Assembly: GCA_024280015.1 (NCBI GenBank) | Contig: JAJRQY010000115.1 | Coordinates: 1 to 54,058 of the forward strand | DNA length: 54,058 nt | DNA from: Actinomycetes bacterium | GTDB lineage: Bacteria; Actinomycetota; Acidimicrobiia; Acidimicrobiales; SZUA-35 | Direction of reading: 5' to 3' | Shown: positions 1 through 54,058 of the stretch, one piece after another | Numbering within the stretch: position 1 is the stretch's first letter | Layout: each line of letters starts with the position of its first letter | Position numbers and translations under genes: made by a program | Notes under the pieces: model-generated | Databases searched by the model: none | What the model saw: only the letters and a program-made list of their open reading frames with translations | What the model was told of the DNA's origin: nothing

Positions 1-45
1 CCTTGCCAAACAACAGTGTTCATTATCAGCAGAGGCAGACAAAAC

Positions 46-564
46 ATGTTCCAGACAGTGCGCCAAACACCAGTACTACCCCCCAAGGTCAGCAGCAAAG
101 CATGGCCAAAGTTGGGCCGTGTTGGTGCCGCGACCTCTGTCGCCTTAATCATGGTCTTGGCCAGCTGTGGTGGTTCAGAATCGACAACTGCCGTCGAAGC
201 AACCGCTTCTGCAGACAGCTCGGCCGCTGAAGGCGCAGGCTTGCGTCTAGTCTCTGCCGAGGATGCGGCCGGGATTATTGCTAGTCCACCGGAAGACCTG
301 GTCATCCTCGATGTGCGGACTCCGGAGGAGTTCGCTGAAGGTCACATCGAAGGAGCCATCATGTTGGACTTCTATCGTGACGACTTCGCTGATGAGCTGG
401 CCAAGCTCGACCCAAGTGTGCCCTACGTCTTGTACTGCCGCTCCGGCAACCGAAGCGGCCAGACCATCTCCCTGATGGAAGGCCTTGGCTTCGCCGACGT
501 TGCCGACGTCGACGGAGGAATAGGTGGCTGGCTCGGAGCCGGACTACCTGTTGTTGCGCCCTAG
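46..564 (+). CDS. Rhodanese-domain lipoprotein
   Basis: Predicted exported lipoprotein of 172 residues with one rhodanese domain. A hydrophobic signal ends in a lipobox (LAS-Cys41). A Ser/Ala-rich linker follows, then a rhodanese fold of about residues 65-170. The active-site loop CRSGNRS (131-137) has the catalytic Cys131, so sulfur or persulfide transfer on the outer face of the membrane is plausible; the acceptor is unknown. I chose the ATG at 46 over an in-frame GTG at 16 because an AGAGG lies about 10 nt upstream of it and the signal peptide then has normal length. It is convergent with a MerE-like gene. Family call is firm, physiological role is not. Confidence 0.85.
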   Translation: MFQTVRQTPVLPPKVSSKAWPKLGRVGAATSVALIMVLASCGGSESTTAVEATASADSSAAEGAGLRLVSAEDAAGIIASPPEDLVILDVRTPEEFAEGHIEGAIMLDFYRDDFADELAKLDPSVPYVLYCRSGNRSGQTISLMEGLGFADVADVDGGIGGWLGAGLPVVAP

Positions 565-641
565 ACACTTCGGCGCAGCTGCCGCGTAGTTCATGGACTT
601 GGCGACCCACTATTGGGGCGTCGACTCCATTGCCTTCGGGA

Positions 642-1010
642 TCAGTCGTCGGTCTTCACTTCGCAGGTGTCGCCGCTGCAGTCAATGTCTTTGGTCGCGG
701 CCCGGATATGACGAAGACCAATGCCAACTCCAATGGCGTAGATCGTCCCGACGACAAGCCCAACCCCGAGAGTATTGCGACTGAGGAGGGCACCAAAAGC
801 GGTACCACCAAAAACAAGAGCCAGCAGGCCCATGGTCAAGGGCAGGTGACAAGGACAGAAAATGAAGGACCAGATCAGCCAGCGCCGACCCTTCTTCTCA
901 CGGGCCTTGCTCAGGTTGGCCGTGTCACTGGTGTCGCCAGTTTCAGACGAACCAAGACCGAGCGGTCCCAGTTGTTCTGGCGTATCGAGAAGATTGATGT
1001 TTGAACTCAC
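642..1010 (-). CDS. MerE-like small membrane protein
   Basis: Protein of 122 residues with a soluble N-terminus and two hydrophobic segments (about 45-75 and 80-100). At the start of the first segment it has CPCHLPL (Cys52, Cys54), which closely resembles the CPCHLP motif of MerE, a mercury/organomercury uptake protein of mer operons. A C-terminal tail carries a second Cys pair (Cys111, Cys116, CSGDTC). Start is GTG at 1010 behind GAGAAG. No merA, merR or merT is nearby, so a metal- or thiol-related membrane role is inferred and mercury transport itself is not supported by context. Confidence 0.6.
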   Translation of the reverse strand: MSSNINLLDTPEQLGPLGLGSSETGDTSDTANLSKAREKKGRRWLIWSFIFCPCHLPLTMGLLALVFGGTAFGALLSRNTLGVGLVVGTIYAIGVGIGLRHIRAATKDIDCSGDTCEVKTDD

Positions 1011-1049
1011 CTTCTCAGTATCGGCCAGTCAGGTATCGAACTGAAGTTC

Positions 1050-3032
1050 TCAGATTACCCGGTCACTACCGCCATCGATTGGCACCTGAGACCCTGTCGT
1101 TGCCACAAAACCAGGTCCACACATGTCCAAAACCAAAGCCCCGACGCTGGCGGCCTTCACCTCGGTACTGAGCAGATTGCGGCGCTTGTACTCATCAATG
1201 CTGAGCCCATACTTCTGCGCCCGCTCAGCCAAGAGTTCCGGTGTCCACAAGCCGGTGTCAAATACGGCATCTGGATGGACCATATTGATCCGAATCCCAT
1301 CATCGGCCCACTCAAGCGCCGCCACACGGCTGAGCTGAACTAGTGCTGCCTTGGACGTTGAATAGGCAGCCGCCCCCTTGCCCGGCGCTGGCACATTCTT
1401 CGATGCAATCATGACCACACTGGCAGAAACTGGCGAGACGGCAAGAACCGGATGCAGGTCCTGGAAGAACTCAAATACCGAGTCGACATTGATGCTCAAG
1501 ACCTTGCGCCAGTCCTCAACCGGAAGGTCAGCAATTGGCGCCGACTGGCCGAAGATTCCGGCAGCAATCACCACAATGTCGATCCCACCGAACCGTTCCA
1601 CCGTCTGGGCAATGGCCGATCGCATCTGCTCTCGATCGGTCACATTGGCTTGCACTCCCAACCAGGTTGGGTGGTCAAAGGTTGAGGCAACGTCGGCCGA
1701 AAGATCGATTCCGCAAACCGCTGCCCCATCATCTAGCAAGGCCTGAGCACAGGCACGGCCAATGCCCGAAGCAGCGCCGGTCACGATTGCGATCTGGCCT
1801 GTTAGTCCACGAGCAGGTTCGGCCAAGGTCAACTTGGCCTGCTCAAGCGCCCAGTACTCAATCTCGAACTGGGACTCGATCCCAAGAGGACGAAAACCGC
1901 CAAGGGCCTCGGCCCCATTGATCGTGCCAATCGTCTGACAATAGATGTCCGAAGAGATCTTCGCCGCGGCGTAGTTTTCCCCAATCCCAAGCAGGCCCCA
2001 CTCAGAATCGAGTACAACACGCGGGGCCGGATCAAGCATCACCAGTCTGGTGTCTTGCTTGGCCGAATGCGTATCGAAGTAGTCCTTGTACTCGCTGACG
2101 AACCCAGCAACGTCGCGACCAACGAGCGGCCGGGCTTTGGTTCGGATCACATGATCAGGGGTCGCCGGACCCTGTCCGGTCAAGGCCTTCAGATTCTCGC
2201 GAGAAACAAAGCCTGCTATCTCCGCACCGGCCAACCGGGTCATGATCATCGGCTGACCAGCAGCGTCGGACACTTCCGCCCGGAACCGTGCAAATTCGGT
2301 CGGATCAGGGTCTGGAAGCTTCACAACAGCGCCGGCTAAATCTGCCCCACCATCCAATACAGAAGAAGCGATCTTTTTCTCGAGCTCACCAACAACATCA
2401 GCCATGCGGCCATAGGCAATCTCAGCCGAGTCACCAAAAGTGAAAACACCGTGATGTTTCAAAAACAAGACGGTGGTCTGCTCATTGGCTTGGCTATTCC
2501 ATGCCTCAACACAGGCCAGAGCCAGCGGCAAACCGGGTCGGCGATAGTCAACCAGAATCGCCGCGTCACCAAAGAGCTCTCGCAAGAGCGCGTCGCCATC
2601 TTCGGTATCGGAGGCGGCAAGGAACGCATCGGCATGGGTGTGGATGACAAAGCGATGAGGAATGAAGGCGTGAAGAATGGTCTCCAACGACGGATTCGGG
2701 CCCGACACGTCAAGGAGCGCTCGCCGAAGTTCGTTCACCATCTGGAAGTCGGAAAGATCTTCAAGCGTCAGCAGCTGTCGGACCATGTCCAAGTCTGTAA
2801 CGGCGAACCCATCGGTGTCGATGGTGGCGAGACTGATCCCGCTGCCCTTTATGAACAGAGCGTCACGTTCCTGGCCAAACACATCTCGGACCGACCCCTT
2901 GAATGAGGTATTGCCACCTCCGTGCAAGACCAGATCCGGCTGCGAACCAAGCAGCTGCGAGACCAAAACCAGATCTTGCATCGAGTCAGATTCTGATGAG
3001 GGCGGCATTTGTTGTTGTGCCCAGGGTTTCAT
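1050..3032 (-). CDS. Bifunctional class II aldolase / short-chain dehydrogenase
   Basis: Fusion of 660 residues. The N-terminal class II aldolase domain (about 20-390) has GGGNTS (38-43) and likely metal ligands in HTH (131-133) and HH (193-194). The C-terminal SDR domain (about 412-660) has the cofactor motif TGAASGIG (418-425), NAG-like AAG (490-492), Ser544, Tyr557 and Lys561, so both halves look active. The closest known architecture is the rhamnulose-1-phosphate aldolase/lactaldehyde dehydrogenase fusion (RhaEW type), but no rhamnose isomerase or kinase is here. Neighbours instead make a 1-phospho-ketopentose, so cleavage of a 5-deoxy- or 5-methylthio-ribulose-1-phosphate to DHAP plus an aldehyde is likely. 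The start overlaps the upstream stop (ATGA), and it is the last gene of the operon. Confidence 0.88.
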   Translation of the reverse strand: MKPWAQQQMPPSSESDSMQDLVLVSQLLGSQPDLVLHGGGNTSFKGSVRDVFGQERDALFIKGSGISLATIDTDGFAVTDLDMVRQLLTLEDLSDFQMVNELRRALLDVSGPNPSLETILHAFIPHRFVIHTHADAFLAASDTEDGDALLRELFGDAAILVDYRRPGLPLALACVEAWNSQANEQTTVLFLKHHGVFTFGDSAEIAYGRMADVVGELEKKIASSVLDGGADLAGAVVKLPDPDPTEFARFRAEVSDAAGQPMIMTRLAGAEIAGFVSRENLKALTGQGPATPDHVIRTKARPLVGRDVAGFVSEYKDYFDTHSAKQDTRLVMLDPAPRVVLDSEWGLLGIGENYAAAKISSDIYCQTIGTINGAEALGGFRPLGIESQFEIEYWALEQAKLTLAEPARGLTGQIAIVTGAASGIGRACAQALLDDGAAVCGIDLSADVASTFDHPTWLGVQANVTDREQMRSAIAQTVERFGGIDIVVIAAGIFGQSAPIADLPVEDWRKVLSINVDSVFEFFQDLHPVLAVSPVSASVVMIASKNVPAPGKGAAAYSTSKAALVQLSRVAALEWADDGIRINMVHPDAVFDTGLWTPELLAERAQKYGLSIDEYKRRNLLSTEVKAASVGALVLDMCGPGFVATTGSQVPIDGGSDRVI

Positions 3033-3475
3033 GATGGCAGTTCTCCGTGAATCGATTGATACAGGTCAAGGGCGTCCTGCATGTAGCTAACACCGGCCAC
3101 CAGGACCACGCTGGAGTAGGCCGTGCACTCTCCTGTCTTGACATAGGCATAAGCCGACGCCGCTGCCTCAGTCATCAGCTCAGCATGAGGAGAGGTCTGA
3201 GCAGTGACGGGCAGGGCGTCGGCGATCTTGGCGTAGACCTGAGGATTCCACGCGGCGAATTCAGCGGCGACAACCGCAGACTCAACTACCAGTTCGGGGA
3301 GCACAGCTTCCAGTACCTGGATCATGGACGGCACCCCACAGGTGAGGCCAAGGTCGATCCGGCGAGCCGATGATGGGATCTTCAATCCGGCGTCGGCCAG
3401 CACGATGGTGTCGCCGTGTCCAGCTTCGGCCAATAGGGCAACGAGCTCGGGGTGGATGAGTCGATCTGGTTTCAC
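3029..3475 (-). CDS. RbsD/FucU family sugar mutarotase
   Basis: Protein of 148 residues of the RbsD/FucU family, which interconverts anomers of ribose or fucose to feed the kinase. The family pattern is visible: His20 in AEAGHGDT, Asp28 in LADAG, GVPS (47-50), and a C-terminal GECTAYSSVVL segment with Tyr120. GTG start overlaps the stop of the upstream kinase gene (GTGA), and its own stop overlaps the aldolase start, so the three genes are translationally coupled. Position between a sugar-1-kinase and an aldolase suggests it supplies the correct anomer of an imported pentose or 5-deoxypentose. RbsD and FucU cannot be separated by eye. Confidence 0.85.
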   Translation of the reverse strand: MKPDRLIHPELVALLAEAGHGDTIVLADAGLKIPSSARRIDLGLTCGVPSMIQVLEAVLPELVVESAVVAAEFAAWNPQVYAKIADALPVTAQTSPHAELMTEAAASAYAYVKTGECTAYSSVVLVAGVSYMQDALDLYQSIHGELPS

Positions 3476-4680
3476 GTGCGGGCGAGTTCTTCGCTGGCAA
3501 TCTCACCCAGACGTGTGCTGCCCATGATGGAATCGCGCTCCTTGATCCATCGAGCACCGACTCGCAAGACAGCAGTCGCAGCCTTGACATGATCGTCCCC
3601 TTCGAGAGTTTCAATGTCGGAAACCTTGGCCAAACCAATGATCCGTCGGATGGCTTTACAGCCACCGAAACCGGCCGCATCCCGAAGGACGCTTCGGAGC
3701 CAGAGAGCAAGAAACTCATCGGTCAAGGCTGCTTCGGATCGTGAGGGCCAGAGCTTCCACATTTCGGCCTCGAATGCTTCCCACGTTTCCTGGGGCAATT
3801 GTCCAACCCAAGTCCGGAACTCATCACTCCGATCCAGGACTTCGGCCCGAGCTCGAGCCGCCAGATAGTTTCCGAACAGTGCTCCCAGGTCAAACCCGAC
3901 CGGTCCATAGAAGCAGAACTCTGGGTCGATGACCTTGCCGTATGGCTCATCCTTATCGACGGTGACCATGACGGAGCCCGAGTGGAGATCACCGTGGAGC
4001 AGCATCTCTGCACTAGTCATGAATTTCGTCTTGAGCATGCCGACATTGGCGACAAGGGTGGCATCAGATTGGATGTCCTTGACCGCGGCCTCAACTCCTG
4101 GTTGTACACCATTATTGGCATAGTCACCGTAGGGCTCGGTGAAGACCAGATCCTCGGTGATTTTGCACAGCTCTGGATTGATGGACTCCGCAACCCGTTC
4201 CTTCAACTCACCAGCATCCATCTTGAAAAGGGACGTTGAGAAGGCAATACGGGCAACAAAACGCCCCATCTGTGCGCCAACGCCTGGGTGCATGATTCCG
4301 TCGTTCAGGGCGGTCCGCCAGATCACCAGATCGTGGAGGTTCTCCATGGCCAAGGTGTAGCGAGAATCGTCGTAGCCATACACAACGGGTATGTCATCGG
4401 GGGAAGCTTCAGCGGCAGCGGAATATCCTCGCGCCTCAGCAACAACACGCTCCGGAGTGAGTGGCCAGGCCTCACCAACGAGACGGACATAGGGAAGCGA
4501 CTGCTTGATACAGATGCCTCCACCAGCCGCGTCACGAGCAACAAAAACCAGGTTGAGGTTTCCGTCGCCAACTTCTTCGGCCACCAGGGTGCTTGCGTCG
4601 ACCTTGTCGGCGAGGTTGAGCATACTGGCCACATAGGCTGGCACTGTTTCTGCTGTCAGCAGTTCGTATTCTTTGACCAT
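3472..4680 (-). CDS. mtnK: S-methyl-5-thioribose kinase family protein
   Basis: Protein of 402 residues of the MtnK family, which phosphorylates the anomeric hydroxyl of 5-methylthioribose using ATP. Motifs fit: GDGNLNLVF nucleotide loop (38-46), IKQSLPY with the conserved Lys near 59, catalytic HGDLHSGS (229-236), and the metal-binding DPEF (252-255) with FYGPVGFDLG after it. The ATG at 4680 is chosen over an upstream in-frame start because a strong GGAGG sits 8 nt before it. In this operon it lies with mtnA, giving the first two steps of methylthioribose (or 5-deoxyribose) use. No MTA nucleosidase or mtnBCD genes are present, so the sugar is probably imported. Confidence 0.87.
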   Translation of the reverse strand: MVKEYELLTAETVPAYVASMLNLADKVDASTLVAEEVGDGNLNLVFVARDAAGGGICIKQSLPYVRLVGEAWPLTPERVVAEARGYSAAAEASPDDIPVVYGYDDSRYTLAMENLHDLVIWRTALNDGIMHPGVGAQMGRFVARIAFSTSLFKMDAGELKERVAESINPELCKITEDLVFTEPYGDYANNGVQPGVEAAVKDIQSDATLVANVGMLKTKFMTSAEMLLHGDLHSGSVMVTVDKDEPYGKVIDPEFCFYGPVGFDLGALFGNYLAARARAEVLDRSDEFRTWVGQLPQETWEAFEAEMWKLWPSRSEAALTDEFLALWLRSVLRDAAGFGGCKAIRRIIGLAKVSDIETLEGDDHVKAATAVLRVGARWIKERDSIMGSTRLGEIASEELART

Positions 4681-4720
4681 GATCGAGCCTCCTTGAGCTC
4701 TATTCGTTCGCAAATGAGAT

Positions 4721-4749
4721 ACCGGATTACTGGATACTGGATTGCTGAT
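4721..4749. repeat. Degenerate 7-bp tandem repeat
   Basis: Units ACCGGAT, ACTGGAT, ACTGGAT and TGCTGAT follow each other with one extra T after the first. They lie in the 94-bp gap between the muconolactone-isomerase-like gene and mtnK. Origin by replication slippage is likely; no function is evident. Confidence 0.55.
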
Positions 4750-4774
4750 ACCAAGTAATGATGCGGCGGAGCTT

Positions 4775-5068
4775 CTAGCTGCCTGCGCGAGCCGACACGT
4801 CCAGCGGATGGTCAGCCAGCGGTGTTACCTGGATGTCCATCCACGGGAATTGAGGCAAACCAGACAAGATTCCGTGGAGCTCGTTGGCATCAGCCACCTC
4901 ATAGAGACTGAGGGAGGAGCGGCGGCCAGGATGGCGCCAGATTCGACACAACTGACCTTGAGTCATCAGCTCTACCCCTCTCTCGCGTTCGCGTCCCTTG
5001 ATCTCTGCGATCACATCGGGATCCATCCCCTCGGGGAAATTGGTTGAGATATCGACCAGAAATTCCAT
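4775..5068 (-). CDS. Muconolactone delta-isomerase family protein
   Basis: Protein of 97 residues matching the muconolactone isomerase family along its length: an N-terminal strand (MEFLVDIS), an Arg/Glu-rich helix, WRHPGRRSSLSLYEV, and the hallmark LSGLPQFPWMDIQVTPLADHP near the C-terminus. The classical enzyme isomerises muconolactone in catechol breakdown, but no other catechol genes are here. The fold is a dimeric alpha/beta barrel, the same superfamily as LsrG, which isomerises phospho-AI-2 just before LsrF acts. Here it sits immediately downstream of the lsrF-like gene, so an LsrG-like keto-isomerase role is a reasonable inference. AGGAG lies 6 nt before the ATG. Confidence 0.8.
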   Translation of the reverse strand: MEFLVDISTNFPEGMDPDVIAEIKGRERERGVELMTQGQLCRIWRHPGRRSSLSLYEVADANELHGILSGLPQFPWMDIQVTPLADHPLDVSARAGS

Positions 5069-5097
5069 GATGCTCCTACCTTTCGATCGGGTTGCCG

Positions 5098-5895
5098 CTA
5101 GGCCTTGGCCTGTGCTTCACGGACAATCTCAATCGCTTCGGTTGGCTTGGCGTCGTCGTGGATCACGGCCCGCAGAGCTTTGGCCATCGCTACTGGATGC
5201 TCGTGCTGCCAGATATTGCGCCCCAAGTTCACGCCAACGGCGCCCTTGGACATCCCGTCATAGACAAAGTCCAGCACTTCGAGATCGTCATCGGTCTTGG
5301 GGCCACCGGCAATCACCACTGGAACGGGACATGACTCGGTGATCTTGTCAAAGTCTTCGCAGTAGTAGGTCTTGACCACTCGGGCCCCTAACTCGGCGGC
5401 AACACGTGAGGCTAAGGCCAGATAGCGAGAGTCTCGCTTCTCCAGTTCCTTACCAACGGCGGTAACCGCCATAACGGGGATGCCGTACTTCTCAAACTCG
5501 CTAATGGCATTGGCCAGGTTCATCAGGGTCTGGTGTTCATAGCCGCTGCCAACAAAGACGGAGATTCCAACCGAGTCGACTCCGAGGCGAAGCGCTTCTT
5601 CCACGGTGACGGTGATTGACTCGTCTTCGAGGTTTCCAATCACACTGGTTCCGCCGCTGATGCGAAGGATGATCGGGGTGCCGATGTCGGGAGCAATGGA
5701 GGCTCGCAGAACACCGCGGGTAACAAAGATGGCGTCGGCGTACTCGGCCAGTGGGGCCAAGGTTTTTCCGGGGTTCTCAAGCTTGCGTGTTGGGCCGAGG
5801 AAATAGCCGTGGTCCCCGGCCAAGAAGAAGGCCTTTCCTCCAGGAATGAGTCGCTCCATGCGGCTCGCCATTCCCCAGTCCATACCGTTGATCAT
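5098..5895 (-). CDS. lsrF: LsrF-like 3-hydroxy-5-phosphonooxypentane-2,4-dione thiolase
   Basis: Protein of 265 residues of the DeoC/LacD aldolase superfamily, very like LsrF. LsrF moves an acetyl group from phospho-HPD to CoA, yielding acetyl-CoA and DHAP in autoinducer-2 breakdown. Shared features are DWGMASR (6-12), GDHGYFLGP (27-35), TRGVLR (59-64), a Schiff-base Lys in VVKTYY (Lys175), VIAGG (194-198) and GRNIWQHEHPVAM near the end. The E. coli-type N-terminal extension is missing. AGGAG lies 9 nt before the ATG. With no LsrK (FGGY kinase) in the operon, the substrate is probably made from an MtnK/MtnA product rather than from AI-2 alone. Confidence 0.85.
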   Translation of the reverse strand: MINGMDWGMASRMERLIPGGKAFFLAGDHGYFLGPTRKLENPGKTLAPLAEYADAIFVTRGVLRASIAPDIGTPIILRISGGTSVIGNLEDESITVTVEEALRLGVDSVGISVFVGSGYEHQTLMNLANAISEFEKYGIPVMAVTAVGKELEKRDSRYLALASRVAAELGARVVKTYYCEDFDKITESCPVPVVIAGGPKTDDDLEVLDFVYDGMSKGAVGVNLGRNIWQHEHPVAMAKALRAVIHDDAKPTEAIEIVREAQAKA

Positions 5896-5943
5896 GATGA
5901 TGTGCTCCTTGTTTCAAATCTGTCTTGTTGAGTCTGTACTGCT

Positions 5944-5981
5944 GGTTGATGATTACTGAGGTGGTTGATGATTACTGAGGC
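5944..5981. repeat. 19-bp direct tandem duplication
   Basis: GGTTGATGATTACTGAGG plus one base (T, then C) occurs twice head to tail. It directly precedes the 14-bp repeat array in the gap between mtnA and the lsrF-like gene. Confidence 0.8.
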
Positions 5982-6064
5982 TGTACTGCTAGGTCTGTAC
6001 TGCTAGGTCTGTACTGCTAAGTCTGTACAGCTGAATTTGTACTGCTGAACCTCTACTGCTGGGC
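5981..6064. repeat. 14-bp tandem repeat, six units
   Basis: Six consecutive 14-bp units in perfect period: CTGTACTGCTAGGT twice, then CTGTACTGCTAAGT, CTGTACAGCTGAAT, TTGTACTGCTGAAC and CTCTACTGCTGGGC. Divergence increases toward mtnA. A seventh partial copy lies at 5934-5946. Spacing is too short for CRISPR. It lies inside the operon, so it would be transcribed between mtnA and the lsrF-like gene; an RNA-processing or spacer role is possible but unproven. Confidence 0.85.
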
Positions 6065-6090
6065 CAAGCAAGTGTTGCTTGTGGTGATCG

Positions 6091-7152
6091 CTATTTGGTG
6101 GCTACCGCAGCCAGGGCACCCCGGATCGACTCGTTGTAGTCCGGTCGAAGCACGCCGACTTCGGTGATGATTGCGGTCACTAGTTCGGCTGGCGTTACGT
6201 CAAAGGCTGGGTTCCAGATGTTGACACCATCGGGAGTTGTTTGCTTGTCGCCACAGCGCTGAATCTCTTCTGGGATCCGTTGCTCGATCTCGATATCTGC
6301 GCCAGTTGCCGTTAAGGCATCAAGGGTTGAGGTTGGAGCAGCAACATAGAACGGAACACCGGCCGCTTTTGCGGCCAAGGCGTGGGTATAGGTGCCGACC
6401 TTGTTGGCCACGTCACCATTGGCGGCAATTCGGTCTGCCCCAACAACGACGGCGTGAATGCGTCCGGTTCGCAGCAAGGACGATCCAGCCGAATCCGGCA
6501 TCACGGTGACCGGGATACCAGCAGTAGAAAGCTCCCATGAGGTGAGGCGTGCGCCCTGTAACAATGGCCGAGTTTCCGACGAGTAGACCTCGACTTCTTG
6601 CCCGGCGCGGGCCTTGCCGTAGATGACACCGAGTGCAGTTCCGATTCCCGTTGTGGCTAGGCGCCCGGCATTGCAGTGCGTCATGATGACGCTGTAGTCA
6701 GCTAGTTCTTCTGATCCGAAGGTTCCAATGGCATCACACGCCGCCCGATCTTCGTTGAAGACCGCGTTTGCTGACTCCAGGGCAAGCCGATGAATATCTT
6801 CAACCGTCTCGCCCTTCTTTGCGTACGTACATACCCGATTGACGGCCCAGGAGAGGTTGACCGCCGTTGGGCGGGCATTGCCAATTCGTTCACCATCTTT
6901 GTCCAGGATGGCACGAGCCTCATCCACGGTTGCCGGCGAACCCTCATTGAGAGCAACGACGATGCCGTAGGCACCGCATGCTCCGATTGCTGGTGCGCCA
7001 CGCACCGCCAATCGGAAGATGGCGTCGATGACCTCTTCGACGTTGCGGAGCTTGATGACTTTCAGCTCTGCAGGAAGGAGGGTCTGCTCGATTATTTCGA
7101 TGTGATCATCCAACCAAATCAAGGTTGGAGGAGAATCAATATTCAACTTCAT
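6091..7152 (-). CDS. mtnA: S-methyl-5-thioribose-1-phosphate isomerase
   Basis: MtnA of 353 residues, converting methylthioribose-1-phosphate to methylthioribulose-1-phosphate; relatives also accept 5-deoxyribose-1-phosphate. Family marks are RGAPAIG (51-57), THCNAG with catalytic Cys160, ETRPLLQGARLT (193-204), GADRIAANGD with catalytic Asp240, and NKVGTY (250-255). The usual GADRI-AND is slightly altered to AANGD. The ATG follows AGGA by 8 nt. It is separated from the importer genes by 117 bp with a small hairpin (CGTTC/GAACG, 7201-7215) and from the lsrF-like gene by tandem repeats. Similar eIF2B-like proteins exist, but the catalytic residues favour MtnA. Confidence 0.93.
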   Translation of the reverse strand: MKLNIDSPPTLIWLDDHIEIIEQTLLPAELKVIKLRNVEEVIDAIFRLAVRGAPAIGACGAYGIVVALNEGSPATVDEARAILDKDGERIGNARPTAVNLSWAVNRVCTYAKKGETVEDIHRLALESANAVFNEDRAACDAIGTFGSEELADYSVIMTHCNAGRLATTGIGTALGVIYGKARAGQEVEVYSSETRPLLQGARLTSWELSTAGIPVTVMPDSAGSSLLRTGRIHAVVVGADRIAANGDVANKVGTYTHALAAKAAGVPFYVAAPTSTLDALTATGADIEIEQRIPEEIQRCGDKQTTPDGVNIWNPAFDVTPAELVTAIITEVGVLRPDYNESIRGALAAVATK

Positions 7153-7269
7153 TGTCTGTTTCCTGCCAATTGTCGCTCTTGAGACTTCATCTTCGTTGAT
7201 CGTTCTTTGCGAACGTTCATGACTTACTTTGGACTGCTTGCATCACACCGGTTGCATCCGGGCTACCGC

Positions 7270-8337
7270 CTACATGGGAACCGCTGGCTGATGACGATGC
7301 TTCTTGCGAGACAAGGTGAAGGAGAACACCAAGGCAAGAAGGAGTACGGCTCCCTTGACAACATCTTGCAAGTAGAACGGGTAGCCGCGAATTGTGGTGC
7401 CGGTGATCAGGATCCCCATGAGTACCGCTCCAAGGGCGGTGCCAAGAGCATTCGGTCGATTGGCCCCAAGCACCGAGGTTCCGATCAGGGCGACGGCAAT
7501 GCCGTCGAGCAGGAGGGAGGCACCGGCGCTGATATCGCCTTGCCCAATTCGTGAGGAGAGAATGAGGCCCGAGATGGACGCCATGACACCCGAGATCATG
7601 TAGGCACCAGCCTTGTACAGGCCAACTTTCACGCCAGCCAAGCGAGCTGCTTCGGGGTTGGAACCAATGGCGTACATGACCCGCCCCCATTTGGTGTGAG
7701 TCAAGAAGAACCACATGACGATGGTAAGAATAGCCATGAGAATGGCCGGGTAAGGAACAGGACCGACAAAGCCTCTGTCCAGTTTCAAGAAGCCCTCGGT
7801 GAACTTGCCTGGTGCGACGGTGCCGTCACGAAGGATGAGCCCAGATGACACCGATTGCCCGTCCACGGGTATGAGTTTGAGCCCCTGAATACTGAACATC
7901 ATGGCCAGTGTTGCTAGAAGGTCGGGGATTTTCAGAACCACGATCAAGAAGGCGTTCATTGCGCCGATCAAGAGCCCGCCAACAAGCACCGCTCCAACCG
8001 CCAGGGGGGCACTCTGTGCGTAGATGACCATGGTCATGGCCGAGATCGTGACCGACATGCCAGCCGTCGAACCAACCGAAAGGTCCAGCCCTCCAACAGT
8101 CATGGCCGTTGTGATTCCCAGACCCGTGATAGCGACCACCGATGTGAACTTCATCATCGAGAAGAAGGTGGTCTCGAGACGAAATGCTGGCTCGGTCCAG
8201 TAGAAGAAGGCATAGAACAAGATGGTGACGATGATGAAGCCGTAGCGAACGGCGAACTCGCGCGCCGAGAAAGCTCGCGTGGCTGCTGGAGCCAAACCCT
8301 TGGTGCCCGTCGTGTCAGTGTTTGCTGTGGTTGACAA
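7270..8337 (-). CDS. Sugar ABC transporter permease (RbsC/LsrC type)
   Basis: Inner-membrane permease of about 355 residues with some 8-10 hydrophobic helices and the family sequence GLDLSVGSTAGMS, characteristic of ribose/AI-2 type importers (BPD_transp_2). An upstream extension of the frame would overlap the ATPase gene by about 120 bp, so I place the start at the TTG at 8337, 14 nt after the ATPase stop and behind GGAAGAAG; this start is uncertain. Only one permease gene is present, as in Rbs systems and unlike the LsrC/LsrD pair, so a homodimer is expected. Substrate is inferred from the operon to be a pentose or 5-deoxypentose. Confidence 0.88.
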   Translation of the reverse strand: MSTTANTDTTGTKGLAPAATRAFSAREFAVRYGFIIVTILFYAFFYWTEPAFRLETTFFSMMKFTSVVAITGLGITTAMTVGGLDLSVGSTAGMSVTISAMTMVIYAQSAPLAVGAVLVGGLLIGAMNAFLIVVLKIPDLLATLAMMFSIQGLKLIPVDGQSVSSGLILRDGTVAPGKFTEGFLKLDRGFVGPVPYPAILMAILTIVMWFFLTHTKWGRVMYAIGSNPEAARLAGVKVGLYKAGAYMISGVMASISGLILSSRIGQGDISAGASLLLDGIAVALIGTSVLGANRPNALGTALGAVLMGILITGTTIRGYPFYLQDVVKGAVLLLALVFSFTLSRKKHRHQPAVPM

Positions 8338-8350
8338 GTTCTTCTTCCAA

Positions 8351-9850
8351 TCAACTGGTAACGAGGGAGTCGAGGATCTCTTCTCGGCTCGTTTGTGACA
8401 AATACGTATCGTGTTGGATCTCTCCGTCAACAAGGACAAGGACCCGGTCTGCTGCTTGCATGATTTCTTCAAGGTCGCTGCTCATCAGGATGACTGCTGA
8501 GCCTGCCTTGGCCACCTCACGAACCCTCACAACAAGGTCATGCCGGGCTCCAATGTCCACGCCTTGGAACGGCTCATCAAGAATCATGACCGCCGGTTGC
8601 TCCTTGAGCCAGCGACCAACGACCACCTTCTGCTGATTTCCCCCAGATAGTGCAATCACCGGATCCTTGGCCGAGTTGGCAACAACACCAAAGCTCTTAA
8701 TCACGTCCTCACCAACGTCGTGCTCGCTCTTCGCGTTCAGTACTCCAAGGGAGGAAACTGCCGAGAGGAAAGGAAGACTCGACGTGCGAGCAATCGACCA
8801 GTCTCCAACCAGGGTTCCGGCCGCCCGATCCTCCGGGACCATGAACACCTCAGCCTTGATGGCAGCGGATGGTGAGCGTGGTGAGTACGGACTGTCATTC
8901 AAGGTCATGGCCCCAACCTTGAACGGGGCAGCCCCAAACATGCCACTGGCCAACTCGGTCTTTCCTGCTCCAAGGAGTCCAAAGACTCCGGTTACTTCGC
9001 CAGCCCGAAAGGTGACGTGGAGCGGATCTGCTTTTGGCAAGAGCTGAACACCTTGGAGGGCCAAGACGTCCGATGTTCCTTGCATTTCGTCGTTTCGTTC
9101 CTCGGTCTCGGCGCGGGTTTGGCCGAGCATGTCATCAAGGGCCGAGGACCATTCGAATGGCGGTTCATAGCGACCGCGGATCTGGCCATCTCTCAGGACG
9201 ACCAATTCGTCGGCGATTCGGTCGATTTCTCGGAGCCGGTGAGAGACGTAGAACACGCCGACACCAGCTTCAGTTAGCTGCTCGATCACTTCGAACAGCC
9301 GATCCGCTTCTGCTTTAGAGAGCGCCGAAGTCGGTTCGTCGAGAATGAGTAGTCGGGGCTTACGAACTAATGCTCTGGCTAGCAACAGAAGCTGCTGATC
9401 GGCAAGAAGCAGATCATCAACGTCACCCTTGAACTGGGCATCGGTCCATCCCAGATCCAGGATCGAAGCCATCTCCTTGGCTTTAGGAAGCAATGACCTC
9501 GAAGAAGCAAACCGCGAGGTTTCGTTGGTCACGATCTCATCAAAGAGAAGATTCGCAGCCACGCTTAGCCCGGGAATGACCCCATCGCTGATCTTCTGGT
9601 GGACTGCTTCAATCCCAAGTCGCCTGGCTGTTCCTGGCGAGTCAACGGTGATGGGGGCACCATCAAGGGAAATGGTGCCCCCATACTCATGTACACCAGA
9701 CAGGACCTTGATAACGGTTGACTTGCCTGCTCCGTTCGCCCCGAGGAGGGCAGTTACCCTCCCCGGTTCGAAGTCGAGATCGACTCCTCGGAGCACCTGG
9801 TTGGTGCCAAACGACTTCGTAATGTCGCGCAGCTCAAACATCGACGTCAT
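8351..9850 (-). CDS. Sugar ABC transporter ATPase, two-domain (RbsA/LsrA type)
   Basis: Cytoplasmic ATPase of 499 residues made of two fused nucleotide-binding domains, typical of ribose/AI-2 importers. Domain 1 has Walker A GANGAGKS (37-44) and LILDEPTSALS. Domain 2 has a degenerate P-loop GLLGAGKTE near residue 287 and LSGGNQQKVVVGRWL near 400, followed by MILDEPFQGVD. The first domain lacks a standard LSGGQ signature, showing LLLADQQLLLLARAL instead, a common asymmetry in this subfamily. It lies between the binding-protein and permease genes with short gaps, so the three are one transport unit. Confidence 0.92.
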   Translation of the reverse strand: MTSMFELRDITKSFGTNQVLRGVDLDFEPGRVTALLGANGAGKSTVIKVLSGVHEYGGTISLDGAPITVDSPGTARRLGIEAVHQKISDGVIPGLSVAANLLFDEIVTNETSRFASSRSLLPKAKEMASILDLGWTDAQFKGDVDDLLLADQQLLLLARALVRKPRLLILDEPTSALSKAEADRLFEVIEQLTEAGVGVFYVSHRLREIDRIADELVVLRDGQIRGRYEPPFEWSSALDDMLGQTRAETEERNDEMQGTSDVLALQGVQLLPKADPLHVTFRAGEVTGVFGLLGAGKTELASGMFGAAPFKVGAMTLNDSPYSPRSPSAAIKAEVFMVPEDRAAGTLVGDWSIARTSSLPFLSAVSSLGVLNAKSEHDVGEDVIKSFGVVANSAKDPVIALSGGNQQKVVVGRWLKEQPAVMILDEPFQGVDIGARHDLVVRVREVAKAGSAVILMSSDLEEIMQAADRVLVLVDGEIQHDTYLSQTSREEILDSLVTS

Positions 9851-9891
9851 ATCTGGTCCTGAAATACTCTTTGGCTCGGTCCGATCCGGAT

Positions 9892-11004
9892 CTACTTGAA
9901 TTCCAGAGAAGGAATCCAGTCAGCGGAGCTGGTGTCGGTCAGGTTCAAGGCAGGCAGGGAAACTCGCAGATCATCCATGTTCGTGATGGAGTTCTCTCGC
10001 AAGAAATCTTGCGTCACCAGAACACCAGGGAACTGAACGGTACGAGAATCTTGCTCACCGGCAAGCTCCAAAGCCATCGTCCGAACAACACCAGCGCCAA
10101 TCGCGTTGGGGTCAGTGGTTGCGGTGGCGACCCAAGGACTTCCGTCCTTCGTCATGATCTCGATGTCGGCGTTGGAAATATCAATGCCATAGGCCCGAAT
10201 AGAGTCCTGCAGGTTGCTTTGCTCGATGGCAGAGACAGTTCCCTTGGTGAACTCGTCATAGGGGGCAAAGATGGCGGATACGCCAGTATTGGCCCGAAGC
10301 GCAGCATCGACAAGACGTGCATTGTCGGTGGCAACGGAGTTGGTGAACTCTCCAACGAAGAAGTCTTGTGACCAATTGTTAGCAGTCACCATCTCATCCC
10401 AGATCACGTGACGGCGATCGAGCGGAGCGATTCCAAGCACGTTGACATAGCCAACGGACACGTCTTTACCAACGTCTGCCGCCATCTGGGTCAGAACCAG
10501 GGTTGCCAGGTCGGCATCGCTCTGCGAGGTCTCGACTGCGTCGGGGGCACACTCGGCGATAGCAATGTCATAGATGACGACCTTGATTCCCTTTTCGATG
10601 GCGTCATTGATCAACGGACACATGGTGTCGGTCTGGCCATGGTCAACAATGATTCCAGCAACACCGAGGCCAATGGCGGTCTCCATGTCGGTTGCTTGCT
10701 TGGCGTTATCGGCCTGAGCGTCAAAGATCTGAACCTCGAAGCCAATCAGGTCGGCCTGCAGGTTGGCTCCGGCCGTCCATTGCTGGAAGTAGTCACCGGC
10801 GCCACTGTTCTGAACGATGGCGATCTTGACTGGTCCTTCGTCAAAGGGTGCTGGCATGTCGTTGCCAGCAGCAGCGGCGACCGTTGTGTCGCTTCCCGAT
10901 TCGCTGTCGGTGTCACCACCGCCAGACGAAGCGTCCGACCCTCCACAAGCTGCAGCTGCCATAGCCGTTGCCATCAGTACTGATCCAAATTTCCAATTTC
11001 GCAT
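9892..11004 (-). CDS. Sugar-binding lipoprotein of the ABC importer
   Basis: Periplasmic-binding-protein-like lipoprotein of 370 residues. A signal with lipobox AAA-Cys20 is followed by a Gly/Ser/Asp linker, then a two-lobe type I fold (KIAIVQNSGAGDYFQQW; later IIVDHGQTDTMCPLINDAIEKG and FAPYDEFTKG), as in ribose and AI-2 binders. It is the first gene of the catabolic operon and has a very strong ribosome site (AAGGAGGAGG). The promoter TTGCGA (11080-11085) - 17 bp - TAAGGT (11057-11062), minus strand, lies upstream, with GTGCAC repeats downstream of the probable transcription start. The exact ligand cannot be read from the sequence. Confidence 0.88.
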   Translation of the reverse strand: MRNWKFGSVLMATAMAAAACGGSDASSGGGDTDSESGSDTTVAAAAGNDMPAPFDEGPVKIAIVQNSGAGDYFQQWTAGANLQADLIGFEVQIFDAQADNAKQATDMETAIGLGVAGIIVDHGQTDTMCPLINDAIEKGIKVVIYDIAIAECAPDAVETSQSDADLATLVLTQMAADVGKDVSVGYVNVLGIAPLDRRHVIWDEMVTANNWSQDFFVGEFTNSVATDNARLVDAALRANTGVSAIFAPYDEFTKGTVSAIEQSNLQDSIRAYGIDISNADIEIMTKDGSPWVATATTDPNAIGAGVVRTMALELAGEQDSRTVQFPGVLVTQDFLRENSITNMDDLRVSLPALNLTDTSSADWIPSLEFK

Positions 11005-11020
11005 GCGATCCTCCTCCTTT

Positions 11021-11052
11021 GTGCACGTTTGTGCACGAGTTGCACGTCTGTG
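11021..11052. promoter_or_regulatory. Probable SorC-family operator, 10-bp-phased GTGCAC repeats
   Basis: TTGTGCACG occurs at about 11019-11027 and 11029-11037, then GTTGCACG at 11039-11046 and CTGTGCTA at 11048-11055, all in 10-bp phase on one DNA face. Each GTGCAC is itself a palindrome. The block sits in the 5' leader of the importer operon, just downstream of its predicted start, and faces the divergent SorC-type gene. Repression by roadblock, relieved by a phospho-sugar, is inferred. Confidence 0.6.
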
Positions 11053-11106
11053 CTAGACCTTAATCAGAAGAAGCCGCTCTCGCAAGGAAAGTCGTAGAAT
11101 TAACCT

Positions 11107-12045
11107 GTGACATCCCGGGCGTCAGACCGCCATGAACTCATTCTGCGCTGTGCGTGGCTCTACCACGATGACCACCTCACCCAGGAGCAGATAGCAGAAC
11201 GGTTCAACATCTCGCGATCAACCGTGAGTCGAGCCCTAAGCGAAGCAGAGCGTTTGGGCATCGTCCGAGTTGTCATCACCGAGCCCTTGCCCGAAGCACT
11301 CCGACTGGAGACAGCCCTAACTGAGCGGTACGGGGTGACCTCCATTGTTGGGATCTCACAAAGCGGGGACGACCCAAGGCAAGCCGCTGGGCGCGCAGCA
11401 GCCAGGACACTGGAAACACTGGTGCTTCAGGATGACATCACCATCGCCATGGGCTGGGGGCGGACGCTGGCGGCCATGCTGCCCTATCTCCAACCCAGAA
11501 AAACTCGCAGCGTCACCATTGTCGGCGCCATTGGCCATGCGCTGTCCAATGAGCCAACCCGTTCCCTCTCCGTTGTCCAAGAACTTGGCACCAAGTTCTC
11601 AGCTGAAGTTCAGTGGGTCCCCGCTCCCTTGTATTCCATTGGTAGCGAACTCACCCAAGCGCTTGTAAACAATGTTGCCGTTGCCCGTGTCTTGAGCCGA
11701 GCACGAAATGCTGACGTCATCTTTGCCAGTATCGGCCAAGCTGAACTCACCAATCCTCTCATCGCCAAGGGCATGCTTACCCCGAAGGTGATGAAGCAAA
11801 TCCTTCGCAAGGGAGGGGTTGGCGACATCCTGGCCAACTTCTATGACGCCTCCGGGAACGAGGTCATCATTCCCGAGTTCGAACCGGTCGGGTTGCGCCT
11901 GGACGACGTGCGCTCCGCTAATCGAGTCATCGGGGTTGCCGCGGGAATCGAACGGGTCCCGGCCATCCAGGCAGCTCTGGCCGCGGGCTTCGTCTCCGAG
12001 CTCATCACCGACGACAAGACGGCTGAAGCTCTGTTAGTCGGATGA
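11107..12045 (+). CDS. SorC/DeoR-family sugar-binding transcriptional regulator (LsrR-like)
   Basis: Regulator of 312 residues with an N-terminal helix-turn-helix (about 22-50: LTQEQIAERFNISRSTVSRAL) and a C-terminal SorC sugar-phosphate-binding domain (GYGVTSIVGIS-like start, GWGRTLAAML, VNNVAVAR, IGVAAGIERVPAIQAAL). LsrR of the AI-2 system belongs here. It is divergent from the importer/catabolic operon and likely senses a phosphorylated intermediate of it. The start is a GTG only 6 nt after a good -10 (TAGAAT, 11095-11100), with no ribosome site, so the message is probably leaderless. Confidence 0.9.
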   Translation: MTSRASDRHELILRCAWLYHDDHLTQEQIAERFNISRSTVSRALSEAERLGIVRVVITEPLPEALRLETALTERYGVTSIVGISQSGDDPRQAAGRAAARTLETLVLQDDITIAMGWGRTLAAMLPYLQPRKTRSVTIVGAIGHALSNEPTRSLSVVQELGTKFSAEVQWVPAPLYSIGSELTQALVNNVAVARVLSRARNADVIFASIGQAELTNPLIAKGMLTPKVMKQILRKGGVGDILANFYDASGNEVIIPEFEPVGLRLDDVRSANRVIGVAAGIERVPAIQAALAAGFVSELITDDKTAEALLVG

Positions 12046-12080
12046 AGGTCAGTTAGCCGGGCAAACCTGAGGACAGAAAG

Positions 12081-12094
12081 TTAGGCATGCCTAC
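12081..12094. promoter_or_regulatory. DtxR/IdeR-like iron box over the feo promoter
   Basis: TTAGGCATGCCTAC contains the perfect 12-bp palindrome TAGGCATGCCTA and resembles the TTAGGC-n-GCCTAA boxes of DtxR-family repressors. It overlaps a likely -10, TACTAT (12092-12097), about 52 bp before feoA. Iron-dependent repression of feoAB is the natural reading; the regulator is not in the window. Confidence 0.6.
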
Positions 12095-12148
12095 TATGTG
12101 ACGTTAGACCCGGGTGACATTCCTCCGATCGGGCTAGCGTGACTGCCG

Positions 12149-12394
12149 ATGTCCGCTGTTGACCCTCCCCAAAGAACCCTTTGCGATCTGCACCCGGGCG
12201 AGATCGGGCGTATTGTCGAGATCGCAGGTGGCCGGACACTCAAGCGTCGCTGCCTGGCCCTTGGCTTGCGAGTCGGGTCCGAAGTGACCACCACGCAAAA
12301 CCTTGGCCACGGCATTGTCGTGACCTGCGCTGGCAGCCGGGTCGCTCTTGGTCGAGGCATGGCCGCCAAGCTGTGGATCGAGACCAAATCATGA
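12149..12394 (+). CDS. feoA: Ferrous iron transport protein A
   Basis: FeoA of 81 residues, a small SH3-like cytosolic protein that supports FeoB. Typical features are the LCDLHPGEIGRIVEIAGG opening, LKRRCLALGLRVGSEV in the middle and RVALGRGMAAKLWIE at the end. It starts the feo operon downstream of an iron box and is followed after 58 bp by feoB; a 15-bp tandem repeat fills most of that gap. Confidence 0.92.
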   Translation: MSAVDPPQRTLCDLHPGEIGRIVEIAGGRTLKRRCLALGLRVGSEVTTTQNLGHGIVVTCAGSRVALGRGMAAKLWIETKS

Positions 12395-12395
12395 G

Positions 12396-12440
12396 ACTCA
12401 TCAACCGGCAAACCATCAACCGGCGACTCATCAGCCAGAA
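12396..12440. repeat. 15-bp tandem repeat between feoA and feoB
   Basis: Three consecutive 15-bp units (ACTCATCAACCGGCA, AACCATCAACCGGCG, ACTCATCAGCCAGAA) and the start of a fourth (ACTCAGGA), which supplies the AGGA ribosome site of feoB. Copy-number change here would alter the feoA-feoB spacing by multiples of 15 bp without touching the feoB reading frame start. Confidence 0.75.
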
Positions 12441-12452
12441 ACTCAGGACCTG

Positions 12453-14795
12453 ATGGGCTGCGCCGACTGTGAACAGGTGACAAACATCCTCGGCAGCGAT
12501 CGCACGATCGCCCTCGCTGGAAACCCGAACTGCGGAAAGACTGCTCTCTTCAATGCTCTGACTGGAGTTCGTCAAAAGACGGGCAATTGGCCAGGCGTAA
12601 CCGTGGACCGGAAAGAGGGCCTCTACGACTGGCATGGCGGAACAGTGAAGGTTGTTGATCTTCCCGGCATCTACTCGCTGGATGCCGCCAGCATCGACGA
12701 ACAAATCACTCGCGGCTACCTACTTGCCAATGATGCTGATCTTCTCGTCAATGTTGTTGACGCATCCAACCTGGAACGTCACCTCTACCTCACCGTGCAG
12801 CTCCTGGAGATGAACGTTCCCGTTCTCATTGCCCTCAATATGGTTGACGTTGCCGACAAGGCAGGCATCGAAATCGATGTCTCTGCTCTTGCCCAACATC
12901 TGGGTTGCCCGGTCCTTCCCATCGTAGCCACCGAGGGCCGGGGACTCGCAGCACTCACCCAAGCCATCAATGACCATGCCGAGGTTGCCTCAGCAACCAA
13001 CGACCCAACCCGCCTGAGGGTCACACACAGTGATCCGGTTGAAGCGGCAATTGCCAGACTTACGCCTCTTGTCCAGAGCCGAGCCAGCAACGAAGATGCC
13101 CGTTGGATTTCAGTCAAACTTCTGGAAAACGACCCTCTTGCCATCGAAGCGGCGGGAGAAGAACTCGCCGAGAAAGCGGCGGCGATGTGTCAGGCCATCG
13201 AAGAACAGACCGGAGATGATGTTGATCTTGCCATAGCTGACCGGCGCTTCAGTCTGGCGAACGACATTGCTGGACAGGTCGTGACAACTCGCAACCAGCC
13301 CGGTCAAACAGTGTCTGACCGCATCGACAGCATCGTCCTTAGCCGGCGCTGGGGCGTGCCAGTTTTCTTGGCCATCATGTACGCAATGTTTGTGTTCACC
13401 ATCTCATTTGGTGGAGCATTTATTGACCTTTTTGATGGCATTGCTGGTGCCATCTTCGTTGACGGATTCGGTTCCGTTCTTCGCCTACTCGGCGCACCCG
13501 ATTGGCTCCGAGTTCTTCTGGCCGACGGTGCCGGGGGCGGGGTACAGGTTGTTGCCACCTTCATCCCCATTGTCGGGGCTCTTTTCTTGTTTCTCTCCTT
13601 CCTCGAAGACAGCGGCTACATGGCCAGCGCCGCCTTCGTCATGGATCGGTCCATGCGTCGAATAGGGCTACCAGGCAAAGCCTTTGTGCCAATGATTGTT
13701 GGCTTTGGCTGCAATGTTCCTGCCGTCATGGCCACCCGCACACTGGAAAGTGAGCGAGAGCGCAAGCTCACCATTTTGATGAACCCGTTCATGTCCTGTG
13801 GCGCCCGACTACCCGTCTACGCCCTCTTCACCGCGGCCTTCTTTCCCAGCAATGGCTCAGCAATCATCTTCTCTCTCTACTTGATCGGTGTTCTTGCCGC
13901 CATCGGCACCGGGACAATCATGAAGGGGTCCCTCCTTTCTGGCCAAAGCGAGCCGTTCATGATGGAACTCCCCACCTACCACCGGCCGACAATTCGGGGT
14001 CTTGCCCTACGAACTTGGGATCGTGTCCGGCTCTTCATTGGTGAGGCAGGCAAGATTATTGTTGGCATGGTTCTGGTGTTGAGCTTCCTCAACTCACTTG
14101 GAACCGACGGGTCCTTCGGTCAGGAAGACTCCGAGAGTTCCGTGCTGAGCGAGATCGGCCGGGCCGCTACTCCGGCATTCGGGCCAATGGGGATCGAGGA
14201 GGACAACTGGCCAGCCACCGTTGGAGTCTTGTCCGGAATCCTGGCCAAGGAAGTAGTGGTTGGAAGCCTGGATGCGGTGTACGGAGACCTTAACGCCACT
14301 CCGGGAGAAGAACTGGATTCGGCCGACTTCAATTTCTGGGGATCCATCGGCGAATCCTTGTCAACCGTTCCGACCAATCTGGCCGGCGTCGCCCGTTCCA
14401 TCAGCCATCCCTTTGGCCTTGGGCTTGCTCCAGAAGAACCAACTGGCGCGGCCTTTGGGGCGATGTCTGAACGCTTCGACGGGCGCATCGGCGCCTTCTC
14501 CTATCTCTTATTCATCTTGTTGTACTTCCCCTGTGTTGCCACCATTGGAGCCATTGCCCGAGAAGCGGGCAAGCCTTGGGCGGCTTTTGTGGCGGCCTGG
14601 ACGACCGGCGTGGCCTACTACACCGCAACCGTCTTCTACCAGGGAGCGACATTCACTCAGCACCCCAGCAGCTCCAGCTTCTGGATTGGCCTGCTCACGG
14701 TTGTCGCTGGACTGGTCGTTCTGGGCCTTCGCCGATGGGCAAGCAACGCTCCTCACGCATCGACAACACCTGGACGAGAAAGAGTCTCGGCCTGA
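12453..14795 (+). CDS. feoB: Ferrous iron transporter B
   Basis: FeoB of 780 residues, the membrane Fe(II) importer with an N-terminal G domain. G1 GNPNCGKT (23-30), VDLPGIYSL (G3) and ALNMVDVA (G4) are present, followed by about ten membrane helices with the two Gate motifs, including GFGCNVPAVMATR and MNPFMSCGARLPVY. The ATG at 12453 is used because an AGGA precedes it; an upstream in-frame start would lie inside feoA. A Cys pair opens the protein (MGCADC). Its stop overlaps the next gene (TGATG). Confidence 0.95.
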   Translation: MGCADCEQVTNILGSDRTIALAGNPNCGKTALFNALTGVRQKTGNWPGVTVDRKEGLYDWHGGTVKVVDLPGIYSLDAASIDEQITRGYLLANDADLLVNVVDASNLERHLYLTVQLLEMNVPVLIALNMVDVADKAGIEIDVSALAQHLGCPVLPIVATEGRGLAALTQAINDHAEVASATNDPTRLRVTHSDPVEAAIARLTPLVQSRASNEDARWISVKLLENDPLAIEAAGEELAEKAAAMCQAIEEQTGDDVDLAIADRRFSLANDIAGQVVTTRNQPGQTVSDRIDSIVLSRRWGVPVFLAIMYAMFVFTISFGGAFIDLFDGIAGAIFVDGFGSVLRLLGAPDWLRVLLADGAGGGVQVVATFIPIVGALFLFLSFLEDSGYMASAAFVMDRSMRRIGLPGKAFVPMIVGFGCNVPAVMATRTLESERERKLTILMNPFMSCGARLPVYALFTAAFFPSNGSAIIFSLYLIGVLAAIGTGTIMKGSLLSGQSEPFMMELPTYHRPTIRGLALRTWDRVRLFIGEAGKIIVGMVLVLSFLNSLGTDGSFGQEDSESSVLSEIGRAATPAFGPMGIEEDNWPATVGVLSGILAKEVVVGSLDAVYGDLNATPGEELDSADFNFWGSIGESLSTVPTNLAGVARSISHPFGLGLAPEEPTGAAFGAMSERFDGRIGAFSYLLFILLYFPCVATIGAIAREAGKPWAAFVAAWTTGVAYYTATVFYQGATFTQHPSSSSFWIGLLTVVAGLVVLGLRRWASNAPHASTTPGRERVSA

Positions 14796-15064
14796 TGCTT
14801 TGGACCCTGCGGTCCTTCATGCAAGAACGGAGCACCGCGACGTTGGCCGAGATCTCCCTCCATCTTGGGGCCGAGCCCGAAGCAGTACGCGGCATGATCG
14901 CCGTCTGGGAACGAAAAGGCAGGATGACCAAGGTTCCCCTGCCTTGTGGCAGTTGTACCCAGTGCGACACCGCAACCTCCGAGATCTATCAGTGGCTTCG
15001 GGAGTCTGCGCCCCTCAGTATTGCCCCGACTCCAGCAGACTGCCATCTTGAGCCGGATAGCTGA
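14795..15064 (+). CDS. FeoC-like winged-helix protein
   Basis: Protein of 89 residues beginning on the ATG that overlaps the feoB stop. The first half is a small winged-helix pattern (LRSFMQERSTATLAEISLHLGAEPEAVRGMIAVWERKGRM). It is followed by a Cys cluster CGSCTQC (Cys51, 54, 57), as in FeoC, where a Cys loop binds a redox-sensitive Fe-S cluster. Size, coupling to feoB and the Cys motif support a FeoC role in modulating FeoB; overall similarity to the enterobacterial protein is low. Confidence 0.72.
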   Translation: MLWTLRSFMQERSTATLAEISLHLGAEPEAVRGMIAVWERKGRMTKVPLPCGSCTQCDTATSEIYQWLRESAPLSIAPTPADCHLEPDS

Positions 15065-15141
15065 ACCCGCTCACACGCAGGGAACAGTGACCGAGACTCA
15101 AGAATGCGGCGGATCTTCCGCTCCGAGGTCGAGGAAACACT

Positions 15142-15534
15142 ATGCCCCAGTCAGCAATATCCAACGAAGAAACCATCACCAACGCCATTGGAGGTCACGG
15201 GCTTTGGAAGTCGCGCCTGCTTGACGCAGTAGCCACCGGTAAATCTGACTTCGACCCCGAAAAGGTGAAGGCTGATAATAAGTGCGAATTTGGCATCTGG
15301 CTTCACCACGAGATCGAGCCAGAGCTTAAGACCAACCACCGCTACGACACAGCTCTCAAGCTCCACGCCAGCTTCCATCGCCTCGCCAGTGACATCCTGC
15401 GTGACGCAACGACGGGTAAGCAACAAGTAGCGGCAAAGAACATGGAACGTCATTCGGAGTACTCCGAAGTCTCCGTAGAACTGACCTTGGCACTGGTTGA
15501 ATGGCGCAAGGAAATGGCCGGCGTCAAGGTCTGA
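15142..15534 (+). CDS. Free-standing CZB zinc-binding domain protein (copy 1)
   Basis: Protein of 130 residues that is essentially one CZB (chemoreceptor zinc-binding) domain, a four-helix bundle. Likely zinc ligands are His19 (GGHGLWK), Cys48 (NKCEFGIWL), His75 and His79 (LHASFH). CZB domains are usually attached to chemoreceptors or diguanylate cyclases and sense zinc or oxidants through the Cys; here no output domain is fused. It lies 77 bp after the feoC-like gene and before the DUF1800/DUF1501 pair, with a paralogue on the other side of that pair. Confidence 0.85.
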   Translation: MPQSAISNEETITNAIGGHGLWKSRLLDAVATGKSDFDPEKVKADNKCEFGIWLHHEIEPELKTNHRYDTALKLHASFHRLASDILRDATTGKQQVAAKNMERHSEYSEVSVELTLALVEWRKEMAGVKV

Positions 15535-15602
15535 CCAGGTTGCCTACCGGGAACCGACTAGCAGGACCCAAGCGGGTTGAATCCGCTGGAACTGAGCTTC
15601 GG

Positions 15603-15633
15603 ACTTCCTTCAGACTTCCTTCATGTGTCTTCA
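15603..15633. promoter_or_regulatory. Direct repeats of CTTCA upstream of the DUF1800 gene
   Basis: GACTTCCTTCA is repeated exactly once, then TGTGTCTTCAT follows, putting TTCA at 15609, 15620 and 15630, close to helical spacing. Such 10-11-bp direct repeats resemble binding sites of OmpR/PhoP-type regulators. It ends 15 bp before the DUF1800 start. Regulator unknown. Confidence 0.4.
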
Positions 15634-15647
15634 TCTAGGTTGCAAGC

Positions 15648-16961
15648 ATGATCGGACTATCAGCACTCCTTGCACGCTCAACCCGAGCAAACAAACAGGA
15701 TCAAAACGCCAACCTCGAATTGATCTCTCACGTCGTTCGTCGCCTGGGAATGGGTGCCAACGTCGATCTGGTCGCCGAAGCTAGCACCGTGGAGGAGGCA
15801 ATCGACCGCTGCCTCGTCCCCGCCGTAACCGCCGACCCGCCAGACATCACCATTCCCCGCAGCTGGGACACCGCCTACGAAGATGACTACGCCCCGGTAC
15901 CGGCTGTTACCGCATGGTGGATCCAGCAGATGGCTGAGGCCCGGTCGCCCATTCAGGAACGACTCACCTGGTTCTGGCACGACCATTTCTCCATGACGGC
16001 GGACAAGGTAGACGTTGGTTGGGTGGTGTGGCGACATTTGGAAGGCTTGCGAGCCAACGCCACCGGCAACTTCCGCGACCTGCTGCGCCACGTCTCCCAT
16101 AGCTCAGCCATGCTGGTCTACCTCGACGGCGAGGGCAATACCGCCTGGGACCTCAACGAAAACTTCGGGCGAGAAGTACTGGAGCTCTACACCCTTGGCG
16201 TTGGGAACTACAGCCAAGACGACGTCATCGCTGCTGCCCGTTCCTGCACCGGATACCGACCAAACTTCCCAATGGAAGACACCGGCGAAGGCTTTGAAGA
16301 TGAAAGCATCGAGGGCTGGTCGCCGAAGTTTTTCGAAGACGATTTCGACCAGGGGCGACGAACCCTGCTGGGACAGACCGGTGTCTTCACCATGGATGAG
16401 GCCCTGGACATCATGCTGGAGCATCCGGCAACAGGACGCTTCATCGCCGCCAAGCTCTACCGAGAACTGGTCGGTCTCGAACCCGACGAGGAAACGATCG
16501 ATCGCCTCGGTGAACTGTTTGCCTCCGACTATGAGATCATGCCTCTGGTCCAAGCCATTGTCGCCGACCCGGCCTTCACCAGTCCCGAAGCAGTTCGTTC
16601 CAAGGTCAGAACTCCACTAGAGAAGTTCGTCACAATCCAGCAGTCCTATCCGCCAGAAGAGGATTGGGATATTTGGGACTACAACTGGGCGACGGGTAAG
16701 GCCGGCTATGGCCCCTTCCGGGCACCCAACCCAGCCGGATACAAAAAGGGGACCGTGTTACTCGGCCCCGGCACCTTGTCCAGTTCATTTGTCTTCTTGG
16801 GACTAGTGGCGGAGTATCCGCCCGATCTCACCGCACAGGAGCAGTTCGCCCGGCTTGGTCTCTTTGACGTCTCGGAGCGCTCACTCGACGTGGTTTCCTC
16901 AGCCCCCGAAGGTCAAGGCTTGGCCTTGGCCTATGGATCACCGGAGTTCTTGCTGACATGA
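15648..16961 (+). CDS. DUF1800 family protein
   Basis: Protein of 437 residues of the DUF1800 family (RRLGMGANVD near the start, WFWHDHF, NFREVLRHVS-like, ENFGREVLELYTLG, FEDDFDQGRRTLLG). DUF1800 proteins regularly occur next to DUF1501 proteins, as here, where the two genes overlap by 4 bp. No signal peptide is obvious in this copy. The molecular function is not established; export or surface processing of a partner has been suggested for such pairs, but nothing here proves it. Confidence 0.88.
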   Translation: MIGLSALLARSTRANKQDQNANLELISHVVRRLGMGANVDLVAEASTVEEAIDRCLVPAVTADPPDITIPRSWDTAYEDDYAPVPAVTAWWIQQMAEARSPIQERLTWFWHDHFSMTADKVDVGWVVWRHLEGLRANATGNFRDLLRHVSHSSAMLVYLDGEGNTAWDLNENFGREVLELYTLGVGNYSQDDVIAAARSCTGYRPNFPMEDTGEGFEDESIEGWSPKFFEDDFDQGRRTLLGQTGVFTMDEALDIMLEHPATGRFIAAKLYRELVGLEPDEETIDRLGELFASDYEIMPLVQAIVADPAFTSPEAVRSKVRTPLEKFVTIQQSYPPEEDWDIWDYNWATGKAGYGPFRAPNPAGYKKGTVLLGPGTLSSSFVFLGLVAEYPPDLTAQEQFARLGLFDVSERSLDVVSSAPEGQGLALAYGSPEFLLT

Positions 16962-18298
16962 ACAATCCAAACAAGCTCATTCTTCCTCCAGCCATTTCCA
17001 CAAACCCTCCCACAGCCATGACTGCTCACAACCGTCGACAATTCCTGGTTGGTTTGGGTTCAATTGCTTTGACTGCAGCCTGTTCCGGCACGCGAGTCGC
17101 GAACTCCTCAGGGGCAACGGCTCCAGGTCCAACAACAACTTCACCAGTGACAACCACCCGGGTAAGTGCCGCTGCCAACTCCGCTCAGCGAACCTTGGTT
17201 GTTGTCGAACTCGCCGGTGGGAACGACTCCCTTTCCACTGTTATTCCCCACGCCAATGGTCGCTACTACGACCTTCGACCAACATTGGCTATCGAGGATT
17301 CTCTTGACCTCGACGGCGAGATCGGACTCCACCCAGCTCTCGGTGAACTGTCCAAGATGTATGAGCAAGGCCAGATGGCGATCGTGGAAGGAGTCGGTAC
17401 ACCTGGGGCCGACCTCTCCCATTTCGTCCAGATTCAGCGGTGGTGGGATGGGACCGATCAAGCCGTTCGCACCGGCTGGCTTGGCCGCTACTTGGATGGG
17501 ACCGTTGGATACGACGAGCTTCTAGCCGGCATCTCCATTGGTCCAGGCCCAAACCCGGCCCTGGCAGGCGACGCATCCTTCGCCGTTAACATCACCAATG
17601 CCACCGACATCGGTACTGGCTTGCCTTGGTGGGTCGAAGACGAATCGAGCTTCATGGACAATTGGTCCTCATTCGCCCCTGCTGGCGTTGATGTTGCCGA
17701 CCTCTCCAATCTTGAGCGTTCAATCCAGTCGACCGTGCAATCCCAACAAGAGTTAGCTCAGCGGCTCCAGCCACTGAGGAAGGAGATCGAGGACGGCCTG
17801 GTGCCCGAAGACGAAGCAGAGTCGATGACCGGCCAGCTTCGCATCGCCGCTCACCTTATTGCTTCGGGCCTTGGACCCAAGGTCATCATGGTCCATGGCA
17901 ATACCAACTTCGATACCCACGAAAACCAGAAAGAAAGCCACGATCAAATGATGGTGGATCTCAATGGTGGCATGGTTGCCTTCAACGAAACTCTGGCTAA
18001 AGCGGGGATGGCAGACCGGGGCATCGTCATGACGACGTCAGAGTTTGGTCGCCGGGTCAAGGACAACAATGGCGGCACCGACCATGGAGCTGGCTCCAGC
18101 CACTTCCTGCTCGGAGCCAATGTGGCTGGCGGTCGATACGGTGAACCTCAAAGCCTCGATGAGCTGGACGAGAACGGCAACCTGCGCTGGTCGGTGAATC
18201 ACCGATCCCTCTATGCCACCGTTCTGCAGGACTGGCTCGGCGTCGACCCGGTCGACATTCTCCATGACGACTATCCAGTGCTCCCGCTGTTTGGCTGA
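16958..18298 (+). CDS. DUF1501 family Tat-exported protein
   Basis: Protein of 446 residues of the DUF1501 (sulfatase-like) family. A twin-arginine signal NRRQFLVGL (25-33) followed by LTAAC suggests Tat export and possibly a lipid anchor. Family segments are VVVELAGGNDSLSTVIP, LHPALGELSKMYEQGQMAIVEGVG, SHF near 150, and the C-terminal TTSEFGRRVKDNNGGTDHGAGSSHFLLG. The ATG used overlaps the DUF1800 stop; an internal ATG at 17018 would leave the Tat motif nearer the N-terminus and is also possible. Function is unknown beyond the pairing with DUF1800. Confidence 0.88.
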   Translation: MNNPNKLILPPAISTNPPTAMTAHNRRQFLVGLGSIALTAACSGTRVANSSGATAPGPTTTSPVTTTRVSAAANSAQRTLVVVELAGGNDSLSTVIPHANGRYYDLRPTLAIEDSLDLDGEIGLHPALGELSKMYEQGQMAIVEGVGTPGADLSHFVQIQRWWDGTDQAVRTGWLGRYLDGTVGYDELLAGISIGPGPNPALAGDASFAVNITNATDIGTGLPWWVEDESSFMDNWSSFAPAGVDVADLSNLERSIQSTVQSQQELAQRLQPLRKEIEDGLVPEDEAESMTGQLRIAAHLIASGLGPKVIMVHGNTNFDTHENQKESHDQMMVDLNGGMVAFNETLAKAGMADRGIVMTTSEFGRRVKDNNGGTDHGAGSSHFLLGANVAGGRYGEPQSLDELDENGNLRWSVNHRSLYATVLQDWLGVDPVDILHDDYPVLPLFG

Positions 18299-18395
18299 CC
18301 CAATCTGGACAACGTAGGATCTCTAATAGTCTCTCGTCGGCTGACGAAGCTGTCTTCAATGCGAGCGCCGTCGTCAGCACACCTCGGGAGAAGTC

Positions 18396-18776
18396 ATGTC
18401 AGTTGAAGATCAGATCACCAAGGCAATTGGAGCCCACGGACAATGGAAGTTCCGTCTGATCGATGCCATCGGGAAGGGAACCAGCGAGTTCGATCCCGAG
18501 AACGTCAAGTTCGACAACAAGTGCGAATTCGGTCAGTGGCTTCACCAAGGCATGAGTGCCGACGACCGAAATAACCGTCACTATGCGACCATCGTGGAGA
18601 TGCACGCGGCGTTTCACAAAATTGCCGCCACCATTCTTCGTGAGGCAACTACCGGTAACACCAGTGAAGCCAAGCGCCTTATTGACCGCGGTTCGGAATA
18701 CTCCGATCTGTCAACGGAGATGACGCTCGCACTGATGGCGTGGAAGAAAGAACTCAGCAGTCGCGTCGCCGCCTGA
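18396..18776 (+). CDS. Free-standing CZB zinc-binding domain protein (copy 2)
   Basis: Protein of 126 residues, paralogous to the CZB protein at 15142. Conserved ligands are His14 (GAHGQWK), Cys43 (NKCEFGQWL), His70 and His74 (MHAAFH), and both end with a SEYSDLS/SEYSEVS-ELTLAL-W-KE helix. The pair flanks the DUF1800/DUF1501 genes. Preceded by TCGGGAGAAGTC about 7 nt before the ATG. Retention of all ligands in both copies argues for zinc binding; the partner is not known. Confidence 0.85.
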   Translation: MSVEDQITKAIGAHGQWKFRLIDAIGKGTSEFDPENVKFDNKCEFGQWLHQGMSADDRNNRHYATIVEMHAAFHKIAATILREATTGNTSEAKRLIDRGSEYSDLSTEMTLALMAWKKELSSRVAA

Positions 18777-18856
18777 TCGGTCAACAACGGAGTCGAACGC
18801 TCAGCACGCCAAGACGGTCAGCCAGATACTCAGGGTTCACTATTCAGCTGATGCCC

Positions 18857-19267
18857 CTAGGCCGCAGCGATGACCGCAATCTCCATCTTCCAAGCGTCCT
18901 GGGCTAGTTCGGGAACGATCAGCAAGGTCGATGCCACCAACCTTCCTCCCAAAGCTTGGTCGCGTACCGCCATGACTGGACCCAGATCTAGACCAGGAAC
19001 CACATAGGTGGTGACCGACACAATGTGTTCGACAGACATGTCAGCCTCGCAAAGCATGGCGGCGATGTTGGCCCAGATTGTTTCAGCCTGTGCGGTCAGA
19101 TCGGCTGGGACCAGTCCGTCAGACTGGACAGGCACGACTCCGGACGTGTGCAACCAACGTGTCGCCCCGGTTGTGAGCACAGCATGGGCATAGTTCGCCG
19201 CGGGTGCAGCAATGTCATGAGGCGCAATGGCTCGGGAAACGACCTTTTGCGAAGCAGACTCGCTCAT
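18857..19267 (-). CDS. RidA family protein
   Basis: Protein of 136 residues of the RidA/YjgF family, whose members hydrolyse reactive enamines and imines from PLP enzymes. The typical outline is visible: WLHTSGVVPVQSDG near 40, DLTAQAETIWANIAAML in the middle and VSVTTYVV-PVMAVRDQALG toward the end. The canonical C-terminal IE(I/V)-A segment appears as MEIAVIA. The active-site Arg expected in R-P-A/V near residue 105 is not obvious (the segment reads GRLVASTLL), so it may belong to a non-deaminase subgroup. Confidence 0.82.
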   Translation of the reverse strand: MSESASQKVVSRAIAPHDIAAPAANYAHAVLTTGATRWLHTSGVVPVQSDGLVPADLTAQAETIWANIAAMLCEADMSVEHIVSVTTYVVPGLDLGPVMAVRDQALGGRLVASTLLIVPELAQDAWKMEIAVIAAA

Positions 19268-19275
19268 CCAGCTAC

Positions 19276-20325
19276 CTAACGACCCGGACGGTGAGATCGA
19301 TGCTTCATCCCTCGTGGAGGAGGAGGTGAGTCGCTGGTTTTTGTCGACTTGGTGTCCAGAAGTTTGGCGGCGGAACGCAGATCGTCAGACGTGATCATGG
19401 CCACCGTTCGAGCATCGAGGCTGGTGACATGGGTATCAGTTGACAAACGCATCGCTTGACGGCTCAACGCCTGTTCAAAAAGGTTTCGGGCGTAACGCGC
19501 GTTGCCGAAGGAGTCGTGCCGTACGACCTTCTTGAAGACCTCTCGCAAGGTGTCATCAGCACCGACGCTGAGGAGGTAGTCCGCGTCGTCAACCATCTTC
19601 TCGGTGATGGTGACCAGTTCGTCTGAGCTGTAGTCCGGGAACGGGATTTCGCGTGCAAATCGAGAACGCAAACCCGGATTCGAACTCAGGAAGGCTTCCA
19701 TCAGTTTTGGGTATCCGGCGACGATGACGACCAGGCGATCCCGATGATCTTCCATCCGCTTGATCAGCGTTTCAACCGCCTCAGAACCAAAGTCGTTGGT
19801 CGGCAAATTGCCCGATGGTGACAGGGCATAGGCCTCATCAATGAAGAGGACACCGTGCAGAGCAGCCTTCACCGCCTTGTTGGTCTTTCCCGCGGTATGG
19901 CCAACATATTGGCCAACCAAACCAGCCCGATCGACCTCAACCAGATGCCCCTTAGCCAGGAGACCAAGGGAGCCGTACATCTCGGCGAGGAGACGGGCGA
20001 CGGTGGTCTTTCCGGTACCAGGGTTACCCAAGAACACCAGATGTTGACTGCTGGTCACATCCGATAAGCCATGCTCCTTGCGGCGGGCTTGTACCTGCAG
20101 GAAAGCGATCTGGGAACGAACCTGCTCCTTTACTGACTCAAGGCCAACCAAGGAATCCAGCTCGGCCTGGATCTCCTCCAGCGACCGAGGTTGTTTCTTC
20201 TTTGCCTTAGGCAAGGTGTTGGCCAGATGAGGCAAGCGATTCTCGATCGTGGTCTCTGCGGTTCGGCGCGCCTGCTCTCCAGCTTGTTTCAGCCTGTTCG
20301 TGAGTTTCTTGGGCGGTCGAACCAT
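19276..20325 (-). CDS. CbxX/CfqX-type AAA+ ATPase
   Basis: AAA+ ATPase of 349 residues. Walker A GNPGTGKT (100-107), Walker [10 protein letters not shown] near 155, sensor and Arg-finger region NPGLRSRF, and C-terminal lid with [16 protein letters not shown] basic N-terminal 45 residues precede the [16 protein letters not shown] linker. The family includes Rubisco activase CbxX and the C-terminal half of ESX EccA; neither Rubisco nor ESX genes are present, so the remodelled partner is unknown. It is followed by a RidA gene 8 bp downstream. Confidence 0.85.
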
Positions 20326-20382
20326 GCCGCGACGCTAGCGGCCACAACACCGAGATCCAGCCAGAGGTGACGGAGATATCTG

Positions 20383-21393
20383 CTAGAGATAGAACCCCGG
20401 GCCCATGGCCAGGGTTGGGGCTCCTGCCTTGGCCGCCATCAAGGCCAACCAATCATGAGCAATGGTGGCGGCGGCGATGGCGGTGATCTCCGCCTGGTCA
20501 TAGGCCGGTGCTACTTCAACCAGGTCCATTCCCACAAAATCTAGGTCACCGAGACCCCGCAGAATGCCGAGGGCCACGGACGAACTCAGCCCGCCAGGCA
20601 CCGGTGTTCCCGTTCCAGGAGCAAAGGCTGGATCCAAGCAATCAATGTCAAAGGTCAGGTAGGCCTTGGATTCTCCGACGACCTCCAGGGCTTTGGCCAC
20701 AGTGACTTCGATGCCGTTTCGCTGAACCCATGGGGCGGTCAGAATCGTAAATCCATGGGCATCATCGTTGGCCGTTCGGATTCCGATCTGGACCGAGCGG
20801 GCGGGGTCGATGAGGCCTTCCCGGGCTGCCCGCAGAAACATCGACCCGTGGTCCAGACGTTCTCCGTCATCTGGCCAGGTGTCGCTGTGGGCATCAAAGT
20901 GGACAAGGGCCAGAGGGCCGTGTTTCTTGGCGTGAGCACGAAGCAAGGGATAGGAGACAAAGTGGTCGCCACCAAAGGTAAGCATCTTGGCCCCGGACGC
21001 CAAGATGGTGTCGGCGTGAGCTTCTACCGCCTCGACCACATTCTGGGGGAATCCAGAGTCCAGGTAGCAGTCGCCGTAGTCCACCACCTTGAGATGGTCG
21101 AACACGCTGAAACCGTGCGGAAACGAGTCCAGTTCGGCCACCTGCGTCGAAGCAGCCCGAATGGCTCGAGGACCAAGCCGGGCACCTGCTCGATTGGTTG
21201 TAGCCGAGTCGAAGGGAATGCCAGACACGGCGATATCAACCTGATGAAGATCTCGGGTATAGCGCCTGCGCATGAACGAAAGAGCACCGGCAAAGGTCAT
21301 CTCACCCCAGCTTCCGTCGTCAGAGTCGCTGCGGAAGGCAAAGTCACCCTTGTTCGGATCGCTCGGTTGATCCCGCTGGTCGTTCGTATCCAT
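20383..21393 (-). CDS. speB: Agmatinase/arginase family ureohydrolase
   Basis: Ureohydrolase of 336 residues, probably releasing urea from agmatine to make putrescine. The binuclear manganese ligands are in GGDH (141-144), FDAHSD (166-171) and DIDCLDPAFAPG near 248. An N-terminal GIPFD-ATTNRAGARLGPRAIR matches agmatinase-type enzymes. The extended N-terminus (about 45 residues) and GSMF contact loop leave open guanidinobutyrase or related guanidino substrates. It lies a few kilobases from the polyamine operons, which fits putrescine supply, but it is a separate transcription unit. Confidence 0.82.
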   Translation of the reverse strand: MDTNDQRDQPSDPNKGDFAFRSDSDDGSWGEMTFAGALSFMRRRYTRDLHQVDIAVSGIPFDSATTNRAGARLGPRAIRAASTQVAELDSFPHGFSVFDHLKVVDYGDCYLDSGFPQNVVEAVEAHADTILASGAKMLTFGGDHFVSYPLLRAHAKKHGPLALVHFDAHSDTWPDDGERLDHGSMFLRAAREGLIDPARSVQIGIRTANDDAHGFTILTAPWVQRNGIEVTVAKALEVVGESKAYLTFDIDCLDPAFAPGTGTPVPGGLSSSVALGILRGLGDLDFVGMDLVEVAPAYDQAEITAIAAATIAHDWLALMAAKAGAPTLAMGPGFYL

Positions 21394-21437
21394 GGCCGGC
21401 AGTCTAGAGAGAAGACGTGCCGGCCAACAGCCGCACC

Positions 21438-22793
21438 TCAGCAGGTCTGGTATCGGTAGCCGCTTTCACCAGGCCGAGACACATTCACATCTCGACGAAC
21501 CACCGAGGAGACTGCCCCAATAGCGTCACAGGCACCCGTTAAACCAGTGGAGTTGTACTCGATGGCAATCACCTGACTACCAAAGACGGAGCTGTAGCTA
21601 CCACATTCTCCGTAACGACCACATTCTTCGGCGATGGCAAAGTCGAAGCCAACAAGGTTGAGTGAATTGTTTGAGCCGAGCTGGGGCGTGTTCTTCTGAG
21701 CAACAGCCATGCCAAGACCATGGGCATGGTCGGTGATTAACTCGGCGTAGGCAATGGCCTCCGCTTTTCCAAAGGGCACCTGGTTCGCAAGTGGTGTTCC
21801 ATCGAAACGCGTCCAGGAGTCCAGATTGTCAAACTCAACGGCGTCGAACCCTTTGGCTGAACAGGTTGAGACCATCCCGGCAATGTGCGCAGCAGCCTGA
21901 GTTCGCTTAGATGATGAACTCAGGTCGACCAGATACTCGCCGCCCCAGTTTGGGTCATCCCCAAGCTCGTTGAGGAGCAAATGCTGTGGCCAGTTCGACT
22001 TCTCATCCGGTCGATTGACAGCTGACTCGTCGGGCTGGGTTTGAAAGGCATTCACATAGCAGATGTTGTAGGCACCAGAAGCTGCCGATCCTTCGAACCA
22101 ATCTCGAGAAACGACGCTTACGCCACTCGGCAGCGAGTAGTCGCCACCAATCTGATAGTCAAACCCGGCACCGGCAGGAGGCAGGGTCCATTCTCCCGTG
22201 GGGCCCGAGCCTGGATCGGTATCGGTAAACACACCGACGGTCAGCAGATCCAACTGGCTGACGTCATTGTCATTGGACGAGAACCAACGCAGCCGCACCC
22301 GACCATCGTTTCGACGATAGTCCTCTGGGGGATCAAGCTCGATGGTGGTCTCGGTCCACCTCCAAGTGGGAACGTCTCGATTGGCATAGACCGTCTCCCA
22401 GCGATTCGTTCGGACATTCCGGGCAGCAAGCTTCCATTGATTCTCGCCGTACTCCGGACCCCGATAGTTCAAGCCGATCTCGATCCATTGATTGTCAGCG
22501 ACCTCAGGGATAGTGAAGTTGAAGCGAGAATCATGACGAGAACCATCGGGTTCGAACTCGACGTACTTGGACCAATCATCATTGTTGCCTGACTGGTCAG
22601 CAACAGCCAAGGCCGAGGCGGACTGGCCGCCACCGATCGAACCTTGATAAATCTGATGCCAAGCAAGTTGGGCACCAGCCAGGGAGGCTGACCCGCCAAC
22701 CAATGCCATCGCCAGAAGCACAGCAAAACTCATTCGCAAGCGAGAAAAGGGAGAAGTCTTTGGCGACGGATGGTTCCAAGAATTCTGTCTCAT
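21438..22793 (-). CDS. Secreted GH114-like glycosidase with N-terminal beta domain
   Basis: Secreted protein of 451 residues. Signal peptide 1-41 (hydrophobic FAVLLAMALVGGSASLAGA). An N-terminal beta-rich module (about 45-195) is followed by a TIM-barrel-like domain (about 205-430) typical of the GH114/TM1410 family, which contains endo-alpha-1,4-polygalactosaminidase: FDYQIGGDY, YNICYVNAFQTQPDE, FDAVEFDNLDSW and FDFAIAEECGRYGEC. Acidic residues in VEFDN and AEECG are candidate catalytic groups. It follows the histidine kinase gene by 48 bp on the same strand and may be co-transcribed with that two-component system. The natural polymer is unknown. Confidence 0.8.
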   Translation of the reverse strand: MRQNSWNHPSPKTSPFSRLRMSFAVLLAMALVGGSASLAGAQLAWHQIYQGSIGGGQSASALAVADQSGNNDDWSKYVEFEPDGSRHDSRFNFTIPEVADNQWIEIGLNYRGPEYGENQWKLAARNVRTNRWETVYANRDVPTWRWTETTIELDPPEDYRRNDGRVRLRWFSSNDNDVSQLDLLTVGVFTDTDPGSGPTGEWTLPPAGAGFDYQIGGDYSLPSGVSVVSRDWFEGSAASGAYNICYVNAFQTQPDESAVNRPDEKSNWPQHLLLNELGDDPNWGGEYLVDLSSSSKRTQAAAHIAGMVSTCSAKGFDAVEFDNLDSWTRFDGTPLANQVPFGKAEAIAYAELITDHAHGLGMAVAQKNTPQLGSNNSLNLVGFDFAIAEECGRYGECGSYSSVFGSQVIAIEYNSTGLTGACDAIGAVSSVVRRDVNVSRPGESGYRYQTC

Positions 22794-22841
22794 GCTGGCC
22801 CATAGTAAGAAACCCTTGATGAAGTGAAGCTGAAGGTGCAG

Positions 22842-24101
22842 CTAGGGGAACGTGATCGTCACCTCCGCACCAGGACCATCCGGCCGGTTGCCCACCCTCA
22901 CCGTTCCTCCATGCACCCTGGTTACGGACTGAACCAAAGACAGCCCAAGACCGTAGCCGGTGCTGGCGGCTCCCGAGCCAAAGCGATCAATCGACCCCTT
23001 CATCTCGCTCTCAGAGAAACCAACACCGTGGTCCAATACTCGTATCTGACCAGGCTCAACCACGATCTCGATCGGAGGCTGGCCGTGCTGACGGGCATTG
23101 GCAACCAGGTTCAGCACTGCATTGCGAACGAGGGACGCATCGATGTCAACAACCACGGCCTTTCGAGCCTGAATGTTCACATCCTTAGCATCATCAAACA
23201 TGGATTCGACAAGCTGGTCCAGTCGAACCGGCTCCGTGCGATCAGACCGTCCTCCGCCAGAAGCGTCGAGCCGAGCAAGAACCAACATATTGTCAACCAT
23301 GCCGGCCGCATCATCGAGAATCTCCACGATTCGGTGGAGCGATCGGTCAGGGGTATTGCCCCGAAGGCCGCGTTCGGCTGTGACCCGCAGGGAGGTAAGT
23401 GGTCGGCGGAGTTCGTGAGCGGCGTCGGCGACGAATCGTTCTTGTTGAGCCAGTGCCTTCGCAGCAGGAGCGAGGCTTCGATTGATCACCATCCAGGCAA
23501 CCAAGCCAAGCAGTCCAGCCAGTGCAGCCGAACCAAGCCAAACGACTCTGGCTGTCTGGTCATGAGCGATCGAGCCCGATCTGGCGTTACCGGTTACAAC
23601 GACTGCTCCGGCTATCTCGTCGGTCTCATCGTGGTAGAAAGGCTCGGCCAGGATCTGGACCTCGAATCCTTCACCATCCACAACGGTGAAGGCAACTTGT
23701 TCCTCGGCAATGATCGCCCGCTCAGCAAGGGCTACCAGGTCGAGATCGAACTCTCGCACCCCATGGTCAAAGGCGACCCAGCCGCCGAGTTCTATGGCGA
23801 ACACCTGCGGGCGGCCATTGGTTGCACTGTCATCCACTAGGCCGTCGGTTCGCAGGACGTCCTCTTCGTAGTACAGCAATGATCGAGCAGTGGCAGTCCG
23901 AGTCTCTAGCTCACCGATCACTCGATCAGTTCTGGCTTGCTCGTCAATACGCACCACCAGCCAAGCCAGCGTCGACACCCCAACAACGGTGAGGAAGATG
24001 GAGGTTGCCATCAGCTGGCGGCGAAGTCGTCGCAACCGTGGCGCAAACGACGTTCGTTTGGTGATTGAGGATGAACGTGCGGTCAGAGCACGCTCAGACA
24101 C
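22842..24101 (-). CDS. Two-component sensor histidine kinase
   Basis: Membrane histidine kinase of 419 residues. Membrane helices at about 30-51 and 186-206 enclose a roughly 135-residue extracellular sensor with GETRTATAR-like start. HAMP is short or absent. The HisKA box has phosphoacceptor His229 (DAAHELRRPLTSL), then N (NLVANARQHG) and G boxes (LDHGVGFSESE, GYGLGLSLV). GTG start overlaps the response-regulator stop by 8 bp. Signal not identifiable; a secreted glycosidase gene follows. Confidence 0.92.
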   Translation of the reverse strand: MSERALTARSSSITKRTSFAPRLRRLRRQLMATSIFLTVVGVSTLAWLVVRIDEQARTDRVIGELETRTATARSLLYYEEDVLRTDGLVDDSATNGRPQVFAIELGGWVAFDHGVREFDLDLVALAERAIIAEEQVAFTVVDGEGFEVQILAEPFYHDETDEIAGAVVVTGNARSGSIAHDQTARVVWLGSAALAGLLGLVAWMVINRSLAPAAKALAQQERFVADAAHELRRPLTSLRVTAERGLRGNTPDRSLHRIVEILDDAAGMVDNMLVLARLDASGGGRSDRTEPVRLDQLVESMFDDAKDVNIQARKAVVVDIDASLVRNAVLNLVANARQHGQPPIEIVVEPGQIRVLDHGVGFSESEMKGSIDRFGSGAASTGYGLGLSLVQSVTRVHGGTVRVGNRPDGPGAEVTITFP

Positions 24102-24765
24102 CGGAGATCAGATCCGCTCGATAGCCGGCGCCACGGACCGTCTGGATCAAGGGTGGTTGCCCGAGCTTGCGACGAAGGCTGGCAATATGCACCTCGACGG
24201 TGTTGGACAATGGGTCCGTCCGTTCATCCCAACAGTGCTGGACCAACTCTTCCTTGCTGATGATGACTTCGGGTTGGGAGATCAGCATCTCGAGTACCGC
24301 AAACTCCTTTCCGGTCAACCCCAGCAGGATGCCAGCACGGCGCACTTCTCGTCTTGCACTATCCAGTTCCAAGTCACCAAGCTGGAGAATGGATGGAACG
24401 ACAACGCCTTGTTGCCGGCAAAGTCTCCTGACTCGAACCACCAGTTCGGCCATGGCGAAGGGCTTGACCAGGTAGTCGTCGCCGCCAGCATCAAAACCAG
24501 CAACACGATCATCGACCGCATCCTTCGCCGTCAGGAACAGAGCCGGCGTCAAGACAGATTCCGCTCGCCAACGAGTGAGCTGATCAAGTCCATCACCGTC
24601 CGGGAGGGAGCGATCCAACACCAAGCAGTCATAGGTATTGGCCAAAACAAGCACCTGAGCATCGACAAGGGTCCGCGCGTCATCGACAGCAAAGCCATTG
24701 TCCAGGAACTCCTCGACGACTGCTTGGCGGACGTCATTGTCATCCTCGACCACCAGCACTCGCAT
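24094..24765 (-). CDS. OmpR-family response regulator
   Basis: Response regulator of 223 residues: receiver domain with VEDDND at the start, phosphoacceptor Asp51 (LVLDRSLPDGDG) and LVKPF, then an OmpR/PhoB winged helix (LTGKEFAVLEMLISQP, VEVHIASLRRKLG, TVRGAGYR). I chose ATG 24765 (MRVLVVEDD), the normal family start, over an in-frame GTG at 24795. The divergent region 24796-24940 holds a repeated AAATGTCC/AAATGTGA (24860-24875) and a GAAATG/CATTTC inverted repeat (24859-24882) that could be its binding site. Confidence 0.92.
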   Translation of the reverse strand: MRVLVVEDDNDVRQAVVEEFLDNGFAVDDARTLVDAQVLVLANTYDCLVLDRSLPDGDGLDQLTRWRAESVLTPALFLTAKDAVDDRVAGFDAGGDDYLVKPFAMAELVVRVRRLCRQQGVVVPSILQLGDLELDSARREVRRAGILLGLTGKEFAVLEMLISQPEVIISKEELVQHCWDERTDPLSNTVEVHIASLRRKLGQPPLIQTVRGAGYRADLISGV

Positions 24766-24940
24766 CGCAGAAGGGTAGTCGGCCAGCCATTGCACTGCTT
24801 AACGGTCTCTCTGGGTGTCCAGCCCTTGTCTCCGCGACTTTCGGAGCCACTCAACTTCGAAATGTCCAAATGTGACCATTTCATCGTTGCCGGTGTCATA
24901 CATACTGTGGCCACCCCGGCCCGCTAAAGAGGAGTTAGTC

Positions 24941-25141
24941 GTGAACGAAGCAAATGTGGAGAGAATTGGTCGTTTGGCCGTCGGAGTCGTGTTATTGATT
25001 CTTGGCTTCACCGCCTTGAACGGAATCCTGGCCGTAATTGCCGTCATTGCTGGTCTGATTCTCACCGTGACCGGAGCTGTCGGATGGTGCCCCATCTACT
25101 CCCTTCTCAAAATCGGAACCCGCAAAGTAACTGGCGCGTGA
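24941..25141 (+). CDS. DUF2892 small membrane protein
   Basis: Protein of 66 residues with two hydrophobic segments and the DUF2892 pattern NVERIGRLAVGVVLLILG...VTGAVGWCPIYSLLKI. This domain forms the membrane half of YgaP, where it is fused to a rhodanese; here it stands alone with one Cys in GWCP. GTG start with AGGAG 6 nt upstream. Its stop overlaps the GTG start of a thioredoxin-like gene, so a joint redox or sulfur-handling role is likely but unproven. Confidence 0.85.
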   Translation: MNEANVERIGRLAVGVVLLILGFTALNGILAVIAVIAGLILTVTGAVGWCPIYSLLKIGTRKVTGA

Positions 25142-25614
25142 ATCCACCTCGCAGCACAACCGGTGTGCCGCAAGGCTCATCAGTTGTGCTGGTTACCACG
25201 CCCCACTGTCCTCATTGTCGCTCCATCCGGAGCCACATTGAGGCAGTGGCGGGTGCTGGATTCGATCAGGTACACGGGGTGAGCTTTGTTGAAGTTTCCG
25301 CTCCGGACTCCCCCGACCTAGCGACCGACCTAAAGATCAAGGCGGCACCGACCTTGCTGGCTTTCCGAGATGGAGAAGAACTCACTCGCCATGTTGGCGC
25401 CGGTGGCGAATCCGATGTCCAGCGGGTCTTTGATGCCGCCTCTGGTGCCGCCACGTCCGTGCGCCGCTTCTCAATCTCGTCTGAGAGCCGCTGGATCCGG
25501 ACCGGGCTCGGCGCGGTTTTGCTAGCGGCCGGAGCAATCACCAGCGTGATCTGGCTGGTTCTCCTTGGCGTGGTCTTCCTCGCTTCTGGCTGGTACGACC
25601 ACGTCCTTCGCTAG
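25138..25614 (+). CDS. Thioredoxin-like protein with C-terminal membrane anchor
   Basis: Protein of 158 residues. The N-terminal thioredoxin-like half has the active-site motif CPHC (Cys24-Cys27) preceded by VVLVTTPH, a cis-Pro region KAAPTLLAF and GEELTRHVGA. The C-terminal 45 residues form two close hydrophobic helices, so the thioredoxin half is anchored, most likely facing the cytosol because there is no signal peptide. The GTG start at 25138 overlaps the DUF2892 stop (GTGA). CPHC is the DsbA-type dipeptide, suggesting an oxidising or disulfide-exchange role. Confidence 0.8.
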   Translation: MNPPRSTTGVPQGSSVVLVTTPHCPHCRSIRSHIEAVAGAGFDQVHGVSFVEVSAPDSPDLATDLKIKAAPTLLAFRDGEELTRHVGAGGESDVQRVFDAASGAATSVRRFSISSESRWIRTGLGAVLLAAGAITSVIWLVLLGVVFLASGWYDHVLR

Positions 25615-25639
25615 TACGGGTTCGATTCCTAGAAACCAG

Positions 25640-25655
25640 TTCGAGTGGTCTCGAA
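25640..25655. terminator. Hairpin between convergent genes
   Basis: TTCGAG - TGGT - CTCGAA forms a perfect 6-bp stem with a 4-nt loop, 26 bp after the thioredoxin-like stop and before the convergent potD end. No T tract follows, so termination is only suggested. Confidence 0.35.
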
Positions 25656-25664
25656 TCAGTGAGA

Positions 25665-25694
25665 CAAGGATCGAGCCAGCAAGGATCGAGCCAG
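25665..25694. repeat. Exact 15-bp tandem duplication
   Basis: CAAGGATCGAGCCAG occurs twice head to tail, followed by a degenerate CATTGAGCTGACTCG. It lies in the convergent gap before the end of potD. Confidence 0.85.
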
Positions 25695-25728
25695 CATTGA
25701 GCTGACTCGATCCCATCTCGAACCAGAT

Positions 25729-26880
25729 CTACCCCTTGGCCTCGATGAAGGCATCGGAGAAGTTCGTCTCATAAGTCCCGGTATCGCCAATGAACTCCAG
25801 CTTGGAGGTGTCGGTCGGATAGACGATTGGATCCTCCAGGACCTCAGGATCGATGAACTCCAGTGCTGCCTTGTTCGGGCTGGCATAGAAGTTCCAGTTG
25901 GTCAGCGCAGCCCCATTCTCGGCATCGAGAATGAAGTTCAGGAATGTATGGGCTGAGCATGGATGCGGGGCATCGGCGACAACCATCATGTTGTCAACCC
26001 ACCGGGTTCCTCCCTCATCAGGGACGAAGTAGGTGTAGTTGTCCGGATTCTCGGCTTCGCCGAACTGCACAATGAAGTTGCCACTGAACCCATGGGCCAG
26101 CGTCGTGTCGCCACTGACGAGAAGTTCGTCATATTGGTCAGAGTCAAACGCCGTGAGCCAGCTCGTTGCTTCTTTGACCAGAGCGGTTGCTTCAGCGAGC
26201 TCAGCCTCATCGGTCGAGTTGAGCGAATAGCCAAGGTATTTCAGTGCCGCCCCGAGTGTCTCACGAGGGTCATTCAAAAGCGTGGCCGATCCGGCAATGC
26301 CATATTCTGCGGCCAGCTCTTGATCAAAGATCAGTCCCCATGTGTGAGGAACATCTTCTCCGACAACCGAAAGATCGAGACCAAGACCAGTGGTTCCCCA
26401 CTGGTAGGCAACGGAATAGTCACCGTTGGGGTCATAGGGCAGACCCTTAGCGAACGCCGGATCCAGGTTCGCCATGTTGGGAATGGCATCCTTGTTCAGC
26501 TTCATCACCGATGTCTCACCCGCCTCAGCGGCATCAATCAGGATCGACACCATGTAGTCAGAGGGCACGATCACGTCGTGACCAGAGTTGCCTGCCATGA
26601 TGATCGGCTGCATTGCCTCATTGGAGTCAAAGAATGACTCAATGACCTTGATTCCTGCTTCGGCTTCAAAGGCAACAATCAGTTCCGGATCGATGTACTC
26701 AGTCCAGTTGTAGAGCGATAGGTCGCCATCAGTCTGACCGGGTGTGCATTCTGCGCCGGCTGCGACCTCTGGTGACCCACCGTCGCCAGAACTTGCTCCG
26801 TCACTACTACTGCCGCAACTGGCAGCAACGAGCCCAAAGGCTACGAGCCCGATACCTACACGGATCTTGAAACTTTTCAT
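25729..26880 (-). CDS. potD: Spermidine/putrescine-binding lipoprotein
   Basis: PotD-like binding lipoprotein of 383 residues. Signal with lipobox VAAS-Cys22, then LSLYNWTEYIDPELIVAFEAEAGI, the typical PotD/PotF opening, and later SDYMVSILIDAAEAG, YQWGTTGLGLDLSVVGE and WVDNMMVVADAPH. The ATG at 26880 has GGGGAGG 6 nt upstream and gives a normal signal peptide. Last gene of the operon headed by the class III aminotransferase. Polyamine specificity is inferred from family and from the neighbouring polyamine enzymes. Confidence 0.9.
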   Translation of the reverse strand: MKSFKIRVGIGLVAFGLVAASCGSSSDGASSGDGGSPEVAAGAECTPGQTDGDLSLYNWTEYIDPELIVAFEAEAGIKVIESFFDSNEAMQPIIMAGNSGHDVIVPSDYMVSILIDAAEAGETSVMKLNKDAIPNMANLDPAFAKGLPYDPNGDYSVAYQWGTTGLGLDLSVVGEDVPHTWGLIFDQELAAEYGIAGSATLLNDPRETLGAALKYLGYSLNSTDEAELAEATALVKEATSWLTAFDSDQYDELLVSGDTTLAHGFSGNFIVQFGEAENPDNYTYFVPDEGGTRWVDNMMVVADAPHPCSAHTFLNFILDAENGAALTNWNFYASPNKAALEFIDPEVLEDPIVYPTDTSKLEFIGDTGTYETNFSDAFIEAKG

Positions 26881-26932
26881 TCTTTTCCTCCCCTTGCTCA
26901 TGCACTTTCGTCGCACTCGCTTGGTTGATACT

Positions 26933-27847
26933 TCAATTGATGGACATTTCGCTCAGGCTCGACGAGCCTGATGAGACTTCTTGATCATCGTCTTCATTCT
27001 CGTCATTCACTTTTTGGTCTTTGTCTTCACTATTTCGTTGGGCAAGCAGCGACAGCATTACCAATAAAACTGAGGCGACAAGCATGACAACCGAGACGGC
27101 ATTGATGAGTGGGCTCACACCCTTGCGGATGAGCCCGAAAACGTAGACCGGTAGAGTAGTCGAACCTGGCCCAGAGACGAATTGAGCGATGACAACGTCG
27201 TCCAAGGAGAGGGTCAACGCCAGCAGGGCACCACCAGCAATGCCGGGAATGATCTGCGGAAAGGTGACGAACCTGAACGCCTTCCAGCGACTGGCGTAGA
27301 GGTCACTGGCTGCCTCCTCAAGACGCTGGTCCATACCTTCGAGCCGAGCTCGAACGACGATGGAAACGAAGCTGATGTTGAAGGCAATGTGGCTGATAAT
27401 GACCGTACTGATGTCTTTGGACAGCGTGAGCCCAAGGACCGAGTCAATCACGTTGAAGAACTGGCTGAAAAACATCAACAACATCACCGCCATAGTGACG
27501 TCGGGAATGATAATTGGCAGGTAAAGCAGGGCGTCAAAGACTTTCTGACCACGAAACTTAAACCGCTCCAGGGCCAGCGCCGCAAGGGTTCCAAGGACAA
27601 CCGATACCAGGGTAGAGACGATGGCAACCTGTACCGAGACCCAAAGTGCACCCTGCACATTGTCATCCTTGGCAAAGGCCCGATACCAATCGAGCGTGAA
27701 CCCGCCCCAGCGACCAACGAGCTTGTCACCCGAGAACGAATAGACAACAAGCAGGATGATCGGGGCATAGAAGAACAGGTAGACCAGCCACGCATTGGCG
27801 GTCAGAAAAGCCTTGGAAAAACCTCGAGGATCGGTCGTGCTGCTCAC
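26933..27847 (-). CDS. potC: Polyamine ABC transporter permease C
   Basis: Permease of 304 residues with about six membrane helices and the EAA-type loop LEEAASDLYASRWKAFRFVTFPQIIPGI. Matches PotC/PotI: N-terminal YLFFYAPIILLVVYSF and LSLDDVVIAQFVSGPGSTTLPVYVFGLIRKG. An acidic, Ser-rich C-terminal tail (about 30 residues) is unusual. Start overlaps the upstream potB stop by 4 bp. Confidence 0.92.
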   Translation of the reverse strand: MSSTTDPRGFSKAFLTANAWLVYLFFYAPIILLVVYSFSGDKLVGRWGGFTLDWYRAFAKDDNVQGALWVSVQVAIVSTLVSVVLGTLAALALERFKFRGQKVFDALLYLPIIIPDVTMAVMLLMFFSQFFNVIDSVLGLTLSKDISTVIISHIAFNISFVSIVVRARLEGMDQRLEEAASDLYASRWKAFRFVTFPQIIPGIAGGALLALTLSLDDVVIAQFVSGPGSTTLPVYVFGLIRKGVSPLINAVSVVMLVASVLLVMLSLLAQRNSEDKDQKVNDENEDDDQEVSSGSSSLSEMSIN

Positions 27848-28740
27848 AGCGTTTTGCCATCCTTGCGGAAGTAGATGATCGTGGTGATCAGCATCACGAT
27901 CATCAGAACCATGGACAATGCCGCACCAGCGGGCCAGTTCCTGGCAGTCAAGAATTGGGTCACGATATAGCTACCGAGCAGGGTCGTCTTGGCTCCTCCG
28001 AGAAGTTCGGGGGTGACATAGGCTCCCAGGCTGGGGATGAACACCAGGATTGATCCAGCAATGACGCCGGGCATAGATAAGGGGAGAATGATCTTGCGGA
28101 ACGATGTCCAGCCGCTTGCATACAAATCTCGGCTTGCTTCAACCAGTCGCCAGTCAATCCGCTCAATCGAGGCATAGAGCGGCAGGACCATGAAGGGTAG
28201 ATAGCCATAGACCAAACCAAGTACGACGGCTGTTGGCGTAAACAAGATCGAAGTCTCCCCAAGGCCTACCGCTTCGGTGGCCTGAGAAAGTGGTCCCCCA
28301 TTTCCCAGGAGTACACGCCACGCATAGTTGCGGACAAGGAAGTTTGTCCAGAACGGAATCATCACGAATACCAGCATGATATTTCGGACCGACTCCTTCC
28401 TCGTCGCCAAGTAGTACGAGAAGGGATACGCGAAGATCAGGCAGATCACGGTGGTTATAAACGCAAGGAACAGGGACCGGTAGAGGATGTCGCGGACGAT
28501 CGGCTCCCCCAAGCGGCGGTAGGAATCAAGATTCCATCCGGAAAGATCGGTCCCGCCGAAACGGTTTCTGGTGGCGAAGGAATAGATGGCAACAATGACA
28601 AGCGGCGTGGCGAAGAAGAGCGTGAGAAACCCGAGAGCAGGCAAAGCAAGAAGAAATCCTCGGCGTGAGTCGGCTCGTTCTGCCGCCTTCTCTAGTTCAG
28701 GAGTTACTGGGCTTCCATTGACTGATTCCGTGTCGACCAC
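27844..28740 (-). CDS. potB: Polyamine ABC transporter permease B
   Basis: Permease of 298 residues with about six membrane helices, PotB/PotH type: FFATPLVIVAIYSF, MIPFWTNFLVRNYAWRVLLG and the ATPase-contact loop LVEASRDLYASGWTSFRKIILPLSMPGVIAG. It partners PotC in the membrane channel. Start overlaps the potA stop by one base. Confidence 0.93.
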   Translation of the reverse strand: MVDTESVNGSPVTPELEKAAERADSRRGFLLALPALGFLTLFFATPLVIVAIYSFATRNRFGGTDLSGWNLDSYRRLGEPIVRDILYRSLFLAFITTVICLIFAYPFSYYLATRKESVRNIMLVFVMIPFWTNFLVRNYAWRVLLGNGGPLSQATEAVGLGETSILFTPTAVVLGLVYGYLPFMVLPLYASIERIDWRLVEASRDLYASGWTSFRKIILPLSMPGVIAGSILVFIPSLGAYVTPELLGGAKTTLLGSYIVTQFLTARNWPAGAALSMVLMIVMLITTIIYFRKDGKTL

Positions 28741-29816
28741 TAGTTGTCCACCACCCAGACACCATCGCTATGCCAACTAATGAGAACCGAGTCGCCCGCA
28801 TTGAAATGACCGCGACTTGGTCGGTTCTCCTCCCGGACCTCGATCTCCATCCAATCCATAGCAATCCGGTACGAGTGAGCTGTCCCGAGATAGGTCACAC
28901 TTGAGACCACGCCCTCAAGTGATGGGCCATCAGGTTTGTCATCCAGCGCGTGCACATTGATTCGTTCTGGTCGGAGGCTGACCGCAACCTTGGCACCCTC
29001 GGCCTTGTCATTGGCAACCGACACGCGAGCACCGTTGGCCAGGCACACTGTCTCGGCATCTTCAACGGTGCCTTCCAACAGGTTCGTTTGACCGATGAAG
29101 TCAGCCACAAATCGATTGGCTGGACGTTCGTACATATTCTCGGGCGATGCGACCTGAAGAAACTTGCCGTCATGCATAACAGCAATACGGTCACTCAAGG
29201 TCAGAGCTTCCTCCTGATCATGAGTGACAAAGACGAAGGTGATTCCAACTTCTCGCTGCAGGCTCTTCAGTTCGATCTGCATCTCCTGGCGAAGCTTCAG
29301 GTCAAGAGCTCCGAGAGGTTCATCCAACAACAGAACCTTGGGGCGGTTCACCAGGGCGCGAGCCAGGGCAATACGTTGTTGCTGACCCCCGGAAAGCTGA
29401 TTGGGCTTTCTCTTAGCCATCTGGCCAAGTCGCACCATCTCGATTGCTTCTTGCGCCCGCTTGTTGGCCTCCGCCTTGTCAACCTTCTGCATTCGCAATC
29501 CGAAGGCAACGTTGTCCAGAACAGTCATGTGCGGGAACAACGCGTAGTTCTGGAAGACCGTGTTGACCGGGCGCTTGTTCGGCGACAGGGTGCCCATCTC
29601 TTCGCCATAGATCCGCAGGCTTCCTTCGGTTGGAAACTCAAGGCCAGCAATCATGCGAAGGGTTGTCGTCTTGCCGCACCCCGATGGGCCAAGTAGGGCA
29701 AAGAACTCACCATCTTCAATCCGCAAGTCAATAGAATCAACAGCGGTGACGTCAGCCCCAAAGCGTTTGGTCAGCCCTTGTAACTCAACGGCGGCCGCAA
29801 TCTCTTCTTCAGCCAT
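28740..29816 (-). CDS. potA: Polyamine ABC transporter ATPase
   Basis: PotA ATPase of 358 residues. Walker A GPSGCGKT (43-50), signature LSGGQQQRIALARAL, Walker B VLLLDEPLGALD and switch His in FVTHDQEEAL. A C-terminal TOBE regulatory domain follows (FIGQTNLLEGTV onward). One-base overlaps with both the Lrp-type regulator gene and potB show tight operon packing. Confidence 0.95.
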   Translation of the reverse strand: MAEEEIAAAVELQGLTKRFGADVTAVDSIDLRIEDGEFFALLGPSGCGKTTTLRMIAGLEFPTEGSLRIYGEEMGTLSPNKRPVNTVFQNYALFPHMTVLDNVAFGLRMQKVDKAEANKRAQEAIEMVRLGQMAKRKPNQLSGGQQQRIALARALVNRPKVLLLDEPLGALDLKLRQEMQIELKSLQREVGITFVFVTHDQEEALTLSDRIAVMHDGKFLQVASPENMYERPANRFVADFIGQTNLLEGTVEDAETVCLANGARVSVANDKAEGAKVAVSLRPERINVHALDDKPDGPSLEGVVSSVTYLGTAHSYRIAMDWMEIEVREENRPSRGHFNAGDSVLISWHSDGVWVVDN

Positions 29817-30274
29817 CAGATGATTCCCCAGTCATAGGTCTGCTTAACCAGTCGAAGGTACGACATGATCTCGGTGCTGATCACATCTGGAGTGGCCCGG
29901 ATTTGGGTACCCACAATTTCAAGAAGGTCATCGGCGTCTCGGCAGAACAGTTCCACGATCATGTCGTAGCGGCCAGCAGTAATAACGACATAGTCGGCGT
30001 TATCAATCTGGGCGATCTTCTCTGCCACCACTTGGGGATCACCTTGCACTCGCACCCCGACCATTGCCTGGTATCCGTAGCCCATCTTGATCGGATCAGT
30101 CACGGCGACAATTTGCATGACCCCGCGCTCAATCATGCGATTGACTCGCTGACGGGTAGCGGCCTCGGACAGGCCAACAGCCGAAGCAAGTTTGGAGTAC
30201 GGGAGACGGCCATCGGCCTGTAGACCCCGGAGAATGGACTTATCGAACTCATCCAACTGGTTCTCGGACTTCAT
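29816..30274 (-). CDS. Lrp/AsnC-family transcriptional regulator
   Basis: Regulator of 152 residues: N-terminal winged helix-turn-helix (FDKSILRGLQADGRLPYSKLASAVGLSEAATRQRVNRM, about 9-46) and a C-terminal RAM ligand-binding domain (MVGVRVQGDPQVVAEKIAQI...AGRYDMIVELFCRDADDLLEIV). Encoded inside the polyamine uptake operon, between the aminotransferase and potA. The perfect 29-bp palindrome at the head of this operon is its most likely target; the ligand could be a polyamine or an amino acid product. Confidence 0.92.
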   Translation of the reverse strand: MKSENQLDEFDKSILRGLQADGRLPYSKLASAVGLSEAATRQRVNRMIERGVMQIVAVTDPIKMGYGYQAMVGVRVQGDPQVVAEKIAQIDNADYVVITAGRYDMIVELFCRDADDLLEIVGTQIRATPDVISTEIMSYLRLVKQTYDWGII

Positions 30275-30275
30275 A

Positions 30276-31700
30276 TCACCTGTCCATCTCGGCCATGGCC
30301 TCGGTGAGCGACTGACGAAGAATCTGATTCATCTCTTCAAACTGTTCGGGTCCCGCTATCAACGGCGGTGAAAGTTGGATCACGGTTTCGCCACGACTGT
30401 CGGCCCGACATATGAGCCCAAGCTCAGCCATGCGCAGGGACAAGAAACCTCTGAGCAGGTTGTTGGCTTCTTCCTCACTGAAGCTTTCCTTAGTGTCGCG
30501 ATTCTTGACCAACTCAATGCCGTAGAAATAGCCCTTGCCGCGAACGTCACCCACGATGGGCAGATCCAGTAGATTCTCCAAGGCCGAGCGAAAGCCATCC
30601 TCGTTGGCGCGGACGTGTGCGTAAAGGTCTTCGCCTTCGATGATGTCGAGGTTGGCTAGCGCGACCGCGCACGAGACCGGGTGGCCGGCAAAAGTGAAGC
30701 CGTGGAGGAAGGGATGCTCGTCGCCCATGAAGGCTTCAGCCAGCCGGTCACTCACGATCATCGCACCTAGTGGCGCGTAGCCCGAGGTAATGCCCTTGGC
30801 CGTGGTGATGATGTCGGGCTGGTATCCCAGTCTTTCTGATCCGTACATGGCTCCGAGACGACCGAAGGCGCAGATGACTTCATCGGAGACAAAGAGCACA
30901 TCATGGCGGTCACAAATTTCGCGTACCCGGTCGAAGTAGCCGTCGGGGGAGGTGATGCAACCACCCGAGTTCTGTACAGGCTCCAGGAAAACGGCGGCGA
31001 CGCTGTCGGCCCCTTCTCGCAAAATCATCCGCTCGATGTCATCGGCGCAACTAAGAGTGCACGACGGTGAAGCTGAGCAATAGTCGCAGCGGTACTCATA
31101 GGTGTTGGCCACCTTGAAGGCGCCACCAAGCAAGGGTTCAAAGGGCAGACGAAGAGCAGGGACGCCGGTGAGGGACAAGGCGCCCATTGTCGTTCCGTGA
31201 TAGGCCAGGGTGCGACTCAGGATCTTGGTCTTACCCGGCTTGCCGGTGAGCTTGAAATATTGGCGAGCCAGCTTGATGGCAGATTCCACCGCTTCGGAAC
31301 CCCCACTGGTGAAGAAGACACGGTTCAGATCACCGGGCGCCCCCTTGGCCAGTCGAGCAGCAAGTTCAATCCCCTTGGGATGGGCGTGAGTCCAAAGTGG
31401 ATAGAAGGCCAGCTTCTCCGATTGCTCGGCTGCCGCACGAGCAAGCTCGGCCCGGCCATAGCCGACCTGGGTGGTATAGAGCCCGGCTAGGCCATCGAGG
31501 TAGCGCTTGCCTTGATCGTCCCAGACATAGCATCCCTCACCCCGCTCGATGATCGGCATCCCATCGACCCCGTGGCCGAGACTGGAGAAGTGACCCCAGA
31601 GATGACGGTCGGCCAATTCGCTGAGGCTAGCTTTTGGGTCGATTTCACCCAGGGGTGAGGAAGACTCTGCCCGCGTGGCGGGCGTCACATCGGTAGTCAC
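30276..31700 (-). CDS. Class III aminotransferase, probably putrescine/omega-amino acid:pyruvate
   Basis: PLP enzyme of 474 residues, fold type I class III. Visible are DGLAGLYTTQVGYGR near 70, SGGSEAVESAIKLARQY, YHGTT, FLEPVQNSGG, VSDEVICAFGR and the PLP lysine in TTAKGITSGY. It resembles putrescine- or taurine-type pyruvate transaminases (SpuC group). Start is GTG without a clear ribosome site. As first gene of the lrp-pot operon it most likely removes an amino group from imported putrescine. A Cys-rich insertion (YRCDYCSASPSCTLSCADD) around residue 210 is unusual for the family and could bind metal. Confidence 0.85.
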   Translation of the reverse strand: MTTDVTPATRAESSSPLGEIDPKASLSELADRHLWGHFSSLGHGVDGMPIIERGEGCYVWDDQGKRYLDGLAGLYTTQVGYGRAELARAAAEQSEKLAFYPLWTHAHPKGIELAARLAKGAPGDLNRVFFTSGGSEAVESAIKLARQYFKLTGKPGKTKILSRTLAYHGTTMGALSLTGVPALRLPFEPLLGGAFKVANTYEYRCDYCSASPSCTLSCADDIERMILREGADSVAAVFLEPVQNSGGCITSPDGYFDRVREICDRHDVLFVSDEVICAFGRLGAMYGSERLGYQPDIITTAKGITSGYAPLGAMIVSDRLAEAFMGDEHPFLHGFTFAGHPVSCAVALANLDIIEGEDLYAHVRANEDGFRSALENLLDLPIVGDVRGKGYFYGIELVKNRDTKESFSEEEANNLLRGFLSLRMAELGLICRADSRGETVIQLSPPLIAGPEQFEEMNQILRQSLTEAMAEMDR

Positions 31701-31726
31701 ACGACGAATTCAACACTACTTTCTCT

Positions 31727-31755
31727 GATAAATCAACTGAATCAGTTGATTTATC
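31727..31755. promoter_or_regulatory. Perfect 29-bp palindrome between divergent polyamine operons
   Basis: Arms of 14 nt (GATAAATCAACTGA and its exact complement) around a central A. It is AT-rich in a GC-rich region and lies 26 bp from the aminotransferase start and 27 bp from gabT. The rightward arm ends in TTGATT (31746-31751), which with 17-bp spacing to AAGAAT (31769-31774) gives a gabT promoter. Regulator binding here could control both operons; the local Lrp/AsnC protein is the prime candidate. Confidence 0.75.
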
Positions 31756-31782
31756 CCTCGGATGTCGTAAGAATGCGTTGCT

Positions 31783-33135
31783 ATGAGCACATCCATCAAG
31801 CTGCAAACAGCCATTCCTGGGCCCAGAAGTGAGGCCCTTGTTGCCCGCCGGGCGGCGGCCACCTCCAGCGGAGCTGCCTACCTCACCCAGGTTGCGGTTG
31901 AATCGGCCGAAGGCTGTGTAGTCACTGATGTTGACGGCAACCAGTTGTTGGATTTCGCCGGTGGTATTGGTGTTCTTGCCCTTGGGCATTGCCCACCAAC
32001 GGTCACCACCGCGGTGCAGGAACAAACCAGCAAGCTGATGCACATGTGTGCCATCGTCGCCACCTATGAACCCTACGTCGAGGTGGCCGAACGACTAAAC
32101 CAAATTACGCCCGGTGATTTCGCCAAGAAGACCATGCTGGCCAATACCGGAGCCGAAGCAGTCGAATCAGCCATCAAGATGGTTCGCGTCGCCACTGGTC
32201 GTCAGGCCATCCTGGTCTTTGAGGGCGGCTACCACGGCCGCAGCAACCTGACTCTGGCCATGACCTCCAAGTACGGCCTGTTCAAGAAGGGATTCGGCCC
32301 CTTTGCCTCGGAGATCTACCGGGTGCCCTTCCCCAACACCTTGCGTCGCCCTCCTGGCATGGACATTGACACCTTCATCCAGTGGTCCAACAAACAGCTT
32401 CGCGATTCCCTGATTGCCCAAATCGATCCCGGTGAACTGGCTGCCATTGTCATCGAGCCGGTACAAGGTGAAGGTGGCTTCGTGCCTGCCCCGGCCTCCT
32501 TCCTGCAGACAATCCGAGACATTTGCGACGAGAACGGAATTGTCATGGTGGCGGACGAGATCCAGTCGGGCTGTGGTCGAACCGGCAAGATGTTCGCCAT
32601 CGAGCACGCCGAGGTCGTTCCCGATCTCATCACCACCGCTAAGTCTCTGGCATCAGGAATGCCTCTGGCCGCAGTCACTGGCCGGGCAGAGGTCGTGGAT
32701 GCCCCTCACCCCGGAGGCATGGGTGGCACCTACACCGGCAACCCGGTGGCCTGTGTCGCCGCAATCGAGTCACTCAAGATCATTGATACCCCAGAGTTTT
32801 TGGCCCGAGCGACCGAGATCGGCGAGCGAATGCGCGCTGGTCTCGGGGCCATTGCTGCCAAGTATCCCGACCACATTGTTGACATTCGCGGCCTCGGACC
32901 GATGTTGGCTATCGAGCTGGTAAAGGATCCCGAAACCCTCGAACCAGACCCGGACGTCACTCTGGCCATCACCAAGGCCGCCCTGGCCCATGGTCTCATC
33001 ATCATTCGGGCTGGCCTCTACAGCAATTGTGTCCGCTTCCTGCCACCGCTGGTGGTGAGCGATGATCAGATCGACGAGGCAATGTCGGTGCTAGCGAAGT
33101 CTGTTGATGAAGCAGCAGCCGAACATTGGTCTTGA
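31783..33135 (+). CDS. gabT: 4-aminobutyrate aminotransferase
   Basis: GabT-type class III aminotransferase of 450 residues, moving the amino group of GABA to 2-oxoglutarate. Typical segments are FAGGIGVLALGHCPP, ANTGAEAVESAIKMVR, FEGGYHGRSNLTLAMTSK, VIEPVQGEGGFVPAP, VADEIQSGCGRTGKMFA and the PLP Lys in TTAKSLASGMPL. The ATG lies 8 nt after the -10 and has no ribosome site, so leaderless translation is likely. First gene of the plus-strand operon that continues with a C45 hydrolase, a GNAT and an FAD oxidase. Confidence 0.92.
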   Translation: MSTSIKLQTAIPGPRSEALVARRAAATSSGAAYLTQVAVESAEGCVVTDVDGNQLLDFAGGIGVLALGHCPPTVTTAVQEQTSKLMHMCAIVATYEPYVEVAERLNQITPGDFAKKTMLANTGAEAVESAIKMVRVATGRQAILVFEGGYHGRSNLTLAMTSKYGLFKKGFGPFASEIYRVPFPNTLRRPPGMDIDTFIQWSNKQLRDSLIAQIDPGELAAIVIEPVQGEGGFVPAPASFLQTIRDICDENGIVMVADEIQSGCGRTGKMFAIEHAEVVPDLITTAKSLASGMPLAAVTGRAEVVDAPHPGGMGGTYTGNPVACVAAIESLKIIDTPEFLARATEIGERMRAGLGAIAAKYPDHIVDIRGLGPMLAIELVKDPETLEPDPDVTLAITKAALAHGLIIIRAGLYSNCVRFLPPLVVSDDQIDEAMSVLAKSVDEAAAEHWS

Positions 33136-33177
33136 GGAATCACCCATGAGGACAATACGCGTGAGAGAGTACTGGTC

Positions 33178-34266
33178 ATGAAGCTGCCACCGATTCGTGT
33201 CCTCGACCTGACCGGGTCACCAGAAGAGATGGGCCAGACCCACGGCTCTGCCTATGGCGAACAGATTCGCCAGTACACCCAAGAGCGAGTCGAGCTTGCC
33301 AGCTCGGCCTTGTGGACTGGTGGTTCACTCAGCCAGGCCGACGTGCTGGAGATAGCCGAGGGCATGCTCGCCGCTCACGAATCATTCTCGCCCCCACTCC
33401 ATGCCGAGATGATGGCCATGGCCAAGGCTGCTGGCATCACGCCGGCCGAAGCAATCATTGTTGGCGGCTTCACTGACTTCATCGATACTGTCCGAGCCGA
33501 AGTTGGTGGCCAGGTCCCCGAATCGGTGCAAGAGGATGACTGCACTGCAGTCATCATTCCCGACCAGCGGGCCGATGGTGCAGGATTTCTGGCCCAGACA
33601 TGGGATATGCATGACAGTGCGACCAAGCATGTGATCTTGCTGCGAATCCAGCCTGATGATGCTCCGGCCTCCCTCATCTTCACCACCGGTGGCGCACTGG
33701 CCCAGCTCGGCATGAACGAGCATGGCGTCTGTGTTGGCATCAACAATCTGACAGCAACCGATGGCCAACGAGGGGTGACCTGGCCGACTGTTGTCCGTGA
33801 GGCTCTGAACCAGCAATCGGCAGCGGCAGCACGAGATGTGATCCTCAATGCTGACCTGGCTGGCGGTCACAACTTTCATCTCTTTGACGCCATGGGAGAT
33901 GGCTACAGCATCGAAGCAATGCCAACTGTTCGTCCGGTTGAAACGCTGGATCAAGCGGCCATTGTTCGAACCAATCACACCCTCAGCCCCGAGGCCGGTG
34001 AGGTCGAAGGTGCCAAGGCGCCAGAGATGATGGCGAGTTCGCGACTTCGATTGCAAACAGGAATTGACCTAGTCGACCGTGCGGGCATCACCGCAGATGA
34101 CCTGATGGAACTCACCCGAGAGCCAACGGCGATCTGCCAAGTCCCGGTCGAGCCCTATCACATCGAGTCCAGCGGGGCGGCCGTCATGCGACCAAAGACC
34201 AAGGAGTTCTGGGCCTGCTGGGGACAGCCAGCATGCAATGACTACCAACTCATCGAGTTCCCGTAG
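33178..34266 (+). CDS. C45 (acyl-CoA:6-APA acyltransferase-like) Ntn hydrolase
   Basis: Protein of 362 residues of the C45/AAT family, self-processing N-terminal-nucleophile hydrolases that cut or form amide bonds. The expected cleavage site is before Cys122 in EDDCTAVII, giving chains of about 121 and 241 residues; downstream FLAQTWDMHD and GMNEHGVCVGINNL match the family. In a GABA/polyamine operon an amidase acting on N-acyl-GABA or N-acyl-polyamine, in the place PuuD takes in the glutamylated pathway, is an attractive inference. Confidence 0.82.
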   Translation: MKLPPIRVLDLTGSPEEMGQTHGSAYGEQIRQYTQERVELASSALWTGGSLSQADVLEIAEGMLAAHESFSPPLHAEMMAMAKAAGITPAEAIIVGGFTDFIDTVRAEVGGQVPESVQEDDCTAVIIPDQRADGAGFLAQTWDMHDSATKHVILLRIQPDDAPASLIFTTGGALAQLGMNEHGVCVGINNLTATDGQRGVTWPTVVREALNQQSAAAARDVILNADLAGGHNFHLFDAMGDGYSIEAMPTVRPVETLDQAAIVRTNHTLSPEAGEVEGAKAPEMMASSRLRLQTGIDLVDRAGITADDLMELTREPTAICQVPVEPYHIESSGAAVMRPKTKEFWACWGQPACNDYQLIEFP

Positions 34267-34309
34267 CGGGATCTGTCGCTCCGCAACCCACTAGTGAAAT
34301 GAGGCTCCG

Positions 34310-34939
34310 GTGCCGGAGATCACCTACACCAATCTGAATGAAAAATACGCCGAGGCTCTCGCTGCTCTCGAACTCGTGGTCTTTCCTAGCATCGACCCTT
34401 CTGACCTGTATGACGAGGTTGAACTTCGTCGCCTAGCCCAGGTCTTTCCTGAAGGGAACTTCGTTGCCCTGGATGGGGACAAGCCAGTAGGAATGGGCCT
34501 TGGGGTACTTGTCGACTTCGACTTCGACCATTCCGAACACGCCCTCTCCGATGTGCTGGGCAGTGATGGGGTCAGCAACCATCACCTGGACAATGACTGG
34601 TACTACGGAACCGACATCAGTGTGCTCCCCGACTACCGAGGCCTAGGCATCGGCCGCCAGCTCTATCAGCTTCGCAAGGATGCCGTTCGCCGAATGGGCA
34701 AGAAAGGAATCGTGGCTGGCGGCGTCATCCCCGGCTACGCCGAACACCTGGGGCAGATGACAGCCGCTGAATACATCGACAAGGTCGTCGCTGGCGAGCT
34801 GTATGACTCGACGCTCTCATTCCAACTGAGCAATGGCTTTGAGACTCATGGGCCAATCCCCAACTATGTCATCGACGAGTCCGTTGGCCACAATGCAGTG
34901 CTCATTGCCTGGCCAAACCCCGATCTCGTTGATGCCTAA
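34310..34939 (+). CDS. GNAT-family N-acetyltransferase
   Basis: GNAT of 209 residues, transferring an acyl group from acyl-CoA to an amine. The acetyl-CoA pyrophosphate loop is RGLGIG (110-115) after the strand YYGTDISVLPDY. The start of the fold (VFPEGNFVALDGDKPVGMGLG) resembles the GNAT half of nitrilase-fused proteins such as YhcX, but no nitrilase is fused here. GTG start with GAGG upstream; 44 bp after the C45 gene and 3 bp before the oxidase gene. N-acylation of putrescine or another polyamine is inferred from context. Confidence 0.82.
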   Translation: MPEITYTNLNEKYAEALAALELVVFPSIDPSDLYDEVELRRLAQVFPEGNFVALDGDKPVGMGLGVLVDFDFDHSEHALSDVLGSDGVSNHHLDNDWYYGTDISVLPDYRGLGIGRQLYQLRKDAVRRMGKKGIVAGGVIPGYAEHLGQMTAAEYIDKVVAGELYDSTLSFQLSNGFETHGPIPNYVIDESVGHNAVLIAWPNPDLVDA

Positions 34940-34941
34940 CC

Positions 34942-36387
34942 ATGGCTGACGACAATCGCCACCGCTCGGGTCCAGTTTCGACGGAGCAGATCTCGCGACT
35001 GGTCGAAGGAGCAAAGCCGGCAGTGTTCTGGAGCGATCGCGACGACGCCCCCGATCCGACACCAAGCCTGGTTGGCAAGCACTCAGCCGATCTGGTCATC
35101 GTCGGAGGCGGCTTCAGCGGACTATGGGCTGCCCTGCAATCGTTGGAGGAGAATCCCAACCGTTCGGTGGTTGTACTCGAAGCCGAGAGCGTTGGCTTTG
35201 GAGCATCGTCTCGCAATGGCGGATTCTGCGACCCCTCCCTGACACACGGAGCGGCCAACGGCTATAGCCATTGGGCCAACGACATGCCGACCCTGCACCG
35301 TTTGGGTGAAGAGAACCTGGCGGGGATCGTCGACACCCTCACCCGGTATCGGATGAAGACTCCATGGTGGAAGGCGGCAGAAGTGAGCGCCGCCACCCAA
35401 GAATGGCAGATGGAAGAATTAGGGGACGCCGCCGAGCAAGCAGCGAGCCACGGCCACACTGCCACCCTCCTGGATCAAGAGGCAATGCGAGCCATCGCAG
35501 ACTCCCCCACCTATGTCGGTGGACTATCGAGCCACGAGATCCTGCTGGTCGATCCGGCCCGCTTGGTCTGGGACCTGAAGGTAGCTGTGGAGTCTTTGGG
35601 TGGAGTCATCCACGACCAGAGTCGGGTGACCGGGATCGAACCCGATGGCAGCAAGCTGATAGTTATGGCCGGAACGGGTTCGGCGGCTGGCATGATCAGC
35701 GCGGACAAGGTCATTGTGGCGACCAATGCTTGGGCCGAACCGGGCAAGTACATCCGTCACTATGTGCTTCCTATCTACGATCACGTCTTGATGACCGAAC
35801 CCCTGTCGGCCGAGCAACTCAGCTCCATCGGCTGGTCAGGCCGAGAAGGTTTGGCTGATAGCGGCAACCAATTTCACTACTACCGACTAACCGAAGACAA
35901 TCGCATCTTGTGGGGTGGCTATGACGCCAACTACTACTTCGGCAACGGCATGGGGCCGAAGTATGAAAATCTGACCGCTTCGCACGAACTCATTGCCGGT
36001 CACTTCTTCCAGAGCTTTCCTCAACTGGTAGGCCTTGGGTTCAGTCACCGATGGGCCGGTCCGATCGGCACGACCTCCAAGTTCGCCGCCGCATTCGGCA
36101 CTCGACACAAGGGTCGCCTGGCGTGGGTTGCTGGCTATACCGGTCTTGGGGTTGGGGCCTCACGCTTCGGAGCCCGTGTAGCGCTCGATCTGGTCGACGG
36201 CAAGACAACAGAGCGAACCGAGTTGGAAATGGTTCGCAAGAAGCCGATTCCAATTCCGCCCGAACCATTGCGCTACGCCGCTGTCCAACTTACTCGTCGG
36301 GCCATTGTGCGAGCCGATGCCAATCATGGCAAGCGTGGCCTATTGCTTCAGATTCTCGACCGATTTGGTGTTGGCTTCGATAGTTAG
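34942..36387 (+). CDS. FAD-dependent amine oxidoreductase (DAO/PuuB-like)
   Basis: Flavoprotein of 481 residues of the DAO family. Dinucleotide-binding GGGFSG (55-60) in DLVIVGGGFSGLWAAL, SVGFGASSRNGGFCDP after it, IVATNAWAEPGKYIR, and C-terminal GYTGLGVGASRFGARVALDL. This arrangement matches gamma-glutamylputrescine oxidase PuuB and related amine oxidases. No PuuA glutamylating enzyme is present, so an acylated amine made by the preceding GNAT is an alternative substrate. Last gene of the gabT operon. Confidence 0.85.
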   Translation: MADDNRHRSGPVSTEQISRLVEGAKPAVFWSDRDDAPDPTPSLVGKHSADLVIVGGGFSGLWAALQSLEENPNRSVVVLEAESVGFGASSRNGGFCDPSLTHGAANGYSHWANDMPTLHRLGEENLAGIVDTLTRYRMKTPWWKAAEVSAATQEWQMEELGDAAEQAASHGHTATLLDQEAMRAIADSPTYVGGLSSHEILLVDPARLVWDLKVAVESLGGVIHDQSRVTGIEPDGSKLIVMAGTGSAAGMISADKVIVATNAWAEPGKYIRHYVLPIYDHVLMTEPLSAEQLSSIGWSGREGLADSGNQFHYYRLTEDNRILWGGYDANYYFGNGMGPKYENLTASHELIAGHFFQSFPQLVGLGFSHRWAGPIGTTSKFAAAFGTRHKGRLAWVAGYTGLGVGASRFGARVALDLVDGKTTERTELEMVRKKPIPIPPEPLRYAAVQLTRRAIVRADANHGKRGLLLQILDRFGVGFDS

Positions 36388-36402
36388 AGTCGCCACCAAC
36401 GA

Positions 36403-36431
36403 ACGGCAAGCCATTTAGAGCATCTTGCCGT
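36403..36431. terminator. Hairpin at the end of two convergent genes
   Basis: ACGGCAAG (36403-36410) and CTTGCCGT (36424-36431) form a perfect 8-bp stem with a 13-nt loop. It lies between the FAD oxidase end and the M48 gene, covering the latter's stop. There is no T run, so a two-way terminator is only probable. Confidence 0.45.
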
Positions 36432-37269
36432 GGACATTCCAGCCAGTGGTTTCGATGTCAGCCAGGGGCTCGATGCGGCGAAATCCCACCGCGTGATCTG
36501 ACCAGAAGTTAACGAACTTCAACCAGAACCCATCCTTGTGGTCCTGAATCGAATCCCGATAGGCGTCAAAGTCAACATGTTGATACATACGCTTGCCAGC
36601 CATCAGAACCATCAGTGAGCGGGCGCCCGCCGGAGAATAGTAAGCAGCACATCGATCGGCGGTGTATTCCTGCGCCCGAACAACACTTCGTCCGACGAAG
36701 AGCAGACGGGGAATGGCCATGATGGCCATTCGCCATAGATTGACATGGCCACACTTCACATGTCCCAGTTCGTGGGCAAGAACGAAGTTCACTCCGTCGA
36801 AGTCACCATGTTCGTAGGCGATGTCGATGAGATCGCTAAAGATGACCACATAGGTTCGATGAACCTGGCACTTCGAGGCAAAGGCATTCAGGCCACCATT
36901 GCCATTGGCCAGGTACAGCCTTGGTATGTGCTCGATCTCCATCCGGGTAGCCATCGCATGGTAGGCGGCGTAGATTTCCGGGAGTTGGTTTGGGGTGATC
37001 TCGACACTGTTGGCGATCTGTTTCCAGTACATGAAACGGATCAGGACTACGCCCGCAAACACTGGTGCAACCAGGCCAATGAGCGCGGCTTCGGCCCATC
37101 CGGGAATCGGGGTTCCCTTCACCGTTGCGGCTATGGCGACGACCACTCCAACTACCGAGGCCAGGCCAGCGAGGACCAGCATTGGGATCTCGGCCCGGTG
37201 CCTGAGTTCGGCGACAGTTGGACCAGAAGAATGGAATTGGGTGGAGAGTGGGTCACTCTGGATCGTCAT
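36415..37269 (-). CDS. M48-family membrane metallopeptidase
   Basis: Zinc peptidase of 284 residues, HtpX/Ste24-like. Two N-terminal membrane helices (about 28-50 and 61-80) precede the catalytic domain with HELGH (166-170) in FVLAHELGHVKCGH; AQEYTADRCAAYYS supplies the third, Glu ligand. ATG 37269 is preferred because GGGGG precedes it at about 10 nt; an upstream in-frame ATG at 37305 lacks any ribosome site. Likely membrane protein quality control. Confidence 0.87.
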   Translation of the reverse strand: MTIQSDPLSTQFHSSGPTVAELRHRAEIPMLVLAGLASVVGVVVAIAATVKGTPIPGWAEAALIGLVAPVFAGVVLIRFMYWKQIANSVEITPNQLPEIYAAYHAMATRMEIEHIPRLYLANGNGGLNAFASKCQVHRTYVVIFSDLIDIAYEHGDFDGVNFVLAHELGHVKCGHVNLWRMAIMAIPRLLFVGRSVVRAQEYTADRCAAYYSPAGARSLMVLMAGKRMYQHVDFDAYRDSIQDHKDGFWLKFVNFWSDHAVGFRRIEPLADIETTGWNVHGKML

Positions 37270-37424
37270 TGCGGAACGCCCCCTTGTTGTCGGTTCGTGA
37301 TCCATGAATCAGTTGGACCATTGACGATCAAGCTAGACCTTGATTGGGGGGAGCGAACTGATCTTTCGGCCATCCGCACCTGGCCGAAAGGTATACGAAC
37401 TGCCATGAGCGCGACACAACTCCG

Positions 37425-38636
37425 CTATCCCAACGAGAACTTGTCGCGGTTCTGAGCGTTCAGGTGTCGTTCCGAATCCAACTGAGCCTGGTTGGCAAAG
37501 CGGTGGCCTGCATCCAAACCATCAACATTTGATACCGAAGTTCGAAGAGTCCCCAAGTTAGGGAACGCGTCTTCGAGCGCCTGTTCGACTGCTTGGGTCC
37601 GCTTGGCCAAGACCGGCAGTAAGTCCACACCAGTCTCCTGTTGGTGTGAGCCATGAGCTGCGGCCGTTGCCTCAGCTAGCCGCTCCCCGATCCGTCCCGC
37701 GAATCCGTACCAGAAGGCATTGCGCCACGACCGGGTCGTTGACTTGCCTTGCCAATCGGTCTTGGCTCCCGAAGCCAGAACGGCTCCGGTTCCTTGCAGC
37801 AAGAGTGAGGAGAAGAGAATTTCGACCAGGTGCAAGTCTGACTGATGGCCGATGAGTGTTGCGGTCTTACGACTCTGTCCCCAGACACACCGACAATTGT
37901 TAGCCTCGGCAACCCCAGCCAGAAGCATGAACTTAGCCTTGGCGTAGGGGTCGGAAATGTAGACCTTGCGACCTCCGGGAACATCCAAGGTGTCGGCCAG
38001 CAAAGCAACATCGATGGAGTACCGCGTGATCAATTCCTGCGCCTTAGCTGAGAAGGCTTCCGCTTCGTGCTCGTATTCGGAAGCCTCGGCCTTGGACAGC
38101 AGCGCATGGACCTTGGCCAACATGCCATCAGGTTCTCTTGTGGCAGAATCCGCCTTGTGGTTCCAGCTGGGCTGCGTGGGCAGGGCCTCAAAGATTGGCT
38201 GCGGTGCACCTTTCTCACAGACCATGGCCAGGAACGAAACGGCTAAGGCCAGCCGGGCCTGGTCCAGCTCCCCCAACCCGACCCGGTGACGGTGGCGGAA
38301 CTGAGGCCAAAACGGCCTGCCTGCATCCCACCAGGGTGTGATGGCACCTAGCGAGTCGGCCTGATCAGTCCAGAGCCGACCGGCGTGGGGATGCCAGTTG
38401 ACCCGGTTGAGGGCCAGAGCGTCGGCAAATACTGCACGGTCAATCGTGCCATCGTCTGGCGAGGAACGGATGATGTCTTCTGGATGCCAGCCCTTCTCCC
38501 AAGCCCGGTCAAGGCCCAAGGCCAGTTCGGCGATTGAGGGGAGGAGGTGGTCGTTGCTTAGTGACCTGTCGGCCAGAGTCTTATCAACCTGAGTACGGGG
38601 GTTTTTGACATGTGATGTCCGATGTCCTGACTGCAT
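37425..38636 (-). CDS. DUF2786 domain protein
   Basis: Protein of about 403 residues. A DUF2786 segment is clear in the middle (MLAKVHALLSKAEASEYEHEAEAFSAKAQELITRYSID), followed by a domain common in such proteins (KAKFMLLAGVAEANNCRCVW, LVEILFSSLLLQ, WRNAFWYGFAGRIGERL). The N-terminal 150 residues are not recognised. Start is uncertain: ATG 38636 is used; a TTG at 38675 would add 13 residues. Function unknown. It is followed by the M48 gene on the same strand. Confidence 0.75.
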   Translation of the reverse strand: MQSGHRTSHVKNPRTQVDKTLADRSLSNDHLLPSIAELALGLDRAWEKGWHPEDIIRSSPDDGTIDRAVFADALALNRVNWHPHAGRLWTDQADSLGAITPWWDAGRPFWPQFRHRHRVGLGELDQARLALAVSFLAMVCEKGAPQPIFEALPTQPSWNHKADSATREPDGMLAKVHALLSKAEASEYEHEAEAFSAKAQELITRYSIDVALLADTLDVPGGRKVYISDPYAKAKFMLLAGVAEANNCRCVWGQSRKTATLIGHQSDLHLVEILFSSLLLQGTGAVLASGAKTDWQGKSTTRSWRNAFWYGFAGRIGERLAEATAAAHGSHQQETGVDLLPVLAKRTQAVEQALEDAFPNLGTLRTSVSNVDGLDAGHRFANQAQLDSERHLNAQNRDKFSLG

Positions 38637-38761
38637 CTTCCGCTTACGATTTCTTCCAGATACTGTCAGTCCCAAATAGGTACAGCCGCTCCAAGGAAGT
38701 AGCTATCACCATAGGTGATGGGTCTGACACCACACCACTTCGCAGAAATACCGAATGCTCG

Positions 38762-38842
38762 TTGACAAAAAAGGCGGTGCCCTAGGCTAAAAAACGTTCC
38801 AATATGAACCGGAACGACCAGGCGGCTTCTCTCTAGGGAAGC
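38762..38842 (+). promoter_or_regulatory. Promoter and structured leader of the secreted-protein gene
   Basis: TTGACA (38762-38767) with TAGGCT 15 bp downstream is a plausible promoter. Two perfect stems follow: CGTTCC (38795-38800)/GGAACG (38811-38816) with a 10-nt loop, and GCTTC (38825-38829)/GAAGC (38838-38842) with an 8-nt loop. About 90 nt of transcribed leader would precede the GGAGG at the start of the next gene. Rest of 38637-38889 shows nothing else. Confidence 0.45.
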
Positions 38843-38889
38843 GAGTAATTGAGGAATTAGTTCAACCGACAACTTACGGAGGAAAGATT

Positions 38890-39300
38890 GTGAAGCCCGA
38901 ACCCGATAGTCGAGAAATGCAGACTGGTCGATCCCAAAGACTGAAGCTATTCACAGGATTCGCCTTGGTCCTAGCTCTCTTGGCCTCCTCTGTTGCACCG
39001 GTAGAGGCAGGGCCTGGCGGACGAAGCTACGTGCGAAGGTCGTCTTGGACAAGGACCTACTTCCGATCAATTCAGTCCTACGACTACGACAATGCCGAGT
39101 CCAGCGTCTCACCGCTCACCTGCAATCAGAGCCATCGTGTCGGTGTTACAGCTTCAGCCTCAGCTTCTGGGACGGTAAGCGGGCTTGTCCTGAGCGCCTC
39201 CACGACTCTCACCGTTGGCCTCAACTACTCCAACACCTTGTCAGCGTCGATCCAAGTACCAGCACGTAGATGCGGCCAGATTCGCTTTGGTGTCAAATAA
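38890..39300 (+). CDS. Secreted protein of unknown function
   Basis: Protein of 136 residues not recognised. The N-terminus has a basic stretch and a hydrophobic core (21-35) with likely cleavage after VEA40. The mature 96 residues contain an Arg/Tyr-rich part (SYVRRSSWTRTYFRSIQSYDYDN), a Ser/Ala/Thr-rich beta-like repeat region (VTASASASGTVSGLVLSAST), and two Cys (CNQSHR, RRCGQ). GTG start behind a strong GGAGG at 7 nt. The structured leader upstream suggests post-transcriptional control. A surface or extracellular role is all that can be said. Confidence 0.65.
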   Translation: MKPEPDSREMQTGRSQRLKLFTGFALVLALLASSVAPVEAGPGGRSYVRRSSWTRTYFRSIQSYDYDNAESSVSPLTCNQSHRVGVTASASASGTVSGLVLSASTTLTVGLNYSNTLSASIQVPARRCGQIRFGVK

Positions 39301-39464
39301 AGAAAAAAGTTCATCCGCCACCGGTGGTACACAAGCTACCGCGCCTACCGGGTCAGTCACCAATCGGCAATCACACATACAGGGTGGGTCATAAATGGGA
39401 TCTGGCCTAAGGCCAAAGGCAGCGACTGGCGTGCAACGTACCGACATGGCAGCTGGAGTTGCTA

Positions 39465-40412
39465 GTGAGCGTTCGTGGATTAATGACCGCTCTCGCCGCC
39501 ATCAGTCTGACAGCCTGCACTTCACCGTCAACAGGCGGCGAAGTGCAGGCCAGCGCTCCCGCCCCACCAGCTTTGGTCCGGGGCTACGCCCAGTATCAGT
39601 CCTTCCTCGTATCTGACTTGGAGGAGCGAACCCGGGAAGAATTCGAGATCGAGGACCTCATCACCCGGTGCATGAAGGAACAAGGTTTCGACTACGTGGC
39701 CCCGACCACAAGCGGCCCGTTGGTGGCGACGGTGCTGGATCAGATCGATCCCGATCTTGACTACTTCAGTAGGGACTACCGCCAACAGATGGGATTTGGC
39801 ATCAGCACCCTATGGGTCTACGGGATACGGTCGCGTATCTGGTCTGGCCCTGAAGCCCTGACATCCGGGTCAGACGTATCCAACGAGTATTTTTCCGCTC
39901 TCATGAACGAAGGCGGATGCCAAGAGACGGCCCTATCAGCTGTCAACGCCAATCAGCCAGCCTTCGAATTGACCGATGCCGAAGCCCAAGAGGAAGAACT
40001 CGTCGCTCAATTCACTCAACGTCTCTTCGCCAGCGAAGCAGCCCTTCGGGCCGATACCGCGTGGGTCTCCTGCGCACAATCGGAAGGCTATGACCAGTTC
40101 AGCTCAGTCGAGGACGTCGAGTCATACTTCTATGACCTGGTCGATCCCTCGGTGGTACTGATCTCGCCTGGTGAGCGAGCAGAGCCACTCGAACTCAGTG
40201 AGGAGGATGAACAATTTGAAGAACAAGCCAAAGATCAGTTGGAGGAAGCAGAACCATCAGAAATCGGCGACCAGTTCGACTATGACCTAGTCAGGAAGGT
40301 CGCCGCTGAAGAAATCCGAACGGCCAGTGACCTCTTCCACTGCGAAGTCAGCTACTACGTCGAAATTGGCCCGTACGCCTCACAACTCGCCTCAGAACTG
40401 GGACTTGACTAG
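39465..40412 (+). CDS. Lipoprotein of unknown function
   Basis: Predicted lipoprotein of about 315 residues. Signal VSVRGLMTALAAISLTAC ends in a lipobox (LTA-Cys). The mature part is acidic and mostly helical, with CMKEQGFDYV near residue 80 and a later paired CAQSEGYD segment: each is Cys-x-x-x-x-G-[FY]-[DE], a pattern common in actinobacterial secreted proteins of unknown role. A Glu-rich stretch (about 245-270) could be coiled coil. GTG 39465 is chosen because GGAG lies 6-7 nt upstream. Function unknown. Confidence 0.7.
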   Translation: MSVRGLMTALAAISLTACTSPSTGGEVQASAPAPPALVRGYAQYQSFLVSDLEERTREEFEIEDLITRCMKEQGFDYVAPTTSGPLVATVLDQIDPDLDYFSRDYRQQMGFGISTLWVYGIRSRIWSGPEALTSGSDVSNEYFSALMNEGGCQETALSAVNANQPAFELTDAEAQEEELVAQFTQRLFASEAALRADTAWVSCAQSEGYDQFSSVEDVESYFYDLVDPSVVLISPGERAEPLELSEEDEQFEEQAKDQLEEAEPSEIGDQFDYDLVRKVAAEEIRTASDLFHCEVSYYVEIGPYASQLASELGLD

Positions 40413-40483
40413 CCACCAGTCCTACAGCCGGGCCCATCTCGCCGGTCCTACCGTTCGCACCGAGCAAGCCGAGACTGACAGGC

Positions 40484-41194
40484 ATGCACGCCATCTCTCG
40501 CGTGACCGAGCGAATCGAACAGATCCAGACCAGGATCGCCGAACGGACCCCCGACACTGAGGGTCGTTTTGGTGCGGTTCTGGATGCCGAACTTCGCGCC
40601 GGATCTGACGGTAGCTTTCAACCCCCTCGGACCCTAGCTGCAGCCATCAGGCTGTCGACGTCGGCTCAGGTTGGGGCGCGACTCGGCGCAGGCAATCCGG
40701 TGCTTGGCATCTCGTCCTATGGTTCATCCGGATTCAGACCTCTCGGCGCAACCCCGGCCGAGGTCCGAGCACCCGGCAACTATGGGCCCCTCACCCCGCC
40801 AGCCGAACTGTCCAGCTTTGGCAATGGCACCATCCCCTCAACCGCTCTGGCACCAATCGGCGTCGGAGGACACCGCCTTTGGTCACCGGCCGCCCAATCC
40901 TTCCAACAGATGACGGCCGCCGCCCAGGCCGCAGGAGTCAATATTGGGGTGACCGACTCCTACCGTTCCATCGAGGGCCAGCGAGCCGTCGCGGCGGAGA
41001 AGGGCCTCTATAGCCAGGGCGGATTAGCTGCCACTCCCGGAACAAGCAATCACGGTTGGGGCATAGCCTTAGACCTTGATCTGGACAGTGAAGCCCAGGC
41101 CTGGATGCGAGCCAATGGTCCCCGTTTCGGCTTCGTCGAAGACGTGCCACGAGAGCCTTGGCACTGGACGTTCCGTCCAGCCAGCCTCTTCTAG
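40484..41194 (+). CDS. M15-family D-alanyl-D-alanine carboxypeptidase-like protein
   Basis: Protein of 236 residues. The C-terminal 110 residues form an M15/VanY peptidase domain with the zinc and catalytic pattern SYRSIEGQ, SNHGWGIALDLD (His and Asp ligands) and PWHWTF (catalytic His). Such enzymes trim peptidoglycan stem peptides. The N-terminal half is Pro/Gly-rich and low in complexity, and no signal peptide is visible, which resembles peptidases exported by non-classical or phage/flagellar routes. It ends 4 bp from the convergent hipA gene. Confidence 0.8.
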   Translation: MHAISRVTERIEQIQTRIAERTPDTEGRFGAVLDAELRAGSDGSFQPPRTLAAAIRLSTSAQVGARLGAGNPVLGISSYGSSGFRPLGATPAEVRAPGNYGPLTPPAELSSFGNGTIPSTALAPIGVGGHRLWSPAAQSFQQMTAAAQAAGVNIGVTDSYRSIEGQRAVAAEKGLYSQGGLAATPGTSNHGWGIALDLDLDSEAQAWMRANGPRFGFVEDVPREPWHWTFRPASLF

Positions 41195-41198
41195 TCAG

Positions 41199-42518
41199 CT
41201 ACGCAACAATCCGGAATGCTCTGTCGATCTGGGCAGCCGTTTCATCGTCAACACCGACTGCCGTCGCAAATTGTCGCCACTGGTGAATGGCGTCAAGAAC
41301 TTGATCGATCGCTCCAACCGCCTCGGCATTGGAGAGGTTGGCTTCGGCTCCAAGGCTAAGCAAGTCTGACAGATCGAACTCATCCCGCTTGGCGTTGATA
41401 GTCATCTGATGGGTGCTGGTCCAGGTCCCGACAGGATTGTAGGAATAGGTGATGTCGTAGGCGGGTGACAGCGACCAGGCACCGGTTTGGTCCATCAGGA
41501 AAGCAATATTCTTGGTGTGATCATCTTGGTTTCGAGCAATCACGTTGAAGACGGCACGACGGAACTGCTCCTCCAACTCAAACCGGGTCAAACCCAACCG
41601 TCGCATCACTCCCATGACTTGCTCATAGCTATAGGTGCCAGCCTGATTGAAGTCGAAGTGGGCAATGGCGGCCAGGGACTGCATGTGCATTCGGTTCCCG
41701 TCCGGACGATCAAATCGTTCGGTCATGAAATGCGCCCGGCCTCCTTCTTCCAAAAGTCGACACCGACTCATGCCGATCCCGGCCTCCTTGGCCATGAGCG
41801 AATAAGCGAATTCGATACGACCAAAGTCGCTTGGATCAGCCAGCTCCTTGTCGCGGTTCTCGGAGACTCCGTCGAACTTCAACAACCAATGGGAGAATCC
41901 ATCAGGAAGGTCAAGCTGGCCCGACCGCACTTCGCCCGTTTCCTCATTCCAGCCGATCACGGCCTTGGCCCGAGCTCCACCGGCGGAGGTTCCGACCTGG
42001 ATGATGGCGCTGAGGTCGGCCTCGTTCAGGCTGGCCTCACCCAAAGCCGATTCAGGGCGAAGATGAAGCTGCTCCTTACTGACAAGCGCCAGCGATGCCA
42101 GCTCCACCAATCTGGCGATGTCAAGTTGTCGGCTTGGGGCAGCCGAATCACCAAGCGCAGGCTTGAATTCAAGCGCCCCCATTCCGCGGGATCCAACGTA
42201 GCAGAGCCGTTCAATCGGACTGAACCCCACTGCCGTCCTCCCCTGAGCAGCCAGCCATCGGTCGATCAGGATGTTGCCAAACTTGTCAGGTAAAACGTCA
42301 GCCAACAGCCCAGGCAAACCTAGGTAGGTCTGGCGACTGAGCTCAGGAAAGGAGAAGATCCCTTCTCCTAACGGCATGGTCAAGGGAGCGAGCTGAATAC
42401 CGCTCTTCTGGAAGTTTCTTTCATACTCAAAGGCCGCCAGATCACGCGTTGGGTCCCAGGAAACGGCTCCGATTGTACGGCCCCACATTCGAACCTCGGC
42501 GACCTCTACCGAAGCCAT
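41199..42518 (-). CDS. hipA: HipA-family serine/threonine kinase toxin
   Basis: HipA-like kinase of 439 residues, toxin of a type II toxin-antitoxin pair. Motifs are the P-loop-like GTSAGGARAKAVIG with the regulatory Ser, FMTERFDRP, catalytic NQDDHTKN, and the metal-binding LSPAYDITYS. E. coli HipA phosphorylates glutamyl-tRNA synthetase; the target here is unknown. The start overlaps the antitoxin stop by one base (TGATG), the usual antitoxin-first order. Confidence 0.92.
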   Translation of the reverse strand: MASVEVAEVRMWGRTIGAVSWDPTRDLAAFEYERNFQKSGIQLAPLTMPLGEGIFSFPELSRQTYLGLPGLLADVLPDKFGNILIDRWLAAQGRTAVGFSPIERLCYVGSRGMGALEFKPALGDSAAPSRQLDIARLVELASLALVSKEQLHLRPESALGEASLNEADLSAIIQVGTSAGGARAKAVIGWNEETGEVRSGQLDLPDGFSHWLLKFDGVSENRDKELADPSDFGRIEFAYSLMAKEAGIGMSRCRLLEEGGRAHFMTERFDRPDGNRMHMQSLAAIAHFDFNQAGTYSYEQVMGVMRRLGLTRFELEEQFRRAVFNVIARNQDDHTKNIAFLMDQTGAWSLSPAYDITYSYNPVGTWTSTHQMTINAKRDEFDLSDLLSLGAEANLSNAEAVGAIDQVLDAIHQWRQFATAVGVDDETAAQIDRAFRIVA

Positions 42519-42865
42519 CAGCTCTCACCCCAGGCCCAAGTAGACACCGTGGCTTCGCTGGTACGGCTGTCTCGGCCAGTGGCCCGTTGTCGAGCATTGC
42601 CCCGTTCACGAAGTAACTGCATCGGGCTGATTCCGGGATCCGGGAGAAAGGATTCCAGGTTTTCCAACCGGTCCAAAACCCGCAATACCGCGACCAGCGT
42701 GCTCACGGAGAAGTCCTTTCCCCGTTCGACGTTGGAGATAGTGGCAGTCCGGAGTCCCGCTTGTCTTCCCACCTCGGCTTGGGTCAGGTTCTGGTTCAAT
42801 CGTTCTTGACGCAGGCGCTGACCAATTTCCTGAACAACGCGTTGATCTGACCAGTCATGATTCAT
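42518..42865 (-). CDS. hipB: HipB-like XRE antitoxin
   Basis: Antitoxin of 115 residues with an XRE helix-turn-helix (about 12-65: IGQRLRQERLNQNLTQAEVGRQAGLRTATISNVERG). The C-terminal 35 residues look disordered and basic. ATG 42865 is chosen because AGGAG precedes it by 6 nt. It lies directly upstream of hipA and probably represses its own promoter through the inverted repeat just upstream. Confidence 0.88.
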   Translation of the reverse strand: MNHDWSDQRVVQEIGQRLRQERLNQNLTQAEVGRQAGLRTATISNVERGKDFSVSTLVAVLRVLDRLENLESFLPDPGISPMQLLRERGNARQRATGRDSRTSEATVSTWAWGES

Positions 42866-42898
42866 GACAGCTCCTTGCTGATCCGGAGAACGGTGCAA

Positions 42899-42911
42899 CG
42901 TATATTATACG
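42899..42911 (-). promoter_or_regulatory. Probable HipB operator over the hipBA promoter
   Basis: CGTATA-T-TATACG is a perfect inverted repeat, and read on the minus strand it contains a consensus -10, TATAAT. A degenerate second copy (ACGTCTATTATGA) begins at 42958. Repressor binding would cover the -10 element. Confidence 0.6.
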
Positions 42912-43024
42912 CTATGCCGTGCGTTGTCTAGGACAAATTGCTTTATCAAGCGCTCTAACGTCTATTATGAACCGCCCATGATAGTGAGCCATTGCACCTT
43001 CCCTTGAGACTCCAGCTCCGTTTC

Positions 43025-44239
43025 TTAGCTCAGATCGGGCGGATCATCCAGGTGGACAACCAGCCTTGGCACCGCCGCCACCACCAGACCAATGAGTAGC
43101 ACAAGCGCACCGGCCGTAGTCACAACAGCACGAGGTCCAATCACGTCAGACAACCTGGTCTGAATCAGGGCACCAGTGGGGTAGGACCCAGTGAAGGTCA
43201 TGATCCGAGTCGCCATCACCCGGCCGCGTATCCGATCGGCCACAATCGATTGAGTTGCCGTATTGCTGGTTGCCACCAACGTCAAGAAGGCCATGCCTGC
43301 GGCCAGCAACCCAAAGGCCCCCTGAATTGGTGATTTGGAACTGCCAAAGATGATCACCGCCACCCCATAGAGCGGCAAGGACACACGGGTAACGCTTGCC
43401 CGCGACAGGTCACCAAAGACTCCGGAAACAATGGGAACAGCCAGGATCGAACCGGTGCCAAGCAAGGCGGTCAGCACACCAAGAGCCCAGGGTTCGAGCT
43501 CGTAAACCTGCTTGGCGAAAACTACAACGAAGCTGACAATGGGGTAACCAAGAAAGGCAACCACGGAGGCAATGCCAATGGCCGCCATGATCCCGGGCTG
43601 GCCGCGGACATAGTGGATGGACTCAACAAATCCCTTAATGATCGGGTGGCGTTGCCGCGTCGTTGTCGTTGTCGTCGCCTTGATAAAGAACAAGGCAAGC
43701 AAAACTGCGCCGAAACTGAGGGCATTGATGCCAAACGCCGCACCGGGTCCAACAACAGCAATGAGCGCACCACCAACCGCGGGGCCGAGGGCTCGTGAAA
43801 CATTGAATTGCAGGCTGTTGAGGGAGATGGCCGAGGCCAGATCCTCGTTCGGCACAAGGGTCGGGATGAACGACTGCCAGGTCGGAAGGGTGAATCCCCC
43901 GATCACCCCGCTCAGCGCTGCTAGGGCCACGATGGCGCCCGGATCTCGAACCCCACTTCGGTAGGCGAAGTACAGCAGCCCAGCAGCAAGGGCGGCAGCG
44001 GTCTGGCCGACCATGAGCACAACTCGCCGATCAAACCGATCAGCAAAGTTGCCGGCAATGGGACCCAAAATCATGACAGGAAAGAGGGTGGCGAAAGCAG
44101 CTAGTCCAACCCATGACGCCTCGTTGGTGATCTCCAACAAGACGTAGGGGATGGTGAGGTTCTGAAGCCAGGTCCCCGAGTTGGAAACGAGGGCACCAAA
44201 CCAGAATCGTTTGAAGCTCTGGTGCTTGAAGGCACGCAT
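43025..44239 (-). CDS. MFS transporter (EntS/MFS_3 type)
   Basis: Transporter of 404 residues with about 12 membrane helices. N-terminal FKHQSFKRFWFGALVSNSGTWLQNLTIPYVL and the loop NFADRFDRRVVLMVGQ are typical of the MFS_3/EntS exporter family. Substrate unknown; relatives export siderophores or drugs. An AGGAGG lies about 50 nt upstream with no in-frame start codon beside it, so the ATG is accepted without a good ribosome site. It is downstream of the haloalkane dehalogenase gene, 52 bp away, same strand. Confidence 0.85.
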   Translation of the reverse strand: MRAFKHQSFKRFWFGALVSNSGTWLQNLTIPYVLLEITNEASWVGLAAFATLFPVMILGPIAGNFADRFDRRVVLMVGQTAAALAAGLLYFAYRSGVRDPGAIVALAALSGVIGGFTLPTWQSFIPTLVPNEDLASAISLNSLQFNVSRALGPAVGGALIAVVGPGAAFGINALSFGAVLLALFFIKATTTTTTRQRHPIIKGFVESIHYVRGQPGIMAAIGIASVVAFLGYPIVSFVVVFAKQVYELEPWALGVLTALLGTGSILAVPIVSGVFGDLSRASVTRVSLPLYGVAVIIFGSSKSPIQGAFGLLAAGMAFLTLVATSNTATQSIVADRIRGRVMATRIMTFTGSYPTGALIQTRLSDVIGPRAVVTTAGALVLLIGLVVAAVPRLVVHLDDPPDLS

Positions 44240-44290
44240 CCCATGGGCAAGACCTGACTGAGAGGCGCTGTCGTTCCTCCTGAGGTGTTG

Positions 44291-45187
44291 TCAGCTTTCA
44301 TTCAACCATCGGGCAATGGCCTCGCCAATTTCGTGGGGACTGTCTTCCTGGATGAAGTGGCTGCCACTGACTGTTACCTCGGTTTGATTGGCCCAGGTCC
44401 GGCAGAATTCGCGCTGTTGGCCAGTCAAGATCGAGCCCGGGTCGGCGTTGATGAAGAGCTTGGCTACATCGCTGGTTGGGAGCCAATCGGCATAACTGCG
44501 CACAATCTCGGTCACATCGGCTGGCTGGCCCTCGATGGGGATCTCTCGGGGCCAGGTCAAGGTCGGGCGTCGGTCGTCTCGATTCAGGAATGGGCGACGA
44601 TATTCGTTGTGCTCAGTGTCACTCAACCCTCGAAGCACCGAAGCGGGAAGGATCGCTTCGACGAACAAGTTCTTGTCCATCACCATTGATTCGCCAGCAT
44701 CAGAGCGCATGGCCTTGAAGATATCGGTGGCGGCTTCGGGCCAATCCTCCCAGGTCATTGGTTGCACGATGGACTCCATATAGACAATCCCAGCAACTCG
44801 ATCCTGGTGGCGATGTGCCCAATCGAATCCGAGGGCAGAACCCCAATCATGGACCACCAGTGTCACCGAGTCGCCCAGGTCCAGCTGGTCGAGAAACGCG
44901 TCAAGGTACTCACGATGGTGAACAAATCGATAGGAGTCTGGCCCAGTGTCATCCAGCTTGTCCGAATCACCCTGCCCGATCAGATCGGGGGCGACACAGC
45001 GGTGGGTCTCGCTTAGGTGAGGGATGATGTTTCGCCAGAGGTAGGACGAGGTTGGGTTGCCGTGGAGGAACACAATCGGGTCCCCCTCCCCCACCTCGTG
45101 GTAGGCCATCTGCTTTCCAAGCACCGTGGCGTGGGCCTTTGCCAGGGGTGTGGTGCTAATGAAGTCGCTTGTCGGGTCAGGTTCCAT
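44291..45187 (-). CDS. Haloalkane dehalogenase (LinB/DhaA type)
   Basis: Alpha/beta hydrolase of 298 residues with a complete haloalkane dehalogenase active site: nucleophile Asp114 and halide-binding Trp115 (VVHDWGSALGF), halide-stabilising Asn44 (LHGNPTSSYLWR), acid Glu138 (YMESI) and base His277 (SGSHFIQEDSP). Spacing is six residues shifted from LinB for the first four, which marks subfamily II. It would hydrolyse a carbon-halogen bond to an alcohol; the natural substrate is unknown, though marine organohalides are plausible. Confidence 0.92.
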   Translation of the reverse strand: MEPDPTSDFISTTPLAKAHATVLGKQMAYHEVGEGDPIVFLHGNPTSSYLWRNIIPHLSETHRCVAPDLIGQGDSDKLDDTGPDSYRFVHHREYLDAFLDQLDLGDSVTLVVHDWGSALGFDWAHRHQDRVAGIVYMESIVQPMTWEDWPEAATDIFKAMRSDAGESMVMDKNLFVEAILPASVLRGLSDTEHNEYRRPFLNRDDRRPTLTWPREIPIEGQPADVTEIVRSYADWLPTSDVAKLFINADPGSILTGQQREFCRTWANQTEVTVSGSHFIQEDSPHEIGEAIARWLNES

Positions 45188-45268
45188 CCTTCTGGCTTAC
45201 TGGTCATCTGTCCCCAAAGTCAAAAGCTGACAGATCTGACCGGCTTGTCCCCACCCGACCCCAAACCC

Positions 45269-45318
45269 GACCTGGCACCGGAAGAGCGTGCTATACCGAG
45301 CCGAATCGGTGCCAGGTC
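45269..45318. repeat. Perfect 12-bp inverted repeat with 26-nt loop
   Basis: GACCTGGCACCG (45269-45280) and CGGTGCCAGGTC (45307-45318) are exact complements. TCCCCAAAG near 45210 and AATTGGGGA near 45323 could extend the fold. It lies in the 227-bp divergent gap between the dehalogenase and CBS genes. It may be a REP-like element, a structured leader or a regulatory site; nothing else is seen in the gap. Confidence 0.6.
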
Positions 45319-45414
45319 CCAAATTGGGGAATGGTCCTACTGCCCTGGGTGAACGAGGCGGTCAGCTGGACAATGAATGGACTAGCCACTAGCCATCTCT
45401 GAAAGGTATTGCCG

Positions 45415-45834
45415 ATGAAGAACCGACCAAAGATCTCCGACATCATGACCGCTGACCCTGACTGGGTACACACAGCACAGCCAATCTCTGAGGTCTATGA
45501 CATGTTCAAGGAGAACACGTATCACCATGTTCCGGTTCTTGATGGGCGTAAGCCCGTTGGCATGATCTCCGCTACCGACATCCTGAGTCTGGTCTATGAC
45601 ATCGAGGGCAGCGATGACCGGATGCTGCGAACCTTCCTCGACATCCAGTTCAATATCGAAGATGCCATGTCCACCGAACTAGTCACCGTCAGCAGCGACG
45701 CCAAAGTCCGTGAAGTTGCCGATGCCATGTCGTCGGGGTCCATTCACTCAGTCCTCGTGGTTGATAGCGAAGGCGATATGGAGGGCATCGTGACCAGTAC
45801 CGACCTCATCCGCCTGCTGGGCGAACTGTTGTAG
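45415..45834 (+). CDS. Tandem CBS-domain protein
   Basis: Protein of 139 residues made of two CBS domains (about 8-60 and 78-138), each with the ISEVYDMFKENTYHHVPVLD and VREVADAMSSGSIHSVLVVD type signature followed by G-M-I/V-S/T-x-T-D-I/L. Such stand-alone pairs bind adenosine nucleotides and regulate partners. ATG at 45415 preceded by AAAGG at 8 nt. No partner is identifiable. Confidence 0.9.
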   Translation: MKNRPKISDIMTADPDWVHTAQPISEVYDMFKENTYHHVPVLDGRKPVGMISATDILSLVYDIEGSDDRMLRTFLDIQFNIEDAMSTELVTVSSDAKVREVADAMSSGSIHSVLVVDSEGDMEGIVTSTDLIRLLGELL

Positions 45835-45843
45835 CGGGCTAAC

Positions 45844-45873
45844 TCGTGGGCATCAATACTGATGACCCCACGA
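45844..45873. terminator. Hairpin terminator between convergent genes
   Basis: TCGTGGG-CATCA, loop ATAC, then TGATG-AC-CCCACGA forms a 12-bp stem with a 2-nt bulge, 10 bp after the CBS stop and 27 bp before the end of the convergent PASTA gene. No T tract, as is common in actinobacteria. Confidence 0.6.
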
Positions 45874-45899
45874 ACCGACGGTCGCCTACTGCCAGTCAC

Positions 45900-46589
45900 C
45901 TACTGGTCCTCGACCTCGTCGTCTTTGAGTGAATAGAGGGTGATCTCGGTGTCTTTGTCGACGATGAGACCGGGTTCAGGATGCTGTCCAACCACGATCC
46001 AATTGCGGTCCCACAACAGCCGACGTCCCTCGCCAGACGCGTCTTCTTCCGACAAGTTCCGAAGCCCAGCGAACTGCATGGTGTCTTGGGCCAGTTGATG
46101 GTCAAGGCCCATCACATTTGGAATCTCGATCCCATCAACTGGTGGTGGTTCAGTCGTTGTCGTCGATGCCTCGGCTGTGGTTGTCGGCGCCTCGGTGGTT
46201 GTGGTGGATTGCTCCGGTGCCGTGGTATTGGAAGCCCCTGGGCTAACGCCGGCGTCATCGACGCCTTCGGAATCTTCCGAGCCCTCATCTCCATCCCGGC
46301 CAGCAGAAGCACTCGCTCCCTCGGGCGACAAAACAGATGCCGCAGTCAGGGCAATCTCAGCCATCCCCTCACTCACACCGCATCGATCGCCAAGTGCGTC
46401 AGCCTCGATGTCGGGTCGGACAATGGGCATGGCTTTGAGGCATTCTTCATTACTGGCAAATCCTGAGTAGTCCTCGGCCGAGCCGCTGCATGCGGCTAGC
46501 AGCAACACCAGACCAAGAACAATTGCCATCGACCGGCGCTGGCCTCCACCCGTCACCGGGAAGGCACCGTCTAAAGACAGACCGCTCAT
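45900..46589 (-). CDS. PASTA-domain lipoprotein
   Basis: Predicted lipoprotein of 229 residues. A signal (MAIVLGLVLLLAAC) with lipobox LAA-Cys is followed by a small Cys-containing segment, a long acidic, Ser/Thr-rich linker with TTTTEAPTTT repeats, and a single C-terminal PASTA domain (about 150-222: EIPNVMGLDHQLAQDTMQFAG ... VVGQHPEPG). PASTA domains bind peptidoglycan fragments or beta-lactams and usually sit on Ser/Thr kinases or PBPs; here there is no kinase. Start at ATG 46589 is uncertain, with an internal ATG nearer the signal. Confidence 0.75.
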   Translation of the reverse strand: MSGLSLDGAFPVTGGGQRRSMAIVLGLVLLLAACSGSAEDYSGFASNEECLKAMPIVRPDIEADALGDRCGVSEGMAEIALTAASVLSPEGASASAGRDGDEGSEDSEGVDDAGVSPGASNTTAPEQSTTTTEAPTTTAEASTTTTEPPPVDGIEIPNVMGLDHQLAQDTMQFAGLRNLSEEDASGEGRRLLWDRNWIVVGQHPEPGLIVDKDTEITLYSLKDDEVEDQ

Positions 46590-46720
46590 GAAAGGCAGAC
46601 CCCTCTCGAAACGAGACCGGTCACGACAGACCAACCAGGTCCAAGACAACGGACAGGCCACGGGCAGGAAGCGGGTAAAGAGTTCGGTCGACGGCAGGCA
46701 AGATCAAACAAGTTACCCCG

Positions 46721-46734
46721 AGTGCGGCCGCACT
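46721..46734. repeat. Perfect 14-bp GC-rich palindrome
   Basis: AGTGCGGCCGCACT reads the same on both strands and ends on the stop of the phytanoyl-CoA dioxygenase-like gene. With no loop it is more likely a protein site or chance than a terminator. Confidence 0.5.
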
Positions 46735-47698
46735 AGTGGCTCAAGATCGATGACGACGTGGTGATGAGAGGGAAACGGTCATCACCTTGCAGCGAGCCAC
46801 CAACGACGAGGCCCAGTTGCTCAAAGGGCGGCGAGGCTTCCCACGGTCGCTGAGCGAAGGTGGCGTCGTCGCCTAGCCAGCGCAGGCTGACCGCTCGGCG
46901 ACGAGAGGCGAGCTTGTTTCCGGGGGCATCATGCAAGGTCCGAAAGTGAAAGGCCACGATGTCGCCGGGTTCGACATCCCAGGTGAGAACCTGGTGCTGG
47001 TCAAGCTCAGCATCCAGATCGGGTACGAGTTCGAAAGCTCTCCCGCCACCTGTATCGCCGTCACCGTCAGCATCAAGACGGCCAGCATCAGAACCGCCAG
47101 CATCAATACTGGCTTCGACGTAGGGCACATGGTCGGCAAAACGTCGAGGCACGAACCACCGCCCCCAACGATGCGAGCCCGCGATGAAGCGAAGACCACT
47201 GCCCTTGGGAACCGGGTCGAGGGCAATCCAGAAACTGATGTTCTGGTCACCGTCTACGCAGTAGTAGGGCTGATCGTGATGCCATGGCGTCCGACTGGTG
47301 GTCCCCGGTTCTTTGACCAGCACATGCTCGTGGAAGAGCCGGACCTCGGATGATTCCATGAGCTGGCCTGCGAGTTCTGCCAGGCCGCTTTCGAAGATCA
47401 CTGATTGATACTCCGGGACCTTGGGCCAGGTCACATAGTCACTCCAGAACCCCACAACTCTGCTGGAGCTGTCGGGCTCATCGTCGGGTACTTCGGCACT
47501 AAACCCGTGGGCCCACTTGCTGGGATTCTGCTGGTTGTATTCGACTCCGAGGGCCAGTAGTTCCAGCCACTCAGGACTGATACGCCCCGGCAAATGGATT
47601 GCCCCATCACGAGTAAAGCGTTCGATCTCGGACCGATTAACGCCGTTGTCTATCTGGATGCTGTCGGGTCCGGAAACACTGGGTTGGGTCGCCACCAT
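46733..47698 (-). CDS. Phytanoyl-CoA dioxygenase (PhyH) family protein
   Basis: Fe(II)/2-oxoglutarate dioxygenase of 321 residues, PhyH family. The metal ligands are His140 and Asp142 in WHHDQPYY and a distal His in FRTLHDAPGN; GLRFIAGSHRWG is the family core. ATG 47698 is used; an upstream in-frame ATG would run into the glyoxalase gene. Residues about 225-245 are an Asp/Gly/Ala-rich insert made by a 15-bp tandem repeat. Last gene of the LLM-VOC-PhyH operon; substrate unknown. Confidence 0.85.
   Translation of the reverse strand: MVATQPSVSGPDSIQIDNGVNRSEIERFTRDGAIHLPGRISPEWLELLALGVEYNQQNPSKWAHGFSAEVPDDEPDSSSRVVGFWSDYVTWPKVPEYQSVIFESGLAELAGQLMESSEVRLFHEHVLVKEPGTTSRTPWHHDQPYYCVDGDQNISFWIALDPVPKGSGLRFIAGSHRWGRWFVPRRFADHVPYVEASIDAGGSDAGRLDADGDGDTGGGRAFELVPDLDAELDQHQVLTWDVEPGDIVAFHFRTLHDAPGNKLASRRRAVSLRWLGDDATFAQRPWEASPPFEQLGLVVGGSLQGDDRFPLITTSSSILSH
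47065..47109. repeat. In-frame 15-bp tandem repeat within the PhyH gene
   Basis: Three 15-bp units (CGTCAGCATCAAGAC, GGCCAGCATCAGAAC, CGCCAGCATCAATAC) encode a repeated x-D-A-G/D-G/R pattern in a surface loop of the dioxygenase. Copy change would keep the frame. Confidence 0.75.
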
Positions 47699-47735
47699 GG
47701 GTAAACAATAGCGCTGCGCACCACGTACCTGTGCG

Positions 47736-48110
47736 TCACTTGCCCGCGAGCACGACCGTGTAACCCTCGGGCCCGAGCAGCCAGATCTCTCGATGGTGGG
47801 CCAGTGGATTGTCCAGCGGACCATCCAGAACTGTTATCTCATGCGTCTCGACTCGCTCGACCACATCATCAAAGTCGTCGACCCCGAACCAGAGAAGTAC
47901 TCCGTTTCCTCGACTGGAGTCATCGACATTGCCAAGGTGCGGATGCTCGTGCATATCCCATTCATGCAGCTGCAACACGACGGTGTCGCCGTCCATCAGC
48001 ATCTCGTACTCGCTGCCGCCATGGCCTGATGTCATTCCAACCACGTCTTGGAACCAGCGCGAGCCAGCCTCAACATCATTGAGAACGAGCATCGGCTGCG
48101 AGCGGATCAT
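47736..48110 (-). CDS. VOC-family (glyoxalase-like) protein
   Basis: Protein of 124 residues with a single glyoxalase/VOC fold: N-terminal PMLVLNDVEAGSRWFQDVVGM, a central VVLQLHEWD strand with a candidate His ligand, and C-terminal HREIWLLGPEGYTVVLAG. VOC proteins bind a metal and act as isomerases, dioxygenases or antibiotic binders. It is 37 bp upstream of the PhyH gene and 23 bp downstream of the LLM gene in one operon. Specific reaction unknown. Confidence 0.82.
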   Translation of the reverse strand: MIRSQPMLVLNDVEAGSRWFQDVVGMTSGHGGSEYEMLMDGDTVVLQLHEWDMHEHPHLGNVDDSSRGNGVLLWFGVDDFDDVVERVETHEITVLDGPLDNPLAHHREIWLLGPEGYTVVLAGK

Positions 48111-48133
48111 GGGGCCGACCCTAGTACACGCGT

Positions 48134-49114
48134 CTAGAACACGACCTTGGATGCTGTCTCACCCAATAGCTGGACCCGTCCTTCCACATGACCATTTGCC
48201 GGAAGATGAATCGTGAACCCGTCGACACCTCTGGCCAGATCAGATTCGAGCTGCTCACCAACGGTGTCGGGGTCACCAAAGATGAAGATTCCCATCATCG
48301 CCTGGCGATCTTCCTCGCTCATTGAGTCCAGCGATGCGCCGCGTGTGACTAGGAACGCATCGAGGTCACCGATTGCTTCTTCCATGGTTGGGGCAATCAG
48401 TACCGTTCGCTGCCACGAGACGGTGATCTCGCTCCGATCTCGGCCCAGTCGCTCACAATGTGCTTCCAGCGCATCGAGCTTACGTTGCACGTCTTGCGGA
48501 GCGATTCCGGTGAGGTTCGATTCGTCGGCGTACTGGGCGACCATTCGCAGAGTTTTCTTCTCACCGCCACCACCAATCATGATAGGAATCTTGCTGAGTG
48601 GGGCTGGTTGATTGATGGCATCGGTGACGGTGTAGTGCTTGCCATCCAGGGACGGCTGTTCACCAGCGAGCATGCCCTTGATGATCTGGAGCGATTCCTC
48701 CATCTTCTCGAACCGGTCAGTGAAGGTGCCAAACTCGATGCCGAACGCATTGTGTTCGAGTTCGAACCATCCTGCTCCCATGCCGAGCTGGGCGCGCCCA
48801 CCGGAGACAATGTCCAATGCGGTGACTGTCTTGGCCAGAATCGCCGGATTGCGATAGGTGTTGCCCGTGACCAAGGCGCCGAGTCGAACCTTCGAGGTGT
48901 GTTGGGACAGAGCAGACAAGAGGGTGTAGCACTCGATCATGGCGTTCTCGGGGGGACCAAGCTGGGGCAGCTGGTAGAAGTGATCCATCACCATCACCGT
49001 GTCAAAGCCCGACGCCTCGGCCTCCTTGGCTTGGCGAACAACGATGTCAAAAATGTCGGCCGGTTCGGTGTTGGGGTAGGTGAAGTTGGGCATCTGGTAG
49101 CCAAGACGAGTCAT
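48134..49114 (-). CDS. LLM-class F420-dependent oxidoreductase
   Basis: Luciferase-like monooxygenase-fold protein of 326 residues of the F420-dependent group. RLGYQMPNF at the start, GFDTVMVMDHFYQLP, VRLGALVTGNTYRNPAILAKTVTALDIVSGGRAQLGMGAGW and IPIMIGGGGEKKTLRMVAQYAD are characteristic. The promoter TTGACA (49145-49150) - 17 bp - TTCAAT (49122-49127) places transcription start about at the ATG 49114, so it is probably leaderless. A TetR gene is divergent and a palindrome lies between. First gene of an operon with VOC and PhyH; substrate unknown. Confidence 0.9.
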   Translation of the reverse strand: MTRLGYQMPNFTYPNTEPADIFDIVVRQAKEAEASGFDTVMVMDHFYQLPQLGPPENAMIECYTLLSALSQHTSKVRLGALVTGNTYRNPAILAKTVTALDIVSGGRAQLGMGAGWFELEHNAFGIEFGTFTDRFEKMEESLQIIKGMLAGEQPSLDGKHYTVTDAINQPAPLSKIPIMIGGGGEKKTLRMVAQYADESNLTGIAPQDVQRKLDALEAHCERLGRDRSEITVSWQRTVLIAPTMEEAIGDLDAFLVTRGASLDSMSEEDRQAMMGIFIFGDPDTVGEQLESDLARGVDGFTIHLPANGHVEGRVQLLGETASKVVF

Positions 49115-49122
49115 GACTGCGA

Positions 49123-49139
49123 TTGAAACACTGTTACAA
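49123..49139. promoter_or_regulatory. TetR-type operator in the LLM promoter spacer
   Basis: TTGAAACACTGTTACAA is a 17-bp near-palindrome (7 of 8 base pairs match around a central C). It lies between -35 and -10 of the minus-strand LLM promoter and in front of the divergent tetR gene, the usual place for autoregulation. Confidence 0.6.
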
Positions 49140-49221
49140 TCCTTTGTCAAGTCACCGTGTCACTCCTACGCCCAATGGAACCATTGGCAAAAGGCTCGAC
49201 CACCTGCCAGGCTTGGAGTCA

Positions 49222-49869
49222 ATGACCACCAGCAAGACGAGCACCAGCAAGTGGGATAAGCGCCAGGCGGAAACGCGGGCCGAAGTGCTGGAAGCAGCTC
49301 GTCGCCTGATCTGTAACCATGGGCTTGAAGGATTGACCATTCGCAAGCTGGCGGCGACTGCCGGGGTTGCCGTTGGCACCATCTACAACCAGTTCGGCGG
49401 ACGTTCAGGAGTCTTGATGGCCATGGTCCGCGATGGCCTCGAAGCACTGGCTGTCTCTGTCGATGCCGATCTTGGTGCCCGGCCCCTGGATGCTACGCGT
49501 TCTCTGATGACCGCCCTTCTTGATCGTTGGGAGGCCGAGGAAGGTATCTGGCGGCCGGTCTTCCTCGCCCTCAAGTCAGAGCCGGGAGACCATGGTCTTG
49601 GGGTGAGTGGCGACCGGCTTCGAGCCTTCATGCTGGCCGATCTTGCTGCAGCCGAGGAACAAGACATGTTCGATGGCCCGGTTTCGGTTGAGCTCCTGGC
49701 CGACCATCTGCTTGATGCACAGGTTGCCCTACTGGTTCAATGGGCGTTCGGAACGATTTCCATCAGCCAGTTCCGCGAACGCTCGAACCGCTCGCTGGAG
49801 CTCGCGCTAGCGGCGGTTCTTGCGGCGCCCTATCGAGGCGCGGCCTTAGAGCGAGCCCAGATCGCGTGA
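49222..49869 (+). CDS. TetR-family regulator
   Basis: Regulator of 215 residues with an N-terminal TetR helix-turn-helix (about 12-60: TRAEVLEAARRLICNHGLEGLTIRKLAATAGVAVGTIYNQFGGRSGVL) and a variable helical ligand domain. ATG 49222 is used, with GGAG about 5 nt upstream; an in-frame ATG at 49123 would translate the operator region. Divergent from the LLM operon, its probable target. Its stop overlaps the next gene's GTG. Confidence 0.9.
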   Translation: MTTSKTSTSKWDKRQAETRAEVLEAARRLICNHGLEGLTIRKLAATAGVAVGTIYNQFGGRSGVLMAMVRDGLEALAVSVDADLGARPLDATRSLMTALLDRWEAEEGIWRPVFLALKSEPGDHGLGVSGDRLRAFMLADLAAAEEQDMFDGPVSVELLADHLLDAQVALLVQWAFGTISISQFRERSNRSLELALAAVLAAPYRGAALERAQIA

Positions 49870-50747
49870 ACCGTGACGGCCCTCATTCCGAGGACACAGA
49901 CTCTTCGGAGATAGGGGTTGTTTCAAGGGAGGAGAAGCTCGACCTGAACGTTCAACCAGCAACCGATGACGATGTCTTGACGGTCATCACGCTGACCCGC
50001 TCCACCCGGCGAAAGTTGGCTGACTGGTCACCTATCTACTTCAATCCTCGAAGTGGAGCCGACCAGAACCACGCCAACTTCTTGAGCTTCCTCATTGGTT
50101 CTGACCAGCATCTCACTTCCGTGCTGACCGTGGGAGACCAGACTGTCGGATTCTTCACGGTGATTGACCAGGACGTGCATCAGTGGGTGGATGATCTGTG
50201 TCTGGAGGAGCCACATCTCTGGGAGAAGGCGATCCGAGCGATCGGGTTGCAGGTAGGCCGTCCGTGGGTCACCTGCATTTCGGTTCATGATGTCGATCGA
50301 CTCCAGGGTGCCGAAGCGGCAGGCATGGTTCGGTCGTCCACCTATTTCGCCAGGGTGCTCGATTCAGATGAAACCGCCGGTCAAGCGGACGGGACGGTTG
50401 ACCCACCTACGAGCTACAAACCGTCAGCCCCACAGCACACCTTCGGCGGAGGGCCATTCTCACCTCAGGCCGCGGGAGCGCTCGTTGTTCTTGATGAGTT
50501 GGGCGGCTACGTGGTTGGATCGGCCAGCGCTGAGCCCCCGATCTTTGACCCGGGTGGCCCGACTTGTGTGATTGACCAAGTCGTCGGACCAGACCGGGCC
50601 AGCCTTATCCGACAAGCAGCCATTCAAGCCAAGCGTCGTGGCGATGCCCAACTGGTTGTCGTTGCCGCCGAACTGGACCGAGAACTCGCAGCGCTCCTTC
50701 TCGAACTCGACTTCAAGGCCGAGGTTCATCTCTACCGGTCGGACTAG
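49866..50747 (+). CDS. Uncharacterised protein, GNAT-like fold possible
   Basis: Protein of 293 residues starting on a GTG that overlaps the tetR stop. Two halves are visible. Residues about 25-160 (LNVQPATDDDVLTVITLTRSTRRK ... VTCISVHDVDRLQGAEAAGM) look like an acetyltransferase-type sandwich. Residues about 190-290 include GALVVLDELGGYVVGSASAE and end in LLLELDFKAEVHLYRSD, similar to the close of GNAT folds. No clear R-G-x-G acetyl-CoA loop is present, so activity is doubtful. Translational coupling to tetR suggests a shared role. Confidence 0.5.
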   Translation: MNRDGPHSEDTDSSEIGVVSREEKLDLNVQPATDDDVLTVITLTRSTRRKLADWSPIYFNPRSGADQNHANFLSFLIGSDQHLTSVLTVGDQTVGFFTVIDQDVHQWVDDLCLEEPHLWEKAIRAIGLQVGRPWVTCISVHDVDRLQGAEAAGMVRSSTYFARVLDSDETAGQADGTVDPPTSYKPSAPQHTFGGGPFSPQAAGALVVLDELGGYVVGSASAEPPIFDPGGPTCVIDQVVGPDRASLIRQAAIQAKRRGDAQLVVVAAELDRELAALLLELDFKAEVHLYRSD

Positions 50748-50786
50748 GCGACAGCGAATCGTGGCACCAGACCTGGGCTCGATGCC

Positions 50787-51626
50787 TTAGCAGAACAGGC
50801 CGTTCATTTCGCCGTAGTCGACGCCGCCAACGAGGGATTCACACGAGCCGTCCGAGAGCAGTTCCGCTGCGGCATTCTTCACCGAGGCGTAGGCGATCTG
50901 CGAGATGGCCATACCAACACTCACCCGGCGGGCGCCGGCCTCGACCGCTTCAGAAACCGATATTCCACCAGCTCCCATCATCACATTGAGCGGAACCGAA
51001 ATCTGATCAGCCAGCAACTTGATGACGCCAACGTCGCCAACCCCGGGCACGAAAATGCCATCGGCGCCGGCCTCGACCAGGGCCAGGGCTCGATCGATAA
51101 TCGACCGCGAGGTGCCATCATCGAGTCCGAACAAGACCGCATCGAGTCGGGCATTTATAAACAGGTCAATGCCTTGCTCCTGAGCAACCTCACGGATACG
51201 AGCGAGTCGCCCTTGTTGCTCAGCAACGGGCCGAAGGGTGCCACCAGGCATGCCGTCCTCGATATTGATGCCGACCGCCCCGGCGGCGATCACTTGTTGA
51301 ATGGTGGTGCTCAGCTCATCGAGAGATTCGCCATAGCCAGTCTCGATGTCGGCCGTTACGGGAACAGTAGCCACCGCAGCCATCCGCCCGAGCGCATCTA
51401 TTGCTTGGTCTCGGTTCAGCCCTCCCCCGTCACTTCGACCCAGACTCCAGGCCACACCGGCACTCGTCGTCCCCAGCGCCAGCGCTCCGGCCTGTTGAAC
51501 CAGCACAACCGATGCTCCATCCCATACATTGGCCAACACCAGTGGTTGGTCTTGGTGGAGCGATCGAAACAGCGTCGCCTTCTCCACCAGCAGTCGTCGA
51601 TCTTCGTTACTCATTGTCGATGTCAT
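50787..51626 (-). CDS. Isocitrate lyase/PEP mutase family protein
   Basis: TIM-barrel protein of 279 residues of the ICL/PEP-mutase family. LVLANVWDGASVVLVQQAG near 30-48, VTADIETGYG (metal-binding Asp), GAVGINIEDG and LFINARLDA are visible. The isocitrate lyase signature K-[KR]-C-G-H is absent, so it is not a true isocitrate or methylisocitrate lyase; an uncharacterised C-C or C-P lyase/mutase activity is likely. A GGGTAT microsatellite lies 71-106 bp upstream of the start. Confidence 0.85.
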   Translation of the reverse strand: MTSTMSNEDRRLLVEKATLFRSLHQDQPLVLANVWDGASVVLVQQAGALALGTTSAGVAWSLGRSDGGGLNRDQAIDALGRMAAVATVPVTADIETGYGESLDELSTTIQQVIAAGAVGINIEDGMPGGTLRPVAEQQGRLARIREVAQEQGIDLFINARLDAVLFGLDDGTSRSIIDRALALVEAGADGIFVPGVGDVGVIKLLADQISVPLNVMMGAGGISVSEAVEAGARRVSVGMAISQIAYASVKNAAAELLSDGSCESLVGGVDYGEMNGLFC

Positions 51627-51696
51627 GGGGCAATCATGAAAGATTGCAAACCCAACAGCTGGCGGAAATCGGCCAGCCCGGTGCAGTCCGGATCTT

Positions 51697-51732
51697 GGGT
51701 ATGGGTATGGGTATGGGTATGGGTACAGGTAC
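51697..51732. repeat. GGGTAT hexamer microsatellite
   Basis: Four perfect GGGTAT units, then GGGTAC and AGGTAC. It lies between the end of the tetR gene at 51763 and the start of the ICL/PEP-mutase gene at 51626, both minus strand, and would sit in or near the latter's promoter. Confidence 0.85.
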
Positions 51733-51762
51733 GGATCGGGACCAGTCTGGATCTGACCTGGT

Positions 51763-52338
51763 CTAGCCGAGCGAGAGGGCCGCGGACATGGCCTCGTCGA
51801 TCACATCCCGAAGGGGCGCCTTTCCATCGGACTGTTGCCATCGATCAAAGGCAACATCCAGTGCGGCCAAGCAGACTGCGGCGGTAACTTCATCACCGAT
51901 CTTGGCCTTGCGGCGAAGATCAGTAAGGGCGAAGGCTTTGGCCAACTCGGCCCGGTCAATCTGGTCTTGCTGGGCCGCAACCCCCCATAGGGCTGGCTCG
52001 GCGTAGATCAGTTTCAGCCTCCGAAGAAAGAGCTCCATATCTGTACGCTCGGCCATCGCTACCGACACTGCGTCGCCGAAGGCTTCAACTGCCGGTTGTC
52101 GTCCGAGACGTTTCCCCAATTCGGTGTCTACGACCGAATCACGCTCGTCCCACAACACCAATCGTTCCTTGGTTCCAAAGTGTCGATAGATGGTTGAGGC
52201 AGAGACCCTAGTTCGCTCAGCAATAGCCTCAACGGTTGTGGTGTCGTAGCCAGTTGATTCAAACATGGCCACCGCTGTCTCTTGCACCAGGCGCATGGCC
52301 GACAACCGGTTGCGTTGACGCAGTGAGATCTTTCCTAC
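51763..52338 (-). CDS. TetR-family regulator
   Basis: Regulator of 191 residues: helix-turn-helix of the TetR type (about 5-50: RLSAMRLVQETAVAMFESTGYDTTTVEAIAERTRVSASTIYRHFGTKERLV) and a C-terminal helical domain. ATG 52338 follows GTGAGGAC; an upstream TTG in frame is rejected. Divergent from the DUF418 gene with a perfect 15-bp palindrome between, its likely operator. Confidence 0.9.
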   Translation of the reverse strand, partial: VGKISLRQRNRLSAMRLVQETAVAMFESTGYDTTTVEAIAERTRVSASTIYRHFGTKERLVLWDERDSVVDTELGKRLGRQPAVEAFGDAVSVAMAERTDMELFLRRLKLIYAEPALWGVAAQQDQIDRAELAKAFALTDLRRKAKIGDEVTAAVCLAALDVAFDRWQQSDGKAPLRDVIDEAMSAALSLG

Positions 52339-52392
52339 CATCGTCCTCACCGTAGCCAGACGAAACAATTACCGTCAATACGAGAGTATCTA

Positions 52393-52420
52393 TTGACATG
52401 ACAGTCACTGTCAGTATTGT
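52393..52420 (+). promoter_or_regulatory. DUF418 promoter with operator in the spacer
   Basis: TTGACA (52393-52398) and TATTGT (52415-52420) are 16 bp apart, and the spacer is almost filled by the perfect palindrome TGACAGT-C-ACTGTCA (52399-52413). The GTG start at 52427 is 6 nt after the -10, so the message is probably leaderless. The adjacent TetR protein is the likely repressor. Confidence 0.7.
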
Positions 52421-52426
52421 AAGAGC

Positions 52427-53605
52427 GTGCCAAATTCTCTAGCTTCTGACTCCACAGCCACTCCCACAACACCCACCCCAACCAACGCCGCGCCAACCGA
52501 TACAACGGAACGAATAACCAACCTTGATGCCATCAGAGGTTTCGCCGTCCTCGGAATCTTGGTGATGAACGCCGTCTCCTACGGGCTGAATGAGGCCGCC
52601 TATTTCAACCTGGATGCGGCCGGAGATCAGACCTGGCTGGACTGGCTGGTTGGTGGCCTAGGAGAAGTCTTCATCGATCAGAAAACCATGGGGTTGTTCT
52701 CCATGCTGTTTGGTGCGGGCATCGTCCTGTTCGCCGACCGCACCCAGTCCAAGGGTGAGAAGAGTCCGTTCTGGTTCAGCATGTGGCGAAATCTCCTCCT
52801 GCTCGCCATCGGCCTTCTTCATGGATTGCTGTGGGAGGGCGACGTGCTGTTGGTGTATGCCATCTGCGCCCCGTTCCTGATCGTCATGCGTCACCTCTCA
52901 ACCAAAGTCTTGTTAGCCATCGGGTCAGGTCTCGTTCTCTGGTCGGCGGTTCTTGGAACCCTGATGCAAGGACTCGTCCCCAGCAATGGCGACGGCCTCG
53001 GCAGCTACTGGCTAGTCAACCCGAGTATTGAATACTCCGACGCTGTTGGCGTATTCCTCATCAACGACTTCTTCTCGCGGGCGGCGGGCATGATGCTTAT
53101 TGGGGTCGCCGTCTACCGCATAGGAATCCTGAATGGCACCCGCCCCGCAGCCTTCTACCGGCGAATGGCAACCATCGGCCTCGGAATCGGCCTCCCCATT
53201 GCCTCCGCTGGCCTCGCCCTACAAATCGCCTTCGACTTCTCACCAGACATCGCCATCATCGGCGAAGCACCCAACACCATTGCCACCATCCCCATCGTCT
53301 TTGGCTATGTCGGGCTCATCTCCCTCTGGAACCAGAGACAGGGAACATGGCTCCACCATCGCATACGGGCAGCCGGACGGATGGCCCTGACCAACTACCT
53401 GACCCAGACCATTATTGGCATCACCATGTTGCGGGGTGTCTTCGAGTTTGACACCCTCGGCCGAGCTCAAATCTTCGGTGTGGTCCTGGCCATCTGGATG
53501 CTCCAGATTGCCTGGTCCAAGTGGTGGCTGGATCACTTCAAGTTCGGCCCATTCGAGTGGGCCTGGCGCTGCGGCACCTACCGAAAACTCCAGCCCATTC
53601 GCTAG
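52427..53605 (+). CDS. DUF418 (YeiB-like) membrane protein
   Basis: Membrane protein of 392 residues with about 9-10 helices. LDAIRGFAVLGILVMNAVSYG near residue 35 and the C-terminal block with GRMALTNYLTQTIIGITM ... FGPFEWAWRCGTYRKLQPI define the DUF418/YeiB family, related to membrane acyltransferases. Function is not established; a transport or acyl-transfer role is suggested for relatives. An N-terminal Thr/Pro-rich stretch (about 25 residues) precedes the fold. GTG start, likely leaderless, under TetR control. Confidence 0.88.
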   Translation: MPNSLASDSTATPTTPTPTNAAPTDTTERITNLDAIRGFAVLGILVMNAVSYGLNEAAYFNLDAAGDQTWLDWLVGGLGEVFIDQKTMGLFSMLFGAGIVLFADRTQSKGEKSPFWFSMWRNLLLLAIGLLHGLLWEGDVLLVYAICAPFLIVMRHLSTKVLLAIGSGLVLWSAVLGTLMQGLVPSNGDGLGSYWLVNPSIEYSDAVGVFLINDFFSRAAGMMLIGVAVYRIGILNGTRPAAFYRRMATIGLGIGLPIASAGLALQIAFDFSPDIAIIGEAPNTIATIPIVFGYVGLISLWNQRQGTWLHHRIRAAGRMALTNYLTQTIIGITMLRGVFEFDTLGRAQIFGVVLAIWMLQIAWSKWWLDHFKFGPFEWAWRCGTYRKLQPIR

Positions 53606-53684
53606 GTCTGTTTGGTCACCAGCGGCGTACCCGCTACCCAAGCTCGCCCGCTAGTTCCGAGTTCGGGTAGCCTCCATAGTGCTA

Positions 53685-53701
53685 CCGTAGTAGTATTACG
53701 G
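53685..53701 (+). promoter_or_regulatory. Antitoxin operator over the promoter
   Basis: CCGTA-GTAGTAT-TACGG is a perfect 5+7+5 inverted repeat whose spacer holds a -10, TAGTAT (53691-53696). The ATG at 53703 is 6 nt after it, with no ribosome site. Self-repression by the ribbon-helix-helix antitoxin is likely. Confidence 0.55.
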
Positions 53702-53702
53702 C

Positions 53703-53930
53703 ATGAAACTCAGTGTGAGTATCCCAGAGGACGATGTTGCCTTCCTAGATTCCTACGCGCTCCACCATCAGATCGGTTCTCGGTCAGCGACGCTGCAACG
53801 GGCCATTCGCCTGCTTCGTGCCGCTGACTTGAGTGGCGACTACGCCCAGGCATTCACCGAGTGGTCAGAGGATGAAGACTCGGCTTCCTGGGAGATGACG
53901 GTCGCCGACGGACTCAGCAGCCGGAAATGA
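53703..53930 (+). CDS. Ribbon-helix-helix antitoxin
   Basis: Protein of 75 residues with a ribbon-helix-helix N-terminus (MKLSVSIPEDDVAFLDSYALHHQIGSRSATLQRAIRLLR) and an acidic, Trp-containing C-terminal tail that would clamp a toxin. Its stop overlaps the start of a MazF-like gene (ATGA), the standard antitoxin-toxin arrangement. Probably leaderless and autoregulated. Confidence 0.88.
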   Translation: MKLSVSIPEDDVAFLDSYALHHQIGSRSATLQRAIRLLRAADLSGDYAQAFTEWSEDEDSASWEMTVADGLSSRK

Positions 53931-54058
53931 AACGAGGAGAGATCCGCTTGGTCAACCTCGATCCCGTGGTTGGCTCCGAAGCGGCTCACACGCGGCCAGC
54001 AATACTGGTGAGCAATGATGGAGCCAACACCAGTGCAAGCCGCCTCGGCCAAGGAGTC
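53927..54058 (+). CDS. mazF: MazF/PemK-family toxin, cut by window end
   Basis: The first 44 residues are visible: MKRGEIRLVNLDPVVGSEAAHTRPAILVSND fits the MazF/PemK opening (RGEI..V-LDP..GSE...RPA-V-SND), with the conserved Arg of the RPA motif. The gene starts on the ATG overlapping the antitoxin stop and runs off the window. MazF proteins are sequence-specific mRNA endonucleases. Confidence 0.85.
   Translation, partial: MKRGEIRLVNLDPVVGSEAAHTRPAILVSNDGANTSASRLGQGV

Follow-up and report, generated by a model that had tools for sequence, protein, structure and literature searches.

Results

A perfect palindrome between two divergent polyamine operons

The window, meaning the whole 54,058-nucleotide stretch of DNA analysed here, contains two divergent operons separated by a gap of 82 bp. 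To the left of the gap, on the minus strand, lies the operon AT1-Lrp-PotABC-SBP, and to the right, on the plus strand, the operon GabT-C45-GNAT-DAO. The facing start codons, GTG at 31700 (minus) and ATG at 31783 (plus), lie 41 and 42 bp from position 31741, the centre of a perfect palindrome that we call O1. The genes of the two operons are listed below.

25729-26916, minus: PotD/PotF-like solute-binding protein (SBP); best models PotF and PotD, under cut-off
26933-27847, minus: PotC-like permease; best model PotC, under cut-off
27844-28740, minus: PotB-like permease; best model PotB, under cut-off
28740-29816, minus: PotA-like ATP-binding protein; TIGR01187, 399.8 bits, above cut-off
29816-30274, minus: Lrp/AsnC-family regulator, proposed binder of the operator array; PF13404, 56.2 bits, and PF01037, 35.6 bits, both above cut-off
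30276-31700, minus: AT1, class III aminotransferase (PRK06541 model), candidate polyamine aminotransferase; NF005102, 723.6 bits (cut-off 574)
31783-33135, plus: GabT-like 4-aminobutyrate transaminase; TIGR00700, 508.6 bits, above cut-off
33178-34266, plus: C45 family autoproteolytic acyltransferase/hydrolase; NF040521, above cut-off
34310-34939, plus: GNAT acetyltransferase; PF00583
34942-36387, plus: FAD-dependent oxidoreductase (DAO family), candidate amine oxidase; PF01266

A sequence-only reading of this DNA had placed the palindrome between two divergent polyamine/GABA operons, one of them carrying an Lrp/AsnC gene, and the gene annotation agrees. The regulator gene is the second of the left operon and encodes an AsnC-type helix-turn-helix together with an Lrp ligand-binding domain; its recognition-helix region, GLSEAATRQRV, is kept in relatives. 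No regulator other than Lrp was found in the two operons. About 10 kb from the palindrome, a frame at 20383-21393 (minus) resembles the agmatinase/arginase family, as judged by eye, and might supply putrescine to the same pathway.

O1 spans 31727-31755 and reads GATAAATCAACTGA-A-TCAGTTGATTTATC. Its two 14-bp arms (31727-31740 and 31742-31755) are 100% complementary around a 1-nt centre, and its 15-bp core is CAACTGA-A-TCAGTTG (31734-31748). A palindrome with 14 of 14 matched pairs and a 1-nt centre is expected 0.00027 times per window by chance (57% GC), which bears out the earlier description of a perfect 29-bp palindrome that is rare by chance. The hexamer TTGATT, also reported for each arm, is present on the plus strand at 31746-31751 and on the minus strand at 31736-31731. 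O1 is the sole mismatch-free, short-centre inverted repeat of such length in the window, where no second match with up to three mismatches was found. Two further inverted repeats in the window lie inside frames: an imperfect 18-bp repeat (83%) with a 4-nt gap at 25152-25191, within frame 25084-25614, and a perfect 13-bp repeat with an 8-nt gap (ATGGGGGCACCAT) at 9651-9684, within the ABC-type ATPase frame 8351-9850.

O1 matches a motif that accompanies the Lrp gene across actinobacteria

We assembled 109 regions upstream of the operon holding the Lrp gene, taken from the genomes of relatives as well as from named actinobacteria (Mycolicibacterium, Streptomyces, Micromonospora, Frankia, acidimicrobial MAGs and others); 80 of at least 587 named loci found were used. 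Duplicates (L082, L125, L156), paralogous or atypical loci (L059, L069, L071, L072, L073), Lrp matches below 44% identity and regions of 100 bases or fewer were left out before counting. One of the omitted loci, L069, carries an 18.8-bit site. A palindromic 19-bp model, nACGACGGATTCCGTnGnC, was built from 107 of the 109 regions, with the window and G001, the only other genome of the genus, excluded. Under this model the window palindrome scores 19.8 bits. Sites of at least 12 bits occur in 82 of the 109 regions, 107 of which are training data, compared with 83 of 2180 stretches drawn at random from these loci. After removal of near-duplicates, 45 of 67 regions retain such a site.

Because most of the 109 regions had served as training data, we also trained and tested the motif across lineages, using an approximate split based on our own locus list. 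Sites of at least 12 bits were recovered in 43 of 64 regions (controls, 55 of 1280) and in 19 of 43 (controls, 16 of 860). With the motif learned only from the 64 loci that do not belong to the order-level/acidimicrobial set, whose consensus is near CAACGGAWTCCGTTG, position 31741 ranked first among 54,040 positions in the window, scoring 20.0 bits against 13.4 for the runner-up, which lies inside a coding frame. The motif from the other 43 loci again placed 31741 first, by a narrower margin (16.0 bits; next, 14.9). A strong match at 44602 (13.4 and 14.9 bits) was rejected as an operator; it falls inside frame 44291-45187 and was taken as a chance match.

The site was present in 66 of 81 regions with AT1 beside lrp and in 16 of 28 without it, and 24 of 27 divergent gaps of the polyamine gene set held one. 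The remaining 27 of the 109 regions have no 12-bit site, and four family or order members (L042, L044, L054 and L057) score below 5 bits despite carrying the Lrp gene. Upstream of the three other Lrp-like genes of the window's own genome, no such site was found (best scores -0.1, 4.8 and 2.9 bits). O1 also has the form by which Lrp/AsnC sites are defined, a (semi)palindrome of about 13-15 bp with an AT centre (PMC2995911).

O1 is the middle of a three-site array with 32-bp spacing

The sequence-only reading overlooked that the palindrome is the middle of a three-site array with 32-bp spacing. Both flanking centres, 31709 and 31773, lie 32 bp from 31741. The predicted sites and the putative promoters that overlap them are as follows.

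31702-31716, no strand: predicted left flanking operator site, CGACGAATTCAACAC, centre 31709; 8.2 bits, shuffle p 0.0002, block kept in the sister species
31708-31736, minus: putative AT1 promoter; TTGATT of the left arm, 17-nt spacer, TTGAAT at 31713-31708; TT[GA]AAT in relatives
31727-31755, no strand: O1, predicted central operator site; 19.8 bits under the motif built with the window left out, rank 1 of 54,040 with the motif from other actinobacteria
31746-31774, plus: putative GabT promoter; TTGATT of the right arm, 17-nt spacer, AAGAAT at 31769-31774; CAGAAT at the same place in G001
31766-31780, no strand: predicted, weak right flanking operator site, CGTAAGAATGCGTTG, centre 31773; -1.9 bits, shuffle p 0.01, block AGAATGCGTTG kept in the sister species

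When the flanks were shuffled in 20,000 trials, the score of the left site was reached in 0.02% and that of the right site in 1%, and both together in none. At the right site only the outer half matches in the window; its counterpart in the sister species scores 2.4 bits. The spacing recurs across the family: among 44 non-redundant loci, 30 secondary sites of at least 6 bits were found within 60 bp of the best site, 26 of them at 31 or 32 bp and 4 elsewhere, and the only peaks of the averaged score profile are those at 31 bp (z 9.5) and 32 bp (z 5.7). Centre-to-centre distances of two or three helical turns are common among Lrp proteins (PMC2995911). In Mycolicibacterium and Mycobacterium (L084-L107), the strong site, CGACGGATTCCGTGC, leads into ACAATC a short way before an ATG, and the weaker site usually lies 31 bp upstream; relative to the gene, the two sites appear to have changed places in these mycobacterial relatives.

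The three blocks and their spacing are kept in the sister species

Of 148 related genomes searched, 32 have an Lrp match with an E-value of 1e-20 or lower, and the gene set is kept but reordered in many relatives. In G001, the sister species, the lrp-gabT gap contains AATCAACTGAATCAGTTGATT. Ungapped alignment of the window and G001 gaps on their centres revealed three shared blocks, CACGACGAATTCAACAC, (A)AATCAACTGAATCAGTTGATTT and AGAATGCGTTG, separated by spacers of equal length and diverged sequence. AT1 has been relocated in G001, and a degenerate version of the site precedes it there; the relocated promoter carries the same three blocks in weaker form. The earlier reading had counted conservation in relatives among its tests, and the retention of both blocks and spacing in the sister species provides it.

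The perfect form of the palindrome is not general. In the sister species it is perfect only in the inner 21 bp, and most relatives have imperfect palindromes. Only 2 of 39 family genomes contain the 19-bp core with one mismatch or none, each at a single place, and both belong to this genus. Elsewhere in the family, the gap before C45 in L060 has tandem AAATTCGCTGTGAYATTCAGC-like repeats (7278-7328) where the palindrome would be. A distant relative, L070, carries a different near-perfect palindrome, ATTGTCGTAG...CTACGACAAT, just upstream of AT1 (11725-11751), possibly reflecting a changed operator specificity.

The arms of O1 coincide with putative promoter elements

The arms of O1 place the -35-like TTGATT 17 bp from -10-like hexamers on both sides, so that the two divergent promoters would both lie under a bound protein. 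The left flanking site overlaps the -10-like hexamer of the AT1 side, and the right flanking site that of the GabT side. On the AT1 side, TT[GA]AAT recurs at a fixed distance from the main site: of the 25 order-level loci whose site reaches 12 bits, 12 have it, among them 11 of the 14 with AT1 as the first gene, compared with none of 57 others. The earlier proposal that TTGATT can serve as a -35 element in both directions therefore finds support in these fixed-distance hexamers on the AT1 side of relatives, whereas a sigma-70 consensus scan of 31600-31900 found no promoter. Because of this negative scan, we treat the promoter elements as putative. The GTG start of AT1 closely follows its -10-like TTGAAT, and the AT1 transcript is possibly leaderless. 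The same may hold for the GabT transcript, since its ATG lies just 8 nt past AAGAAT.

Control by the array looks local

Further copies of the palindrome in the genome had been suggested as a check, and none of note was found. Every other place in the whole genome (4.80 Mb in 175 contigs) differs from the 19-bp core pattern by three mismatches or more. With up to two mismatches allowed, the pattern CAACNGANTCNGTTG was matched 319 times forward and 407 times in the backward control, so there is no excess. One other exact match to CAACNGANTCNGTTG, L157, lies within an 827-aa frame, and the pattern matches L163 and L166 have no polyamine gene in view. Around the three-mismatch palindromic matches L004 and L005 (surroundings L074 and L075), none of the ten cluster proteins was found. 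A genome-wide regulon was therefore rejected. With no notable further copies, control looks local.

Discussion

A predicted operator that would close two promoters at once

We propose, with a probability of roughly 85%, that the palindrome is the central and strongest site of a three-site operator (31709, 31741, 31773) through which the neighbouring Lrp/AsnC protein would control both operons. The sequence-only reading, in which the local Lrp/AsnC protein governs the two operons jointly, is strengthened by the motif that tracks the family, by the site in the sister species, where it also precedes the moved AT1, and by the promoter shifts reported for EpuRII, the probable Streptomyces counterpart (PMC8998196).

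The computation shows the site, its agreement with a motif of the whole family, the regular spacing and the conservation; from these we infer binding by an oligomer, repression rather than activation, and a ligand. Lrp dimers joined in a single higher oligomer would line up along the same face of the DNA and span the whole 82-bp gap, the 32-bp spacing corresponding to about three helical turns between dimers. The palindrome arms would act as the -35-like elements of the two divergent promoters, and the flanking sites would cover the -10-like elements. With the -35 and -10 elements of both promoters covered, RNA polymerase should be excluded from both, so that the regulator's own operon (aminotransferase, Lrp and polyamine ABC transporter) and the GabT operon would be repressed together. 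A metabolite of the amine pathway could loosen or rearrange the complex and thereby end repression. Repression of at least one side is, in our estimate, modestly favoured.

The odds look about even that the site belongs to a conserved operator code of a polyamine-dedicated Lrp family across Actinobacteriota, made of 15-bp CAACNGAWTCNGTTG-type palindromes in 31/32-bp arrays. In this genus the code would have become a symmetric device, in which one palindrome provides both -35 elements of divergent, possibly leaderless promoters and one Lrp oligomer closes both. Systems of this kind are already known; what appears to be undescribed, judging from the open-licence literature searched, is the motif with its 31/32-bp rule and the symmetric layout of the promoters, and no published account was found there of this operator pattern, which many actinobacteria share. 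The analysis makes of an anonymous palindrome a testable predicted operator for a regulator family reported to bind Streptomyces polyamine promoters. With the site model and the 31/32-bp rule, targets can be predicted in mycobacteria and other actinobacteria, in which the control of polyamines has received little study. The fragment is also a compact system for asking how a single Lrp complex deals with a pair of promoters.

Alternative explanations

The same operator and protein could instead serve mainly for activation, with a central dimer beside the -35 elements recruiting polymerase to one or both promoters. BarR, bound at three regularly spaced sites, acts as a repressor of its own gene and as an activator of the divergent aminotransferase gene (PMC10201364), and Lrp proteins are capable of acting with either sign (PMC2995911). 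We nevertheless consider activation unlikely here, as the flanking sites overlap putative -10 elements on both sides, an arrangement that fits exclusion better than recruitment.

It is improbable that O1 is the operator of a different regulator encoded elsewhere, for example of the TetR, GntR or PucR type, with the Lrp gene a mere neighbour. Perfect palindromes are typical of several regulator families. There is also a precedent in Corynebacterium, where GABA use is under the PucR-type GabR (PMC7652997). However, across lineages the motif goes with the Lrp gene, arrays with 31/32-bp spacing are a typical mark of Lrp proteins (PMC2995911) and the two operons hold no other regulator gene. In the one case available, a family genome with a 73-74% identical GabT and no Lrp match at E 1e-20, the GabT gap lacks the site.

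A palindrome is by its nature an inverted repeat and could form an RNA hairpin (terminator or attenuator) or mark a recombination site or mobile-element end, yet these readings are very improbable. They were rejected in the absence of a terminator-like site; moreover, the repeat is AT-rich, has a 1-nt centre and precedes both putative start sites, the genome showed no further copies, and no integrase or transposase is among the listed frames around the palindrome. A functionless chance palindrome is scarcely plausible, for even though the outermost arm bases are unconserved in the sister species, motif, spacing and conservation agree independently, conservation already contradicts it, and the chance expectation is minute.

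Comparison with known systems

For the three-site Lrp operator that we favour, EpuRII is the nearest described regulator and BarR the nearest described architecture. EpuRII (SCO5656) of Streptomyces coelicolor is an Lrp/AsnC-family protein encoded beside the aminotransferase SCO5655 (PMC9397018). In electrophoretic mobility shift assays it is reported to shift its own promoter and those of glnA3, sco5676 (GabT-like), sco5977 and sco6960 (PMC8998196), and SCO5655 is among the polyamine genes induced by polyamines (PMC5403932). An Lrp/AsnC gene next to a polyamine aminotransferase gene (here the candidate AT1) and to other polyamine genes is found both here and at SCO5655-SCO5658 (PMC9397018); at the EpuRII locus these neighbours include aldehyde dehydrogenase and polyamine transport genes (PMC9397018, PMC8998196). 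In the Streptomyces loci of our sample, Lrp is followed by AT1, with a divergent aldehyde dehydrogenase frame, and the Lrp relatives share 54-56% identity and a matching gene order. For SCO5656 itself the comparison is one of description and gene order, and orthology to EpuRII is accordingly presumptive. In the passages on EpuRII no operator sequence was found, the one motif mentioned there concerning GlnR (PMC8998196).

The two systems differ in that here one array would serve both operons; sites are predicted here at the own and the GabT promoter alike. In five Streptomyces-type genomes the site model was run over the 800 bp preceding the matches at 11 GabT-like and 23 glutamine-synthetase-family loci. 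Sites of at least 6 bits were absent near the starts of the five best GabT homologues and of all 23 glutamine-synthetase-family genes. The result speaks against the motif carrying over simply to every EpuRII target, though the gabT and glnA3 promoters are reported to be shifted (PMC8998196). The sole distant matches were L187 (10.7 bits at -619) and L188 (7.6 bits at -755).

PuuR belongs to a protein family other than Lrp. It resembles the present system in its dedicated control of polyamine/GABA breakdown (PMC9397018), as does the Corynebacterium GabR, which is PucR-type, not Lrp (PMC7652997).

BarR of the Sulfolobales is a beta-alanine-responsive Lrp-type protein that binds three regularly spaced 15-bp semipalindromic sites in the gap between its gene and a divergent aminotransferase gene, as an octamer with the DNA wrapped (PMC10201364). 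Lrp-type control of a divergent aminotransferase gene through three sites in one gap is the feature that the present system would share. In contrast to the array described here, BarR is archaeal, its sites read TTG...CAA with an AT-rich centre, and those of Sa- and St-BarR are spaced by two helical turns (PMC10201364); barR also flanks the gap, whereas the Lrp gene of the window is the second of its operon. Ss-LrpB of Sulfolobus likewise has three sites, with about 100 bp wrapped round three interacting dimers, but it autoregulates its own gene through other sites and has no transporter-aminotransferase operon (PMC2995911).

A second Lrp gene of the sister species (43-44% identity) is grouped with GabT-like and PotABC-like genes in a cluster of its own (L072, 647-3634), which suggests paralogous Lrp-polyamine modules.
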